DNA of 45,380 nucleotides from Gallionellaceae bacterium (GTDB lineage: Bacteria; Pseudomonadota; Gammaproteobacteria; Burkholderiales; Gallionellaceae): the NCBI GenBank assembly GCA_030834965.1, contig JAUQWW010000026.1:1-45380 (forward strand), written 5' to 3'. A model generated the notes under the pieces. It did not search any database and was not told where the DNA came from. It saw only the letters and a program-made list of their open reading frames with translations. Of the stretch, positions 1 to 45,380 are shown in pieces; position 1 is the first letter of the stretch; each line of letters starts with the position of its first letter. The position numbers and the translations under genes were made by a program.

Positions 1-272
1 TGACATCGGCACAGGAAGGGCTGGACGAGATTCAGGCGGCGCTGGCGCGCAAGGACATGGCGGCAGTGGCTGCGCTGGGACACCGCATCAAGTCGCCGGC
101 GAAAACGGTGGGGGCGCTGGGGTTTGCTGAGCTGTGCCAGACACTGGAGCAGTGCAAACACGCTGCGGATGCGGAACAGGCGCAGAGCATCCTGTCTCAA
201 TTGTATTCATTGCTGGCACAGATCAGGATGCAAACAGAGACAAGTTTTCCCGGACAATCAAGTCCGAGGTAG
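1..272 (+). CDS. HPt (histidine phosphotransfer) domain, C-terminal part of a gene entering from the left
   Basis: The reading frame is open from base 3 and ends at TAG 270-272, so the start lies outside the window. The visible ~89 residues form a helical HPt domain: the motif ALGHRIKSPAKTVGALGF carries the phospho-accepting His, followed by the ELCQTLE helix usual for these domains. HPt domains relay phosphate between the receiver domain of a hybrid histidine kinase and a final response regulator. Because the upstream part is missing I cannot tell a stand-alone HPt protein from the tail of a hybrid kinase. An in-frame ATG at 57 is internal to the domain and is unlikely to be the start. Confidence 0.8.
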   Translation, partial: TSAQEGLDEIQAALARKDMAAVAALGHRIKSPAKTVGALGFAELCQTLEQCKHAADAEQAQSILSQLYSLLAQIRMQTETSFPGQSSPR

Positions 273-286
273 TCTGAAAAAGCCCC

Positions 287-2140
287 ATGACTGCTCCAAT
301 CATACCGCCACGCATGATCCTGTGCTGCCTGTTGCTGGTGATGAGTGCAGCTGCATTTGGCAAATCGCAAAACGCGCTCGGCAATCATCCTTCGTCCTAC
401 ATCGCAATGCACGCTGCGGATCGCGTGGCATGGCGCCTGTGGGGCCAGGAGGCGATCGACGAGGCAAGGCGAGAGGGCAAGCTGCTGTTTGTTTCCAGCG
501 GAAACTTTTCCTGCTACTGGTGCCATGTGATGCAGCGCGACAACTTTCTCAACCCGCGCATTGCGGCACTGATCAATCGCAATTTCATTCCGGTATTGAT
601 AGACAGCGAGTTGCAGCCCGCGCTGGATGCCCAGCTCACGCAATTCCTGAACCGCACGCTCGGTTACGCCGGCTGGCCGTTGCAGGTATTCATCACGCCG
701 GATGGCTATCCTCTGGCCGGAACAACGTATGCGCCGCCGGAAGAATTCGAACCGATGCTGCAAGAACTGGCCAATGAATGGAACAAGGACAGCAAGTCGC
801 TGGCGGCGCGCGCACAGCAGGCTGCGCTGGAACATCGGCGAACCCTGCCCCCGGTATCTGACACGCTGGAACAATGGGCGGGCAATGCCGCCACGGACGC
901 GCTGATACGCCAAGCTCTGGCGGCGTCTGACCCAGAGGCCGGCGGCTTCGGCAAGCAAAGCAAATTTCCGTCAACCCCGCAATTGCAGGCTCTGCTGTTT
1001 GCCTACAGACAGCGCGCCGAAATGCCGCTGCAGAGGTTCCTGATCCTGACCCTGGATCGCATGGTGAACGGGGGGCTGCATGACCCGCTTGGCGGAGGAT
1101 TCTTCCGTTACACGACAGATCGCGAGTGGCGGGAGCCGCATTTCGAGAAAATGCTGTATGACAACGCCCAGCTTGCCCTGCTGTATCTGCAGGCTGCACA
1201 GATACTCGATCGCCCCGATTACCTTCAAATCGGCCAAGAGACTCTCGATTTCATATTGCGCGAATTGTCCAGCCCGGAAGGCGGGATGATGTCCAGTCTT
1301 GCGGCGGTGGGCAAATCCATGCACGAGGGAGAATATTACCTGTGGAACCGTGACGAGCTTGAAACCCTGCTGACGCCAGCCGAGTTTCGCTTGCTCGGCC
1401 AGGCTTGGGACATGCAGCGCAATGCCTCGCGAGAGGAAAAATACTTGCCGAGGCGCATCCGTTCGGCCCAGCAAATCGCCATTCTGCGCGGAGACGATAT
1501 CGGCACGGTGGAAAAATCGCTGCAACAGGTACAGAAAAAATTGCTGCGCGCACGCAGTACGCGGACACTGCCACGCGACAGAAAACAACTTGCAAGCTGG
1601 AATGGACTCGCGCTCGCCGCACTGGCACAGGGCGCCCAGCTGCCACATGGGGAAAATTATCGCCGTGCCGGTCAGCGCCTGCGCGATTACCTGGTGAAGA
1701 TTCTGTGGGATGGAAAGCAGTTGCACCGGGTGCGGGCACAACACAGGCAACGGACCGAGGGTACACTGGAAGACTACGCGCTGGCAGCCAAAGGGCTGCT
1801 GGCTTGGTCACAAGTGAGCCGCAATGCGGCAGATGGGCGCCTGGCCGGACAGATCATCGACGGGGCGTGGCGCCGCTTTTACAACGAAAAGACCGGCTGG
1901 CAATTGGAACAGCGTTCCCTGCTGCCGGTCGAATCTGCCATCGCTGCACTTCCCGATGGCGCCTTGCCGTCTGCCTCTGCCACGCTGCTGTCGGCAAGCC
2001 TGGAGTGGGCAAGCACGACCCGGGATAGCGAACTGCGCAAACGCGCGCTTGTCGCACTCAATGCCGGGCGCCTGCAGTTCAATGACAGCCCATTTGGCTA
2101 TGCCAGCTATGCTGCCGCCTTTGTTCGGGCGCAGAATTAA
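287..2140 (+). CDS. Secreted thioredoxin-fold DUF255 (YyaL/SSP411-type) protein
   Basis: 617 residues. The N-terminus MTAPIIPPRMILCCLLLVMSAAAFG looks like a signal peptide, so it is probably periplasmic, unlike most cytoplasmic YyaL proteins. Residues ~45-175 form the thioredoxin-like DUF255 domain with the family motif CYWCHVM (C76 and C79 as the CxxC pair) and a GWPLQVFITPDG cis-Pro region. The remaining ~430 residues match the alpha/alpha-barrel part (GGFGKQSKFPST, GGLHDPLGGGFFRYTTD, FEKMLYDNAQL). It is somewhat shorter than the usual ~680 residues. The family is linked to thioredoxin folds and six-hairpin glycosidase-like barrels, but its reaction is not established. It begins 14 bases after the HPt gene. 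Confidence 0.88.
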   Translation: MTAPIIPPRMILCCLLLVMSAAAFGKSQNALGNHPSSYIAMHAADRVAWRLWGQEAIDEARREGKLLFVSSGNFSCYWCHVMQRDNFLNPRIAALINRNFIPVLIDSELQPALDAQLTQFLNRTLGYAGWPLQVFITPDGYPLAGTTYAPPEEFEPMLQELANEWNKDSKSLAARAQQAALEHRRTLPPVSDTLEQWAGNAATDALIRQALAASDPEAGGFGKQSKFPSTPQLQALLFAYRQRAEMPLQRFLILTLDRMVNGGLHDPLGGGFFRYTTDREWREPHFEKMLYDNAQLALLYLQAAQILDRPDYLQIGQETLDFILRELSSPEGGMMSSLAAVGKSMHEGEYYLWNRDELETLLTPAEFRLLGQAWDMQRNASREEKYLPRRIRSAQQIAILRGDDIGTVEKSLQQVQKKLLRARSTRTLPRDRKQLASWNGLALAALAQGAQLPHGENYRRAGQRLRDYLVKILWDGKQLHRVRAQHRQRTEGTLEDYALAAKGLLAWSQVSRNAADGRLAGQIIDGAWRRFYNEKTGWQLEQRSLLPVESAIAALPDGALPSASATLLSASLEWASTTRDSELRKRALVALNAGRLQFNDSPFGYASYAAAFVRAQN

Positions 2141-2175
2141 CTTGGAAAAATGATAGCGGTCCAGGCCACTGGGTT

Positions 2176-2562
2176 TTATTCCGGCACACCCTGCCAAAGC
2201 ATGTCGTACCCCAGCTCCTTGCTGTCCGTACACATCTCTCCCACAGCCGAAAACTTGGCCTTGAACACCTCGTCCGCATGCGATCTTTCATGCTCCTCGA
2301 AAGACCGCCAGTAAGTGACGATCGCAATATGGTCATCCGCCGCCCTGGATTCGCTCAGCGAACCTTCATCCGAAACAAATCCCGAGAACTTGAACACCTG
2401 CCCGGCGATGAATCCGCCCTTGTCCCCGCCATAGGTGTTTTTCACGACATTGCACATCTCTCCCAGCGCCAGCTCGACCTCATCAATCTCGACACCAGGT
2501 TTAAGCTTGAGCGTATTGAAAAGCATTTTCGCCCCGAAGGGGATGCTGACTGGTTCAAACAT
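2176..2562 (-). CDS. Conserved hypothetical protein, possible dimeric alpha/beta-barrel (ABM-like) fold
   Basis: 128 residues, cytoplasmic (no signal peptide). Segments such as HIAIVTYWRSFEEHERSHADEVFKAKF resemble the strand-helix pattern of antibiotic-biosynthesis-monooxygenase-like dimeric alpha/beta barrels, where a W..EE.H.RSH motif sits after a beta strand. That fold call is my inference; I do not recognise a named family. A good ribosome site (GGAGG, 7 bases before the ATG) supports the start at 2562. It lies 68 bases downstream of the DsrC/TusE-like gene on the same strand and probably shares its promoter, so a redox or sulfur-linked role is possible but unproven. Confidence 0.75.
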   Translation of the reverse strand: MFEPVSIPFGAKMLFNTLKLKPGVEIDEVELALGEMCNVVKNTYGGDKGGFIAGQVFKFSGFVSDEGSLSESRAADDHIAIVTYWRSFEEHERSHADEVFKAKFSAVGEMCTDSKELGYDMLWQGVPE

Positions 2563-2630
2563 GATAGCCCTCCAAATGAAGTTAGACGAAGCCGCCGGGT
2601 TTCACCGACCTGCGGCCCGACAGTTACGAC

Positions 2631-2924
2631 TCAGACGCAGCCGGTTGGCTTGGGCATGCCGCCGTATTTGGTGATCGGCTTCATCGGGCCCGTCATCCAC
2701 AACTCGAAGACCTCTTTCTGATCTTCACCGATGAATTTGGCGAACTTGCGTATCGGCGGGACCGTGCCAAATTCCTCGTAATACTCGCGTGCCTTCTCGA
2801 TCTGCACCCACTTCTGCTCATTCAACTCATAGCCATCAGCCTCGGCCATCAGGCGACCAATTTCCGGCGTCCACTTGCTCATATCAACTAGATAGCCATC
2901 ACCATCACGATTTGGAATTTCCAT
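2631..2924 (-). CDS. DsrC/TusE-family sulfur-carrier protein lacking the second cysteine
   Basis: 97 residues. The family is recognised by the C-terminal signature MPKPTGCV with the penultimate Cys (C96, CysA) and by the helical core (DMSKWTPEIG, KAREYYEEFGTVPPIRKFAK). DsrC proteins of sulfur oxidisers and reducers carry a second Cys 11 residues upstream that forms the trisulfide; here that position (residue 85) is Thr. With one Cys it resembles TusE of the tRNA 2-thiouridine relay or the regulatory DsrC homologues. No dsrEFH, tusBCD or other sulfur genes lie nearby. Ribosome site AAGGATG is well placed before ATG 2924. A clear sigma70-like promoter lies upstream (2960-2988). Confidence 0.9.
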   Translation of the reverse strand: MEIPNRDGDGYLVDMSKWTPEIGRLMAEADGYELNEQKWVQIEKAREYYEEFGTVPPIRKFAKFIGEDQKEVFELWMTGPMKPITKYGGMPKPTGCV

Positions 2925-2948
2925 ATTTGCATCCTTTCACAGTAAATT

Positions 2949-2958
2949 AGCATATGCT
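2949..2958. promoter_or_regulatory. Perfect 10-base palindrome at the predicted start of transcription
   Basis: AGCATATGCT is a perfect palindrome directly downstream of the -10 element of the promoter at 2960-2988, overlapping the expected +1. The position suits an operator, but no regulator is identified, and a 10-base palindrome in AT-rich DNA could be chance. Confidence 0.35.
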
Positions 2959-2959
2959 T

Positions 2960-2988
2960 ATTAAATAATATCCGACTGAATTAGTCAA
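2960..2988 (-). promoter_or_regulatory. Sigma70-like promoter of the DsrC/TusE-like gene
   Basis: Read on the minus strand: -35 TTGACT (2988-2983), a 17-base spacer, and -10 TTTAAT (2965-2960). Each hexamer matches 5 of 6 consensus bases. It lies 36-64 bases before the ATG at 2924 and would drive the DsrC/TusE-like gene and probably the downstream hypothetical gene. Confidence 0.7.
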
Positions 2989-3134
2989 GTTTATGATGTA
3001 AACAGGATGCATCAAATAATGCAGCCATTTACACAGCCCGTCTGCCAGCAAGGCTGGCAGACCAGTTCGAAGTCGAAGATGCGAGAACGGCGACTGCTTT
3101 TTTCACTTGACCCAACTTCTGCTACAGTCCCGCC

Positions 3135-3851
3135 ATGAGCAAACAAACCCTGGACCGCATCCTGCAATCGCAAGGCTTCGGCACACGCAAGTGGTGCGCC
3201 GAACTGATCGCCGATGGCGAAGTAAGCATCAATGGCGAAGTCGTCACCGACAGCCGCGCGGCTTTCGAGACCAGCGGCTTGCAGTTCACGCTCTTTGGCG
3301 AAACGTGGACTTACCGCGAGCACGTGTACATCGCGTTGAACAAACCCGCCGATTACGAATGCTCGCGCAAACCCAGCCATCACCCCGGCGTACTCTCCCT
3401 GTTGCCGGAACAGTTTGCCCGGCGCGACGTGCAGCCGGTCGGCCGCCTCGACCACGACACCACCGGCCTGCTGCTGATGTCCGACGATGGCACATTCATC
3501 CACGCACAATCCTCCCCCAAGCGCCATATCCCCAAAGTCTATGTCGCCACCACGCACGAGCCGGTGACGCCGCAACTCGTCGCACAACTATTGGGCGGCG
3601 TGAAGCTGCACGATGAACCTTCTCCCTTGGCGGCGGTCACATGCCACATGGTCGATGCGCACCAACTGGAGATCGTGCTGGAACAGGGCAAATATCATCA
3701 GGTGAAACGCATGCTGGCCGCTGCCGGAAATCATTGCACAGCACTGCATCGCTCGCAGATTGGCAATCTGAAACTCGATGCGCTGGGACTGGCGGAAGGC
3801 GAATGGTGCTACCTGGGCGAGGCGCAACGAGCGCTGCTGGCAAGCGATTAA
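3135..3851 (+). CDS. rsuA: 16S rRNA pseudouridine(516) synthase, RsuA family
   Basis: 238 residues. The N-terminal S4 RNA-binding domain (residues ~1-60, LDRILQSQGFGTRKWCAELIADGEVSINGEVV) is followed by the RsuA/RluB/E/F catalytic domain. The active-site motif GRLDHDTTGLLLMSDDG contains the catalytic Asp, and GKYHQVKRMLAA is the conserved C-terminal motif. Size and domain order match RsuA (E. coli 231 residues), which isomerises U516 of 16S rRNA; the neighbouring RluE/RluF specificities cannot be fully excluded from sequence reading alone. It stands alone, divergent from the DsrC-like gene. Confidence 0.88.
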   Translation: MSKQTLDRILQSQGFGTRKWCAELIADGEVSINGEVVTDSRAAFETSGLQFTLFGETWTYREHVYIALNKPADYECSRKPSHHPGVLSLLPEQFARRDVQPVGRLDHDTTGLLLMSDDGTFIHAQSSPKRHIPKVYVATTHEPVTPQLVAQLLGGVKLHDEPSPLAAVTCHMVDAHQLEIVLEQGKYHQVKRMLAAAGNHCTALHRSQIGNLKLDALGLAEGEWCYLGEAQRALLASD

Positions 3852-3978
3852 CTCAGGCCGATGCCTATTGCCCATCCTGCGCGTGGTGCTTTGCTTCGCA
3901 TGTAATCACCATCGTGTTAGAGTCGAAAGCACAAGTTCATACGATTCTCGTTTTTCATTTATCTAAAAGGAATAAGTC

Positions 3979-4503
3979 ATGAAACAATCTATTGGTTTTC
4001 TTGCAGTGATTTCCTGTTTCGCACTGAGTGCCACTGCGGCGCTTGCCGATGGCGAAAAGTGCGACTCCCCCATGCATAAGCAATCCAGTGCGTCACGACA
4101 AGGAACCATGTTCAGCAATGCCGATACCAATGGCGATGGCTCCATCTCTAAAGCCGAGTTCGACGATTATCATGCCAAACGCAGCGCCGAACATTTCAAT
4201 GCAATGGATGCCAACAAGGACGACAAACTCACGCCGGATGAAATGCATAGCGGGCACAAGAATAAGATGAAGCGTAACGATGGCACGGCACATCTCGACA
4301 AGCGCTTTAATGCAGCCGACGCCAACCATGATGGCGGGCTGGACAAGGAAGAAGCCAACGCGATGCCCATGTTGAAATCCAACTTCGGCAAAGTGGACAC
4401 CAACAAGGATGGCAAGGTAACGCGCCAGGAATACCTTGACGCAATGCCATTGCTGCATCGTGCCAAAGATATAGACACGAGCGGAAAAGGACAAATGTTG
4501 TAG
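3979..4503 (+). CDS. Exported EF-hand calcium-binding protein
   Basis: 174 residues with a signal peptide (MKQSIGFLAVISCFALSATAALA, predicted cut near residue 23). Four EF-hand loops are visible at residues 49-60 (DTNGDGSISKAE), 77-88 (DANKDDKLTPDE), 114-125 (DANHDGGLDKEE) and 140-151 (DTNKDGKVTRQE), each with acidic ligands at positions 1, 3, 5 and 12 or close substitutes. The protein is therefore probably a periplasmic calcium buffer or sensor; no enzymatic domain is present. A ribosome site AAAGGAAT precedes the ATG. An intrinsic terminator follows 21 bases after the stop, so this looks like a monocistronic unit. Confidence 0.88.
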   Translation: MKQSIGFLAVISCFALSATAALADGEKCDSPMHKQSSASRQGTMFSNADTNGDGSISKAEFDDYHAKRSAEHFNAMDANKDDKLTPDEMHSGHKNKMKRNDGTAHLDKRFNAADANHDGGLDKEEANAMPMLKSNFGKVDTNKDGKVTRQEYLDAMPLLHRAKDIDTSGKGQML

Positions 4504-4524
4504 AAATATCCGGAATCCGTAACG

Positions 4525-4552
4525 ACAAGGCCAGCTTAATGCTGGCCTTGTT
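4525..4552 (+). terminator. Intrinsic terminator after the EF-hand gene
   Basis: An 11-base-pair stem (ACAAGGCCAGC, loop TTAAT, GCTGGCCTTGT) followed by a short T-rich stretch. It lies between convergent genes and may serve both directions; the T-run is weak. Confidence 0.75.
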
Positions 4553-4579
4553 ATTCGTAACGAGTAACGAGCGGCCCGA

Positions 4580-5023
4580 TCATTTTTTGCTGCGCGGTTT
4601 GCGCACCTGAAATGCCGCCACCGACTGGATGATTCGCGAATAAGGCAGCTCTTCAAGGCTGCCGAATTTCTGGCGCGATGCCTCGACCAGCGCCACCACA
4701 TCCCCGCCCCCTTCCGCCGCATCCAGCACCTGCTGCAAACCATGCAGCCCGCCGCACTGCACCTTCATGTTTCCGGCATGGGTAAGCGGTTCATCCGCAT
4801 GAGTCTGCTTGAGCGCAAATGCGGAATTGCGCCGCAACAATTCATACAACTCGCAGCATTGCTCGCGCGCTGCCGCCCGTGCGCAGACCACCACCTCACG
4901 CTCGGCGATGGCGCGTTTGCGGGAGAGCGAACAACCGCAGCAGAGGGCAAGGATGGCCTTGCCGAATGGACATGCCTGGGGATCGGTGGATTGCAGCTTT
5001 TGTCGGAACTCGCTCTCGTCCAT
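4580..5023 (-). CDS. Cysteine-rich conserved hypothetical protein
   Basis: 147 residues, no signal peptide. The N-terminal half is rich in Cys: CPFGKAILALCCGCSLS (C18, C28, C29, C31), then VVVCARAAAREQCCELYELL, plus one more Cys in MKVQCGG. The spacing could bind an Fe-S cluster or metal, but no known motif is matched and I do not recognise the family. The C-terminus ends in a basic tail (RKPRSKK). It follows the 75-residue gene at 5036-5263 by 12 bases on the same strand, so the two are probably co-transcribed. Confidence 0.72.
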   Translation of the reverse strand: MDESEFRQKLQSTDPQACPFGKAILALCCGCSLSRKRAIAEREVVVCARAAAREQCCELYELLRRNSAFALKQTHADEPLTHAGNMKVQCGGLHGLQQVLDAAEGGGDVVALVEASRQKFGSLEELPYSRIIQSVAAFQVRKPRSKK

Positions 5024-5035
5024 CCTGCGGTTTCC

Positions 5036-5263
5036 CTAGTCGTCGCCCAGTTCCGGCGCAGGTTCGCGCACCTGCGACAGAAAATCCTCCGCTCCCAGCT
5101 CATTCTCGGCAAATACCATCTTCACCGCACACTGCTCCGTCAGCGCCAGCTCGCGGCGCAATTCCTTGGCACGCGCCGAAGCCGGACGGAATTCATCATG
5201 CTGCTCGATCTTCTCCAGCCGCAGGATAGGATTCTGGAAAACCTTGTAAATGTAGTACGGCAT
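5036..5263 (-). CDS. Small conserved hypothetical protein (MPYYIYKVF family)
   Basis: 75 residues. It starts MPYYIYKVFQNPILRLEKIEQHDEF, a pattern I have seen in small betaproteobacterial hypothetical proteins next to the Cys-rich gene, followed by a charged helix (ARAKELRRELAL) and an acidic C-terminus. No function is known to me. Gene order with the downstream Cys-rich protein and the ribosome site AGGAGT before the ATG support it as real. Confidence 0.72.
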   Translation of the reverse strand: MPYYIYKVFQNPILRLEKIEQHDEFRPASARAKELRRELALTEQCAVKMVFAENELGAEDFLSQVREPAPELGDD

Positions 5264-5296
5264 GCCGACTCCTCAACTCTGTTTATCAATAGATGA

Positions 5297-5338
5297 GCGG
5301 ACATGTTATATCATTACTCACTAATATACATGTCTGCC
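5297..5338. promoter_or_regulatory. Imperfect dyad in the promoter region upstream of the 75-residue gene
   Basis: The arms GCGGACATGTTATAT and ATATACATGTCTGCC face each other around a 12-base AT-rich centre. It sits 34 bases upstream of the start at 5263, where an operator or promoter would be expected. No regulator is identified. Confidence 0.3.
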
Positions 5339-5419
5339 GTAAACCGGCCTCGCAAGCCCATTCCAAACCAGCATAAAAAGCCGGAGGCCCTGCGGCCACA
5401 CACCCTGCAATGCGCGGAA

Positions 5420-5761
5420 TTATTCGGTTACCAGCGTAACCACGGTTGCTGCGGTAGCCTTATCAATATCCAGCTGCACTTCACAGTACTCATTGATTTC
5501 GCTGTTGGGCGTAGGATCATCCGCACAACTGCAACCGCCTATCACCCCCTTGTAGAAAATCCCGGCCTGCACGCGAATCACATCTTCCGTCTCGGCAACA
5601 CGGTTGATCACCACTGTGATCGGCTCATCAGCAACATAGTTGCCGGTCGAGAGTCCCTGCTGCAAAGGCAGCTCACCCGCCCTCTGTGCAATTTCCTGTT
5701 TGAGGATGATCTCGAACTCGGGCGTACCCCACGCGTTCAGTGCGTTGTCGAGTCTAAGCAT
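5420..5761 (-). CDS. Conserved hypothetical protein with CSCADDPTP motif
   Basis: 113 residues. The C-terminal half contains GIFYKGVIGGCSCADDPTPNS followed by NEYCEVQLDIDKAT, giving three Cys in a pattern that could bind metal; the pattern is conserved in similar hypothetical proteins I recall but cannot name. No signal peptide. The start ATG at 5761 has AAAGG at a suitable distance. It begins 12 bases after the pepD stop on the same strand and is probably read from the pepD message. Confidence 0.75.
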   Translation of the reverse strand: MLRLDNALNAWGTPEFEIILKQEIAQRAGELPLQQGLSTGNYVADEPITVVINRVAETEDVIRVQAGIFYKGVIGGCSCADDPTPNSEINEYCEVQLDIDKATAATVVTLVTE

Positions 5762-5773
5762 GGCGGCGGCCTT

Positions 5774-7306
5774 TCATCGATTGCTTGCCAATGCCTGCAA
5801 TATAGCCCTAAGCAACTGCCAGCAGCGCGCGACTGATTCGATCTCAACCCGTTCCCCGGGCGCGTGGGCGCCGCGTATATCGGGACCGAAGGAAATCATG
5901 TCCAGATGCGGGTGGCTGGCAGCGAGCAGGCCGCATTCCAGACCGGCGTGAATCACATTCAGGCTGGCAGGCTGGCCAAATTGCGCAGTGTATGCACGCT
6001 GGCACAGCGCGAGCAAGTGTGAAGATGGGTTCGGCGTCCACCCCGGATACGCTCCATCCTTCCATGCCTGCAAGCCATGGGCGGCTGCATGTGCAGCCAG
6101 TTCATCGGCCAGCCCATCAGCGCGCCCATCGCGCAGCGAGCGCACCTTGAAGGTGGCACGGAACGCGCCCTGTTCCAGCGCAAGCACGCCGAGGTTGCTT
6201 GAGGTATCGGTCACACCGGGGAACGCATCGCTGATGCGCGCCACGCCGTTAGGAGCGCTGTCCAGGAAGCCAAGCAGGCGGTCGCGCTGCGCCGTGCTGA
6301 TAACTGTGCACGGAGTTGATGCCCCTGTTCCATCCCCCTCTTCCCCCCCCATCCCACATGCCCCCTCGCTACGCTCTCCCCCTCTGCAGGAGGGGAGGAG
6401 TGCTTGCTGCACTGCCAAACGCACGCTCACATCCACCTTTGCAAACCTGTCCCGCCACTCCCCAAGCTTTTGCTCCGCCCACTTCTCCACTCGCGCCACA
6501 TCGGCAGCAGGCAGCGCACACACCGCCACCGCCTCGCGCGGTATCGCGTTGCGCGCCGTGCCGCCCTGCATCCCGATCAGGCGCAGATCGGTGCGTGCGC
6601 ACAGCTCACGCAGCGCCTCCGCCAGCAGCTGGATCGCATTCCCGCGCCCGAGATGAATGTCGATGCCGGAATGCCCGCCGCGCAAACCGGACACTTCCAG
6701 CCGCCGCATCACATAACCCTGAGGCACCTGTTCCTGCTCGCACTCATGGCGCACCTCTACATCCACGCCACCGGCGCAGCCCAGATAAAAATGCCCCCAC
6801 TCCTCCGTATCCAGATTGATCAGCATCCTGCCCTGCAACGTACCCGGTGCCAGCCCGCGCGCGCCATCCATGCCGGATTCCTCGTTGACAGTGAGCAGCA
6901 CCTCCAGCGGTGGATGCACCAGCCCCCGTTCTTCCAGAGCGGCCAGCGACAGCGCGACGCCGATGCCATTGTCCGCGCCCAGCGTCGTGTCCTCTGCCAC
7001 CACCCAGCCTTCGCGCACCACGGCCTTGATCGCATCGCGCTCGAAGTCGTGCTGCGTGCCGGCATTGGCCTGGCACACCATGTCGAGGTGGCCCTGCAGG
7101 ATCACGCCGGGCAGAGCCTCGCAGCCGGGGGTGCCCGGCTTTTTCAGGATCAGATTGCCCGCAGCATCCACAACGGTCACGATGCCGCGCGCGTTCGCCC
7201 ATTCGATCAGATGCTCACGCAGCGCCGCTTCGTGCAGCGAGGGGCGCGGCGTCGCGCACAGCGTGGCGAAGTGTGCCCAGACAGTGGAAGGCTGCAGATT
7301 ATTCAA
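5774..7306 (-). CDS. pepD: Cytosolic beta-alanyl/Xaa-His dipeptidase PepD (M20)
   Basis: 510 residues against ~485 for E. coli PepD. It hydrolyses X-His dipeptides with a dinuclear zinc site. The M20 ligands and catalytic residues are visible: H73 and D75 (GHLDMV), D112 (GADNGIG), E142/E143 (NEESGMDG), D166 (NLDTEEWG) and H453 (IHAGLECG). The lid domain lies at ~190-390. The extra length comes mainly from residues ~304-333, a Gly/Ser/Glu-rich stretch encoded by C-rich repeat-like DNA at 6308-6397 that is in frame and lies in the lid domain. The catalytic core is intact, so the enzyme is likely active. Confidence 0.93.
   Translation of the reverse strand: MNNLQPSTVWAHFATLCATPRPSLHEAALREHLIEWANARGIVTVVDAAGNLILKKPGTPGCEALPGVILQGHLDMVCQANAGTQHDFERDAIKAVVREGWVVAEDTTLGADNGIGVALSLAALEERGLVHPPLEVLLTVNEESGMDGARGLAPGTLQGRMLINLDTEEWGHFYLGCAGGVDVEVRHECEQEQVPQGYVMRRLEVSGLRGGHSGIDIHLGRGNAIQLLAEALRELCARTDLRLIGMQGGTARNAIPREAVAVCALPAADVARVEKWAEQKLGEWRDRFAKVDVSVRLAVQQALLPSCRGGERSEGACGMGGEEGDGTGASTPCTVISTAQRDRLLGFLDSAPNGVARISDAFPGVTDTSSNLGVLALEQGAFRATFKVRSLRDGRADGLADELAAHAAAHGLQAWKDGAYPGWTPNPSSHLLALCQRAYTAQFGQPASLNVIHAGLECGLLAASHPHLDMISFGPDIRGAHAPGERVEIESVARCWQLLRAILQALASNR
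6308..6397 (-). repeat. C-rich palindromic repeat-like insert inside pepD
   Basis: This ~90-base segment encodes the non-conserved residues ~304-333 of PepD. It contains long C-runs and the near-palindrome CCCCCTCTGCAGGAGGGG at its right end (6380-6397). Its composition differs sharply from the flanking coding sequence and resembles the C-rich elements seen between genes at 28055-28092 and 36980-37010. Confidence 0.5.
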
Positions 7307-7543
7307 GTTAAGAATCCCTCATTTGAAGGTTGCCGTTCAAAAAGCCGAATATAATGCCGCCTCATTGTATCCCCAGTGTTCCCGGCGCCGGGCCAGGTTT
7401 CCCTGGCCTCGCGCAAACTGTGACCAATGTCACATACAAAACCTTCCACCTTCTTTATCATCGCCCGGGCTTGGCTGGAAAACAACGACATCCCTGCCAT
7501 CCCGAAGTCACTTTTACCAACCACACCACAGGAAGAGTATTTC

Positions 7544-8107
7544 ATGAAAACACTGCTGATCGCCGCTGTAACCCTGATCGTCCCATTCGTTACTCCAGCC
7601 GCCCATGCCGCCGACGACGCCATGCTGGGCGAGGCGCGCAAGGTGGCCACGACGTTGCCACCCAAACTGCTGGCTTCCTTGCAGGAAGAAATCAAGAAAT
7701 CCGGCCCTGAAGGTGCAATCCCGGTGTGCAAGGACATGGCGCCGAAGATGGCCGCTGAAATATCGCAGCAAACCGGCTGGAAGATCAAGCGCGTCAGCCT
7801 GAAGGTACGCAACGAAGCGCGCGCCATTCCCGACGAGTGGGAGAAAGCCGCACTCGAAGATTTTGACAAACGCGCGGCTGCCGGCGAATCGCCTGCCCAA
7901 CTGGAGAAAGGCGAGAAGATTGGCAACGAATACCGCTATGTCAAAGCGCTGCCGGTGCAGCCGCTGTGCCTGCAATGCCACGGTCCTGCGGATCAACTCA
8001 GCCCCGCCGTCAAATCCGTTCTGGGCAAGCTCTACCCCAATGATCAGGCTACCGGCTACTCCGTAGGCCAGATTCGCGGCGCAATCAGTGTGCGCAAGCC
8101 TCTGTAA
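7544..8107 (+). CDS. Periplasmic DUF3365 (Tll0287-like) haem-binding protein
   Basis: 187 residues from ATG 7544, chosen because AGGAAGAG lies 7 bases upstream and a clear signal peptide (MKTLLIAAVTLIVPFVTPAAHA) follows; an upstream in-frame ATG at 7427 would bury that signal. The DUF3365 domain covers residues ~30-185 with a single c-type haem motif CLQCH (C142, C145, H146) and C62 in the PVCKDMAP segment. Such proteins are PAS-like haem sensors or electron carriers in the periplasm. The C-terminal YSVGQIRGAISVRKPL is typical of the family. It is followed after 26 bases by a rhodanese gene, probably in one operon. Confidence 0.88.
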   Translation: MKTLLIAAVTLIVPFVTPAAHAADDAMLGEARKVATTLPPKLLASLQEEIKKSGPEGAIPVCKDMAPKMAAEISQQTGWKIKRVSLKVRNEARAIPDEWEKAALEDFDKRAAAGESPAQLEKGEKIGNEYRYVKALPVQPLCLQCHGPADQLSPAVKSVLGKLYPNDQATGYSVGQIRGAISVRKPL

Positions 8108-8133
8108 GCTGAATCACGCCAGGAGCCTCGCCC

Positions 8134-8577
8134 ATGTTTCGCTTTCTATTTGCCTGCTGCATGCTGATTGCATGCAGCAGTGTCCGTGCCGAAATCCTGG
8201 ATATCGACAACGCTGAACTGGCGTCGCTGTCTGCTTCCGGCGTTCCCGTCATCGATGTCCGTACCGCGCCTGAGTGGGAAGAAACCGGCATCGTTCCCGG
8301 CAGTTATCTGCTGACCTATTTTGACGAGCGCGGGCGCGCCGACCCGGCTGCATGGCTGGAGAAAGTGAAGGTTTTCGCCAAGCCTGAAAACCCCGTGATC
8401 GTCATTTGCCGCAGCGGCAACCGGACCAAAGCTGTAAGTCAGTTTCTCTCGCAGCAAGGCGGCTACACGAAGGTTTACAACGTCAAGCACGGCATACGCG
8501 CGTGGGTAAAAGAAGGCCGCCCGATTGCACCGGCGGCACCCGCGCTTGCGTCATGCCGCAAGGCAAAGACCTGCTGA
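8134..8577 (+). CDS. Exported single-domain rhodanese-like protein
   Basis: 147 residues with a signal peptide (MFRFLFACCMLIACSSVRA). One rhodanese domain, residues ~25-130, with IDVRTAPEWEETGIVPGS and the active-site loop VIVICRSGNRTKAV, in which C92 would carry the persulfide. It is likely a periplasmic sulfurtransferase. It sits 26 bases after the DUF3365 haem protein, so the pair may act in periplasmic sulfur or redox chemistry; that link is inference. Confidence 0.88.
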   Translation: MFRFLFACCMLIACSSVRAEILDIDNAELASLSASGVPVIDVRTAPEWEETGIVPGSYLLTYFDERGRADPAAWLEKVKVFAKPENPVIVICRSGNRTKAVSQFLSQQGGYTKVYNVKHGIRAWVKEGRPIAPAAPALASCRKAKTC

Positions 8578-8591
8578 AGCCAGCCCTGCCA

Positions 8592-9017
8592 TCAGCCGAA
8601 TAGCTTCTGCCACCAGCGCCGCCGGCTGTTGGGCAGCGGCGCTTCATCCACGATCAATGCCGGCGGAACTCTGCTCAGCACCCAGCGCGGCGGAATGCGC
8701 ACGCCGCTGGAACCGCATGAGCTGCCAAGGTTGTGCGGGTCGTATATCTTGATGAAGGAAGGCTGCTCGGGTTGGTCCGCATAGACGATTCCGCAATAAC
8801 TGTAATCGTGTTCGCGCCGCAACAGGCTGTCCACTTCAGTGATGAAGGTGTCCAGCGCAGCAGGAGTCATCGCTTGCTGCACCGGCTCGACCCCGACCAG
8901 GCTGACATACCAGCCTTCCGGATTGGCGCGCACCCGTGCCCACAGCGCATCCAGATCCGTCCATTGCAGCATGCCACGGAATGATCCGTCCATGCGCTTC
9001 AAAAATTCCTGGCTCAT
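8592..9017 (-). CDS. Conserved hypothetical protein with paired cysteine loop
   Basis: 141 residues. I do not recognise the family. Visible features: a DLDALWARVRANPEGWYVSLVG start, YCGIVYADQPEQPSFIKIYDP, then the loop GSSCGSSGVRIPPRWVLSRVPP, and a basic C-terminus (NSRRRWWQKLFG). The start ATG 9017 is chosen because AGGAG lies 5 bases before it; longer reading in the same frame runs antisense to the lipase gene and is spurious. The ATG overlaps the stop of the small exported peptide gene (ATGA), indicating translational coupling. Confidence 0.75.
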   Translation of the reverse strand: MSQEFLKRMDGSFRGMLQWTDLDALWARVRANPEGWYVSLVGVEPVQQAMTPAALDTFITEVDSLLRREHDYSYCGIVYADQPEQPSFIKIYDPHNLGSSCGSSGVRIPPRWVLSRVPPALIVDEAPLPNSRRRWWQKLFG

Positions 9018-9154
9018 GCTGCTCCTTTCGCTGTGCAGTCTGTTGCGCGGTCGTATAGCTGTTTGGCCTGACCTGAGAGTGTGTCGGCAGTGGCATGCAT
9101 GCTCGCGCCAGCCAGCATGACAGACAGAATAAAGCAGCGTATGAATTTGCTCAT
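9014..9154 (-). CDS. 46-residue predicted exported peptide, overlapping the next gene
   Basis: A short frame of 46 codons plus stop. The N-terminus MSKFIRCFILSVMLAGASMHATA has a basic start, hydrophobic core and ATA-type cleavage site, leaving a ~23-residue mature peptide DTLSGQAKQLYDRATDCTAK plus GAA with one Cys. The stop TGA overlaps the ATG of the 141-residue gene in the ATGA arrangement, and the ribosome site of that gene lies within the last codons. Both features argue for a real gene. It could alternatively be the degraded start of a longer lost gene. Confidence 0.5.
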   Translation of the reverse strand: MSKFIRCFILSVMLAGASMHATADTLSGQAKQLYDRATDCTAKGAA

Positions 9155-9224
9155 GTGTACCTAAATTGATAATGGCCTCATTGGCTCTCGACTCAGTTGC
9201 CCTGGATTGTACAATGAGCAAACT

Positions 9225-9848
9225 ATGGAAACCCTCATAATGATTCACGGTTTGTGGATGCATGGCATCGTCATGCTGCCGCAACAGCACTGGCTCACAA
9301 GGCCGGGGTTTGCCGTACGCCGGTTCTCCTACCCTACCGTGCGTCAGGGGCTGCAACACAATGCCCAAGCGCTGTCGCAGTTCGTCGCCGCAACAGGCAA
9401 CGGCAACATTCATCTCGTCGGCCATAGCCTCGGCGGTCTGGTGGCATTGCGCATGCTTGCGCAATATCCCGATCCCCGTGTGCGCAGGGTCGTGCTGATG
9501 GGATCGCCCTGCACGGGCAGCCATTGCGCCTCGGTTCTCTTGCGCACGCCAGGCCTCGCGGCAATCGTCGGGCGCTCGCTGAAAGAGTGGCTCGCTTTGC
9601 CACGCCTGCCAGTGCCCAGCCAGGTCGAGATTGGCGTGATTTCCGGCAGCCGCAGCCTGGGCCTGGGACGCCTCATTCCCGGATTGCCGCGCCCCAATGA
9701 TGGCGTCGTCTCCGTCATGGAAACACGATTGCCCGAAGCCAGGGATTCCATTACCCTTCCTGTCAGCCATACCCAGATGCTCGTGTCGCGTGCCTGCGCC
9801 GATCAGGTAGCGGCTTTTATTGGAAGCGGCAGCTTCGTACATGATTAA
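9225..9848 (+). CDS. Alpha/beta-hydrolase, triacylglycerol lipase/PGAP1-like
   Basis: 207 residues from ATG 9225 (a TTG at 9207 would add six residues and has no better ribosome site). It opens with the first strand LIMIHGLWMHG and oxyanion region, the nucleophile elbow is GHSLGG (S68), an Asp follows in NDGVVSV and a His in SHTQML, which gives the usual Ser-Asp-His triad. No signal peptide. The substrate is unknown; a lipid or ester is likely. Its stop codon overlaps the start of the following aminopeptidase gene by 8 bases, so the two are coupled. Confidence 0.85.
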   Translation: METLIMIHGLWMHGIVMLPQQHWLTRPGFAVRRFSYPTVRQGLQHNAQALSQFVAATGNGNIHLVGHSLGGLVALRMLAQYPDPRVRRVVLMGSPCTGSHCASVLLRTPGLAAIVGRSLKEWLALPRLPVPSQVEIGVISGSRSLGLGRLIPGLPRPNDGVVSVMETRLPEARDSITLPVSHTQMLVSRACADQVAAFIGSGSFVHD

Positions 9849-10914
9849 AAAACTGCTTATCATCGCCCTTGCCCTGCTGCTGGCCGGTTGTGGCAACCTT
9901 GGTTATTACGCCCAGGCGGTGGGCGGGCATCTGAAGGTGATGGGTGCCGCGCGCCCCATCGAGGAAATATTGCAGGACTCCACGACCGCTCCCGCGCTGA
10001 AGGAAGAACTCGAGCATGCCCGTGCCATCCGCGAGTTTGCGACCCGGGAACTCGCATTGCCCGACAACAACAGCTACCGCACCTACGCCGATCTTGGCCG
10101 CCCCTTCGTGGTATGGAATGTATTCGCCGTACCGGAGTTTTCTGTCGAACCGAAAAAGTGGTGCATGGCCTTCGTCGGTTGCGTCAACTACCGGGGCTAT
10201 TATGATCGCAACGAAGCCGAGCGCTACGCCGACGAACTCCGCAAGTCGGGCCTCGACGCATACGTCGGCGGAGTACCCGCCTATTCCACACTGGGATATT
10301 TCAGCGATCCGCTGCTCAACACCTTCCTGCGCCTGGGGGATACCGAGGCCGCGCGGACCATTTTTCACGAACTTGCCCATCAGCTCGTGTTCGTCGAGGG
10401 CGACTCCGTGTTCAACGAGTCCTTCGCCGCGACGGTGGAGAGCGAAGGCATACGACGCTGGTTCGCACTTAACGGAAACCTGGAACAGCAGCAGGCTTTC
10501 ACCGCGCAACAGCAGCGCAAGGCGCAATTTGTGCAACTGGTGGACGACTATCGCGGAAAGCTGGGCGCGCTTTATGCCATGCAACAACCTCCCGAAAACA
10601 TGCGGCGCGCGAAGGCAGAGATCCTGGCCGACATGCAACAGGCCTATGCCGCCAGGAAGAAGGCCTGGGGCGGCGACGCCCGCTATGACAGATGGTTTGA
10701 GCAGGATTTGAACAACGCCAAGTTCGCTTCCCTGACCCTGTACACGCAACTGGCTCCGGCCTTTGAAGCCATGCTCGAGAAGGAGGGACGCGACCTGCCG
10801 CGTTTCTACCGTCGCGTGTCCGAACTCTCACGACTGCCCAAAGCGGAGCGCCTGGCTGTGTTGAATGGCCTGGTTGCACCAGTGGCCGAAATCAAGAGTG
10901 CCATGCTCGAATAA
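9841..10914 (+). CDS. Predicted zinc aminopeptidase lipoprotein (COG4324 type)
   Basis: 357 residues. A lipoprotein signal with lipobox LLAGC (C17) anchors it to a membrane facing the periplasm. The zinc motif HELAH lies in the segment ARTIFHELAHQLVFVEGDSVFNESFA, where the downstream Glu in FNESFA is the likely third ligand; the rest (KWCMAFVGCVNYRGYY, GVPAYSTLGYFSDPLLNTF) matches the predicted aminopeptidase family. It overlaps the hydrolase gene by 8 bases. Activity has been predicted for the family rather than shown, as far as I know. Confidence 0.87.
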   Translation: MIKKLLIIALALLLAGCGNLGYYAQAVGGHLKVMGAARPIEEILQDSTTAPALKEELEHARAIREFATRELALPDNNSYRTYADLGRPFVVWNVFAVPEFSVEPKKWCMAFVGCVNYRGYYDRNEAERYADELRKSGLDAYVGGVPAYSTLGYFSDPLLNTFLRLGDTEAARTIFHELAHQLVFVEGDSVFNESFAATVESEGIRRWFALNGNLEQQQAFTAQQQRKAQFVQLVDDYRGKLGALYAMQQPPENMRRAKAEILADMQQAYAARKKAWGGDARYDRWFEQDLNNAKFASLTLYTQLAPAFEAMLEKEGRDLPRFYRRVSELSRLPKAERLAVLNGLVAPVAEIKSAMLE

Positions 10915-11096
10915 TGTACCCATGCACCGGCACATTCATTTATCCGCTGGAAAAACTCGACGCTGTCGGGGGTTTGATATCACGCATTGGCTCTGCCTGC
11001 CCCGCTCATTCCGGGTATTGGAGCCCGCAATTCGTATATTTCCGCCGTACATCATGCGAGAATAATAAAAAAGAACCCTAAGCGAGGAATCAAGCT

Positions 11097-11894
11097 ATGG
11101 ATAGTCTCATCGAGGTCAACGACCTGCATTTTTCTTATGGCCAGCTCAAGGTACTGAAGGGCATCAATCTCACGATCCCGCGCGGAAAGGTTGTCGGAAT
11201 AATGGGCACCAGCGGATGCGGGAAATCCACGTTGCTGCGCCACTTCGGCGGCCAGTTGCGCCCATTGCGGGGCAGCGTGAAATTCATGGGGCAGGTTGTT
11301 CACGAACTCGACAACGACGAGTTGTACAAGATGCGTCGGAAGATTGGCATGATGTTTCAGGTCAGCGGCTTGTTTACCGATATGTCGGTTTATGACAATC
11401 TGGCCTTCCCGTTGCGCGAGCACACCGATTTGCCGGAAGAGATCATCAAGGATCTGGTGCTGATGAAATTGCATGCCGTCGGATTGCGCAATGCCAGAAA
11501 CCTGAAGCCGAGCGAGCTGTCGGGTGGCATGGAACGCCGTGTGGCGCTGGCGCGGGCGGTCGCCACCGACCCCCCGCTGGTCATTTACGACGAGCCGTTT
11601 GCCGGACTCGACCCGATCTCACTCAATACCATTGCCAACCTGATACGCTCGCTGAACGATGCGCTCGGCACGACCTCAATCGTGGTTACCTATGACCTGA
11701 TGTCCTCACTCAAGGTCGTCGATTATTTGTACTTCATCCATAACGGCGTAGTGGCCGCGCAAGGCAGCGTAGACGAAATGCTCCATTCGCAAGACCCGTC
11801 TGTCCACCAGTTCCTGCATGCCGAGCCGGACGGCCCGATTGCCTTCCAGTACGCCAGCGAAAGTTATAACAGTGATTTGAAGATCAGGGCCTGA
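11097..11894 (+). CDS. Orphan MlaF-like ABC transporter ATPase with Tyr in place of the switch His
   Basis: 265 residues. Walker A is GTSGCGKST (residues ~37-45), the Q-loop MMFQVSGLF, the signature LSGGMERRVALARA and Walker B LVIYDEPFAGLDP are all present and match the MlaF/Ttg2A group of phospholipid-transport ATPases. The switch (H-loop) position, normally VTHD, reads VTYD here (codon TAT near 11690), and the C-terminal tail is extended to YNSDLKIRA. No mlaE permease, mlaD or mlaC gene is next to it; the next gene is on the other strand. It may be a paralog of reduced or altered activity working with a permease encoded elsewhere. Confidence 0.88.
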   Translation: MDSLIEVNDLHFSYGQLKVLKGINLTIPRGKVVGIMGTSGCGKSTLLRHFGGQLRPLRGSVKFMGQVVHELDNDELYKMRRKIGMMFQVSGLFTDMSVYDNLAFPLREHTDLPEEIIKDLVLMKLHAVGLRNARNLKPSELSGGMERRVALARAVATDPPLVIYDEPFAGLDPISLNTIANLIRSLNDALGTTSIVVTYDLMSSLKVVDYLYFIHNGVVAAQGSVDEMLHSQDPSVHQFLHAEPDGPIAFQYASESYNSDLKIRA

Positions 11895-11951
11895 TACCTT
11901 GTTCTAGTGCTGCCGGCCCAAGAAATTGCGATGCTGTCCGCATTGGCTAAC

Positions 11952-12215
11952 TCAGGGTTCGCGGAATAACTCGTCGAGCGGATTCTTGCCTGCGGGGGCG
12001 CTTGCAGAAACGCGTTTCGCCGTGAACTCTTCCTCGATGTTGTCGCGATAAAAACTCCAGGCCGCTCCCGAGCTGCTGAGCCGGCGCCAGGCATCCTCGC
12101 CAACGCCGCCGTATTGCAGCATGCTGCCGTCGTCCAGTTGCACTTTCAGCAACCGGGCGCGCGCATCGTAGCCGATGGCGCGCAGCTTTCCCGAATTGAT
12201 CTTCTTCATTTCCAT
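11952..12215 (-). CDS. KTSC-domain protein
   Basis: 87 residues. The N-terminal ~65 residues match the KTSC domain (SGKLRAIGYDARARLLKVQL, YGGVGEDAWRRLSSSGAAWSFYRDNI), a small domain named after the lysyl-tRNA synthetase C-terminal region of some bacteria; its role is not well known. A short tail ends in NPLDELFREP. The start ATG 12215 is followed by a second ATG two codons on. A decayed copy of the start of this gene lies at 14312-14362. Confidence 0.82.
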   Translation of the reverse strand: MEMKKINSGKLRAIGYDARARLLKVQLDDGSMLQYGGVGEDAWRRLSSSGAAWSFYRDNIEEEFTAKRVSASAPAGKNPLDELFREP

Positions 12216-12242
12216 GGCGGCATCCTGAGACTACTTAGGGAG

Positions 12243-13241
12243 CTATTTCGAGTCGTGCCCACTTGATTCGCTGCTAACCGGGGAAAGCACGGCAGTGGCA
12301 TCCGCGCTCTTTTCGGGATGCAGCTTGCTCGCCAGCATATCGATGTTGTTCGTCATCCACTTGAGCATGTCCTGCCACATTGCCAACTGTTCGCTTCGTG
12401 CGGGCATGACCGTGGCATTGGGCAATTCGATGGTGACGACCGGAACCTGCTTGAACAATCCGCCGTAATTGCCCAGCGAGCCGGGATACACGCCGAGGCG
12501 ATTGAGAGACAGCCTGCCGAAGCGCATGGGCTGGGGCACCGGGCCATCGTAATCGAGCAGGTTGTACGGGGCATGCACACTGATGATCATGTCCGGTCTA
12601 AATTCGTCGATCTGCGCCTCCAGCCAGCGCGTCTCGATTTCCGACCCGGCGGCCTCGCCCGGGTAGCGGCGCGGATCCCGATTAGTGCGCTTGACCCAGT
12701 AATTCTGAGCGTCCTTGTCCCAGTCCGGCGTATGGAAGTTACGGTTGATATCGACACCGTTCGCATTGTGGCGTGTGGATGGCCTTGCCTTCAGCCCATC
12801 GGGATTGGCCAGCGGAATGACCCGCCAATGGTAGAGGGCGGCATCGGGCTGCATAATCCAGCCCATCCAGCGAAAAACAATCGAGACCGAAGTGAGTTCG
12901 TCGCCGTGGATGCCGCCGATGAGCAGAATGCGTTTTTGATTTTCCGAGGCAGCGCTCTTCTTGGCGACCCCAAAGTCGCGCCATACCAGCGCGTTGCCTT
13001 GAGCAGTAAACTCTTCGGCGGCAACGAAATCCTGAGGATGACAGGAATCCGCGGAGACACTGTGCAGGCGATTGACGAGATAGGCACACCATGCATCGAT
13101 ATCGCCCTGATCCGCACGGGCCGCGGGAGATTGCAGGACTAGAACGGCAAGAAACAAAAAGTGAATAAAACGGGTCACGGATGCTGAGATGTAATCGGTT
13201 CTGAAAAAAATGGGTGGTGCCCCTGTTAGCTCTGCTCTCAT
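12243..13241 (-). CDS. M14-family zinc carboxypeptidase, MpaA-like
   Basis: 332 residues as drawn. Zinc ligands and catalytic residues of M14 peptidases are visible: HGDE in GGIHGDELTS (His and Glu), NRNFHTPDW, the third ligand His in IISVHAPYN, and the catalytic Glu in VTIELPN. The resemblance is to murein tripeptide amidase MpaA, which removes diaminopimelate from the cell-wall peptide, but here a signal segment (TRFIHFLFLAVLVLQSPAARA) predicts export. A GTG at 13178 would place this signal at the very N-terminus and may be the true start; neither start has a strong ribosome site. It lies 27 bases upstream of the KTSC gene on the same strand. Confidence 0.85.
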   Translation of the reverse strand: MRAELTGAPPIFFRTDYISASVTRFIHFLFLAVLVLQSPAARADQGDIDAWCAYLVNRLHSVSADSCHPQDFVAAEEFTAQGNALVWRDFGVAKKSAASENQKRILLIGGIHGDELTSVSIVFRWMGWIMQPDAALYHWRVIPLANPDGLKARPSTRHNANGVDINRNFHTPDWDKDAQNYWVKRTNRDPRRYPGEAAGSEIETRWLEAQIDEFRPDMIISVHAPYNLLDYDGPVPQPMRFGRLSLNRLGVYPGSLGNYGGLFKQVPVVTIELPNATVMPARSEQLAMWQDMLKWMTNNIDMLASKLHPEKSADATAVLSPVSSESSGHDSK

Positions 13242-13302
13242 GTATTGCGTGGAAACCGTGTCCCTGATTATTTGGGATAACTACCGCAAAGCGCCCCTTT
13301 GA

Positions 13303-13599
13303 TCAGGCCGCAGCCCGCTTGCGGGGCGCACGTTTGGCGTGCGTAATTGCCTGCGTTTCCTGAGTAAAAGCCAGCATACTAGCCAGCGCCTTGTTGACGG
13401 CCTCGGAGGTTGGAAATGCCTTCTGTATCTCGGGTTGCAAAACAACCACATTGCTACCCTGCATAAACTGCTTGTGATACTTCCCTCGTACACCGACACC
13501 AAGCTGCTCCCGCTTCAATTCGGGAATGTCCTGGTCATCCTTGCTTGTAGATCGTTTTTTCATATCGAGTCGCCTTTCGCGCACTAATGATTCTGACAT
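13303..13599 (-). CDS. Antitoxin of a BrnT-type toxin-antitoxin pair
   Basis: 98 residues from ATG 13599; a second start at 13563 with AAAGGCGA upstream would give 86 residues. The core YHKQFMQGSNVVVLQPEIQKAFPTSEAVNKALASML matches the small antitoxins that pair with BrnT, in which a VVL.P....FP.SEAVN.AL segment forms a ribbon-helix-helix-like DNA-binding unit. The tail AKRAPRKRAAA is basic. It overlaps the 3' end of the toxin gene by 65 bases and would be expressed with it, repressing their common promoter upstream of 13810. Confidence 0.8.
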   Translation of the reverse strand: MSESLVRERRLDMKKRSTSKDDQDIPELKREQLGVGVRGKYHKQFMQGSNVVVLQPEIQKAFPTSEAVNKALASMLAFTQETQAITHAKRAPRKRAAA

Positions 13600-13810
13600 T
13601 ATTCCTTCGTTCCGTGTGTATCACAACGAGCAGCCGCCCCTTGTTTGATATGCCGTAGGTTCGGCTTCTGTCTTCCGTTTCAGAATGGTCACAATCCGAA
13701 AATGTCAGCGCCATCGCATCGGCAAACACGCTGACGGCCTCTTCAAACGAAACGCCGTGCTTCTGCACATTGCTCTCAGCCTTCCGGTAGTCCCATTCAA
13801 ATTTAAACAC
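13535..13810 (-). CDS. brnT: BrnT-family ribonuclease toxin
   Basis: 91 residues. It starts MFKFEWDYRKAESNVQKHGVSFEEAVSVF and continues ALTFSDCDHSETEDRSRTYGIS and LLVVIHTERRNNVRIISARKATRYEKTIY, the diagnostic BrnT pattern of the RelE/ParE superfamily. The family toxin degrades RNA and stops growth until neutralised by its antitoxin. All family segments including the RIISARKAT active-site region are present, so it is probably functional. It is the first gene of the pair and overlaps the antitoxin. Confidence 0.92.
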   Translation of the reverse strand: MFKFEWDYRKAESNVQKHGVSFEEAVSVFADAMALTFSDCDHSETEDRSRTYGISNKGRLLVVIHTERRNNVRIISARKATRYEKTIYKQG

Positions 13811-13885
13811 GCATACCTCTTATGTTCAATGCAAGATTATCTCAATTGAAAAGCATCCAAAAGAAATCGTCTCTGGTACTTTTTA

Positions 13886-14230
13886 CTACGCGACATCTGG
13901 CAATGACAAGAAGATCAGCTTCACCACGTAGCCGGATGAGCGCCAGACCGGAATTATCTGCCCGTAACTCAAACCGGAAAGCGCCGTTTCGAAAGAAAAA
14001 CTCTTGCCGCGTTTCGCATAATCCGCTATCGCCTCCAGCATCAACCGCCCCGCCTTGAACACAGCCAGCTCGGGCGCAAAAGGCGACAGTCCGGCGGCGA
14101 TCAGATCGGCGTTCACGAAGTTGGGCAACTCCGCATCCGTCGGCAGGAACTCGCGCGCAAAGGTCGTCTTCCCCGCGCCGTTCGGCCCGGCAATGATGAC
14201 GATGCGTTTGTTGTGTGCCGAAGTATTCAT
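13886..14230 (-). pseudogene. Truncated zeta-toxin-like kinase
   Basis: 114 residues against the usual ~190-200 for this chromosomal zeta-toxin family. Walker A GPNGAGKTTFAREFLP is intact, followed by NFVNADLIAAGLSPF and SFETALSGLSYGQIIPVWRSSGYVVKLIFLSLP, after which the frame stops (VA then TAG). In full-length relatives the sequence goes on with the arginine-rich lid region; no continuation is visible in any frame before the BrnT promoter region at 13811. It is thus a 3'-deleted remnant, probably inactive since the phosphate-contacting arginines are lost. Confidence 0.75.
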
Positions 14231-14311
14231 GCTTTTTCATCGTATCGCAAAACAACAATTGCGAAGCGGACCCCTGTAGTTGGCATCAATGGAGTCTGAC
14301 CCCATCGATAC

Positions 14312-14362
14312 TTGATCTTCTTCATTTCTATGGTGGTATTCTGGAGCTTTTTCGGGCCTGGA
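14312..14362 (-). pseudogene. Decayed second copy of the KTSC gene start
   Basis: The 16 bases TTGATCTTCTTCATTT are identical at 14312 and at 12196, and similarity continues across ATGGTGGTATTCTG against ATGGCGGCATCCTG and, after a ~13-base gap, GGAGCTTTTTCGGG against GGAGCTATTTCGAG. On the minus strand it would read MKKI at the second Met of the KTSC gene, while the first ATG has become ATA, and then it runs into unrelated sequence containing GGGGTCAGACTCCATTGA. Confidence 0.55.
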
Positions 14363-14416
14363 ATCTTTAGCTACATGCTTTAGCTGTTCGAATTTCGGAG
14401 AGGAAAAATATGCAGG

Positions 14417-15541
14417 TTAGTTACTTGGCGGCACATTTTTTTGCCAAAGGCCGTCACGAAATGCAGAAATATTTTCAACTAAATTTAATTCAACAGAAAT
14501 TTGTTTAATTAATTCAAAATCCGTCGTCTTTGAATAGCCCGCTGCTCCCACCGCCAAAAACCCAAGAGTATTTAACAATAAGGAGCGTCCCGTATTGAAT
14601 GAAGATAATTTGCTACTACACTCGTTGTAAATATTTTTAAAAGTGTGGTCCATTCCATCTGCCAAAGTACAGTCCCCACGTTGCCCAGTATGAATACTCG
14701 CCTGATAATCCCAAGCTGGCGCAACAGTGTTAATTTCATTGTTGACGCATAAAATTTCTTGTTGAGAGTTTTCTCGGGTTGGCCTACTTTCTGCAATATT
14801 AGTAAGCAACCATCTATCACTTTTTTGTTCCGTGACAACATAATATTTGCAGCTTATCACTTCGCTACTCGGAGCGACAATTAAGTCCCTATTACCAATA
14901 ATTGGCTTGCCAATTTTTATTTCATCGTCAAATGTGATGTGGCTTAAAAAGGACGTTGCCGCCTCCGCAACACCTTGTGGTTTGTGCGCAGGATCGAAAC
15001 GTTCTGAATAATTAAAGTCCACAACCATTTTTTTATCATTTGGGTGCAAGCAAGATGATCCGTAAACATCTAATACTAAATATTTTGCCGCTGAGTTTTT
15101 TTGCGCTTGATGATCTTCCGAAGTAAAATGGTATTTCACACATATTTGTTTTGTTCCTTTGTCAATTTCCTCCTCATGCAACAAGGTCTTAAAACGTACA
15201 GAGTCTGTATCTTTTTCCCGTCCCTTTTTAAGGGTTTGCAAAAAATCTTCTGGGCTCTGTGGTTCTTCGGCAAGCTGAACTAACATTGCGCTTGCGGTAT
15301 AAGTATGATCCACTTCAGCAACAGAACGCTTACCAAATAAGACCCTAAAGGGCGATTTAACTTTTACCCAGCCTTCCTCTTGGGGTGGAAGAAAAGAAAA
15401 TCCAGCCAAACTTTCCCGTTCTGAAAGATTGGTTACAGGGACCTCCTTAATATTTCCTGTGCTCGTACAACCGCCCAGCATAGACCCTAACATAATTAAC
15501 AGGTACAACAGAAACCTTCTGCCTAATATACGAGCATACAT
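14417..15541 (-). CDS. AT-rich hypothetical lipoprotein
   Basis: 374 residues. The signal MYARILGRRFLLYLLIMLGSMLGGC ends in a lipobox LGGC with the modified Cys at residue 25. The mature part is soluble, with paired Cys (CVKYHF, SSCLHPNDKK, ISCKYY, ILCVNN) and no family I recognise. Near the C-terminus there is a hydrophobic stretch (SLLLNTLGFLAVGAAGYS). Codon use and base composition are clearly more AT-rich than in the flanking genes, which suggests recent acquisition. It is flanked by the decayed KTSC copy on one side and ettA on the other. Confidence 0.78.
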   Translation of the reverse strand: MYARILGRRFLLYLLIMLGSMLGGCTSTGNIKEVPVTNLSERESLAGFSFLPPQEEGWVKVKSPFRVLFGKRSVAEVDHTYTASAMLVQLAEEPQSPEDFLQTLKKGREKDTDSVRFKTLLHEEEIDKGTKQICVKYHFTSEDHQAQKNSAAKYLVLDVYGSSCLHPNDKKMVVDFNYSERFDPAHKPQGVAEAATSFLSHITFDDEIKIGKPIIGNRDLIVAPSSEVISCKYYVVTEQKSDRWLLTNIAESRPTRENSQQEILCVNNEINTVAPAWDYQASIHTGQRGDCTLADGMDHTFKNIYNECSSKLSSFNTGRSLLLNTLGFLAVGAAGYSKTTDFELIKQISVELNLVENISAFRDGLWQKNVPPSN

Positions 15542-15615
15542 AAATGGCTCCCAAGATATGCAATTTCTAAAGTAGCCGATGGGACAAACTTAACGGCTGA
15601 CGTGCTTTACCTAAA

Positions 15616-17280
<1,665 letters not shown>

Positions 17281-17318
17281 GGCAACTCTTGGTTACGATT
17301 GAAAGGGCGTAAGCTTAA

Positions 17319-19142
<1,824 letters not shown>

Positions 19143-19249
19143 CGGCTGCAAAAGCCAATTATTCGGGGGAGCATGCCGAAGTAAAGCAGGCGCCAGCCCC
19201 TTTGCATTTTCAGATATTTTGGGGTCTTAAGATTCGGTTAATAATCGGA

Positions 19250-19331
19250 TGCGAAACTGGCACTGTCTTAGCTCCCCCTCTTTCCCCAATGCTAGGACAT
19301 TGTGCCCCTGGATTCAGGGGCATTTTTTTTT
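19250..19331 (+). ncRNA. Candidate small RNA, copy 1
   Basis: Predicted ~82-base RNA. A promoter-like GGTTAATAAT lies just upstream (-10-like AATAAT at 19240-19245; no clear -35). The RNA would start GCGAAACTGGCAC, form a 9-pair stem TGTCTTAGC/GCTAGGACA (19264-19272 with 19291-19299, one U-G pair) around an 18-base C-rich loop TCCCCCTCTTTCCCCAAT, and end in an intrinsic terminator. The matching stem in copy 2 has the same pairing with an A-U instead of the G-U. The loop complements AAGAGGGGG-like ribosome sites. Expression is not shown. Confidence 0.55.
19304..19331 (+). terminator. Intrinsic terminator of small RNA copy 1 (and pgm)
   Basis: Stem GCCCCTG, loop GATT, stem CAGGGGC, then A and a run of nine T. 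A textbook Rho-independent terminator. Confidence 0.9.
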
Positions 19332-19420
19332 GCTGTTCGCTGATACAACAACAGTGCATGCACCAACCCCTTCGCGTTTTCAGAGTTATTCCGTTCTTTA
19401 AGACTTGGTTAATAATCGCC

Positions 19421-19500
19421 TGCGAAACTGGCACCGTCTTAGCTCCCCCTCTTCCCTTAGGCTAAGACATTTGGCCCCTGGTTTCAGGGGCCTTTTTTTT
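19421..19500 (+). ncRNA. Candidate small RNA, copy 2
   Basis: Predicted ~80-base RNA homologous to copy 1. The same GGTTAATAAT element precedes it. The stem is GTCTTAGC/GCTAAGAC (19436-19443 with 19461-19468, all Watson-Crick) around the 17-base loop TCCCCCTCTTCCCTTAG, followed by its own terminator. Differences between the copies fall mainly in the spacer, the loop's 3' half and in the stem change that keeps pairing, which is what a selected RNA would show. Confidence 0.55.
19473..19500 (+). terminator. Intrinsic terminator of small RNA copy 2
   Basis: Stem GGCCCCTG, loop GTTT, stem CAGGGGCC, followed by eight T. It also isolates psd from upstream transcription. Confidence 0.9.
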
Positions 19501-19601
19501 GCTGTTCGCAAACCTGAGTCCGGCGCATCGCGATATTGCATTTCCGGCTTTACCCTGCCCGCCGTTATAATCCGGCTCTTTCTTCGTTACAGGTGTCTGC
19601 T

Positions 19602-20450
19602 GTGTCCGATCGTCTTGCTGTTTTAGCGCAATACTTGTTGCCCAAGCAGGCCCTTACCGCATTGGCCGGAAAATTCGCAAATGCCAGGGCGGGTGACCTC
19701 ACCACGCGCGTGATTCGCTGGTTCGTCGGACGCTACGGGGTCAATATGCTGGAGGCGGCCAACCCGGATATCCAAAGCTATGCCAGCTTCAATGAGTTTT
19801 TCACGCGCCCCCTGCGTGAGGGTGCGCGCCCTCTGGCTGCGGCCGATTTTGTTTGCCCGGTGGATGGCGCGATCAGTCAATTTGGGGCCATTGAGCACGA
19901 CAATATATTTCAGGCCAAAGGACACAACTATACGGCGGCCGCGCTGGTGGGCGGTGACCGCGACCTGGCCGCGCAATTTCAGGATGGCAGCTTCGCCACG
20001 CTGTATTTAAGCCCCAAGGATTACCACCGCATTCATATGCCGTGCGATGGTCGCCTGAAGCGCATGATTCATGTGCCGGGCGCATTGTTCTCGGTCAACC
20101 CGGCTACGGCGCGCGGCGTGCCGGGCCTGTTTGCCCGCAACGAGCGGGTGGTCTGCGTATTTGATTCGGAACACGGGGCGTTTGTCTTGACACTGGTGGG
20201 CGCCACCATCGTCGGCAGCATGGCCACAGTCTGGCATGGCGTGGTCAACCCGCCGCGCCGCCGGGATGTCCGCGAGTGGAATTACGACGAGGGACAGGTG
20301 GCATTGAAAAAAGGCGAGGAAATGGGGCGCTTCCTGCTCGGCTCAACGGTCGTGATGTTGTTCCCGAAAAATTGTTTGCAGTTCAATCCGGAATGGAAAC
20401 CGGCGCGCGCAATTCGGATGGGCGAGATGATGGGCATGCGCAAGAATTAG
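19602..20450 (+). CDS. psd: Phosphatidylserine decarboxylase proenzyme
   Basis: 282 residues from GTG 19602 (VSDRLAVLAQYLLPKQAL, the conserved N-terminus of the family); the open frame upstream to 19536 is not conserved. It converts phosphatidylserine to phosphatidylethanolamine at the inner membrane. The self-cleavage site LGST lies near residue 250 (GRFLLGSTVVMLFP), whose Ser becomes the pyruvoyl group. The SPKDYHRIHMPCDG and VNPATARGVPGLFARNER motifs are intact. Its product is the substrate expected for the PmtA-like methyltransferase at 31960-32625. Confidence 0.95.
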   Translation: MSDRLAVLAQYLLPKQALTALAGKFANARAGDLTTRVIRWFVGRYGVNMLEAANPDIQSYASFNEFFTRPLREGARPLAAADFVCPVDGAISQFGAIEHDNIFQAKGHNYTAAALVGGDRDLAAQFQDGSFATLYLSPKDYHRIHMPCDGRLKRMIHVPGALFSVNPATARGVPGLFARNERVVCVFDSEHGAFVLTLVGATIVGSMATVWHGVVNPPRRRDVREWNYDEGQVALKKGEEMGRFLLGSTVVMLFPKNCLQFNPEWKPARAIRMGEMMGMRKN

Positions 20451-20468
20451 CCCTGAAAATCTCAGTTG

Positions 20469-20579
20469 ACCGCAGAGAACACAGAGAAAAGCCAACGGGT
20501 TGCCGAATTCCGGCACCTCTCCCAACAGGTGTAAAGAAAAGAGCATTAGGTGCCGCGCGTTCTCTGTGAACTCTGTGGC
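20469..20579. repeat. Inverted-repeat element after psd
   Basis: The left arm ACCGCAGAGAACACAGAGAA (20469-20488) pairs with the right arm TTCTCTGTGAACTCTGTGGC (20560-20579), about 16 of 20 positions, around ~70 bases. Such CGCAGAG.ACACAGAG arms occur as dispersed intergenic elements in many proteobacteria. It contains no gene. Confidence 0.65.
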
Positions 20580-20637
20580 TTGAATTACGGTTTTGAGGTT
20601 GACTCGAAACTCGCGCAGCGAGCATCACTCTTCTCCG

Positions 20638-21099
20638 CTACAAAACCTTGTCTCCAACGCGCGCGTCGGCGTACCAAGCGTTCCACGCCGCCGCCCCCAG
20701 CCCGCTGCTCCATGGCGCGATATCGGGTGCACTGAGCGGCACATATGGCCCGCGCTTCACCTCGAAGATTATCCCGCCCGGATCCAGCGACAGCACGGCA
20801 TGCCAGGTATTGGCCGGCAATTCCAGCACCGCGCATTCCGTTCCCAGCACGGTGCGCTCCAGCACCATGCCTGCATCGTCGAAAACCAGCACCACGAAAC
20901 GCCCGCGCAATGGCAGCAGCACTTCCCATGTCTGCGGATGACGATGCGGCAATACCAGCGTTCCCGGTTCCATGGCGATCGCCAGGCGCTGCACGGGATT
21001 GCTCAATTCCTCATGCAGGTTATGGTTGGCGCGCAGGCGCGGGGAGTGTTGCGCCTGCTGGCAGAGCGCATCAAGCATCGATTCGGTCAATTTTTTCAA
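20638..21099 (-). CDS. WbuC-family cupin metalloprotein
   Basis: 153 residues from TTG 21099, chosen because GGAG lies 7 bases upstream and the start KKLTESMLDALCQQA aligns with the usual WbuC N-terminus; a TTG at 21126 has no ribosome site. The cupin core shows the metal-binding pattern HRHPQTWEVLLPLRGRFVVLVFD and ELPANTWHAVLSLDPG. WbuC proteins are named from O-antigen clusters but their reaction is unknown; here there are no sugar-biosynthesis genes around. The C-terminus ends GDKVL. Confidence 0.82.
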   Translation of the reverse strand: MKKLTESMLDALCQQAQHSPRLRANHNLHEELSNPVQRLAIAMEPGTLVLPHRHPQTWEVLLPLRGRFVVLVFDDAGMVLERTVLGTECAVLELPANTWHAVLSLDPGGIIFEVKRGPYVPLSAPDIAPWSSGLGAAAWNAWYADARVGDKVL

Positions 21100-21259
21100 G
21101 GCAGAACTCCGAGGGTAATCTGGCAAATATTATCCGGTTGCGTCATGCACCATGCGAAACTGTTATCATGAATTTAGAGCGCGAACTGAAGAATACCTGA
21201 ATTGGCGCCTGTGATGAATTCGTCCTTGTGATTTGAAAAGTTTGAAGAGGCCCAACGCC

Positions 21260-22315
21260 GTGGAAAAAAAAAGGTTCGAGCATTACGCACAGCTTGTCGC
21301 CATCGCCATTCTGGTGGTGGGCTGCTTTCTGGTGCTGAAGCCGTTCCTGACAGCAATATTGTTTGCGGCCGTGCTATGCATCTCGAGCTGGTCCGTATAT
21401 CTGTGGCTGCTGCGCAAGCTGAAGGGCCGGCAGACTCTGTCCGCGCTTACGATGACGCTGTCTTTGGTTCTGGTAATCATCTTGCCGCTGGCATTCGTGG
21501 CAGAAAACCTTGCCGGCAACGTCACCTCCGTTTACAACGAAATCAAGCAAACCGTGGAGGCAGGGCATCTGGCCCCTCCTGCCTGGCTGACCAGCCTGCC
21601 GCTTGTAGGTGAATCCATCAATGAATACTGGCGCCATACTGTCTCCAGCCGCGATGAGATGCTTGCATTGGCACAGCGACTACTGGAACCTGCCAAGAAC
21701 TTCCTGCTTGCGGGCGGGATATTGCTGGGTCAGGGAGTCCTGGAAATGAGCTTGGCGGCCTTCATTAGTTTCTTTTTCTACCGCGACGGCGAGGCACTGA
21801 TGCGTTCGATCGGAGTCGGGATGGGTAGGGTGGTCGGCACACAGGCTGCAAGTGTGCTCGTCACTATTAATAATACCGTGCGCAGCGTCATGTTCGGGTT
21901 GGTGGGAACCGCTCTGGCGCAAGGTTTTGTGGCCACCATCGGCTTCCTTCTTGCTGGCGTGCCGGCACCCTTGCTGCTCGGTCTTGCCACATTCCTGCTG
22001 TCGCTGATTCCTGTTGGCCCGCCTCTGATATGGGGTAGCGCGGCTTTCTGGCTGTTCTATCAGGGTTCCGCAGGATGGGGGGTTTTCATGCTGTTGTGGG
22101 GGTTTTTTCTGATCAGCGGCGTGGACAATGTGGTCAAGCCCCTGCTGATCAGCCGAGGAAGCAGCCTGCCGTTTTTGCTAGTGTTGCTCGGTGTGATGGG
22201 AGGAGTACTCGCCTTCGGCTTCGTCGGTATTTTTATCGGGCCGACACTGCTGGCTGTGGGATTCAGTCTGGCGCAAAAGTGGACAGCTCAAAAGCAAGAT
22301 TCGAATGCAATGTGA
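21260..22315 (+). CDS. AI-2E family transporter (PerM/YdiK type) membrane protein
   Basis: 351 residues from GTG 21260, preceded by GAAGAGG; a TTG at 21233 would add nine residues. About eight hydrophobic segments are visible: two near the N-terminus (QLVAIAILVVGCFLVLKPF, FAAVLCISSW), one at TLSLVLVIILPLAFV, then a soluble stretch (residues ~85-150) and a C-terminal bundle with the family motifs SLIPVGPPLIWG and GVDNVVKPLLISRGSSLPFL, and ending GIFIGPTLLAVGFSL. Family members export small molecules or act as Na+/H+ exchangers; the substrate here is unknown. Confidence 0.9.
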   Translation: MEKKRFEHYAQLVAIAILVVGCFLVLKPFLTAILFAAVLCISSWSVYLWLLRKLKGRQTLSALTMTLSLVLVIILPLAFVAENLAGNVTSVYNEIKQTVEAGHLAPPAWLTSLPLVGESINEYWRHTVSSRDEMLALAQRLLEPAKNFLLAGGILLGQGVLEMSLAAFISFFFYRDGEALMRSIGVGMGRVVGTQAASVLVTINNTVRSVMFGLVGTALAQGFVATIGFLLAGVPAPLLLGLATFLLSLIPVGPPLIWGSAAFWLFYQGSAGWGVFMLLWGFFLISGVDNVVKPLLISRGSSLPFLLVLLGVMGGVLAFGFVGIFIGPTLLAVGFSLAQKWTAQKQDSNAM

Positions 22316-22425
22316 TTGCCATCAAGCGATTTGGCAATTCAAGTCGTTTCACGATTAGCCCGCACCGGGCATATTGAAGGACCTGTCTCTACCAACCAGC
22401 TACCGATTTAGGATGAATACGCGGC

Positions 22426-24153
22426 TCAGCGTTTGCGCGACAGTTCGGGCATCAGGCTCAACTTCCCGTCCTTCGCGCGCAAGAATATTATGCCCGGGAT
22501 AACGTTCCCACCTAGCTGGTCGTACAAAGCGACCAGTTGATTCTCCAGTCCGCCAATTGCCTGGCGCAATGCCGGATTGGTACATTGAATCATTTCATCT
22601 GTATCGGAAAAACTGCACTCACCATTCAACGACGGCAATTTAGTAGCCGCGAGTGCTGCCTCGATCTGCACCTGCAGCGAGATACGCCTCTGCTCTGCTA
22701 GGGCGGCGTTACGCTGGGCGGCTTCGGCGGCCTGTCGTGCCGCTTCGGCGGCCTGCGCACGCGCTCTGGGATCATTTGCCAGTCTGGCTTTCTCCTCTGC
22801 CAGCGCGCGCGCCCTGGCTTCTGCCTCCTGCCTGGCTCTCGCCTCCGCCTCGGCGCGTGCTTTGGCCTTGGCTTCCGCCTCTGCCTTTGCCTTGGCTGCT
22901 GCCTCTGCCCTCGCCTTGGCTTCCGCTTCAGCCTTGGCCTTGGCTTCCGCCTCTGCCTTCGCTTTGGCTGCTGCCTCTGCCCTCGCCCTGGCTTCTGCTT
23001 CTGCCCTCGCCTTGGCTTCCGCTTCTGCCTTCGCCTTGGCTTCCGCCTCTGCCCTTGCCTTGGCCTCAGCTTCTGCCTTCGCCTTGGCTTCAGCTTCTGC
23101 CTTTGCCTTGGCTTCCGACTCTGACTTTGCCTTGGCTGCTGCCTCTGCCTTCGCCCTGGCTTCAGCTTCCGCCTTAGCCTTGGCTTCCGCCTCAGCCCTC
23201 GCCCTAACTGCCGCCTCAGCCCTCGCCTTGGCTTCCGCATCAGCCTTTGCCTTGGCTTCAGCTTCCGCCTTCCCTTTGGCTTCTGCTTCATGTTTGGCTC
23301 TCGCCTCTGACTCGGCTTGTGCCCTGGCTTTGGCTTCCGCTTCCTGTTTGGCTTTTGCTCTTGCGTCAGCTTCCTGCCTGGCTTTTGCCTCTGCCTCGGC
23401 ATGTGCCCTGGCTCTGGCATCCGCTTCCTGTTTGGCTTTCGCTTCTGCCTCTGCGCGAGCCTTGGCTTCCGAGTCTGCCTTCGCTTTTGCCTTGGCCTCA
23501 GCTTCCTGCCTGGCTTTCGCCTCTGCCTCGGCGCGGACCTTTGCTTCTGCTTCTGCCTTGGCTTTCGCCCTGGCTTCCGCTTCCTGTCTGGTTTTCGCCT
23601 CAGCCTCGGCACGCGCTTTGGCTCTGGCTTTGGCTTCCGCTTCCACCTGTGCCCTGACTGCCTCAAATTCCGCAAGTACTTTTGCCTCTGCTTCCTGTCT
23701 GGCTTTTGCCTCTGCCTCGGCGCGTGCCTTGGCTTTGGCTGCCGCTTCCTGTCTTGCTCGCACGTCTGCTTCCGCGCGCGCTTTGGCCTCGGCCTCCGCC
23801 TTCGCCTTGGCTGCTGCGGCTTCAAACTCTGCCTTGGTGCGTTCGATTATGGCGGCCTGCTTGGTTTCCTGCTGTTGCAGGTGTTCCGACATCTGCATGT
23901 CGTGCGTTGGCTTGACTGGCTTTTGGACAGGCGTTAGTTCTTTTACTTCTTCAGGCTCAGGGGGAACAGGCTCGGGTTCGGTGAGGCGCACCTCGATGCG
24001 TGACACGTCCGGCTGTCGCACTTGAATTTTGATCATCGGAAGCGTCAAAACAAGCGCATGTGCCAGCAGTGAGACGGCAAGCCAGACTACTAGTCGTTTT
24101 TCGTCAGGCGTTCTCACATTAGTACTAGGCGGGCTCAACTCTGAGAAAGGCAA
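22426..24153 (-). CDS. TolA-like membrane-anchored protein with very long Ala/Glu/Lys/Arg helix
   Basis: 575 residues. An N-terminal cytoplasmic stretch and one membrane segment (LVVWLAVSLLAHALVLTLPMI, residues ~22-42) are followed by a Pro/Glu-rich linker (EPEPVPPEPEEV) and then ~370 residues of degenerate eight-residue units of the type AEAEAKAK/AEAEAKAR, some with Q (KARQEAEA), predicting a single long helix across the periplasm. The C-terminal ~90 residues (SLNGECSFSDTDEMIQCTNPALRQAIGGLENQLVAL) form a small domain with two Cys that does not look like the TolA-III domain. No tolQ, tolR or tolB genes are adjacent. Confidence 0.8.
   Translation of the reverse strand: MPFSELSPPSTNVRTPDEKRLVVWLAVSLLAHALVLTLPMIKIQVRQPDVSRIEVRLTEPEPVPPEPEEVKELTPVQKPVKPTHDMQMSEHLQQQETKQAAIIERTKAEFEAAAAKAKAEAEAKARAEADVRARQEAAAKAKARAEAEAKARQEAEAKVLAEFEAVRAQVEAEAKARAKARAEAEAKTRQEAEARAKAKAEAEAKVRAEAEAKARQEAEAKAKAKADSEAKARAEAEAKAKQEADARARAHAEAEAKARQEADARAKAKQEAEAKARAQAESEARAKHEAEAKGKAEAEAKAKADAEAKARAEAAVRARAEAEAKAKAEAEARAKAEAAAKAKSESEAKAKAEAEAKAKAEAEAKARAEAEAKAKAEAEAKARAEAEARARAEAAAKAKAEAEAKAKAEAEAKARAEAAAKAKAEAEAKAKARAEAEARARQEAEARARALAEEKARLANDPRARAQAAEAARQAAEAAQRNAALAEQRRISLQVQIEAALAATKLPSLNGECSFSDTDEMIQCTNPALRQAIGGLENQLVALYDQLGGNVIPGIIFLRAKDGKLSLMPELSRKR
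22790..23830 (-). repeat. Degenerate 24-base tandem repeat coding the helical domain
   Basis: About 40 imperfect units coding AEAEAKA(K/R)-type octapeptides. The bias also opens both other strands for hundreds of codons, producing spurious antisense frames. Unit number is likely to vary between strains. Confidence 0.8.
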
Positions 24154-24251
24154 CTCTTGTAAGTAAATTTAGATGGCGAGCGGCGTTAATACCGGAGCCA
24201 CATAAACAACCAAGTAAAAGGGGCTACATTTCTGCAACCCCCTTGAGAATA

Positions 24252-24328
24252 TGGCGCGCCCGAAGAGATTCGAACTCCTGACCCCTTGGTTCGTAGCCAA
24301 GTACTCTATCCAGCTGAGCTACGGGCGC
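24252..24328 (-). tRNA. tRNA-Arg (anticodon ACG)
   Basis: 77 bases including an encoded CCA. Acceptor stem GCGCCCG pairs with CGGGCGC, D-arm AGCTCAGCTGGATAGAG, anticodon arm CTTGG-CTACGAA-CCAAG and T-arm with GTTCGAATC. The ACG anticodon is normally edited to ICG. Confidence 0.95.
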
Positions 24329-24358
24329 TAAAAACTTTTTTTACTACCATTAATACCT

Positions 24359-24451
24359 TGGCGGAGAGAGAGGGATTCGAACCCTCGATCCAGGTTTTGC
24401 CCGGATGCACCCTTAGCAGGGGTGTGCCTTCGACCACTCGGCCATCTCTCC
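24359..24451 (-). tRNA. tRNA-Ser (anticodon GCU)
   Basis: 93 bases with encoded CCA and the long variable arm of serine tRNAs. Acceptor stem GGAGAGA, anticodon loop CTGCTAA, T-arm GGTTCGAATCC. It decodes AGC and AGU and is probably co-transcribed with the tRNA-Arg 30 bases downstream. Confidence 0.95.
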
Positions 24452-24463
24452 AAAAGGCCGCGC

Positions 24464-24492
24464 AGATTACCGTAATCCCTGCCAAAGGTCAA
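24464..24492 (-). promoter_or_regulatory. Candidate promoter of the tRNA-Ser/tRNA-Arg pair
   Basis: On the minus strand: -35 TTGACC (24492-24487), a 17-base spacer and a weaker -10 TAATCT (24469-24464), followed by the GC-rich discriminator GCGCGGCC typical of stringently controlled stable RNA promoters. The start would be near the tRNA 5' end. Confidence 0.5.
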
Positions 24493-24496
24493 ACGT

Positions 24497-25729
24497 TTAT
24501 ACGGCTTCCTGATCCAGATCGAATGCCTTGTGCAGCACGCGCACAGCCAGTTCCAGGTATTTCTCATCGATAACGACTGAGATTTTGATTTCCGAGGTGG
24601 AAATCATCTGGATGTTGATGCCTTCTTCCGCCAGGGTGCGGAACATTTTGCTGGCGATGCCCACATGCGAGCGCATGCCGACGCCGACTACCGACACCTT
24701 TGCCGTCTTGTCGTCACCAATGACTTCGCGTGCGCCGATGTGTTTCTGCACCTGATTTTTCAGGATGTCCATCGCCTTGGCGAACTCATTGCGATGCACG
24801 GTGAACGAGAAGTCGGTGGAGCCGTCCACGCCGACGTTCTGGATGATCATGTCCACATCGACATTGGCGTCACTCACCGGCCCCAGAATCTGGTACGCAA
24901 TACCCGGCCTGTCCGGCACACCGCGCACGGTGATCTTCGCTTCATCGCGGTTGAAGGCTATGCCTGAAATAATCGCCTGTTCCATTTTGTTGTCTTCCTC
25001 AAAAGTAATCAGCGTGCCCTCGCCCTCCTCCTCGAAGCTGGACAGCACACGCAACTTGACCTTGTATTTCCCGGCAAACTCGACCGAACGGATTTGCAGC
25101 ACCTTGGAGCCGAGGCTGGCCATTTCCAGCATTTCCTCGAAGGTGATGCTCTTCAGCCGGCGCGCTTCCGGCACCAGGCGCGGATCGGTCGTGTAGACGC
25201 CATCCACATCGGTATAAATCTGGCATTCGTCGGCACGCAGCGCAGCGGCGATGGCCACCCCCGTGGTATCGGAGCCGCCGCGCCCCAGGGTGGTGATGTT
25301 GCCATCCTCGTCCATGCCTTGGAATCCGGCCACCACGACCACGTAGCCGTTGGCCAGGTCGGTGCGGATGTTCTCTTCATCTATGCTGAGGATGCGTGCC
25401 TTGTTGAAGGCGCTATCGGTGAGAATCTTGACTTGCGCGCCGGTGTAGCTCTTGGCTTTCATGCCTGCCGCCATCAGCGCCATGGACACCAGGCCGATGG
25501 TGACCTGCTCACCTGTAGATACCACCACATCCAACTCGCGCGGATCAGGCTGTTCCAGTATTTCCTTGGCCAGCCCGATAAGGCGATTGGTTTCACCGCT
25601 CATCGCAGAAACCACGACCACCACCTGATGACCTTGCGCCTTGTATTTCGCCACGCGGCGCGCCACGCCCTTGATGCGCTCCGTGCTGCCGACGGAAGTG
25701 CCGCCATACTTCTGAACGATCAATGCCAC
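24497..25729 (-). CDS. lysC: Aspartate kinase
   Basis: 410 residues. It phosphorylates aspartate, the first step to Lys, Met and Thr. Catalytic domain residues ~1-245 with VQKYGGTSVGS, the GRGGSDTTGVAIAAAL motif and DVDGVYTTDPRLV; two ACT domains follow (~265-405) with MIIQNVGVDGSTDFSFTV and the second repeat VSVVGVGMRSHVGIASKMF, which form the allosteric lysine/threonine site. An ATG at MEQAIISGIAF, preceded by GAGGAAG, could allow separate production of the regulatory part, as in the alpha2beta2 enzymes of Bacillus and Corynebacterium. It is upstream of the tRNA pair. Confidence 0.95.
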   Translation of the reverse strand: MALIVQKYGGTSVGSTERIKGVARRVAKYKAQGHQVVVVVSAMSGETNRLIGLAKEILEQPDPRELDVVVSTGEQVTIGLVSMALMAAGMKAKSYTGAQVKILTDSAFNKARILSIDEENIRTDLANGYVVVVAGFQGMDEDGNITTLGRGGSDTTGVAIAAALRADECQIYTDVDGVYTTDPRLVPEARRLKSITFEEMLEMASLGSKVLQIRSVEFAGKYKVKLRVLSSFEEEGEGTLITFEEDNKMEQAIISGIAFNRDEAKITVRGVPDRPGIAYQILGPVSDANVDVDMIIQNVGVDGSTDFSFTVHRNEFAKAMDILKNQVQKHIGAREVIGDDKTAKVSVVGVGMRSHVGIASKMFRTLAEEGINIQMISTSEIKISVVIDEKYLELAVRVLHKAFDLDQEAV

Positions 25730-25863
25730 GATATTCCTATACCCGGATTAAAAACGGGGTGGATTCTAACCTAAAACGGGTATGTAACCCAAGCTCCGCA
25801 TGCATTCAGCAAGGCATGGGGTCCGGTGCGTTATTGCTTCGGTACTTGAGCTTCGCTGAAGAA

Positions 25864-27300
25864 CTAATAATTGTTTTTTCCATACGCCTTGGCGCGGTAC
25901 ATCGCCGTATCGGCATTGCGCAGCAAATCACTCCCGATGTCCCCATCTCTGGGATGGATGCTGATCCCCACACTGACCGTGACAAATAATTCACGTCCTT
26001 CAACCACAAAAGATTCGGCGCAAATTTCCAGCATTCTTCCGGCAACCTGGGCAGCGACTTGCTCGTCGGCGATATTTCTCAGCAAGGCAACAAATTCATC
26101 TCCACCCATACGGGACAAGGTATCCCCCTCGCGAACGCAGGAAGCAAGCCGTTCTGCAACCTCCCTGAGAAACTGGTCGCCTGCGAAATGGCCATACAAG
26201 TCATTGACCATCTTGAAGCCATCCAGGTCGATGAAAAGGATCGCCATCATGGAAGCGTCACGTTTGGCGTGCACCAGCTCCTGGGACAGTCGGTCATAGA
26301 GCAGGGCACGGTTGGGCAGTCCGGTCAATTCGTCGTAGTACGCCAGCCTGTGCAGGCGTTTCTTCATCTCCTCCTGGTTGGAGATGTCGGAGAAGACTCC
26401 AATGAAAAAATCAATTTCACCGCTTTCATTCCTGATTGTGCTCACATTCAGCCATTCAAGATACATCTCGCCATCCTTGCGCCTGTTCCTGATCTCACCC
26501 TGCCAGCCATCGTTTGTTTTCAATGAGGCATACATGGCGCGGTAAAACTCATCATCATGCAGTCCGGATTTGAGTATGGCTGGGGTGCGGCCGACAACCT
26601 CATCCGCACTATAGCCAGTCACACACGAAAAAGCGGAGTTGACGGCAACAATCCGGGTTTGGGCATCGGTCAGCATGATCCCCTCCTGAATGTTTTCCAG
26701 CGCCCGTGCCGAGAGGTCAAGCTTGCGTTCTACCAACCTGCGCTCGGTAATATCGGTAAGCACCGTCCTGCAATATTTTGCCCTGCTGCCTGCAAACTTT
26801 GAGACGATGCCGGCCATCTGCACCTCGATCGTTTTTCCTCCCAGCAGCTCCAGCAGAAATTCCGCACTCGCCTGAACATCGCCGGATAAATATTTACGCA
26901 CATGGCGCAAGAATTTTTTGCGGTCCTGCCGCACCACAAAGTTTATGAACGGCATGCCTATCAGGCAGGAACGATCCATGCGGACCAGGCTGGCACCCGC
27001 CAGATTGGCTTCCATGACCAGTCCATGCTGATCAAAAGAAAAATAACTCAGCGCTGCCGAGTCATACAGATTGACATAACGGCTGCGAGATTCCTCCAGC
27101 TGCTGCTGTGCTTTCAGCAGTTCGCGGTACTGTATCTCGAGCTCGATCTGGTGCGCATGCAGCTCGCGCAGCATGCGTGTAAAGACTGTTGCCTCAGGTG
27201 CCTCCGCCTTTGCCACCACACGCTCGAATTCAGCGTGAAGTTCCACATCGCTCAGCTTGGCATAGGCGCCCGCAACGCCTCTTTTGAGATCCTCGATCAT
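25864..27300 (-). CDS. Diguanylate cyclase with two PAS domains
   Basis: 478 residues from ATG 27300, which has a strong ribosome site (GGAGGAGG); an upstream ATG at 27366 lacks one. An N-terminal coiled helix (MLRELHAHQIELEIQYRELLKAQQQLEE, residues ~43-70) leads into PAS 1 (~75-200) and PAS 2 (~205-310, ending in FFIGVFSDISNQEEMKKRL), then the GGDEF domain. The active site GGDEF is intact at 399-403 and the inhibitory product site RxxD (REGD, five residues upstream) is present, so it should make c-di-GMP with feedback control. Cytoplasmic; no EAL domain. The N-terminal module is paralogous to that of the sensor kinase at 37704-39407. Confidence 0.93.
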   Translation of the reverse strand: MIEDLKRGVAGAYAKLSDVELHAEFERVVAKAEAPEATVFTRMLRELHAHQIELEIQYRELLKAQQQLEESRSRYVNLYDSAALSYFSFDQHGLVMEANLAGASLVRMDRSCLIGMPFINFVVRQDRKKFLRHVRKYLSGDVQASAEFLLELLGGKTIEVQMAGIVSKFAGSRAKYCRTVLTDITERRLVERKLDLSARALENIQEGIMLTDAQTRIVAVNSAFSCVTGYSADEVVGRTPAILKSGLHDDEFYRAMYASLKTNDGWQGEIRNRRKDGEMYLEWLNVSTIRNESGEIDFFIGVFSDISNQEEMKKRLHRLAYYDELTGLPNRALLYDRLSQELVHAKRDASMMAILFIDLDGFKMVNDLYGHFAGDQFLREVAERLASCVREGDTLSRMGGDEFVALLRNIADEQVAAQVAGRMLEICAESFVVEGRELFVTVSVGISIHPRDGDIGSDLLRNADTAMYRAKAYGKNNY

Positions 27301-27399
27301 CACACTCGCCTCCTCCGAGGCGCGCCCCGCAATGCAGCCTTGCACGCTGCACCGGCGCATGCACAACGCAGACCAAAACTCATTCCGGCAATCTCATTC

Positions 27400-27873
27400 C
27401 TAATGCCGCCGGTACAAACCGATCAGGCTGGAACGAGCGATGATGTGGCCTTGCATCGCTTTTTCCAGCCCCGCCTTGGTGGGATGCTTCAGATCAGGAA
27501 GCACGGCATCCAGCGCAAATAGTTTGTGGTAATAGCGGTGGCTGCCAACCGGCGGGCACGGTCCTTCGTAGCCGGTATGCTGCCAGTCGTTTATACCCTG
27601 CATGGTTCCAGCCGGAAGTTCTTTGGCGGCGACATTTTCAGGCAGCCCATTCGTACTGGCCGGCATGTTGTACAACACCCAGTGTACCCAGGTCATCCTG
27701 GGCGCAGCGGGATTCGGGGCATCCGGATCATCGACAATCAGAATCAGGCTCTTCGTACCGGCCGGCACACCTGCCCAGGAGAGTTCGGGGGAAATGTTCT
27801 TGCCGTCACACGTATGGCGAACGGGAATCTCTTCATTGTGCTGAAAGGAGGACGATTGGATAGTCATGATCAT
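27400..27873 (-). CDS. YbhB/YbcL (Raf kinase inhibitor-like, PEBP) family protein
   Basis: 157 residues from ATG 27873, chosen because AAGGAGAAGG precedes it and the length equals the cytoplasmic YbhB proteins. A frame open from ATG 27996 would add 41 residues that could be a weak signal peptide (SPALSWIASAVLGVV), so an exported YbcL-like form is possible. The PEBP core is clear: HTCDGKNISPELSWAG, ILIVDDPDAPNPAAPRMTWVHWVLYNMP, GPCPPVGSHRYYHKLFALDA. The family binds anionic ligands such as phospholipid head groups; its bacterial role is not settled. It is the last gene of the minus-strand stress run before the diguanylate cyclase. Confidence 0.88.
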   Translation of the reverse strand: MIMTIQSSSFQHNEEIPVRHTCDGKNISPELSWAGVPAGTKSLILIVDDPDAPNPAAPRMTWVHWVLYNMPASTNGLPENVAAKELPAGTMQGINDWQHTGYEGPCPPVGSHRYYHKLFALDAVLPDLKHPTKAGLEKAMQGHIIARSSLIGLYRRH

Positions 27874-28054
27874 AATGGCCTTCTCCTTGCCGCCAACAAT
27901 CAAGTCCGCTTTGGCTGCTCCGTCAGAGACACAGCTCGGGACGACCCCCAGAACAGCCGATGCTATCCAACTCAGAGCTGGCGATCGGGTTTTCATATCC
28001 TAACGGGCACGACAAATATGCCGACCCTGATGATGAAACCCGCCATGCCCGTTT

Positions 28055-28092
28055 CCCTCTCCCCAACCCTCTCCAGCAAGCGGGCGAGGGTG
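28055..28092. repeat. C-rich hairpin element upstream of the YbhB-like gene
   Basis: CCCTCTCCCCAACCCTCT, then CCAGCAAGCGGGCGAGGGTGG, able to fold with CCCTC (28068) against GAGGG (28086). It matches a type of dispersed C-rich intergenic element. It is the only recognisable item in the 364 bases between 27874 and 28237 besides the possible N-terminal extension of the YbhB-like gene. Confidence 0.45.
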
Positions 28093-28237
28093 GCAATGTA
28101 TCGCTACGGGAGTTTCACTTTAAGACACTGGAATGGCCTTGGACTTTTCGCCGCCCCCTAGGGCAGACGTATGGTCAGCACGCCATTCTTGCAGCGAGCT
28201 TCCGCTTTTCGATTTTCAGCAACGTCCGTGTTTGCCA

Positions 28238-28606
28238 TCACTCCTCGATTGAACTGTCACTCTTACCCGGGCGCTTCGGCGCATGAACCTTGACGTTGCC
28301 GCGGATTTTGCGTGCGTAGTCCTCAAGCCGGCGCTTGGCTGCATCAAAAGCATCGCGCAAGGCAACATAGACATCTTCGTGATTGTCGTGGTTGACCACA
28401 ATCTCGCTGCCCGGCACACTGATGTCGATGCGCACATTGAACTGTTTGCCCTGATGATGATGCTTGTGCGGCATCTCAACCACCACACGGCAGGACATGA
28501 TGTTCTCGAAAAACTCTTCGAGCTTATTCACCTTGTCGCGGATGTGCGCTTCAAGCGCCTCTGAATGTTCGACATCACGAATGGTGATTTGCAAGGGTAT
28601 CTGCAT
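28238..28606 (-). CDS. Short ribosome hibernation promoting factor (HPF/YfiA family)
   Basis: 122 residues. The beta-alpha-beta-beta-beta-alpha fold of the family is visible: MQIPLQITIRDVEHSEALEAHIRDKVNKLEEF, CRVVVEMPHKHHHQGKQFNVRIDISVPG and DVYVALRDAFDAAKRRLEDYARK. It lacks the C-terminal dimerisation domain of long HPF. Such proteins bind the 30S subunit and shut down ribosomes in stationary phase or stress. The charged tail HAPKRPGKSDSSIEE is longer than in E. coli HPF. Ribosome site AGGAGAAAG before ATG 28606. Here it is a member of the stress island rather than next to rpoN, where the housekeeping hpf usually sits. Confidence 0.87.
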   Translation of the reverse strand: MQIPLQITIRDVEHSEALEAHIRDKVNKLEEFFENIMSCRVVVEMPHKHHHQGKQFNVRIDISVPGSEIVVNHDNHEDVYVALRDAFDAAKRRLEDYARKIRGNVKVHAPKRPGKSDSSIEE

Positions 28607-28643
28607 GGCTTTCTCCTATGAACCCGGATGAATCTGGATGCCG

Positions 28644-29093
28644 CTAGCGGCGGCTTCCCATCTCTTTTTTCTGTTCGTGTTTAACCAGCTTGGTAAGTGC
28701 GAGCAATTCTTCCGACAACAGTTCCAGCAGATCATCCAGGGTAATAATGCCTGCCAGGCCGCCGCTCTCATCCACCACGGGCATGCGCCGCACTCCCTTG
28801 GCACGCATGTACTGAATGGCCTCGAATATTCCCGTTCCCTCCTTCACCGTGGCAAGGCCGGGCACCATGATGTCGCTCACCGTGATGGCATTGCTGTCCA
28901 GTTCCGGTGCCAGTGTTTCGATCACAAGATCACGGTCGGTGACAATGCCCACCGGAACCTGAACGCCGTTGCGATTTTCGACGACCAGCACATCGCCGAC
29001 ATGATGCTGGCGCATGAGTTTCGCTGCATCCAGAACCGTATTGTTACCCTGCACAATGATGACTTCGCGATTACAGATTTCACTAACAGGCAT
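28644..29093 (-). CDS. Two-CBS-domain protein
   Basis: 149 residues made almost entirely of a CBS pair: the first (residues ~1-60, MPVSEICNREVIIVQGNNTVLDAAKLMRQHHVGDVLVVE) and second (~70-130, VSDIMVPGLATVKEGTGIFEAIQYMRAKGVRRMPVVDESGGLAGIITLDDLL). CBS pairs bind adenine nucleotides and act as energy sensors. A stand-alone pair can regulate a partner or sense ATP/AMP. Ribosome site AAGGAGG is ideally placed. The position 37 bases upstream of the HPF gene suits a joint energy-stress role. Confidence 0.9.
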   Translation of the reverse strand: MPVSEICNREVIIVQGNNTVLDAAKLMRQHHVGDVLVVENRNGVQVPVGIVTDRDLVIETLAPELDSNAITVSDIMVPGLATVKEGTGIFEAIQYMRAKGVRRMPVVDESGGLAGIITLDDLLELLSEELLALTKLVKHEQKKEMGSRR

Positions 29094-29132
29094 GATGGCC
29101 TCCTTGAATTGTGAGTTTAAAACAGGGGTGGG

Positions 29133-29459
29133 TTAATACCCCCCCGTGGAACCCTTTGTGTCAATGACAGGAAAACGATAATAGGCTCCGTTCAGATAAC
29201 GGGCGGTATCTTCAATTTCCGCTTCGCTCCAGATCAGCCCGATATTGACTTGCCAGCGGCGCACCTGAACGATCAGACTGTTCCAGTCCGTCGCAAGTTT
29301 TTTCTCACGCCAGTGAACCTGTTCGGAGTGACATGCGCTGCAGTGCGTCGAATAAAGCATTTCGCCGCGCGTCTGGCTATGCGTTGCCTGGGCATGCGCC
29401 GGGGCATGCACACCCCAGAAGAGGCATGTCGCAAGAATCAGTTTGATTGATCGAGCCAT
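29133..29459 (-). CDS. Small periplasmic cytochrome c
   Basis: 108 residues from ATG 29459 (AGGAGCG upstream). Signal peptide MARSIKLILATCLFWGVHAPAHA, then a single haem motif CSACH near residue 40 and a helix pair ending in EIEDTARYLNGAYYRFP. No Met-containing loop typical of class I axial ligands is visible after the haem motif in the usual place, so the sixth ligand may be His or absent (His in EQVHWREK is a candidate). It lies 20 bases downstream of the flavoprotein gene and is probably co-transcribed. Confidence 0.85.
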   Translation of the reverse strand: MARSIKLILATCLFWGVHAPAHAQATHSQTRGEMLYSTHCSACHSEQVHWREKKLATDWNSLIVQVRRWQVNIGLIWSEAEIEDTARYLNGAYYRFPVIDTKGSTGGY

Positions 29460-29479
29460 GAAATCGCGCTCCTGAAATT

Positions 29480-30595
29480 TCAGCCGGCTTGCATGCCTGC
29501 CTGATGGGCGTGCAGGAACCAGCGATCCAGCACCACATGACGGGTGAACCATTTGCTGCCCATCAATATCTCGGCGAGAAGGTTCCGCAGGAATTCCGGC
29601 CCGACGCTCCTCGGTGATTCCGCAACGCCAAAGCGTGAAACCAGGCGGCTGGAATAAGCCAGCAGTTGCTGGCGGCGGTAGTCTCCGCTGGCTTCCAGTA
29701 TGGTCGCGGCGGCAATCAGGCCGGATTCCACTGCCGGCCGTATCCCTTCGCCGCTTTGCGGATAGGCCAATCCTGCCGCGTCGCCAACGAGCAGCATGCC
29801 GTCATCGATCTGCCTGCGAACCGCATGCCCATACAGCAGGTAGGCATGTCCGTGCAGCGTGTCCGGCATGTCATGCGGAATTCTGCCGCGCTGCTTGAGA
29901 AAATTGCAGAAATGTTTGAACTGTTCCGTAAGGTGCCGGTTGTCTTCGCGCCCAAGTCCGATATTCAGGTGATTGCCTTTGCGGAAGCACCAGCCATATC
30001 CCTTTAGGTCGCGACAGAAATAAAGCTCGGGCGTATCGGGCCGCACCTGGCATTCATAGCGTTGCATGTGGCTCATTTCGAACTCGATTTCTTTCGCCGA
30101 AATCACGGGTTCGCCGCTCCCCAGCTTTGCCCCCATGAAACGCGCCACGGGACAGAAATGCCCGCCTGCCCCAATGACCATCGGCGCTGAAATGGCATCG
30201 TTGACGATCCACTGGCTGCCGGTCCTTTCCAGGGATTTCAGCGCTTGGCCGAGTCGCAGGCGTGCGCCGGAACGTTGCAGCAGATAATTGTCCAGCTCGC
30301 AGCGGCGTATGCCATAACTAACCGTGGTGGGATATCGGGTCTCCAGATCGCCGCCATCGATCAGACCGGTCCGGAAGGCGGTGATCGGCTGCAGCACATG
30401 CTCCTTTGCATAAGCGTCGACATCCAACCGCAGCGCCTGCACCACCGCAGGCGTAATCCAGCCCGCGCAGACTTTGTCGCGCGGGAATTGCGCCTTGTCC
30501 ATCACCACGACATCCAGTCCCTGCTGGCGCAGTTGCCACGCGGCGCTTGAACCCGCCGGGCCGCCGCCGACAATGAGCACATCACAGCTTTCCAT
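29480..30595 (-). CDS. FAD-dependent oxidoreductase, geranylgeranyl-reductase family
   Basis: 371 residues from ATG 30595. The dinucleotide-binding motif VLIVGGGPAGSSAAW is at the N-terminus, CAGWITPAVV follows the family pattern, and the second FAD motif MLLVGDAAGLAYPQSGEGI is in the C-terminal half. The family reduces isoprenoid double bonds (geranylgeranyl groups, archaeal lipids, some quinone tails) or acts as a halogenase-like monooxygenase; the substrate here is unknown. Its start overlaps the end of the cyclopropane synthase-like gene by 14 bases, so it is likely to act on membrane lipid together with that enzyme. Confidence 0.87.
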   Translation of the reverse strand: MESCDVLIVGGGPAGSSAAWQLRQQGLDVVVMDKAQFPRDKVCAGWITPAVVQALRLDVDAYAKEHVLQPITAFRTGLIDGGDLETRYPTTVSYGIRRCELDNYLLQRSGARLRLGQALKSLERTGSQWIVNDAISAPMVIGAGGHFCPVARFMGAKLGSGEPVISAKEIEFEMSHMQRYECQVRPDTPELYFCRDLKGYGWCFRKGNHLNIGLGREDNRHLTEQFKHFCNFLKQRGRIPHDMPDTLHGHAYLLYGHAVRRQIDDGMLLVGDAAGLAYPQSGEGIRPAVESGLIAAATILEASGDYRRQQLLAYSSRLVSRFGVAESPRSVGPEFLRNLLAEILMGSKWFTRHVVLDRWFLHAHQAGMQAG

Positions 30596-31889
30596 TGCAT
30601 CCTCCTGCGGCGTATTGATAATCCCGGGTCCAGGGAATCTGGTTATGGCCGGAGCGGTTGAACAGCACCTGGAACAATTGCATGTGCCCCGACCTGAAGG
30701 CAGCCAGAGAGCCCGCAAGATAAAGGCGCCAGGTTCGCACAAACGCCGCGTCGAACATTTCGGATATGCGCTCCGCGGCGATCTCATAGCGCTGCAGCCA
30801 GTGTTCCAGGGTCTTGGCATAATGCAGCCGCAGGTTTTCCACATCCAGGATTGAAAAGTCGAAAGGCTCAAAGATCTGCATCATTTGCGCCAGGCTGGGC
30901 GGGCAGGCCCCGGGGAAAATATGCTCGCTGATCCAGGCATCCATGGGTCGGGGGTAATCCCGACCGATAGAGTGGATCAGTCCACGTCCGCCATCTTTGA
31001 GGGTGCGATCGATGGCCGCTCCCAGTTCCTGATAATGATCAATACCCACGTGTTCGAGCATGCCCACGGAGACAAACGCATCGAACTCGCCCTGTATATT
31101 GCGGTAGTCGTCCTCGATAAATTCGACCTGGCTATCCAGCCCTTCGTCTTTAGCGCGTTGGCGGGCAAAGGCGATCTGCTCTTCGGAGATGTTGTACGCT
31201 TTCACGCTCACGCCATAGTGCCGGGCCATGTGCAGCGCCAGCGCGCCCCAGCCGCACCCTGCCTCCACCACCTGTTCGCCCGGCTGCAGCCATAATTTCC
31301 GGCATACATGGTCCAGCTTTGCAGTCTGTGCATCTTCCAGGCTCATGTTTTGGCCCGAAAAATAGGCGCATGTGTACACCATCTGTTTGTCCAGCCAGAG
31401 CTGGTAGAAATCGTTGCCGATATCGTAATGGTGGTGGATGTTGCGACGCGCACTCTGGAGGGAGTTGCGTCGTGCCTCCTGGAACGGAGCCAGTAGTTTT
31501 TTGGCGAATTTGCCGTCGCTCAACCGCGGCCAGCTGCGGTAGACCGCATCGAGAAAGTCCATCATGTTGCCCTGCACATCGATGCGTCGATCTGCATACA
31601 TCCTGCCGAAATTAAGCTCCGGATTGGCAACCAGCTTCAACAATGCGCCACGATCGTGGATGAGCACTTTCGCAACTGAGCCTTCCCCATGATGCGCGAC
31701 GCCTTCCCCATTCCACAGCATCACGTGCAAGGGCGGATTGCCGACGGACTCCAGCATTCTTGTCAGCAGTAACTTCTCCGCCGCGAAGATCATGTTGCCA
31801 AGAGTTTGCCGCGATTTTCTTGCTGGCAAGGGGTAATTGGCTGCCCCGCCAGTCAATTTGCCAGTTGGTTCCGTTTGCTCTTGCCTCAT
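30582..31889 (-). CDS. Cyclopropane-fatty-acyl-phospholipid synthase family methyltransferase
   Basis: 435 residues from ATG 31889 (GAGGAG 7 bases before); an upstream start at 31958 would intrude on the PmtA-like gene. The N-terminal ~130 residues are the lipid-binding part (NPELNFGRMYADRRIDVQG), then HHHYDIGNDFYQLWLDKQMVYTCAYF and the SAM motif VVEAGCGWGALALHMARHYG. The family adds a methylene bridge or methyl group to unsaturated chains in phospholipids, protecting membranes in stationary phase and acid or oxygen stress. It overlaps the flavoprotein gene downstream and follows the PmtA-like gene by ~70 bases. Confidence 0.92.
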   Translation of the reverse strand: MRQEQTEPTGKLTGGAANYPLPARKSRQTLGNMIFAAEKLLLTRMLESVGNPPLHVMLWNGEGVAHHGEGSVAKVLIHDRGALLKLVANPELNFGRMYADRRIDVQGNMMDFLDAVYRSWPRLSDGKFAKKLLAPFQEARRNSLQSARRNIHHHYDIGNDFYQLWLDKQMVYTCAYFSGQNMSLEDAQTAKLDHVCRKLWLQPGEQVVEAGCGWGALALHMARHYGVSVKAYNISEEQIAFARQRAKDEGLDSQVEFIEDDYRNIQGEFDAFVSVGMLEHVGIDHYQELGAAIDRTLKDGGRGLIHSIGRDYPRPMDAWISEHIFPGACPPSLAQMMQIFEPFDFSILDVENLRLHYAKTLEHWLQRYEIAAERISEMFDAAFVRTWRLYLAGSLAAFRSGHMQLFQVLFNRSGHNQIPWTRDYQYAAGGCNGKL

Positions 31890-31959
31890 GCTTGTGCTCC
31901 TCATGATGGTATGTGCCGTTTGCGATAACCCATTTGCGCTCACGCACCTGTCCGGCACG

Positions 31960-32625
31960 CTACGTCGTTGCGAAGACGGGCGTTATCTCCTCCTCAGGAA
32001 TGAACGGCTTGTTGTTTCTGGCCTCCACCATGGTGCAAAAATGAAAAATATTCACGGGGTAAATATCCAGCACCTTCAGTCCGGTCTCATCAAGAAAACG
32101 ATCCAGTGAAAAATCCGGGCGGAAGCCGAGTTGCTTGGACAACGGTGCAAGGAGGGTTTCGCAGGTGCTGAGAAAACGATTCCGGCTGCGGAAGTGATTG
32201 ACAAAAACCAGCATGCCATTGGGCTTGCACACCCTGCGCATCTCATCGACCAGCCGCTCCGGATCCGGAACGACAGATGCGACATACATGGCGACCACCT
32301 TGTCGAATCTACTGTCTTCAAATTCCATGTTCTCGGCATCCATCACCGCCAGCTGCACGATATTGTCCAGACCATCCCGTTCTTTTCTGGCCTGTGCCTG
32401 GGATAGCATGTCACGCGAAATATCGATTCCGCTAACAAACACATTTTTTGGATACAGCGGAAGGGAAAGACCGGTGCCTACGCCGACTTCCAGAATCCGC
32501 TCTCCCGGCCGGCAGTCCATGCACTCGATAATCGCCCTACGGCCGGGTTGAAAGACTGGCCCAAAGACAAAATCATAGAAGTGCGCATAGCGCCTGTAGG
32601 CTTGTTCAATCGTACTGATATCCAA
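31960..32625 (-). CDS. PmtA-like phosphatidylethanolamine N-methyltransferase
   Basis: 221 residues. A class I SAM-dependent methyltransferase with motif I ILEVGVGTGLSLPLYP, motif II IDISRDMLSQAQ and motif III VMDAENMEFEDSRFDKVVAMYVASVVPDP. The N-terminus AYRRYAHFYDFVFGPVFQPGRRAIIE is the pattern of the Rhodobacter-type PmtA enzymes that methylate phosphatidylethanolamine to phosphatidylcholine. Related ubiquinone/menaquinone methyltransferases cannot be fully excluded. Ribosome site AGGAGG before ATG 32625. Next to a cyclopropane synthase, it points to membrane remodelling. Confidence 0.8.
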   Translation of the reverse strand: MDISTIEQAYRRYAHFYDFVFGPVFQPGRRAIIECMDCRPGERILEVGVGTGLSLPLYPKNVFVSGIDISRDMLSQAQARKERDGLDNIVQLAVMDAENMEFEDSRFDKVVAMYVASVVPDPERLVDEMRRVCKPNGMLVFVNHFRSRNRFLSTCETLLAPLSKQLGFRPDFSLDRFLDETGLKVLDIYPVNIFHFCTMVEARNNKPFIPEEEITPVFATT

Positions 32626-32726
32626 GACATGGCCTCCTGTTTACTCAGGCTGATCAGTTGAGAACCGATACAATCAGGATGAACTTTCCTGTCGACGCAA
32701 GCGTGCGCGGCAACAGCCCAATATTT

Positions 32727-33458
32727 CTATCTGGCAGATGCCCGTCTTTGCGACTCGACTGTGACACGGCGGTCCGGCTGCAGGCAGGCTATCAGACTGT
32801 TGCGCCTCATGTTGTCTTTGCAGACCTGCCTGGTGTTGGCTTCCGTATTGGGTTCGGACTCACCCTTGCCCGATGCACTCATGCGTTCAGCGGCAATACC
32901 CTGCGTCACCAGATAGGCCTTGACCGCATTGGCGCGGCGCTCGGACAAATCCTGGTTGTATGCTTCTGTACCGATGCGGTCGGCGTGTCCGGTGATTACC
33001 AGCAGCTCCACTTCAGGATGCATTTTCATGCTGGCAACGATTTTTTCATCCAGCATTTTCTTGCCCTCAGGCTTGACCACAGCTCTGTCGAAATCGAACA
33101 ACGTCTCTGCATTGAAGTGAACTTCTACTGCCGGTTTTGCCGGAACGACTGCCGCCACTGGGGGTGGGGGTGGTGCAACTGGAACCGGAACCGGCGCTGT
33201 GGGCCCGGCTGCTGGCGGCATGTCCTTCAGTATCGTTTCAGGCTTCAGCACCAGACCTGGATCGCATTCTGCGATAGCCATGGCCGGTGTCCAATAGCCA
33301 GTGCGCACACATAATCCGTAAGCAGTCTTGATGACATTGCCACGAGTGTCGATGACATAGCCGGTCTTTTCAGGGAAGTCCTGCGCAGAAACCGCGCCGC
33401 ATAACGAAATAAGCATCACTGTGGCGAGCATGTGGGAAATCAGCTTTGTTGTTTTCAT
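32727..33458 (-). CDS. OmpA-family outer membrane/periplasmic protein
   Basis: 243 residues from ATG 33458 (AGGAGAG upstream). Signal peptide MKTTKLISHMLATVMLISLCGAVSA. The ~60-residue N-terminal segment (YVIDTRGNVIKTAYGLCVRTGYWTPAMAIAECDPGLV) is short and Cys-paired, with no eight-stranded barrel, then a Pro-rich linker (APVPVPVAPPPPPVAAVVPA), then the OmpA C-terminal peptidoglycan-binding domain (FDFDRAVVKPEGKKMLDE, ITGHADRIGTEAYNQDLSERRANAVKAYL). It is thus a periplasmic OmpA-like protein anchoring envelope to cell wall. Confidence 0.9.
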   Translation of the reverse strand: MKTTKLISHMLATVMLISLCGAVSAQDFPEKTGYVIDTRGNVIKTAYGLCVRTGYWTPAMAIAECDPGLVLKPETILKDMPPAAGPTAPVPVPVAPPPPPVAAVVPAKPAVEVHFNAETLFDFDRAVVKPEGKKMLDEKIVASMKMHPEVELLVITGHADRIGTEAYNQDLSERRANAVKAYLVTQGIAAERMSASGKGESEPNTEANTRQVCKDNMRRNSLIACLQPDRRVTVESQRRASAR

Positions 33459-33540
33459 GATGACTCTCCTAAAATATGAACTGTCTGAGTATTTCATTCA
33501 TGCGTGCAATCACTTCAACGGGTGCATTGCGGATGCTTAC

Positions 33541-34044
33541 TCAGTGTGTCCAACTCACCCGTAAAAGATTTTCCCCGGGGTTATAGTGATACTTCAGCTC
33601 CCCCTTGTAGGCATGATGCAAAGCTTCACCAATGCCACGTGCCAGATGGATGTCCGTAGTGGTCACCAGCGTCATGCCGCCTTTTTCTTCCACCGCCATG
33701 ATGCGCTCGAGAGGATGCTCGGCCCGCTCACGCTTTTCCACGTTGTGCACGAGATTCATGATTTCGTCGCGATGCGTAAGAAAGAACACTCCCTGCAAGG
33801 TAAGATAGCCTGCAGGAAAATGGTCATGCTCGCGGTGGCAGGCAGAGCAGGTTTCCTGATGCGCCCCAGCCGGCGCCTTCATCCACTGCCAGCGCCCTGC
33901 GTGAAATACCGCGCCGCATTTCGGGCAGACGGTCGGCTCCGGCAGCTTTCCCTTCAATTTATAGGCATCATGCACGCGCTCCTGAAAAAGTCCGTCATGT
34001 GGAGGAATTTGGCGGAAGCCGGCGGGAATAGTATTGGCACTCAT
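33541..34044 (-). CDS. BCAM0308-family putative zinc-binding protein
   Basis: 167 residues from ATG 34044 (AAGGAGACAGG upstream). Two Cys pairs, CPKCGAVF and CSACHREHDHFP, would form a zinc ribbon or knuckle at residues ~40-75, followed by LTLQGVFFLTHRDEIMNLVHNVEKRERAEHPLERIM and a C-terminal fold ending in LKYHYNPGENLLRVSWTH. The family is named after a gene of the Burkholderia cenocepacia low-oxygen-activated locus; its function is unknown. CSACH could look like a haem motif, but there is no signal peptide, so zinc is more likely. Confidence 0.85.
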   Translation of the reverse strand: MSANTIPAGFRQIPPHDGLFQERVHDAYKLKGKLPEPTVCPKCGAVFHAGRWQWMKAPAGAHQETCSACHREHDHFPAGYLTLQGVFFLTHRDEIMNLVHNVEKRERAEHPLERIMAVEEKGGMTLVTTTDIHLARGIGEALHHAYKGELKYHYNPGENLLRVSWTH

Positions 34045-34079
34045 TACCTGTCTCCTTGACAATTGATTCATCTCAACGA

Positions 34080-34310
34080 TTACATTCCCACCATGGAAGC
34101 TGCGGGATCGTACTTTTGCACTGCCGCAAGTATCTGTTTGCCGCTGATGGCGTCAGGGTTGTAAACCACCGTCAAGGCATGCGGATGCTTGTGATGGTCG
34201 AAATCTGCGGCGATAACGCCGTTGCACCCCATCACCTCTTTCTCTACTTTGGCGCGGCCTTCCGCAGGCAATTCAGGATGCACATAAATCATGATGTCAG
34301 GTGTGTCCAT
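34080..34310 (-). CDS. Small HMA-like-fold protein without CxxC
   Basis: 76 residues. The pattern PDIMIYVHPELPAEGRAKVEKEVMGCNGVIAADFD..LTVVYNPDAISGKQILAAV follows the beta-alpha-beta-beta-alpha-beta order of heavy-metal-associated domains, where two Cys normally bind copper. Here the metal loop lacks CxxC and instead the protein has a His-rich loop DHHKHPH and one Cys (GCNGV). Metal binding by the His loop is possible, but this is inference. AAGGAGA lies 8 bases before the ATG. Member of the stress run, 35 bases upstream of the BCAM0308-family gene. Confidence 0.75.
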   Translation of the reverse strand: MDTPDIMIYVHPELPAEGRAKVEKEVMGCNGVIAADFDHHKHPHALTVVYNPDAISGKQILAAVQKYDPAASMVGM

Positions 34311-34424
34311 GGCTGGTTCTCCTTGTCATTGTTCAAGAACAAATCCGGGTGCAACGGTTCTGCTTCACACTCAATTCTCAGGATACGGCTGTCACAGGCC
34401 TGATGGGTGAAGTGCGGCCCGCCG

Positions 34425-35669
34425 CTACATTTCCATCTCTCCCATGGCTCCGTGCCTCTCCTCTTCTTTCGGGAGTTCCGCGACCATGGCATCAGTGGTA
34501 AGAATCAGGCTGGCGATGGAGGCGGCATTCTGCAAGGCCGAGCGCGTCACCTTGGTGGGGTCGAGTACGCCCATGTCGATGAGATCACCATATTGTTCGG
34601 AAGCGGCGTTGTAACCGAAGCTGCCCATGCCCTCAACAACCTTGGCGAGCACCCCCGAGGGCTCGCCGCCTGCATTGGCAACAATCTGGCGCAAGGGTTC
34701 TTCCAGCGCGCGTAGCACGACCTTGATGCCAGCATCCTGCTCGCCATTGTCGCCATGCAGTTCGCTGATCGCCGTCCTGGCACGCAACAGCGCCACTCCA
34801 CCGCCGGGAAGGATGCCCTCTTCAACCGCAACGCCGCCGGCAAGCTTGGCAGCGCGCTCCTGAAATTTTTCCTTGTCGTAGCTGCTGGCCGCTTCCTTGA
34901 TCTGCCCGTGGATTTGTTTGATACGGTTGCGGATCATCTCGGGATCCCCAGCACCGCTGATGAGCGTGGTGTCTTCCTTGCCGACTTCGATGCGCTTGGC
35001 CCGCCCGAGGTCTTTCAATTCGGCCTTTTCCAGCGTGAGGCCAACTTCCTCTGCAATCACCGCGCCACCGGTAAGGATGGCAATGTCCTCCAGCATGGCT
35101 TTGCGGCGGTCGCCGAAGCCGGGCGCCTTGACGGCAACGGCCTTCAGGATGCCGCGAATGTTGTTGATGACCAGCGTCGCCAGCGCCTCGCCTTCGACAT
35201 CCTCGGCAATTATCAACAACGGATGCCCGGACTTGGCGACTTGCTCCAGGACCGGGAGCAGATCGCGTATGCTGCTGATCTTCTTGTCATACAGCAGGAT
35301 GTACGGTTCGTCCATTGCCACAATCTGCTTGTCCGGATGGGTGATGAAATAGGGCGACAGATAACCGCGGTCGAACTGCATCCCCTCCACCACCTCCAGC
35401 TCATTTTGCAGGCTCTTGCCATCCTTGATTGTAATCACGCCTTCATTGCCGATCTGTTCCATGGCCTGGGCAATGATGTCGCCGATGGCCGTATCGGAAT
35501 TTGCGGAAATCGCCCCCACTTGGGAAATCTCCTTGCTCGTTGTGCAGTACCGAGAAATGTTGCGCCCTCTCGGCCCCAGTGTCACTTTGACAGCATCCGC
35601 CAGGACATCCACGCCCACGACGATCCTGGCACGGGCAGCATCGTGGAACACAACCTGTTTCGCCGGCAT
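34425..35669 (-). CDS. GroEL-like chaperonin paralog with both ATPase regions deleted
   Basis: 414 residues against ~547 for GroEL, from ATG 35669 (GGAGG 9 bases before). N-terminus [20 protein letters not shown] and VTLGPRGRN align with GroEL 1-37; then the chain jumps to [18 protein letters not shown] (GroEL ~138 on). About 96 residues, including catalytic Asp52 and the GDGTT loop with Asp87, are missing. A second gap of ~29 residues between KLAGGVAV and [12 protein letters not shown] removes Asp398. The apical domain is complete, with the substrate-contact residues of GYLSPYF and [10 protein letters not shown] retained. Both gaps keep the frame. It can hardly hydrolyse ATP; it may act as a passive holdase or modifier. 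No groES is adjacent. Confidence 0.9.
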
Positions 35670-35707
35670 GAAGAAGCCTCCAGAATGGATGTTGTGCGGC
35701 CTATTGC

Positions 35708-35953
35708 TCAATACATGTTTGACGACAGCGCCAATCTCGCCACCATCCATGCATTCGCCTGCTGCTCTTTGACCGGGTCGCCACATTCAAGCGCTGCTTC
35801 AAGCTCGCCATCCGTCGCGCACTCCATCTCCTCAGAGCACGCCATCACGAGGCGCAGCGCTGTTTCAAGTGCCTTTATTCGTTTGGGGTAATAGTCCGGA
35901 TCGATATAAAAACTCTCCGGGATTTCGTGCTCAGTTACTAGCTCAAACGTCAT
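35708..35953 (-). CDS. Small hypothetical protein between Hsp20 and the GroEL-like gene
   Basis: 81 residues, acidic: [62 protein letters not shown] mostly helical protein with three Cys; I do not recognise it. ACGGAG precedes the ATG. It ends 38 bases before the GroEL-like start, so the two are likely co-translated from one message. Confidence 0.65.
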
Positions 35954-36045
35954 GACTTTTTCTCCGTGTTACGTTGCTGCTCTAGCGGCGCACCCCGCAA
36001 GGTAGGTGCATAACGGATACTCACGCATTCCACAGAGGCGCAGTG

Positions 36046-36498
36046 TTACGAAATGGGAATCTCCTTGCGGCTCGACGCGCCGACCTTTTTCGGCAACATG
36101 AGCTCGAGCACGCCGTTGTTATACTTGGCCAGAACCTGGCTTTGATCAACCTCGTCGGCCAGGGTGAAGACGCGTGATGCCATGCCGTAACTGCGCTCGC
36201 TGCGGATTACCCGCGCCCCCTCTCTTTCCTCCTTTTCTTTCTTGACTTCAGCACTGGTGGAAACCCGGTTGCCCTCGATGGTCACATGAATATCGTCCTT
36301 TTTCACACCTGGCATTTCTGCATTGATCAAATACTTTCCATCTGCCTCCTTCACATCCATTTTTATCTGAGGCTCGATTTCCATTCCCTCGCGCAACAAC
36401 GGACGCAGCGTCATCTTCCTGAACCAGTCGTCCATATCGCCGAGGGGTTCAAAACGTGCGAGTTCGCGAAAGGGATCGAAACGGGAAATATTAGCCAT
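36046..36498 (-). CDS. Hsp20/alpha-crystallin small heat-shock protein
   Basis: 150 residues. A short N-terminal arm (ISRFDPFRELARFEPLGDMDDWF) leads into the alpha-crystallin domain, residues ~45-140, with AEMPGVKKDDIHVTIEGNRVSTSAEV, the conserved SRVFTLADEVDQ and YNNGVLELMLPKK, and a C-terminal IPIS (IxI anchor motif). It binds unfolding proteins without ATP. First gene of the run that contains the ATPase-less GroEL-like protein. No clear sigma32 box or CIRCE element was found in the ~120 bases upstream. Confidence 0.93.
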   Translation of the reverse strand: MANISRFDPFRELARFEPLGDMDDWFRKMTLRPLLREGMEIEPQIKMDVKEADGKYLINAEMPGVKKDDIHVTIEGNRVSTSAEVKKEKEEREGARVIRSERSYGMASRVFTLADEVDQSQVLAKYNNGVLELMLPKKVGASSRKEIPIS

Positions 36499-36620
36499 GA
36501 TATTTCTTCCTTAATTTAGTTAAATAAACTTCACTCATAAAACCTATAGCCCAACAACAGCAAGCCGCTCATTACCAAGAGACATGGTGTATCTTTTTGA
36601 TCTAAACATGGATACAGAAA

Positions 36621-36785
36621 TTACTTTTTTGTTGTCGGGTCAGGATGATCAGGTTGATTTTCTCCGGGCACTCTGCGTTCACCCACTCTTATTACAATCA
36701 TCTTCTCGCGGCGTAAATCCCCAATTTTCTGAACCTTCCTGCGTTTGTCGACAACTTTTTCAGCCTCGGGATTCGGCACCTTCAT
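36621..36785 (-). CDS. Small basic hypothetical protein
   Basis: 54 residues from ATG 36785, chosen because AAAGGAGC lies 7 bases upstream; the open frame extends to 36839 without a ribosome site. Sequence begins MKVPNPEAEKVVDKRRKVQKI and contains REKMIVIRVGERRVPG; it is highly charged and Lys/Arg-rich with no signal peptide. Function unknown. It may be a small nucleic-acid-binding or regulatory peptide, or not a gene. Confidence 0.45.
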   Translation of the reverse strand: MKVPNPEAEKVVDKRRKVQKIGDLRREKMIVIRVGERRVPGENQPDHPDPTTKK

Positions 36786-36979
36786 TAAACTTGCTCCTTT
36801 GTTGAGAACGGGTGGGATGCAGGCATGGTAGTACGACAACCATGAGAAGCGAATAAGCGGATTGCTTATTTTGAATTAGGAAATATCCTTAAAAGTCAGG
36901 GGCGCCGAACGTCAAAACGTGTGCGTTGGGGCGATGGTTTTTGGCATGAAACGGGGGATAGAACCGTGGGAAGGTGGAA

Positions 36980-37010
36980 CTCCCCCTTCCTGCCCCCTGC
37001 TAAGGAGGAG
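36980..37010. repeat. C-rich intergenic element upstream of the response regulator stop
   Basis: CTCCCCCTTCCTGCCCCCTG followed by CTAAGGAGGAG; the ends CTCC and GGAG are complementary. It belongs to the same type of C-rich elements as 6308-6397 and 28055-28092. It sits in a 265-base gap with no other gene. Confidence 0.4.
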
Positions 37011-37050
37011 AAATGTAGCCTATGGATTACGTATTGAAGAGGAACCGGAA

Positions 37051-37707
37051 TTACGACTCGATAACATTACAGTGAATTGCCAGGCGAACGAGCTGTGTGG
37101 CGTTTTGAAGCTTCAGCTTCTTCATGATGTTAGTGTGATGCACGCCTACGGTTTTGGAGCTGATGGAAAGAATTTCCGCAATTTCGCTTATCGAATTTCC
37201 TTCCGCCATCAGTTTAAACAACTGGAATTCACGCTTGGAAAGTTCGCTCAACGGATTCATGGCAGCATCATGCAATTGCTTGTCGGAAACAGCGCCCGAA
37301 ACATGCTCCGGGTCGATGTACATTCTTCCGAGCCTTACCTGGCGCACTGCCTGCACCATCTGCCCCAGGCCGCCCTGCTTGGTCAGATATCCCGTTGCAC
37401 CCATCTCCAGCGCTCGCTGCACCATGGTCTCATTTGCATGCATGCTGAACACCAGAATGTGCGCATCGGGATGATGTGCCCTGATTCGGCGTATCGTTTC
37501 CAGGCCGCCGATACCAGGCATATTGAGATCGAGAACCACCACATCGGGTTTATATTCCCGGTAAAGGCTGTAACCCGTTTCACCATCGTCGGCCTCTGCC
37601 ACCACACGAATATCCGGCGTATTTTCGAGTATGCGGCGAAACCCATCGCGCACGACGGGGTGGTCATCTATCAGCAACACCGTAATCGTCGAGTTGTTCA
37701 AGTTCAT
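37051..37707 (-). CDS. NarL/FixJ-type response regulator
   Basis: 218 residues. The receiver domain (1-125) has the acidic pair DD at 14-15, the phospho-acceptor D60 in VVLDLNMPG, and the conserved Lys in GYLTKQGG. The C-terminal LuxR-type helix-turn-helix (~150-215) reads LSKREFQLFKLMAEGNSISEIAEILSISSKTVGVHHTNIMKKL. It should bind DNA upon phosphorylation by the kinase at 37704-39407, with which its start overlaps by 4 bases (ATGA). Being upstream of the stress gene run, it is the obvious candidate regulator. Confidence 0.95.
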   Translation of the reverse strand: MNLNNSTITVLLIDDHPVVRDGFRRILENTPDIRVVAEADDGETGYSLYREYKPDVVVLDLNMPGIGGLETIRRIRAHHPDAHILVFSMHANETMVQRALEMGATGYLTKQGGLGQMVQAVRQVRLGRMYIDPEHVSGAVSDKQLHDAAMNPLSELSKREFQLFKLMAEGNSISEIAEILSISSKTVGVHHTNIMKKLKLQNATQLVRLAIHCNVIES

Positions 37708-39407
37708 TTTCTCCTTCTTTCTATCTGGTAGTTAAGGGGCAGTCGGACATCGATGCGCACACCCAGTCCCGGGGTATTGAACAAGAAAAACTCTCCGCCA
37801 GCCGCAATTGCCCGCTCACGCATTCCGAGCAAGCCCAATCCTTTGGATACATGGTCCGGATCGAAACCCTTTCCGTTGTCTTCGACGCACAGCAACATGG
37901 CATCGGAATCTTGTGTTTCTCCAGCCTCGCGGCGCAGCTGCACTGAAACCTGATCAGCTTCGGCATATTTGGCGATATTGGAAAGCGCTTCCTGAATGAT
38001 GCGATATGCGGTGATATTGGTATTTTCGCCAAAACCGTCGAGATCACCTTCCAGCACCAGTTCGCAGGCAATGCCCCCGTGGTGCAAATGCCACTGATTC
38101 ACCAGTTCGCGCAGGCTATCCGCAAGACCAAGTTCATCCAGCAGCGCAGGGCGCAATTGACGCAGCATGCCGCGGATCACTCTGTGCATTTCGCTGGCAC
38201 TCTCGCTGATGGCCTGAACACTCGCCGCAATTTTATGTTCCTTATCGTCGAGCATACCCCCTATCGCCTGAGCTTCTGCATGGATCGCAGTGAGCCATTG
38301 GCCCAGCTCATCATGCAGCTCGCGCGCCAGATGGCGGCGTTCGCTTTCCTGAATGCTGTACAGGTTTTGTGTCAGCGTGCGGTTCTGCAGCATCAATTCC
38401 TGATTGAGGCTTGCCGCCTTTTTGAGCCTGCTGACGTCGATGCCCACCCCCAGCAGGCCGGCGATATTGCCCGCCGGATTATAAAAAGGGGCAAGTACGG
38501 TCGACAGATAAACCGTATTCCCGTTCGCGTCCATAATCCGGTTTTCCATGCCTGCCCTGAATTCTCCCGACTCCAGCACCTCAAGGCTGATGCGCTGAAA
38601 ATCCTCGGCCAGCTCATGCGGCAGCAATTCGAAATCAGTCTTGCCCAGCACATCCTCAACCGGACGGCCAAGAAAGCCGGCAAACACCTGACTGACTGTA
38701 ACGTAGCGCAGATTCATATCCTTGTAGTACACAATGGCCGGTATTGCGCCGAGCAAGGCTTCCTGCTCGGTGCGCGTCTGCTGCAACGCCAGCGCCATGC
38801 GTTTCTGTTCAGTGATGTTGGTCATCACCGTGCGGCAGGCGCGTGCTTCACTCAACACGGCTGCACTTTCCAGGCGGACGTAGTTCACCTCTCCATCACG
38901 GCCCATGATTCTCAGCTCGGTAACGACATTGCCGGGCGCACGGAAAACCTGGCGCAGATGATGGAAAAATGCGTGGATATCGCCATTGGCAAGACGGGCA
39001 CCAAAAGACTTGCCCACGATGTTTTCACGCTCCAGGCCCAACATGGCCGCACCAGTCAGGTTGATTTCCAGAACGCGCCCGGCATCATCGAGGGTGAGAT
39101 AGCCCACCGGAGCGAAATCATATAGCCTGGCATAACGATCGCGCATTTCTTCCAATGTCTGCTGCGCTTCCCTGAGTTCGCGGTTCTGCATCTCCAGTTC
39201 AATCTGGTGTACCTGCAACTCACGCAACAAATGCGCAGTGCTCTTCTCTGATACCTCCTTATTGAGCGCCAGCTCATCGAGCAGCTCCGCCTTGCTGCGG
39301 CTATCTGCATCATCAAACCTTCTTTTTCCGTATCTGTGGGTCAAGTCATTTCCCGTCGGCAATTGCAATTGACTGAAAAACACCCCCGTCAAGGCGCTGG
39401 GGAGCAT
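37704..39407 (-). CDS. PAS-domain sensor histidine kinase, NarX-type (HisKA_3)
   Basis: 567 residues from ATG 39407; a TTG at 39461 and other starts are possible and no strong ribosome site decides. No membrane segments, so it senses inside the cell. A coiled helix (LLRELQVHQIELEMQNRELREAQQ) is followed by PAS 1 (LYDFAPVGYLTLDDAGRVLEINL), PAS 2 (PAIVYYKDMNLRYVTVSQVFAGFLG) with a PAC end, then the dimerisation box RRHLARELHDELGQWLTAI with the phospho-His at ~365, and the HATPase_c domain (ITAYRIIQEALSNIAKYAEA, VEDNGKGFD, GLGLLGMRERA). No heme- or flavin-specific residue is obvious, so the signal is unknown. Confidence 0.9.
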   Translation of the reverse strand: MLPSALTGVFFSQLQLPTGNDLTHRYGKRRFDDADSRSKAELLDELALNKEVSEKSTAHLLRELQVHQIELEMQNRELREAQQTLEEMRDRYARLYDFAPVGYLTLDDAGRVLEINLTGAAMLGLERENIVGKSFGARLANGDIHAFFHHLRQVFRAPGNVVTELRIMGRDGEVNYVRLESAAVLSEARACRTVMTNITEQKRMALALQQTRTEQEALLGAIPAIVYYKDMNLRYVTVSQVFAGFLGRPVEDVLGKTDFELLPHELAEDFQRISLEVLESGEFRAGMENRIMDANGNTVYLSTVLAPFYNPAGNIAGLLGVGIDVSRLKKAASLNQELMLQNRTLTQNLYSIQESERRHLARELHDELGQWLTAIHAEAQAIGGMLDDKEHKIAASVQAISESASEMHRVIRGMLRQLRPALLDELGLADSLRELVNQWHLHHGGIACELVLEGDLDGFGENTNITAYRIIQEALSNIAKYAEADQVSVQLRREAGETQDSDAMLLCVEDNGKGFDPDHVSKGLGLLGMRERAIAAGGEFFLFNTPGLGVRIDVRLPLNYQIERRRK

Positions 39408-39516
39408 CGTCGCAGCTGAACCGCAACAACTATAAGATTTCTTCCTGCTTTCCACAAGCAAGGGGTATGTAAAGCTCTGTTAAACTTGCCGCCTTCTGCA
39501 TACATCCTCAAGCCGC

Positions 39517-41232
39517 ATGACTCAACTAATCCAGCGCACCTACCCAGCCGATGCCGCGCAACAGCTTGGTGATACCGGCATGGCGCCACTGCTGGCGCGC
39601 ATCTATGCAGCGCGCGGCATTCGCGATACGGCGCAACTGGATACCAGCCTGGGCAATTTGCTGCCCTTCACGCAACTGAAAAACGCGCAGACCATGGCGG
39701 TGCTGCTGGCGGATGCCATCGGCGCACAGCGCAAACTGCTGATTGTGGCCGACTATGATGCCGATGGCGCCACCGCCTGTGCGGTCGGGCTGCGCGGCCT
39801 GCGTGCATTCGGCGCGTGCGTTGATTTTATAGTGCCGAACCGCTTTGAATATGGTTACGGATTGACGCCGGAGATCGTGCGGCTCGCCGCGGAAGCACAG
39901 CCCGACATCCTGCTCACCGTGGACAACGGCATCGCCAGCGTGGAAGGCGTGACAGAGGCGAACCGGCTCGGCATGCAGGTGCTGGTCACCGACCATCACC
40001 TGCCCGGTGACACGCTGCCGGATGCACTCTGCATCGTCAATCCCAACCAGCCGGGCTGCGTCTTTCCCAGCAAGAATCTGGCGGGCGTGGGCGTGATGTT
40101 TTATGTGCTGCTGGCGTTGCGCGCCGAACTGCGTGCACGCGGCGCATTCACTGAACAGGCAGAGCCCAATCTCGGCAACCTGCTCGACCTGGTGGCACTG
40201 GGCACCGTGGCCGACGTGGTCAAGCTGGATGAAAATAATCGCATCCTGGTGCAGCAAGGCTTGCAGCGCATCCGCGCCGGGCGCGCCTGCGCCGGCATCA
40301 ACGCATTGTTGCAGGCGGCGCGCAGGCCAGCCGCCAAAGCGTCCGCTTATGAACTGGGCTTCATTGCCGGCCCGCGACTGAACGCCGCCGGGCGTCTGGA
40401 GGATATGAGCCTGGGCATCCGCTGCCTGCTCAGCGATGATCCCGCTGAAGCGACAGAAATCGCCGCCAAACTCGACGCGCTCAACCAGGAACGCCGCAGC
40501 ATCGAGGCAGACATGCAGCAGGCGGCACTGGCTGCGCTGGAACATGTCAATCCTGCTGACAGCGCCAGCTTGGCCATGTTCGACGAGACATGGCATCAGG
40601 GCGTGATCGGCATCCTAGCTTCGCGCCTGAAAGACCGCTACCACCGTCCGGTCATCGCGTTTGCGCGCGCCCAAAGCGGCGAACTCAAGGGCTCCGGGCG
40701 CAGCATCCCCGGCCTGCATCTGCGCGATGCGCTCGACCTCATGTCCAAGCGTCATTCGCATCTGCTGCAGAAATTCGGCGGGCACGCCATGGCAGCCGGC
40801 GTCAGCATACGTGAAGAGCATTTTGACGAGTTCTGCTCCGCCTTCGAATCCATCGCGCAAAGCCTGCTTTCCCCCGCCGATCTCACCCGAACCATCGAGA
40901 CCGACGGCCAACTTGCTCCAGTTGAATTTTCACTGGAAATCGCGCGCAGCCTGGATCGACAGGTATGGGGGCAGGGCTTCCCGCAGCCGTTGTTCGAGGG
41001 CGAATTCACGGTGCAAAGCCAGCGCGTGGTGGGCGAAAAACACCTCAAGTTGGCCCTTCGGCCAAACTCGGGACAGGAACTCTCCGCGCCGCATGCGACG
41101 TTCGACGCCATCCACTTCTTTTCCATCGACCCCGTGCCGAAAAGCATCCGCGCGGCGTACAGCTTGGGCATCAATGAATACAATGGCAGCATAAGCCTGC
41201 AACTCATCATCCGTCACTGGCAGGCGGTGTAG
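39517..41232 (+). CDS. recJ: Single-stranded-DNA-specific exonuclease RecJ
   Basis: 571 residues, the usual length. The DHH phosphoesterase motifs are present: IVADYDADGATACAVG (motif I), TVDNGIASVEGV (motif II), LVTDHHLPGDTLPDA (motif III), LVALGTVADVV (motif IV), and the DHHA1 region with GSGRSIPGLHLRDAL and GGHAMAAG. It degrades single-stranded DNA 5' to 3' in recombination and repair. It is divergent from the sensor kinase and is followed after 11 bases by the DUF4010 membrane protein. Confidence 0.96.
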   Translation: MTQLIQRTYPADAAQQLGDTGMAPLLARIYAARGIRDTAQLDTSLGNLLPFTQLKNAQTMAVLLADAIGAQRKLLIVADYDADGATACAVGLRGLRAFGACVDFIVPNRFEYGYGLTPEIVRLAAEAQPDILLTVDNGIASVEGVTEANRLGMQVLVTDHHLPGDTLPDALCIVNPNQPGCVFPSKNLAGVGVMFYVLLALRAELRARGAFTEQAEPNLGNLLDLVALGTVADVVKLDENNRILVQQGLQRIRAGRACAGINALLQAARRPAAKASAYELGFIAGPRLNAAGRLEDMSLGIRCLLSDDPAEATEIAAKLDALNQERRSIEADMQQAALAALEHVNPADSASLAMFDETWHQGVIGILASRLKDRYHRPVIAFARAQSGELKGSGRSIPGLHLRDALDLMSKRHSHLLQKFGGHAMAAGVSIREEHFDEFCSAFESIAQSLLSPADLTRTIETDGQLAPVEFSLEIARSLDRQVWGQGFPQPLFEGEFTVQSQRVVGEKHLKLALRPNSGQELSAPHATFDAIHFFSIDPVPKSIRAAYSLGINEYNGSISLQLIIRHWQAV

Positions 41233-41243
41233 ACATAGCAAAC

Positions 41244-42506
41244 ATGGACATCTCCCTATTCCAGAACAGCGGCGTCGAATTCCTGCCGCAGTTCCTGACC
41301 AGCCTCGCCATCGGCCTGCTGATCGGACTCGAACGCGAGCGCGCGCCCTCTGCCAAGGCAGGCCTGCGCACCTTCGCGCTGGTAGCGCTGCTTGGGACGC
41401 TGGCCGCAATGCTGTCCGAAAAAAACGACTTACCCTGGCTGCTGATCGCGGGCTGGCTAATGGTGGGCGCAATGATTATCGCCGCCTATGTCAACAGCCC
41501 CACCCAGGAGAACGATCCCGGCACCACCACCGTCGCCGCACTGCTGATGTGCTACGGACTGGGAGCATTGGTCTGGTACGGCCAGGCCACGCTGGCCATC
41601 ATGCTGGCCATCGGCACCACCACCCTGCTCTACTTCAAGCCCGAACTACGGGGCATGACACAGCGCCTGACGCGGCGCGACCTGGTGTCCATCCTGCAAT
41701 TTTCGGTCCTGACCTTCGTCATCCTGCCCATCCTGCCAAACCAGAACTACGGCCCCTATGACGCCTTCAACCCGCACCAGACATGGATGATGGTGGTGCT
41801 GATCTCCGGCCTTAGCCTGGCAGCGTATGTCGCGCTGCACTGGGTCAAGAAACGCCACGGTGCACCGCTACTCGGCCTGCTCGGCGGGCTGGTGTCCAGC
41901 ACCGCCACTACGCTCGTCTATGCGCGCCACAGCAAGAGCGACGCAAACATGGTGCATCTGTCCGCCGTTGTCATCCTGATCGCCAACCTGGTAGTGCTGG
42001 TGCGCCTGAGCGTGCTCGGTTCAGTGGTCTCGCCAGCCGCATTGCCGCAGCTGTTGCCAGTCATGGGTATCGGCCTGCTGTTCGGAATGGCAAGTATCTT
42101 GATCGGCTGGCGCAAGCTGCAAAGCTCTTCCGAACTTCCCTTGCCGGAAACCGCCAACCCGACGGAAATCCACGCTGCCCTGGGCTTCGGCCTGCTGTAT
42201 GCAGTGGTGCTGCTGTGTTCGGCGTGGCTGTCCGACCTGGCGGGCAGCAAAGGCCTGTATGCGGTAGCGCTGGTTTCCGGACTGACCAATGTCGATGCCA
42301 TCACCCTGTCCAGCCTGCACCTGCTCGACTTGGACAAGCTAAGCGCAGGACAGGCCGTAACCAGTATTGCTCTGGCTTGCCTTTCCAACCTGGCGTTCAA
42401 ATTTGGCCTGGTTCTGTTCATTGGCGGAACAGCCCTGGCCCGGCATGTCACCATCGGCTTTCTGGCAATGGCTGCCGGCATCGGCATCGGTCTGCTGCTC
42501 CTCTAA
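41244..42506 (+). CDS. MgtC/SapB-DUF4010 family membrane protein
   Basis: 420 residues, about ten to twelve membrane segments. The N-terminal MgtC-like part contains LTSLAIGLLIGLERER..AGLRTFALVALLGTLAAML, and the C-terminal DUF4010 part contains LLGLLGGLVSSTATTLVYARHSK and GSKGLYAVALVSGLTNVDAITLSSL. The role is unknown; MgtC relatives influence magnesium and phosphate homeostasis. The gene starts 11 bases after recJ and is probably co-transcribed with it. Confidence 0.92.
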   Translation: MDISLFQNSGVEFLPQFLTSLAIGLLIGLERERAPSAKAGLRTFALVALLGTLAAMLSEKNDLPWLLIAGWLMVGAMIIAAYVNSPTQENDPGTTTVAALLMCYGLGALVWYGQATLAIMLAIGTTTLLYFKPELRGMTQRLTRRDLVSILQFSVLTFVILPILPNQNYGPYDAFNPHQTWMMVVLISGLSLAAYVALHWVKKRHGAPLLGLLGGLVSSTATTLVYARHSKSDANMVHLSAVVILIANLVVLVRLSVLGSVVSPAALPQLLPVMGIGLLFGMASILIGWRKLQSSSELPLPETANPTEIHAALGFGLLYAVVLLCSAWLSDLAGSKGLYAVALVSGLTNVDAITLSSLHLLDLDKLSAGQAVTSIALACLSNLAFKFGLVLFIGGTALARHVTIGFLAMAAGIGIGLLLL

Positions 42507-42666
42507 TCAGGATGCTTGGGCGCGAAACTCGCGTTGCGAGCCCTGCCCCTTTCCCCACCGATAGGGAACGGACTGAGCGGATCGTCGTTTCCTCCGTTTG
42601 GGTGACGATACGCCATCACCGTTAGGTTATAATCGCAGTCTCTCTGAAAATCAAAAAAGCCAGACC

Positions 42667-43771
42667 ATGGAAGCCGAACAACTCAACGCCATTGCCAACA
42701 AATTGCAGGACTTGCGCACACGCACCACCGAATTACGGAGGTATCTTTGACTTCGATGGCAAGCAGGAACGCCTGACCGAAGTCGTCGCGCTGGCCGAAG
42801 ACCCCGCCATCTGGCAGGACAGCAAACGCTCCCAGGAACTGGGGCGAGAGCGCAAGATGCTGGAAGACATCGTCCTCTCATTAAGCCAGCTCAACCAAAA
42901 TCTCGACGATTCCGCCGAGCTGTTTGAAATGGCTCAGGGAGAAAACGACGATGCCAGCCTCAACAGCATCGCGCAGGACGTGCAGCAGATGGAACAGCAA
43001 GTGGAAGGCATGGAATTCCGCCGCATGTTTTCCGGCGAGCTCGACGCCAGCAACTGCTTCATCGACATCCAGGCCGGCAGCGGCGGCACCGAGGCGCAGG
43101 ACTGGGCCTCCATGCTGCTGCGCATGTACCTGCGCTACTGCGAGCGCAAGGGCTTCGGCGTCGAAGTGCTGGAGCAATCCGACGGCGAAGTCGCCGGCAT
43201 CAAGGGTGCTTCCATCAAGGTTTCCGGCGAGTATGCCTACGGCCACCTGCGCACCGAGACCGGCGTGCACCGGCTGGTGCGCAAGTCCCCGTTCGATTCC
43301 GGCAACCGCCGCCACACCTCGTTCGCCAGCGTATTCGTATATCCGGAAGTGGACGAATCCATCGAGGTGGACATCAATCCGGCCGACCTGCGCATCGACA
43401 CTTACCGCGCGTCCGGCGCCGGTGGTCAGCACATCAACAAGACCGACTCCGCCGTGCGAATCACGCACATTCCGACCAACATCGTGGTGCAATGCCAGAA
43501 CGACCGCTCGCAGCACCGCAACCGCGCCGAAGCCATGGCGATGCTAAAATCCAAGCTGTACGAAGCCGAGCTGCGCAAGCGCCAGGCCGAGCAGCAAAGT
43601 CTGGAAGATTCCAAGACCGACATCGGTTGGGGCCATCAGATCCGTTCCTACGTGCTGGATCAGTCGCGCATCAAGGATCTGCGCACCAACGTGGAAATCG
43701 GCAACACGCAAAGCGTGCTGGATGGCGACCTGGATGAGTTCATCAGTGCCAGTTTGAAACAAGGTATTTAA
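42667..43771 (+). CDS. prfB: Peptide chain release factor 2 with programmed +1 frameshift
   Basis: The start ATG 42667 reads [19 protein letters not shown] and reaches an in-frame TGA at 42748-42750, after which the same product continues in the +1 frame ([14 protein letters not shown]...), 367 residues in total. The frameshift site is CGGAGG-TAT-CTT-TGA-C, i.e. an internal Shine-Dalgarno-like sequence three bases before the slippery CTT TGA, the classic RF2 autoregulation. RF2 functional motifs are intact: SPF (KSPFDSG) for stop-codon reading and GGQ (GAGGQHINK) for peptide release. Frameshifting rises when RF2 is low. lysS follows after 19 bases. Confidence 0.97.
42742..42751 (+). promoter_or_regulatory. 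RF2 programmed frameshift site
   Basis: TATCTTTGAC, with the SD-like CGGAGG directly upstream at 42736-42741. CTT TGA C is the slip site; ribosomes move from CTT to TTT/GAC in the +1 frame. E. coli has GGGGGT in the SD-like position where this has GGAGGT. Confidence 0.9.
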
Positions 43772-43790
43772 CAATTACAAACTCTAAATC

Positions 43791-45299
43791 ATGACAACGC
43801 AAACTACATTCCCGGCCCCACAAGACGACAACCAGATCATCGCCGAGCGCCGCGCCAAGCTGGCTGCGCTGCGCAAGGAAGGCGTGGCTTTCCCGAACGA
43901 CTTCGAGCGCAAGAACCTGGCGGCTGATCTGCACAGCGCCTACGGCGAAATGAGCCACGACGAACTGGAAGCGGCCCATGTCGGCGTCACCGTCGCGGGG
44001 CGCATGATGCTGAAGCGCGTGATGGGCAAGGCCAGCTTTGCCACGGTTCAGGACATGAGCGGGCGCATCCAGCTGTTTATCAGCAACGGCGACACTGGCG
44101 AGGCCGCGCACGATGCCTTCAAGCATTATGATCTGGGCGACATCCTCGGCGCTTCCGGCGTGCTGTTCAAGACCAAGACCGGCGAGCTGTCGGTGCGTGT
44201 CACCGAGCTGCGCCTGCTGACCAAGGCGCTGCGTCCGTTGCCGGAAAAATTCCACGGCCTCACCGACCAGGAGCAGAAATACCGCCAGCGCTATGTGGAC
44301 CTCATCACCAACGAAGACACGCGCAATACATTTGTCATCCGCTCCAAGGTGATCCAGGCCATCCGCGAATTCTTCATGCGCCATAATTATCTCGAAGTGG
44401 AAACCCCGATGATGCACCCGATTCCAGGGGGCGCATCGGCCAAGCCTTTTATCACGCATCACAATGCACTCGACATGGAACTCTACCTGCGGATCGCACC
44501 GGAGCTGTACCTCAAGCGGCTGGTGGTGGGCGGTTTCGAGAAGGTGTTCGAGATCAACCGCAACTTCCGCAACGAGGGGCTGTCCACCCGACACAATCCC
44601 GAGTTCACCATGATCGAATTCTACGAGGCCTACCGCGATTACAACTACCTGATGGACTTCACCGAGAAGATGTTTGGCGAGGTGGCGCGCAAGGTGCTGG
44701 GCACGACGGTCGTCAGCTATCAGGGGCGCGAGCTCGACCTGGGCAAGCCGTTCCACCGCCTGACCATCGTGCAGGCCATCCAGAAATACCATCCGCAGTT
44801 TTCGGACGCGCAGTTGAACGACCGCGATTTCCTCATCAGCGAGCTACAGGACCTCAAGGCCAAGTACCGGACATCTGACGGCGTGGGCGGACTGCAACTT
44901 TCGCTGTTCGAGGAACTGACCGAGCACCAGCTGTTCGAGCCCACCTTCATCATCGACTATCCCGCCGAGGCCTCGCCGCTGGCGCGCCGCAGCGACAAGC
45001 GCCCCGAGATCACCGAGCGCTTCGAGCTGTTCATGGTCGGGCGCGAAATTGCCAACGGCTTTTCCGAGCTGAACGATCCGGAAGATCAGGAGGCCCGCTT
45101 CGACGCGCAGGTAGCCGCCAAGGAAGCCGGCGACGAGGAGGCGATGTTCAAGGATGGCGACTTCATCCGCGCGCTGGAATACGGCCTGCCGCCCACCGCC
45201 GGGGAGGGCATCGGCATCGACCGGCTGGTGATGCTGCTCACCGACAGCCCGAGCATCCGCGACGTGATCCTGTTCCCGCACATGCGCCCGGAAGTGTAA
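43791..45299 (+). CDS. lysS: Lysyl-tRNA synthetase, class II
   Basis: 502 residues, complete. The N-terminal OB-fold anticodon-binding domain (residues ~60-150, [33 protein letters not shown]) is followed by the class II catalytic domain with motif 1 ([18 protein letters not shown]), motif 2 ([24 protein letters not shown]) and motif 3 ([24 protein letters not shown]). It charges tRNA-Lys. It starts 19 bases after prfB, as in E. coli, with a weak ribosome site. The 81 bases after its stop contain no gene. Confidence 0.97.
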
Positions 45300-45380
45300 G
45301 GCGCATACAGCTCATGGCCGCCATCAACTCCAGCCTTCGGCAGACACATGCTCGATAGCAACTCCCAAAACCTGCTGTTG

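Follow-up and report, generated by a model that had tools for sequence, protein, structure and literature searches.

A duplicated RNA unit between pgm and psd

The intergenic region between pgm (encoding phosphoglucomutase) and psd (encoding phosphatidylserine decarboxylase) in a Gallionellaceae bacterium contains a stretch of DNA that occurs twice, raising the question of whether the two copies encode structured RNAs and to which family such RNAs would belong. The window, the whole stretch of 45,380 nucleotides analyzed here, is contig C74 of the genome (3.07 Mb, 104 contigs). We identified two RNA gene copies, at 19257–19332 (copy 1) and 19428–19502 (copy 2), in the gap between the end of pgm at 19142 and the start of psd at about 19602. 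These genes are the immediate neighbors of the pair and lie on the same strand. A preliminary description had proposed a duplicated RNA unit of approximately 134 nt at this place. The duplication holds, with a period of 170–171 nt, but the similarity between the copies in fact extends over about 150 nt. The two copies likely encode sibling trans-acting small RNAs (sRNAs) of approximately 80 nt, derived from the anti-hemB family, whose C-rich loop would block ribosome-binding sites and for which PmrA-type control is suggested.

Each copy opens with a conserved upstream stretch, followed by a leader, a hairpin whose loop is C-rich, and finally a terminator. The leader occupies 19251–19263 in copy 1 and 19422–19435 in copy 2, and its sequence TGCGAAACTGGCAC is identical in the two. 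The hairpin has the form GUCUUAGC/GCUA(G/A)GAC and is of the type GTCTTAAC/GTTAAGAC, here named SL3; fold prediction and covariation in homologues support it. In copy 1 (19264–19299) TGTCTTAGC pairs with GCTAGGACA around an 18-nt loop, and in copy 2 (19436–19468) GTCTTAGC pairs with GCTAAGAC, with an additional U-G closing pair. The anti-Shine-Dalgarno stretch proposed for the loop, TCCCCCTCTT, is present in both copies (19273–19282 and 19444–19453), and many homologues also have C-rich loops. Intrinsic terminators follow at 19302–19331 and 19473–19500. With starts placed by inference, the predicted transcripts extend from about 19251 to 19332 and from about 19422 to 19502 of the forward strand.

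Both copies fold as had been claimed, with energies of -30.4 (copy 1) and -33.3 kcal/mol (copy 2) and z-scores of -2.9 and -4.3 against dinucleotide shuffles; the predicted transcripts of 81–82 nt have z-scores of -4.1 and -3.1. The terminators that had been attributed to each copy are both found by a terminator scan. However, such a scan expects 1.1 by chance, and the terminators alone therefore prove little. The pair in the SL3 stem that had been described as compensated differs on one side only (U-G in copy 1, U-A in copy 2). A full compensatory change, missed earlier, is instead found in the terminator, where T19303-A19322 of copy 1 corresponds to G19473-C19492 of copy 2. In addition, 32 of the 36 positions of the leader, 5' arm and C-rich loop are unchanged between the copies, and together these two observations suggest selection on the RNA. 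They also argue against the idea that the copies are inactive leftovers of a duplicated anti-hemB-type gene, which we consider very improbable even though the promoter is weak by consensus and an upstream hairpin of the anti-hemB family, SL2, is gone.

A scan of the window against Rfam at the gathering cut-off identifies two tRNAs only. Two adjoining tRNA genes occupy 24255–24328 and 24362–24451 of the reverse strand, and 22426–24153 (also reverse) encodes a long protein made up mostly of Ala/Lys/Glu-rich repeats, which by eye is TolA-like.

Homologues and covariation

A covariance model built from the two window copies (R1) finds no third match in the same genome at E≤1. A DNA similarity search of 60 genomes likewise gave matches in this genome only, but the RNA is too diverged for that method. 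At E≤0.05, R1 has matches in 84 of the 158 family genomes. This is not a clean count, because some of the weak matches are accidental, for instance where a tRNA gene precedes a terminator. We checked 89 of the 107 listed places outside the window (29 loci and 60 fetched). By rule, an SL3-type hairpin is present in 65 of these places and absent in 24. Of those lacking SL3, 21 were tested with ARAGORN, which reports a tRNA gene in 7 cases. Three places (L188, L196 and L199) appear to be true members that escaped the rule.

An alignment of 63 rows (A4; 61 distinct) was assembled from the window copies and 61 of the 65 SL3 places, leaving out L019, which contains N letters, L023 and L028, which nearly duplicate L029, and L176, whose loop is odd. 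In this alignment, which is fitted to the model and hence biased towards it, 95.1% of the cells pair and 13 of 17 base pairs have changed on both sides, a result reached in 0 of 500 shuffles. Slid controls give at most 6 pairs and 9 cells, compared with 86 cells. The covariation score is 0.283, against 0.100 for shuffled and no more than 0.051 for slid alignments. Multiple homologues with covariation, which the preliminary description had named as confirmation, are found by covariance-model search. Stem changes that destroy pairing, which it had named as refutation, are not what the homologues show: in the structure-fitted alignment their stems keep pairing.

A count made without any alignment agrees that the positions of the core stem still pair: A-U is replaced by U-A in 7 of 67 members, U-A by C-G in one, and A-U by G-C in three, two of which are the window copies themselves. 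Stem variants within the family include TCTTAAC/GTTAAGA, TCTTTAC/GTAAAGA, TCTCAAC/GTTGAGA and TCTTAGC/GCTAAGA, and a further variant, GCCTTAAT/ATTAAGGC, occurs in other families of the order. The anatomy of the pair is plain from the two copies, and its hairpin covaries. A later model (R2), which contains the window copies and was trained on SL3 members, matches 144 of 158 family genomes at E≤1e-5, a count to be read with that training in mind. At E≤1e-4, R2 has matches in 94 of the 399 genomes searched across the order, and 13 of these genomes belong to the same family.

The genomic position of the pair is not shared with relatives. None of 80 psd loci of relatives (flanks up to 4 kb) has pgm beside psd, so synteny lends no support, and the pgm-psd junction (17334–20450) may be lineage-specific. 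When 46 of these psd loci were searched with R1, the top match outside the window scored 16.8 bits. These data bear on another explanation, that the copies are two successive terminators or attenuators that end pgm transcripts and insulate psd, with no action in trans. Both copies are indeed on the strand of pgm and psd, their terminators are good, and a promoter scan detected no strong sigma-70 promoter upstream of them. However, a terminator has no need of a hairpin of 8 bp that is conserved and has a loop rich in C, homologues occur at many unlinked places, none of the 80 psd loci carries pgm, and the sole R1 match just upstream of psd in a relative (L062, 14.0 bits) is a plain terminator. 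We therefore regard this explanation as improbable, and favor the reading of the copies as sRNAs.

Relationship to the anti-hemB sRNA

The neighborhoods of the homologues point to a named family. One neighboring gene is common to 12 of the 29 loci and a second occurs in 11 of those; NCBIfam models identify them as hemB, a heme-synthesis gene, and hemL. Of 20 loci scanned against the Rfam family RF02837 (anti-hemB), 7 reach the cut-off and 7 more match below it. This kinship was not recognized in the preliminary description. An RF02837 match above the cut-off is present in 142 of the 158 family genomes and in none of 14 control genomes, five of which have weaker matches at E≤0.01. Among 17 R2 loci examined outside the family hemB adjoins 15, and one of the other two is at a short contig end. 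Named psd loci gave access to 16 genomes, of which 13 have matches at E≤1e-3, including Dechloromonas, Azonexus, Zoogloea and Massilia; at this threshold there is no match in the genomes of L072, L098 (Herminiimonas) and L113 (Noviherbaspirillum). The genome studied here has a full anti-hemB member of its own on contig C88 (56.1 bits), beside hemB and hemL. R2 scores the window copies, which are themselves among its rows, at 63.9 and 60.7 bits, the C88 member at 54.6, a locus on C85 at 36.8 and the next match at 21.0 bits. The C85 locus (L117, 12836–12928, reverse strand) is an unlinked anti-hemB relative (27.4 bits) in which CTCCTCCC is kept and the hairpin is altered.

The RF02837 model is made up of SL2, the 5' CCUCC hairpin, whose loop is CUUCUCCUCCCUG, then SL3, and lastly a terminator. 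The window copies match the second hairpin (the CCUU..AAGG region, SL3) followed by the terminator, whereas in neither copy does a loose C-rich pattern detect the CUUCUCCUCCCUG loop of SL2 in the 60 nt that precede SL3. Copy 2 scores 23.2 bits and copy 1 18.6 bits, below the gathering cut-off of 49.5. The copies adjoin pgm and psd rather than hemB, a location that is usual for the family though not required. Because they have no SL2 and score below the cut-off, we do not file the copies under RF02837.

We examined the relationship with two further models. The first (R3) is a covariance model from 72 sources (73 rows, as L232 gave two) that keep the 5' C-rich hairpin, and it includes no window copy. 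Its alignment (A5) adds the genome's own anti-hemB locus (L116), 15 of 17 order-level loci (L227–L243) and four loci from named genomes, and leaves out the SL2-less members, L019, L023, L028, L176, and two loci that nearly duplicate L170 (L172 and L174). R3 scores the window copies at 50.6 and 45.6 bits, its sole matches in 45 kb at E≤10, and seven SL2-less relatives at 34.5 to 58.4 bits. Ten places lacking SL3, seven with a tRNA gene, score at most 28.5 bits, and the terminator thus contributes much of the R3 score. R3 is not fully independent, since models holding the window copies were used to find most of its sources, and R2 to align A5. For this reason a second profile was made from sequence only, using 29 of 30 loci (L120–L149; L144 gave no stretch) chosen by the Rfam model and not by likeness to the window, and cut after SL2. 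With this profile the copies rank first and second in the window, at 22.5 bits (E 6e-6) and 17.3 bits (E 2.5e-4). The third match in the window scores 3.4 bits and the best of 20 window-length Markov controls 5.9. The aligned part runs from the 3' arm of the hairpin through the terminator. The two models agree, and SL3 plus terminator are therefore common to the copies and anti-hemB.

C-rich hairpins can arise by convergence, and the copies could be independent C-rich double-hairpin sRNAs of the RF02278 kind that resemble anti-hemB without common descent. The sub-cut-off RF02837 matches in five of the control genomes fit such a reading, as does the observation that several other Rfam sRNAs score 19–23 bits on copy 2. 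On the other hand, the gap in R3 score between the copies and the SL3-less places is wide, the profile from Rfam-chosen loci also selects both copies, and the stem letters TCTTARC/GYTAAGA and the terminator spacing are shared beyond the C-rich loop. Convergence thus appears unlikely. By sequence, the likeness of the pair is to the 3' half of the anti-hemB sRNA, and the pair is probably a tandem, trimmed and re-promoted offshoot of that family. Its descent would have involved copying of an anti-hemB-type gene, loss of SL2, change of promoter and tandem duplication.

Absence of SL2 is not confined to the window. SL2, scored by a loose C-rich pattern within 60 nt (by eye for order-level and named loci), is absent in 9 of 67 members: the two window copies, L007, L021, L024, L033, L152, L158 and L162. 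By eye, the hairpin of L021 (GTCTTAGC-TCCCCCCTCTTCA-GCTAAGAC) is nearest to those of the window. Among the R2 family matches listed, two members within 1 kb of each other occur in this genome only. In another family of the order, L232 carries tandem anti-hemB-type sRNAs beside hemB (1358–1425 and 1501–1578, reverse strand), the second copy behind a GGGAACTAATT stretch; in-place duplication has therefore occurred elsewhere in this sRNA family, there with the upstream motif kept.

The terminator loop of many anti-hemB RNAs (L010, L032, L035 and other hemB-linked loci) also carries CUCCCCCUUU, so that two or three anti-Shine-Dalgarno stretches may be exposed on a single molecule.

Promoter region

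A GGAACT-type motif, which we take to be the -35 element of an ECF or sigma-E-type promoter, is found by a loose pattern upstream of 37 of 67 members. The window copies have no such motif. A TAATAAT promoter had been proposed for each copy, and the stretch is indeed conserved, with a candidate -10 AATAAT at 19240–19245 (copy 1) and 19411–19416 (copy 2). However, a consensus promoter scan of the forward strand finds no promoter at this stretch and no -35 box, which makes a plain sigma-70 promoter doubtful. A direct repeat overlooked earlier, TTAAG-N6-TTAAT with 11-bp spacing, lies upstream of each copy and overlaps the sole -10 candidate; in copy 1 the overlap is with the second half of the repeat. 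The published PmrA consensus is (C/T)TTAA(G/T)-N5-(C/T)TTAA(G/T) (PMC10729948). The window repeats, CTTAAG-N5-GTTAAT at 19226–19242 and TTTAAG-N5-GTTAAT at 19397–19413, each fit 11 of its 12 letters, a likeness noticed after the fact.

A TTAAG-N6-TTAAG/T repeat is common to L007, L024 and the window copies. Within 220 nt upstream it occurs in 4 of 67 members, all among the nine lacking SL2, and in none of the 58 with SL2; this count was made after the motif had been seen, and two of the four carriers are the window copies. The hit counted for copy 2 is the repeat of copy 1, copy 2 having its own at 19398. A genome search for the repeat gives one further near match (3 mismatches), compared with 0 for a reversed-pattern control. 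The near match, TTAAGGTTCCGTTAAGAATCG at L250:1501–1521 (C30:1846–1866, reverse strand), precedes a short reading frame with a GGGGG-rich ribosome site. The repeat suggests, by its sequence, control by a PmrA-type response regulator. This is the weakest step of our interpretation, and we treat the PmrA-box reading as a lead, not a proof.

Proposed function

Each sRNA would begin with a short leader and continue into a single hairpin, whose loop is rich in C, before ending in a terminator. This loop, 5'-UCCCCCUCUU-3', is complementary to AAGAGGGGGA ribosome sites and is predicted to pair with the purine-rich ribosome-binding sites of target mRNAs, which would block their translation. We infer transcription, repression by base-pairing and the existence of targets, and by analogy mRNAs with G-rich sites should be the ones repressed. 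A search of the genome for AGAGGGGGA-N3..11-ATG finds four places, compared with two when the pattern is reversed. Real starts follow two of the four, namely those of pyruvate phosphate dikinase (ppdK, L244) and a SoxXA-like cytochrome (soxA, L247). In duplex energies that ignore folding within each strand, copy 2 with soxA (-35.0) falls within the background formed by 57 window starts, and copy 2 with ppdK (-40.2) is exceeded by one of the 57 (-42.6). Copy 1 with ppdK gives -48.4, computed without a background set. No mRNA is claimed as a target.

The family appears to spread to new sites with different promoters and a shifted seed. More speculatively, anti-hemB in the Gallionellaceae might have been repeatedly copied and rebuilt, with SL2 dropped, the anti-Shine-Dalgarno stretch moved to the next loop, an ECF sigma promoter of the envelope-stress type exchanged for a PmrA-type one, and the pair serving as a tandem doubling of dose. 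If so, a different signal, perhaps metal or membrane charge, would command the same blockade of ribosome sites. If the pair works as proposed, a single genome would also offer a natural comparison between forms of the same hairpin that possess or lack the 5' seed and answer to different regulators.

Comparison with known systems

The preliminary description drew its parallel with the CIN-loop RNAs of alphaproteobacteria. CcsR1-4 and the CIN1 RNAs carry a CUCCUCCC loop, and their loci, like the window, hold several related sRNAs. However, the CcsR RNAs are transcribed together with a DUF1127 gene and released by cleavage of a single precursor (PMC10253847), whereas each window copy has its own terminator and the neighbors are pgm and psd, with no DUF1127 operon. 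The nearest functional counterparts that we found are betaproteobacterial.

One of these is the pair NmsRA/NmsRB of Neisseria (NgncR_162/163), two siblings arranged in tandem within a single intergenic region. Each has a putative promoter and UC-rich anti-Shine-Dalgarno stretches, and through such motifs they repress their targets (PMC5362039, PMC9973317). The mRNAs so repressed include those of the TCA cycle. They differ from the window pair in having three stem-loops of their own and in their site between dsbB and lrp. The window pair follows the same plan of tandem siblings with a UC-rich anti-Shine-Dalgarno loop, a likeness of plan and not of descent. The Burkholderia double-hairpin RNAs of RF02278 are also alike in being very short, with two hairpins, CU-rich unpaired stretches and several copies per genome; they are predicted to act through anti-Shine-Dalgarno pairing, and overexpression of one, ncS27, attenuated growth, but they are not tandem in Burkholderia (PMC5688073). 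This toxic small RNA family is also mentioned in PMC4603805 and PMC7011215. Against the RF02278 model (Betaproteobacteria toxic small RNA) copy 2 scores 19.0 bits, below the cut-off of 50, and copy 1 is not listed; against RF02871 (ncS54) the copies score 20.0 and 18.6 bits, below the cut-off of 43.

In titles and abstract openings, we found no work on the sRNAs of iron-oxidizing Gallionellaceae or Gallionella. Literature listings on the anti-hemB sRNA, Burkholderia, and hemB/hemL in betaproteobacteria yielded no function for anti-hemB and no such pair. Anti-hemB is listed in tables of PMC3521395 and PMC5688073, the latter giving it as an alternative name of ncS04 of Burkholderia cenocepacia. 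The present analysis ties an unnamed intergenic repeat to a conserved sRNA family for which we found no reported function. Compared with RF02837, the window copies share SL3 and the terminator with a full member beside hemB and hemL in the same genome, and differ in having neither SL2 nor a GGAACT-type motif and in their location away from hemB. The pair would be a new variation that is ordinary in principle: two tandem, trimmed siblings with kinship to a known conserved sRNA.
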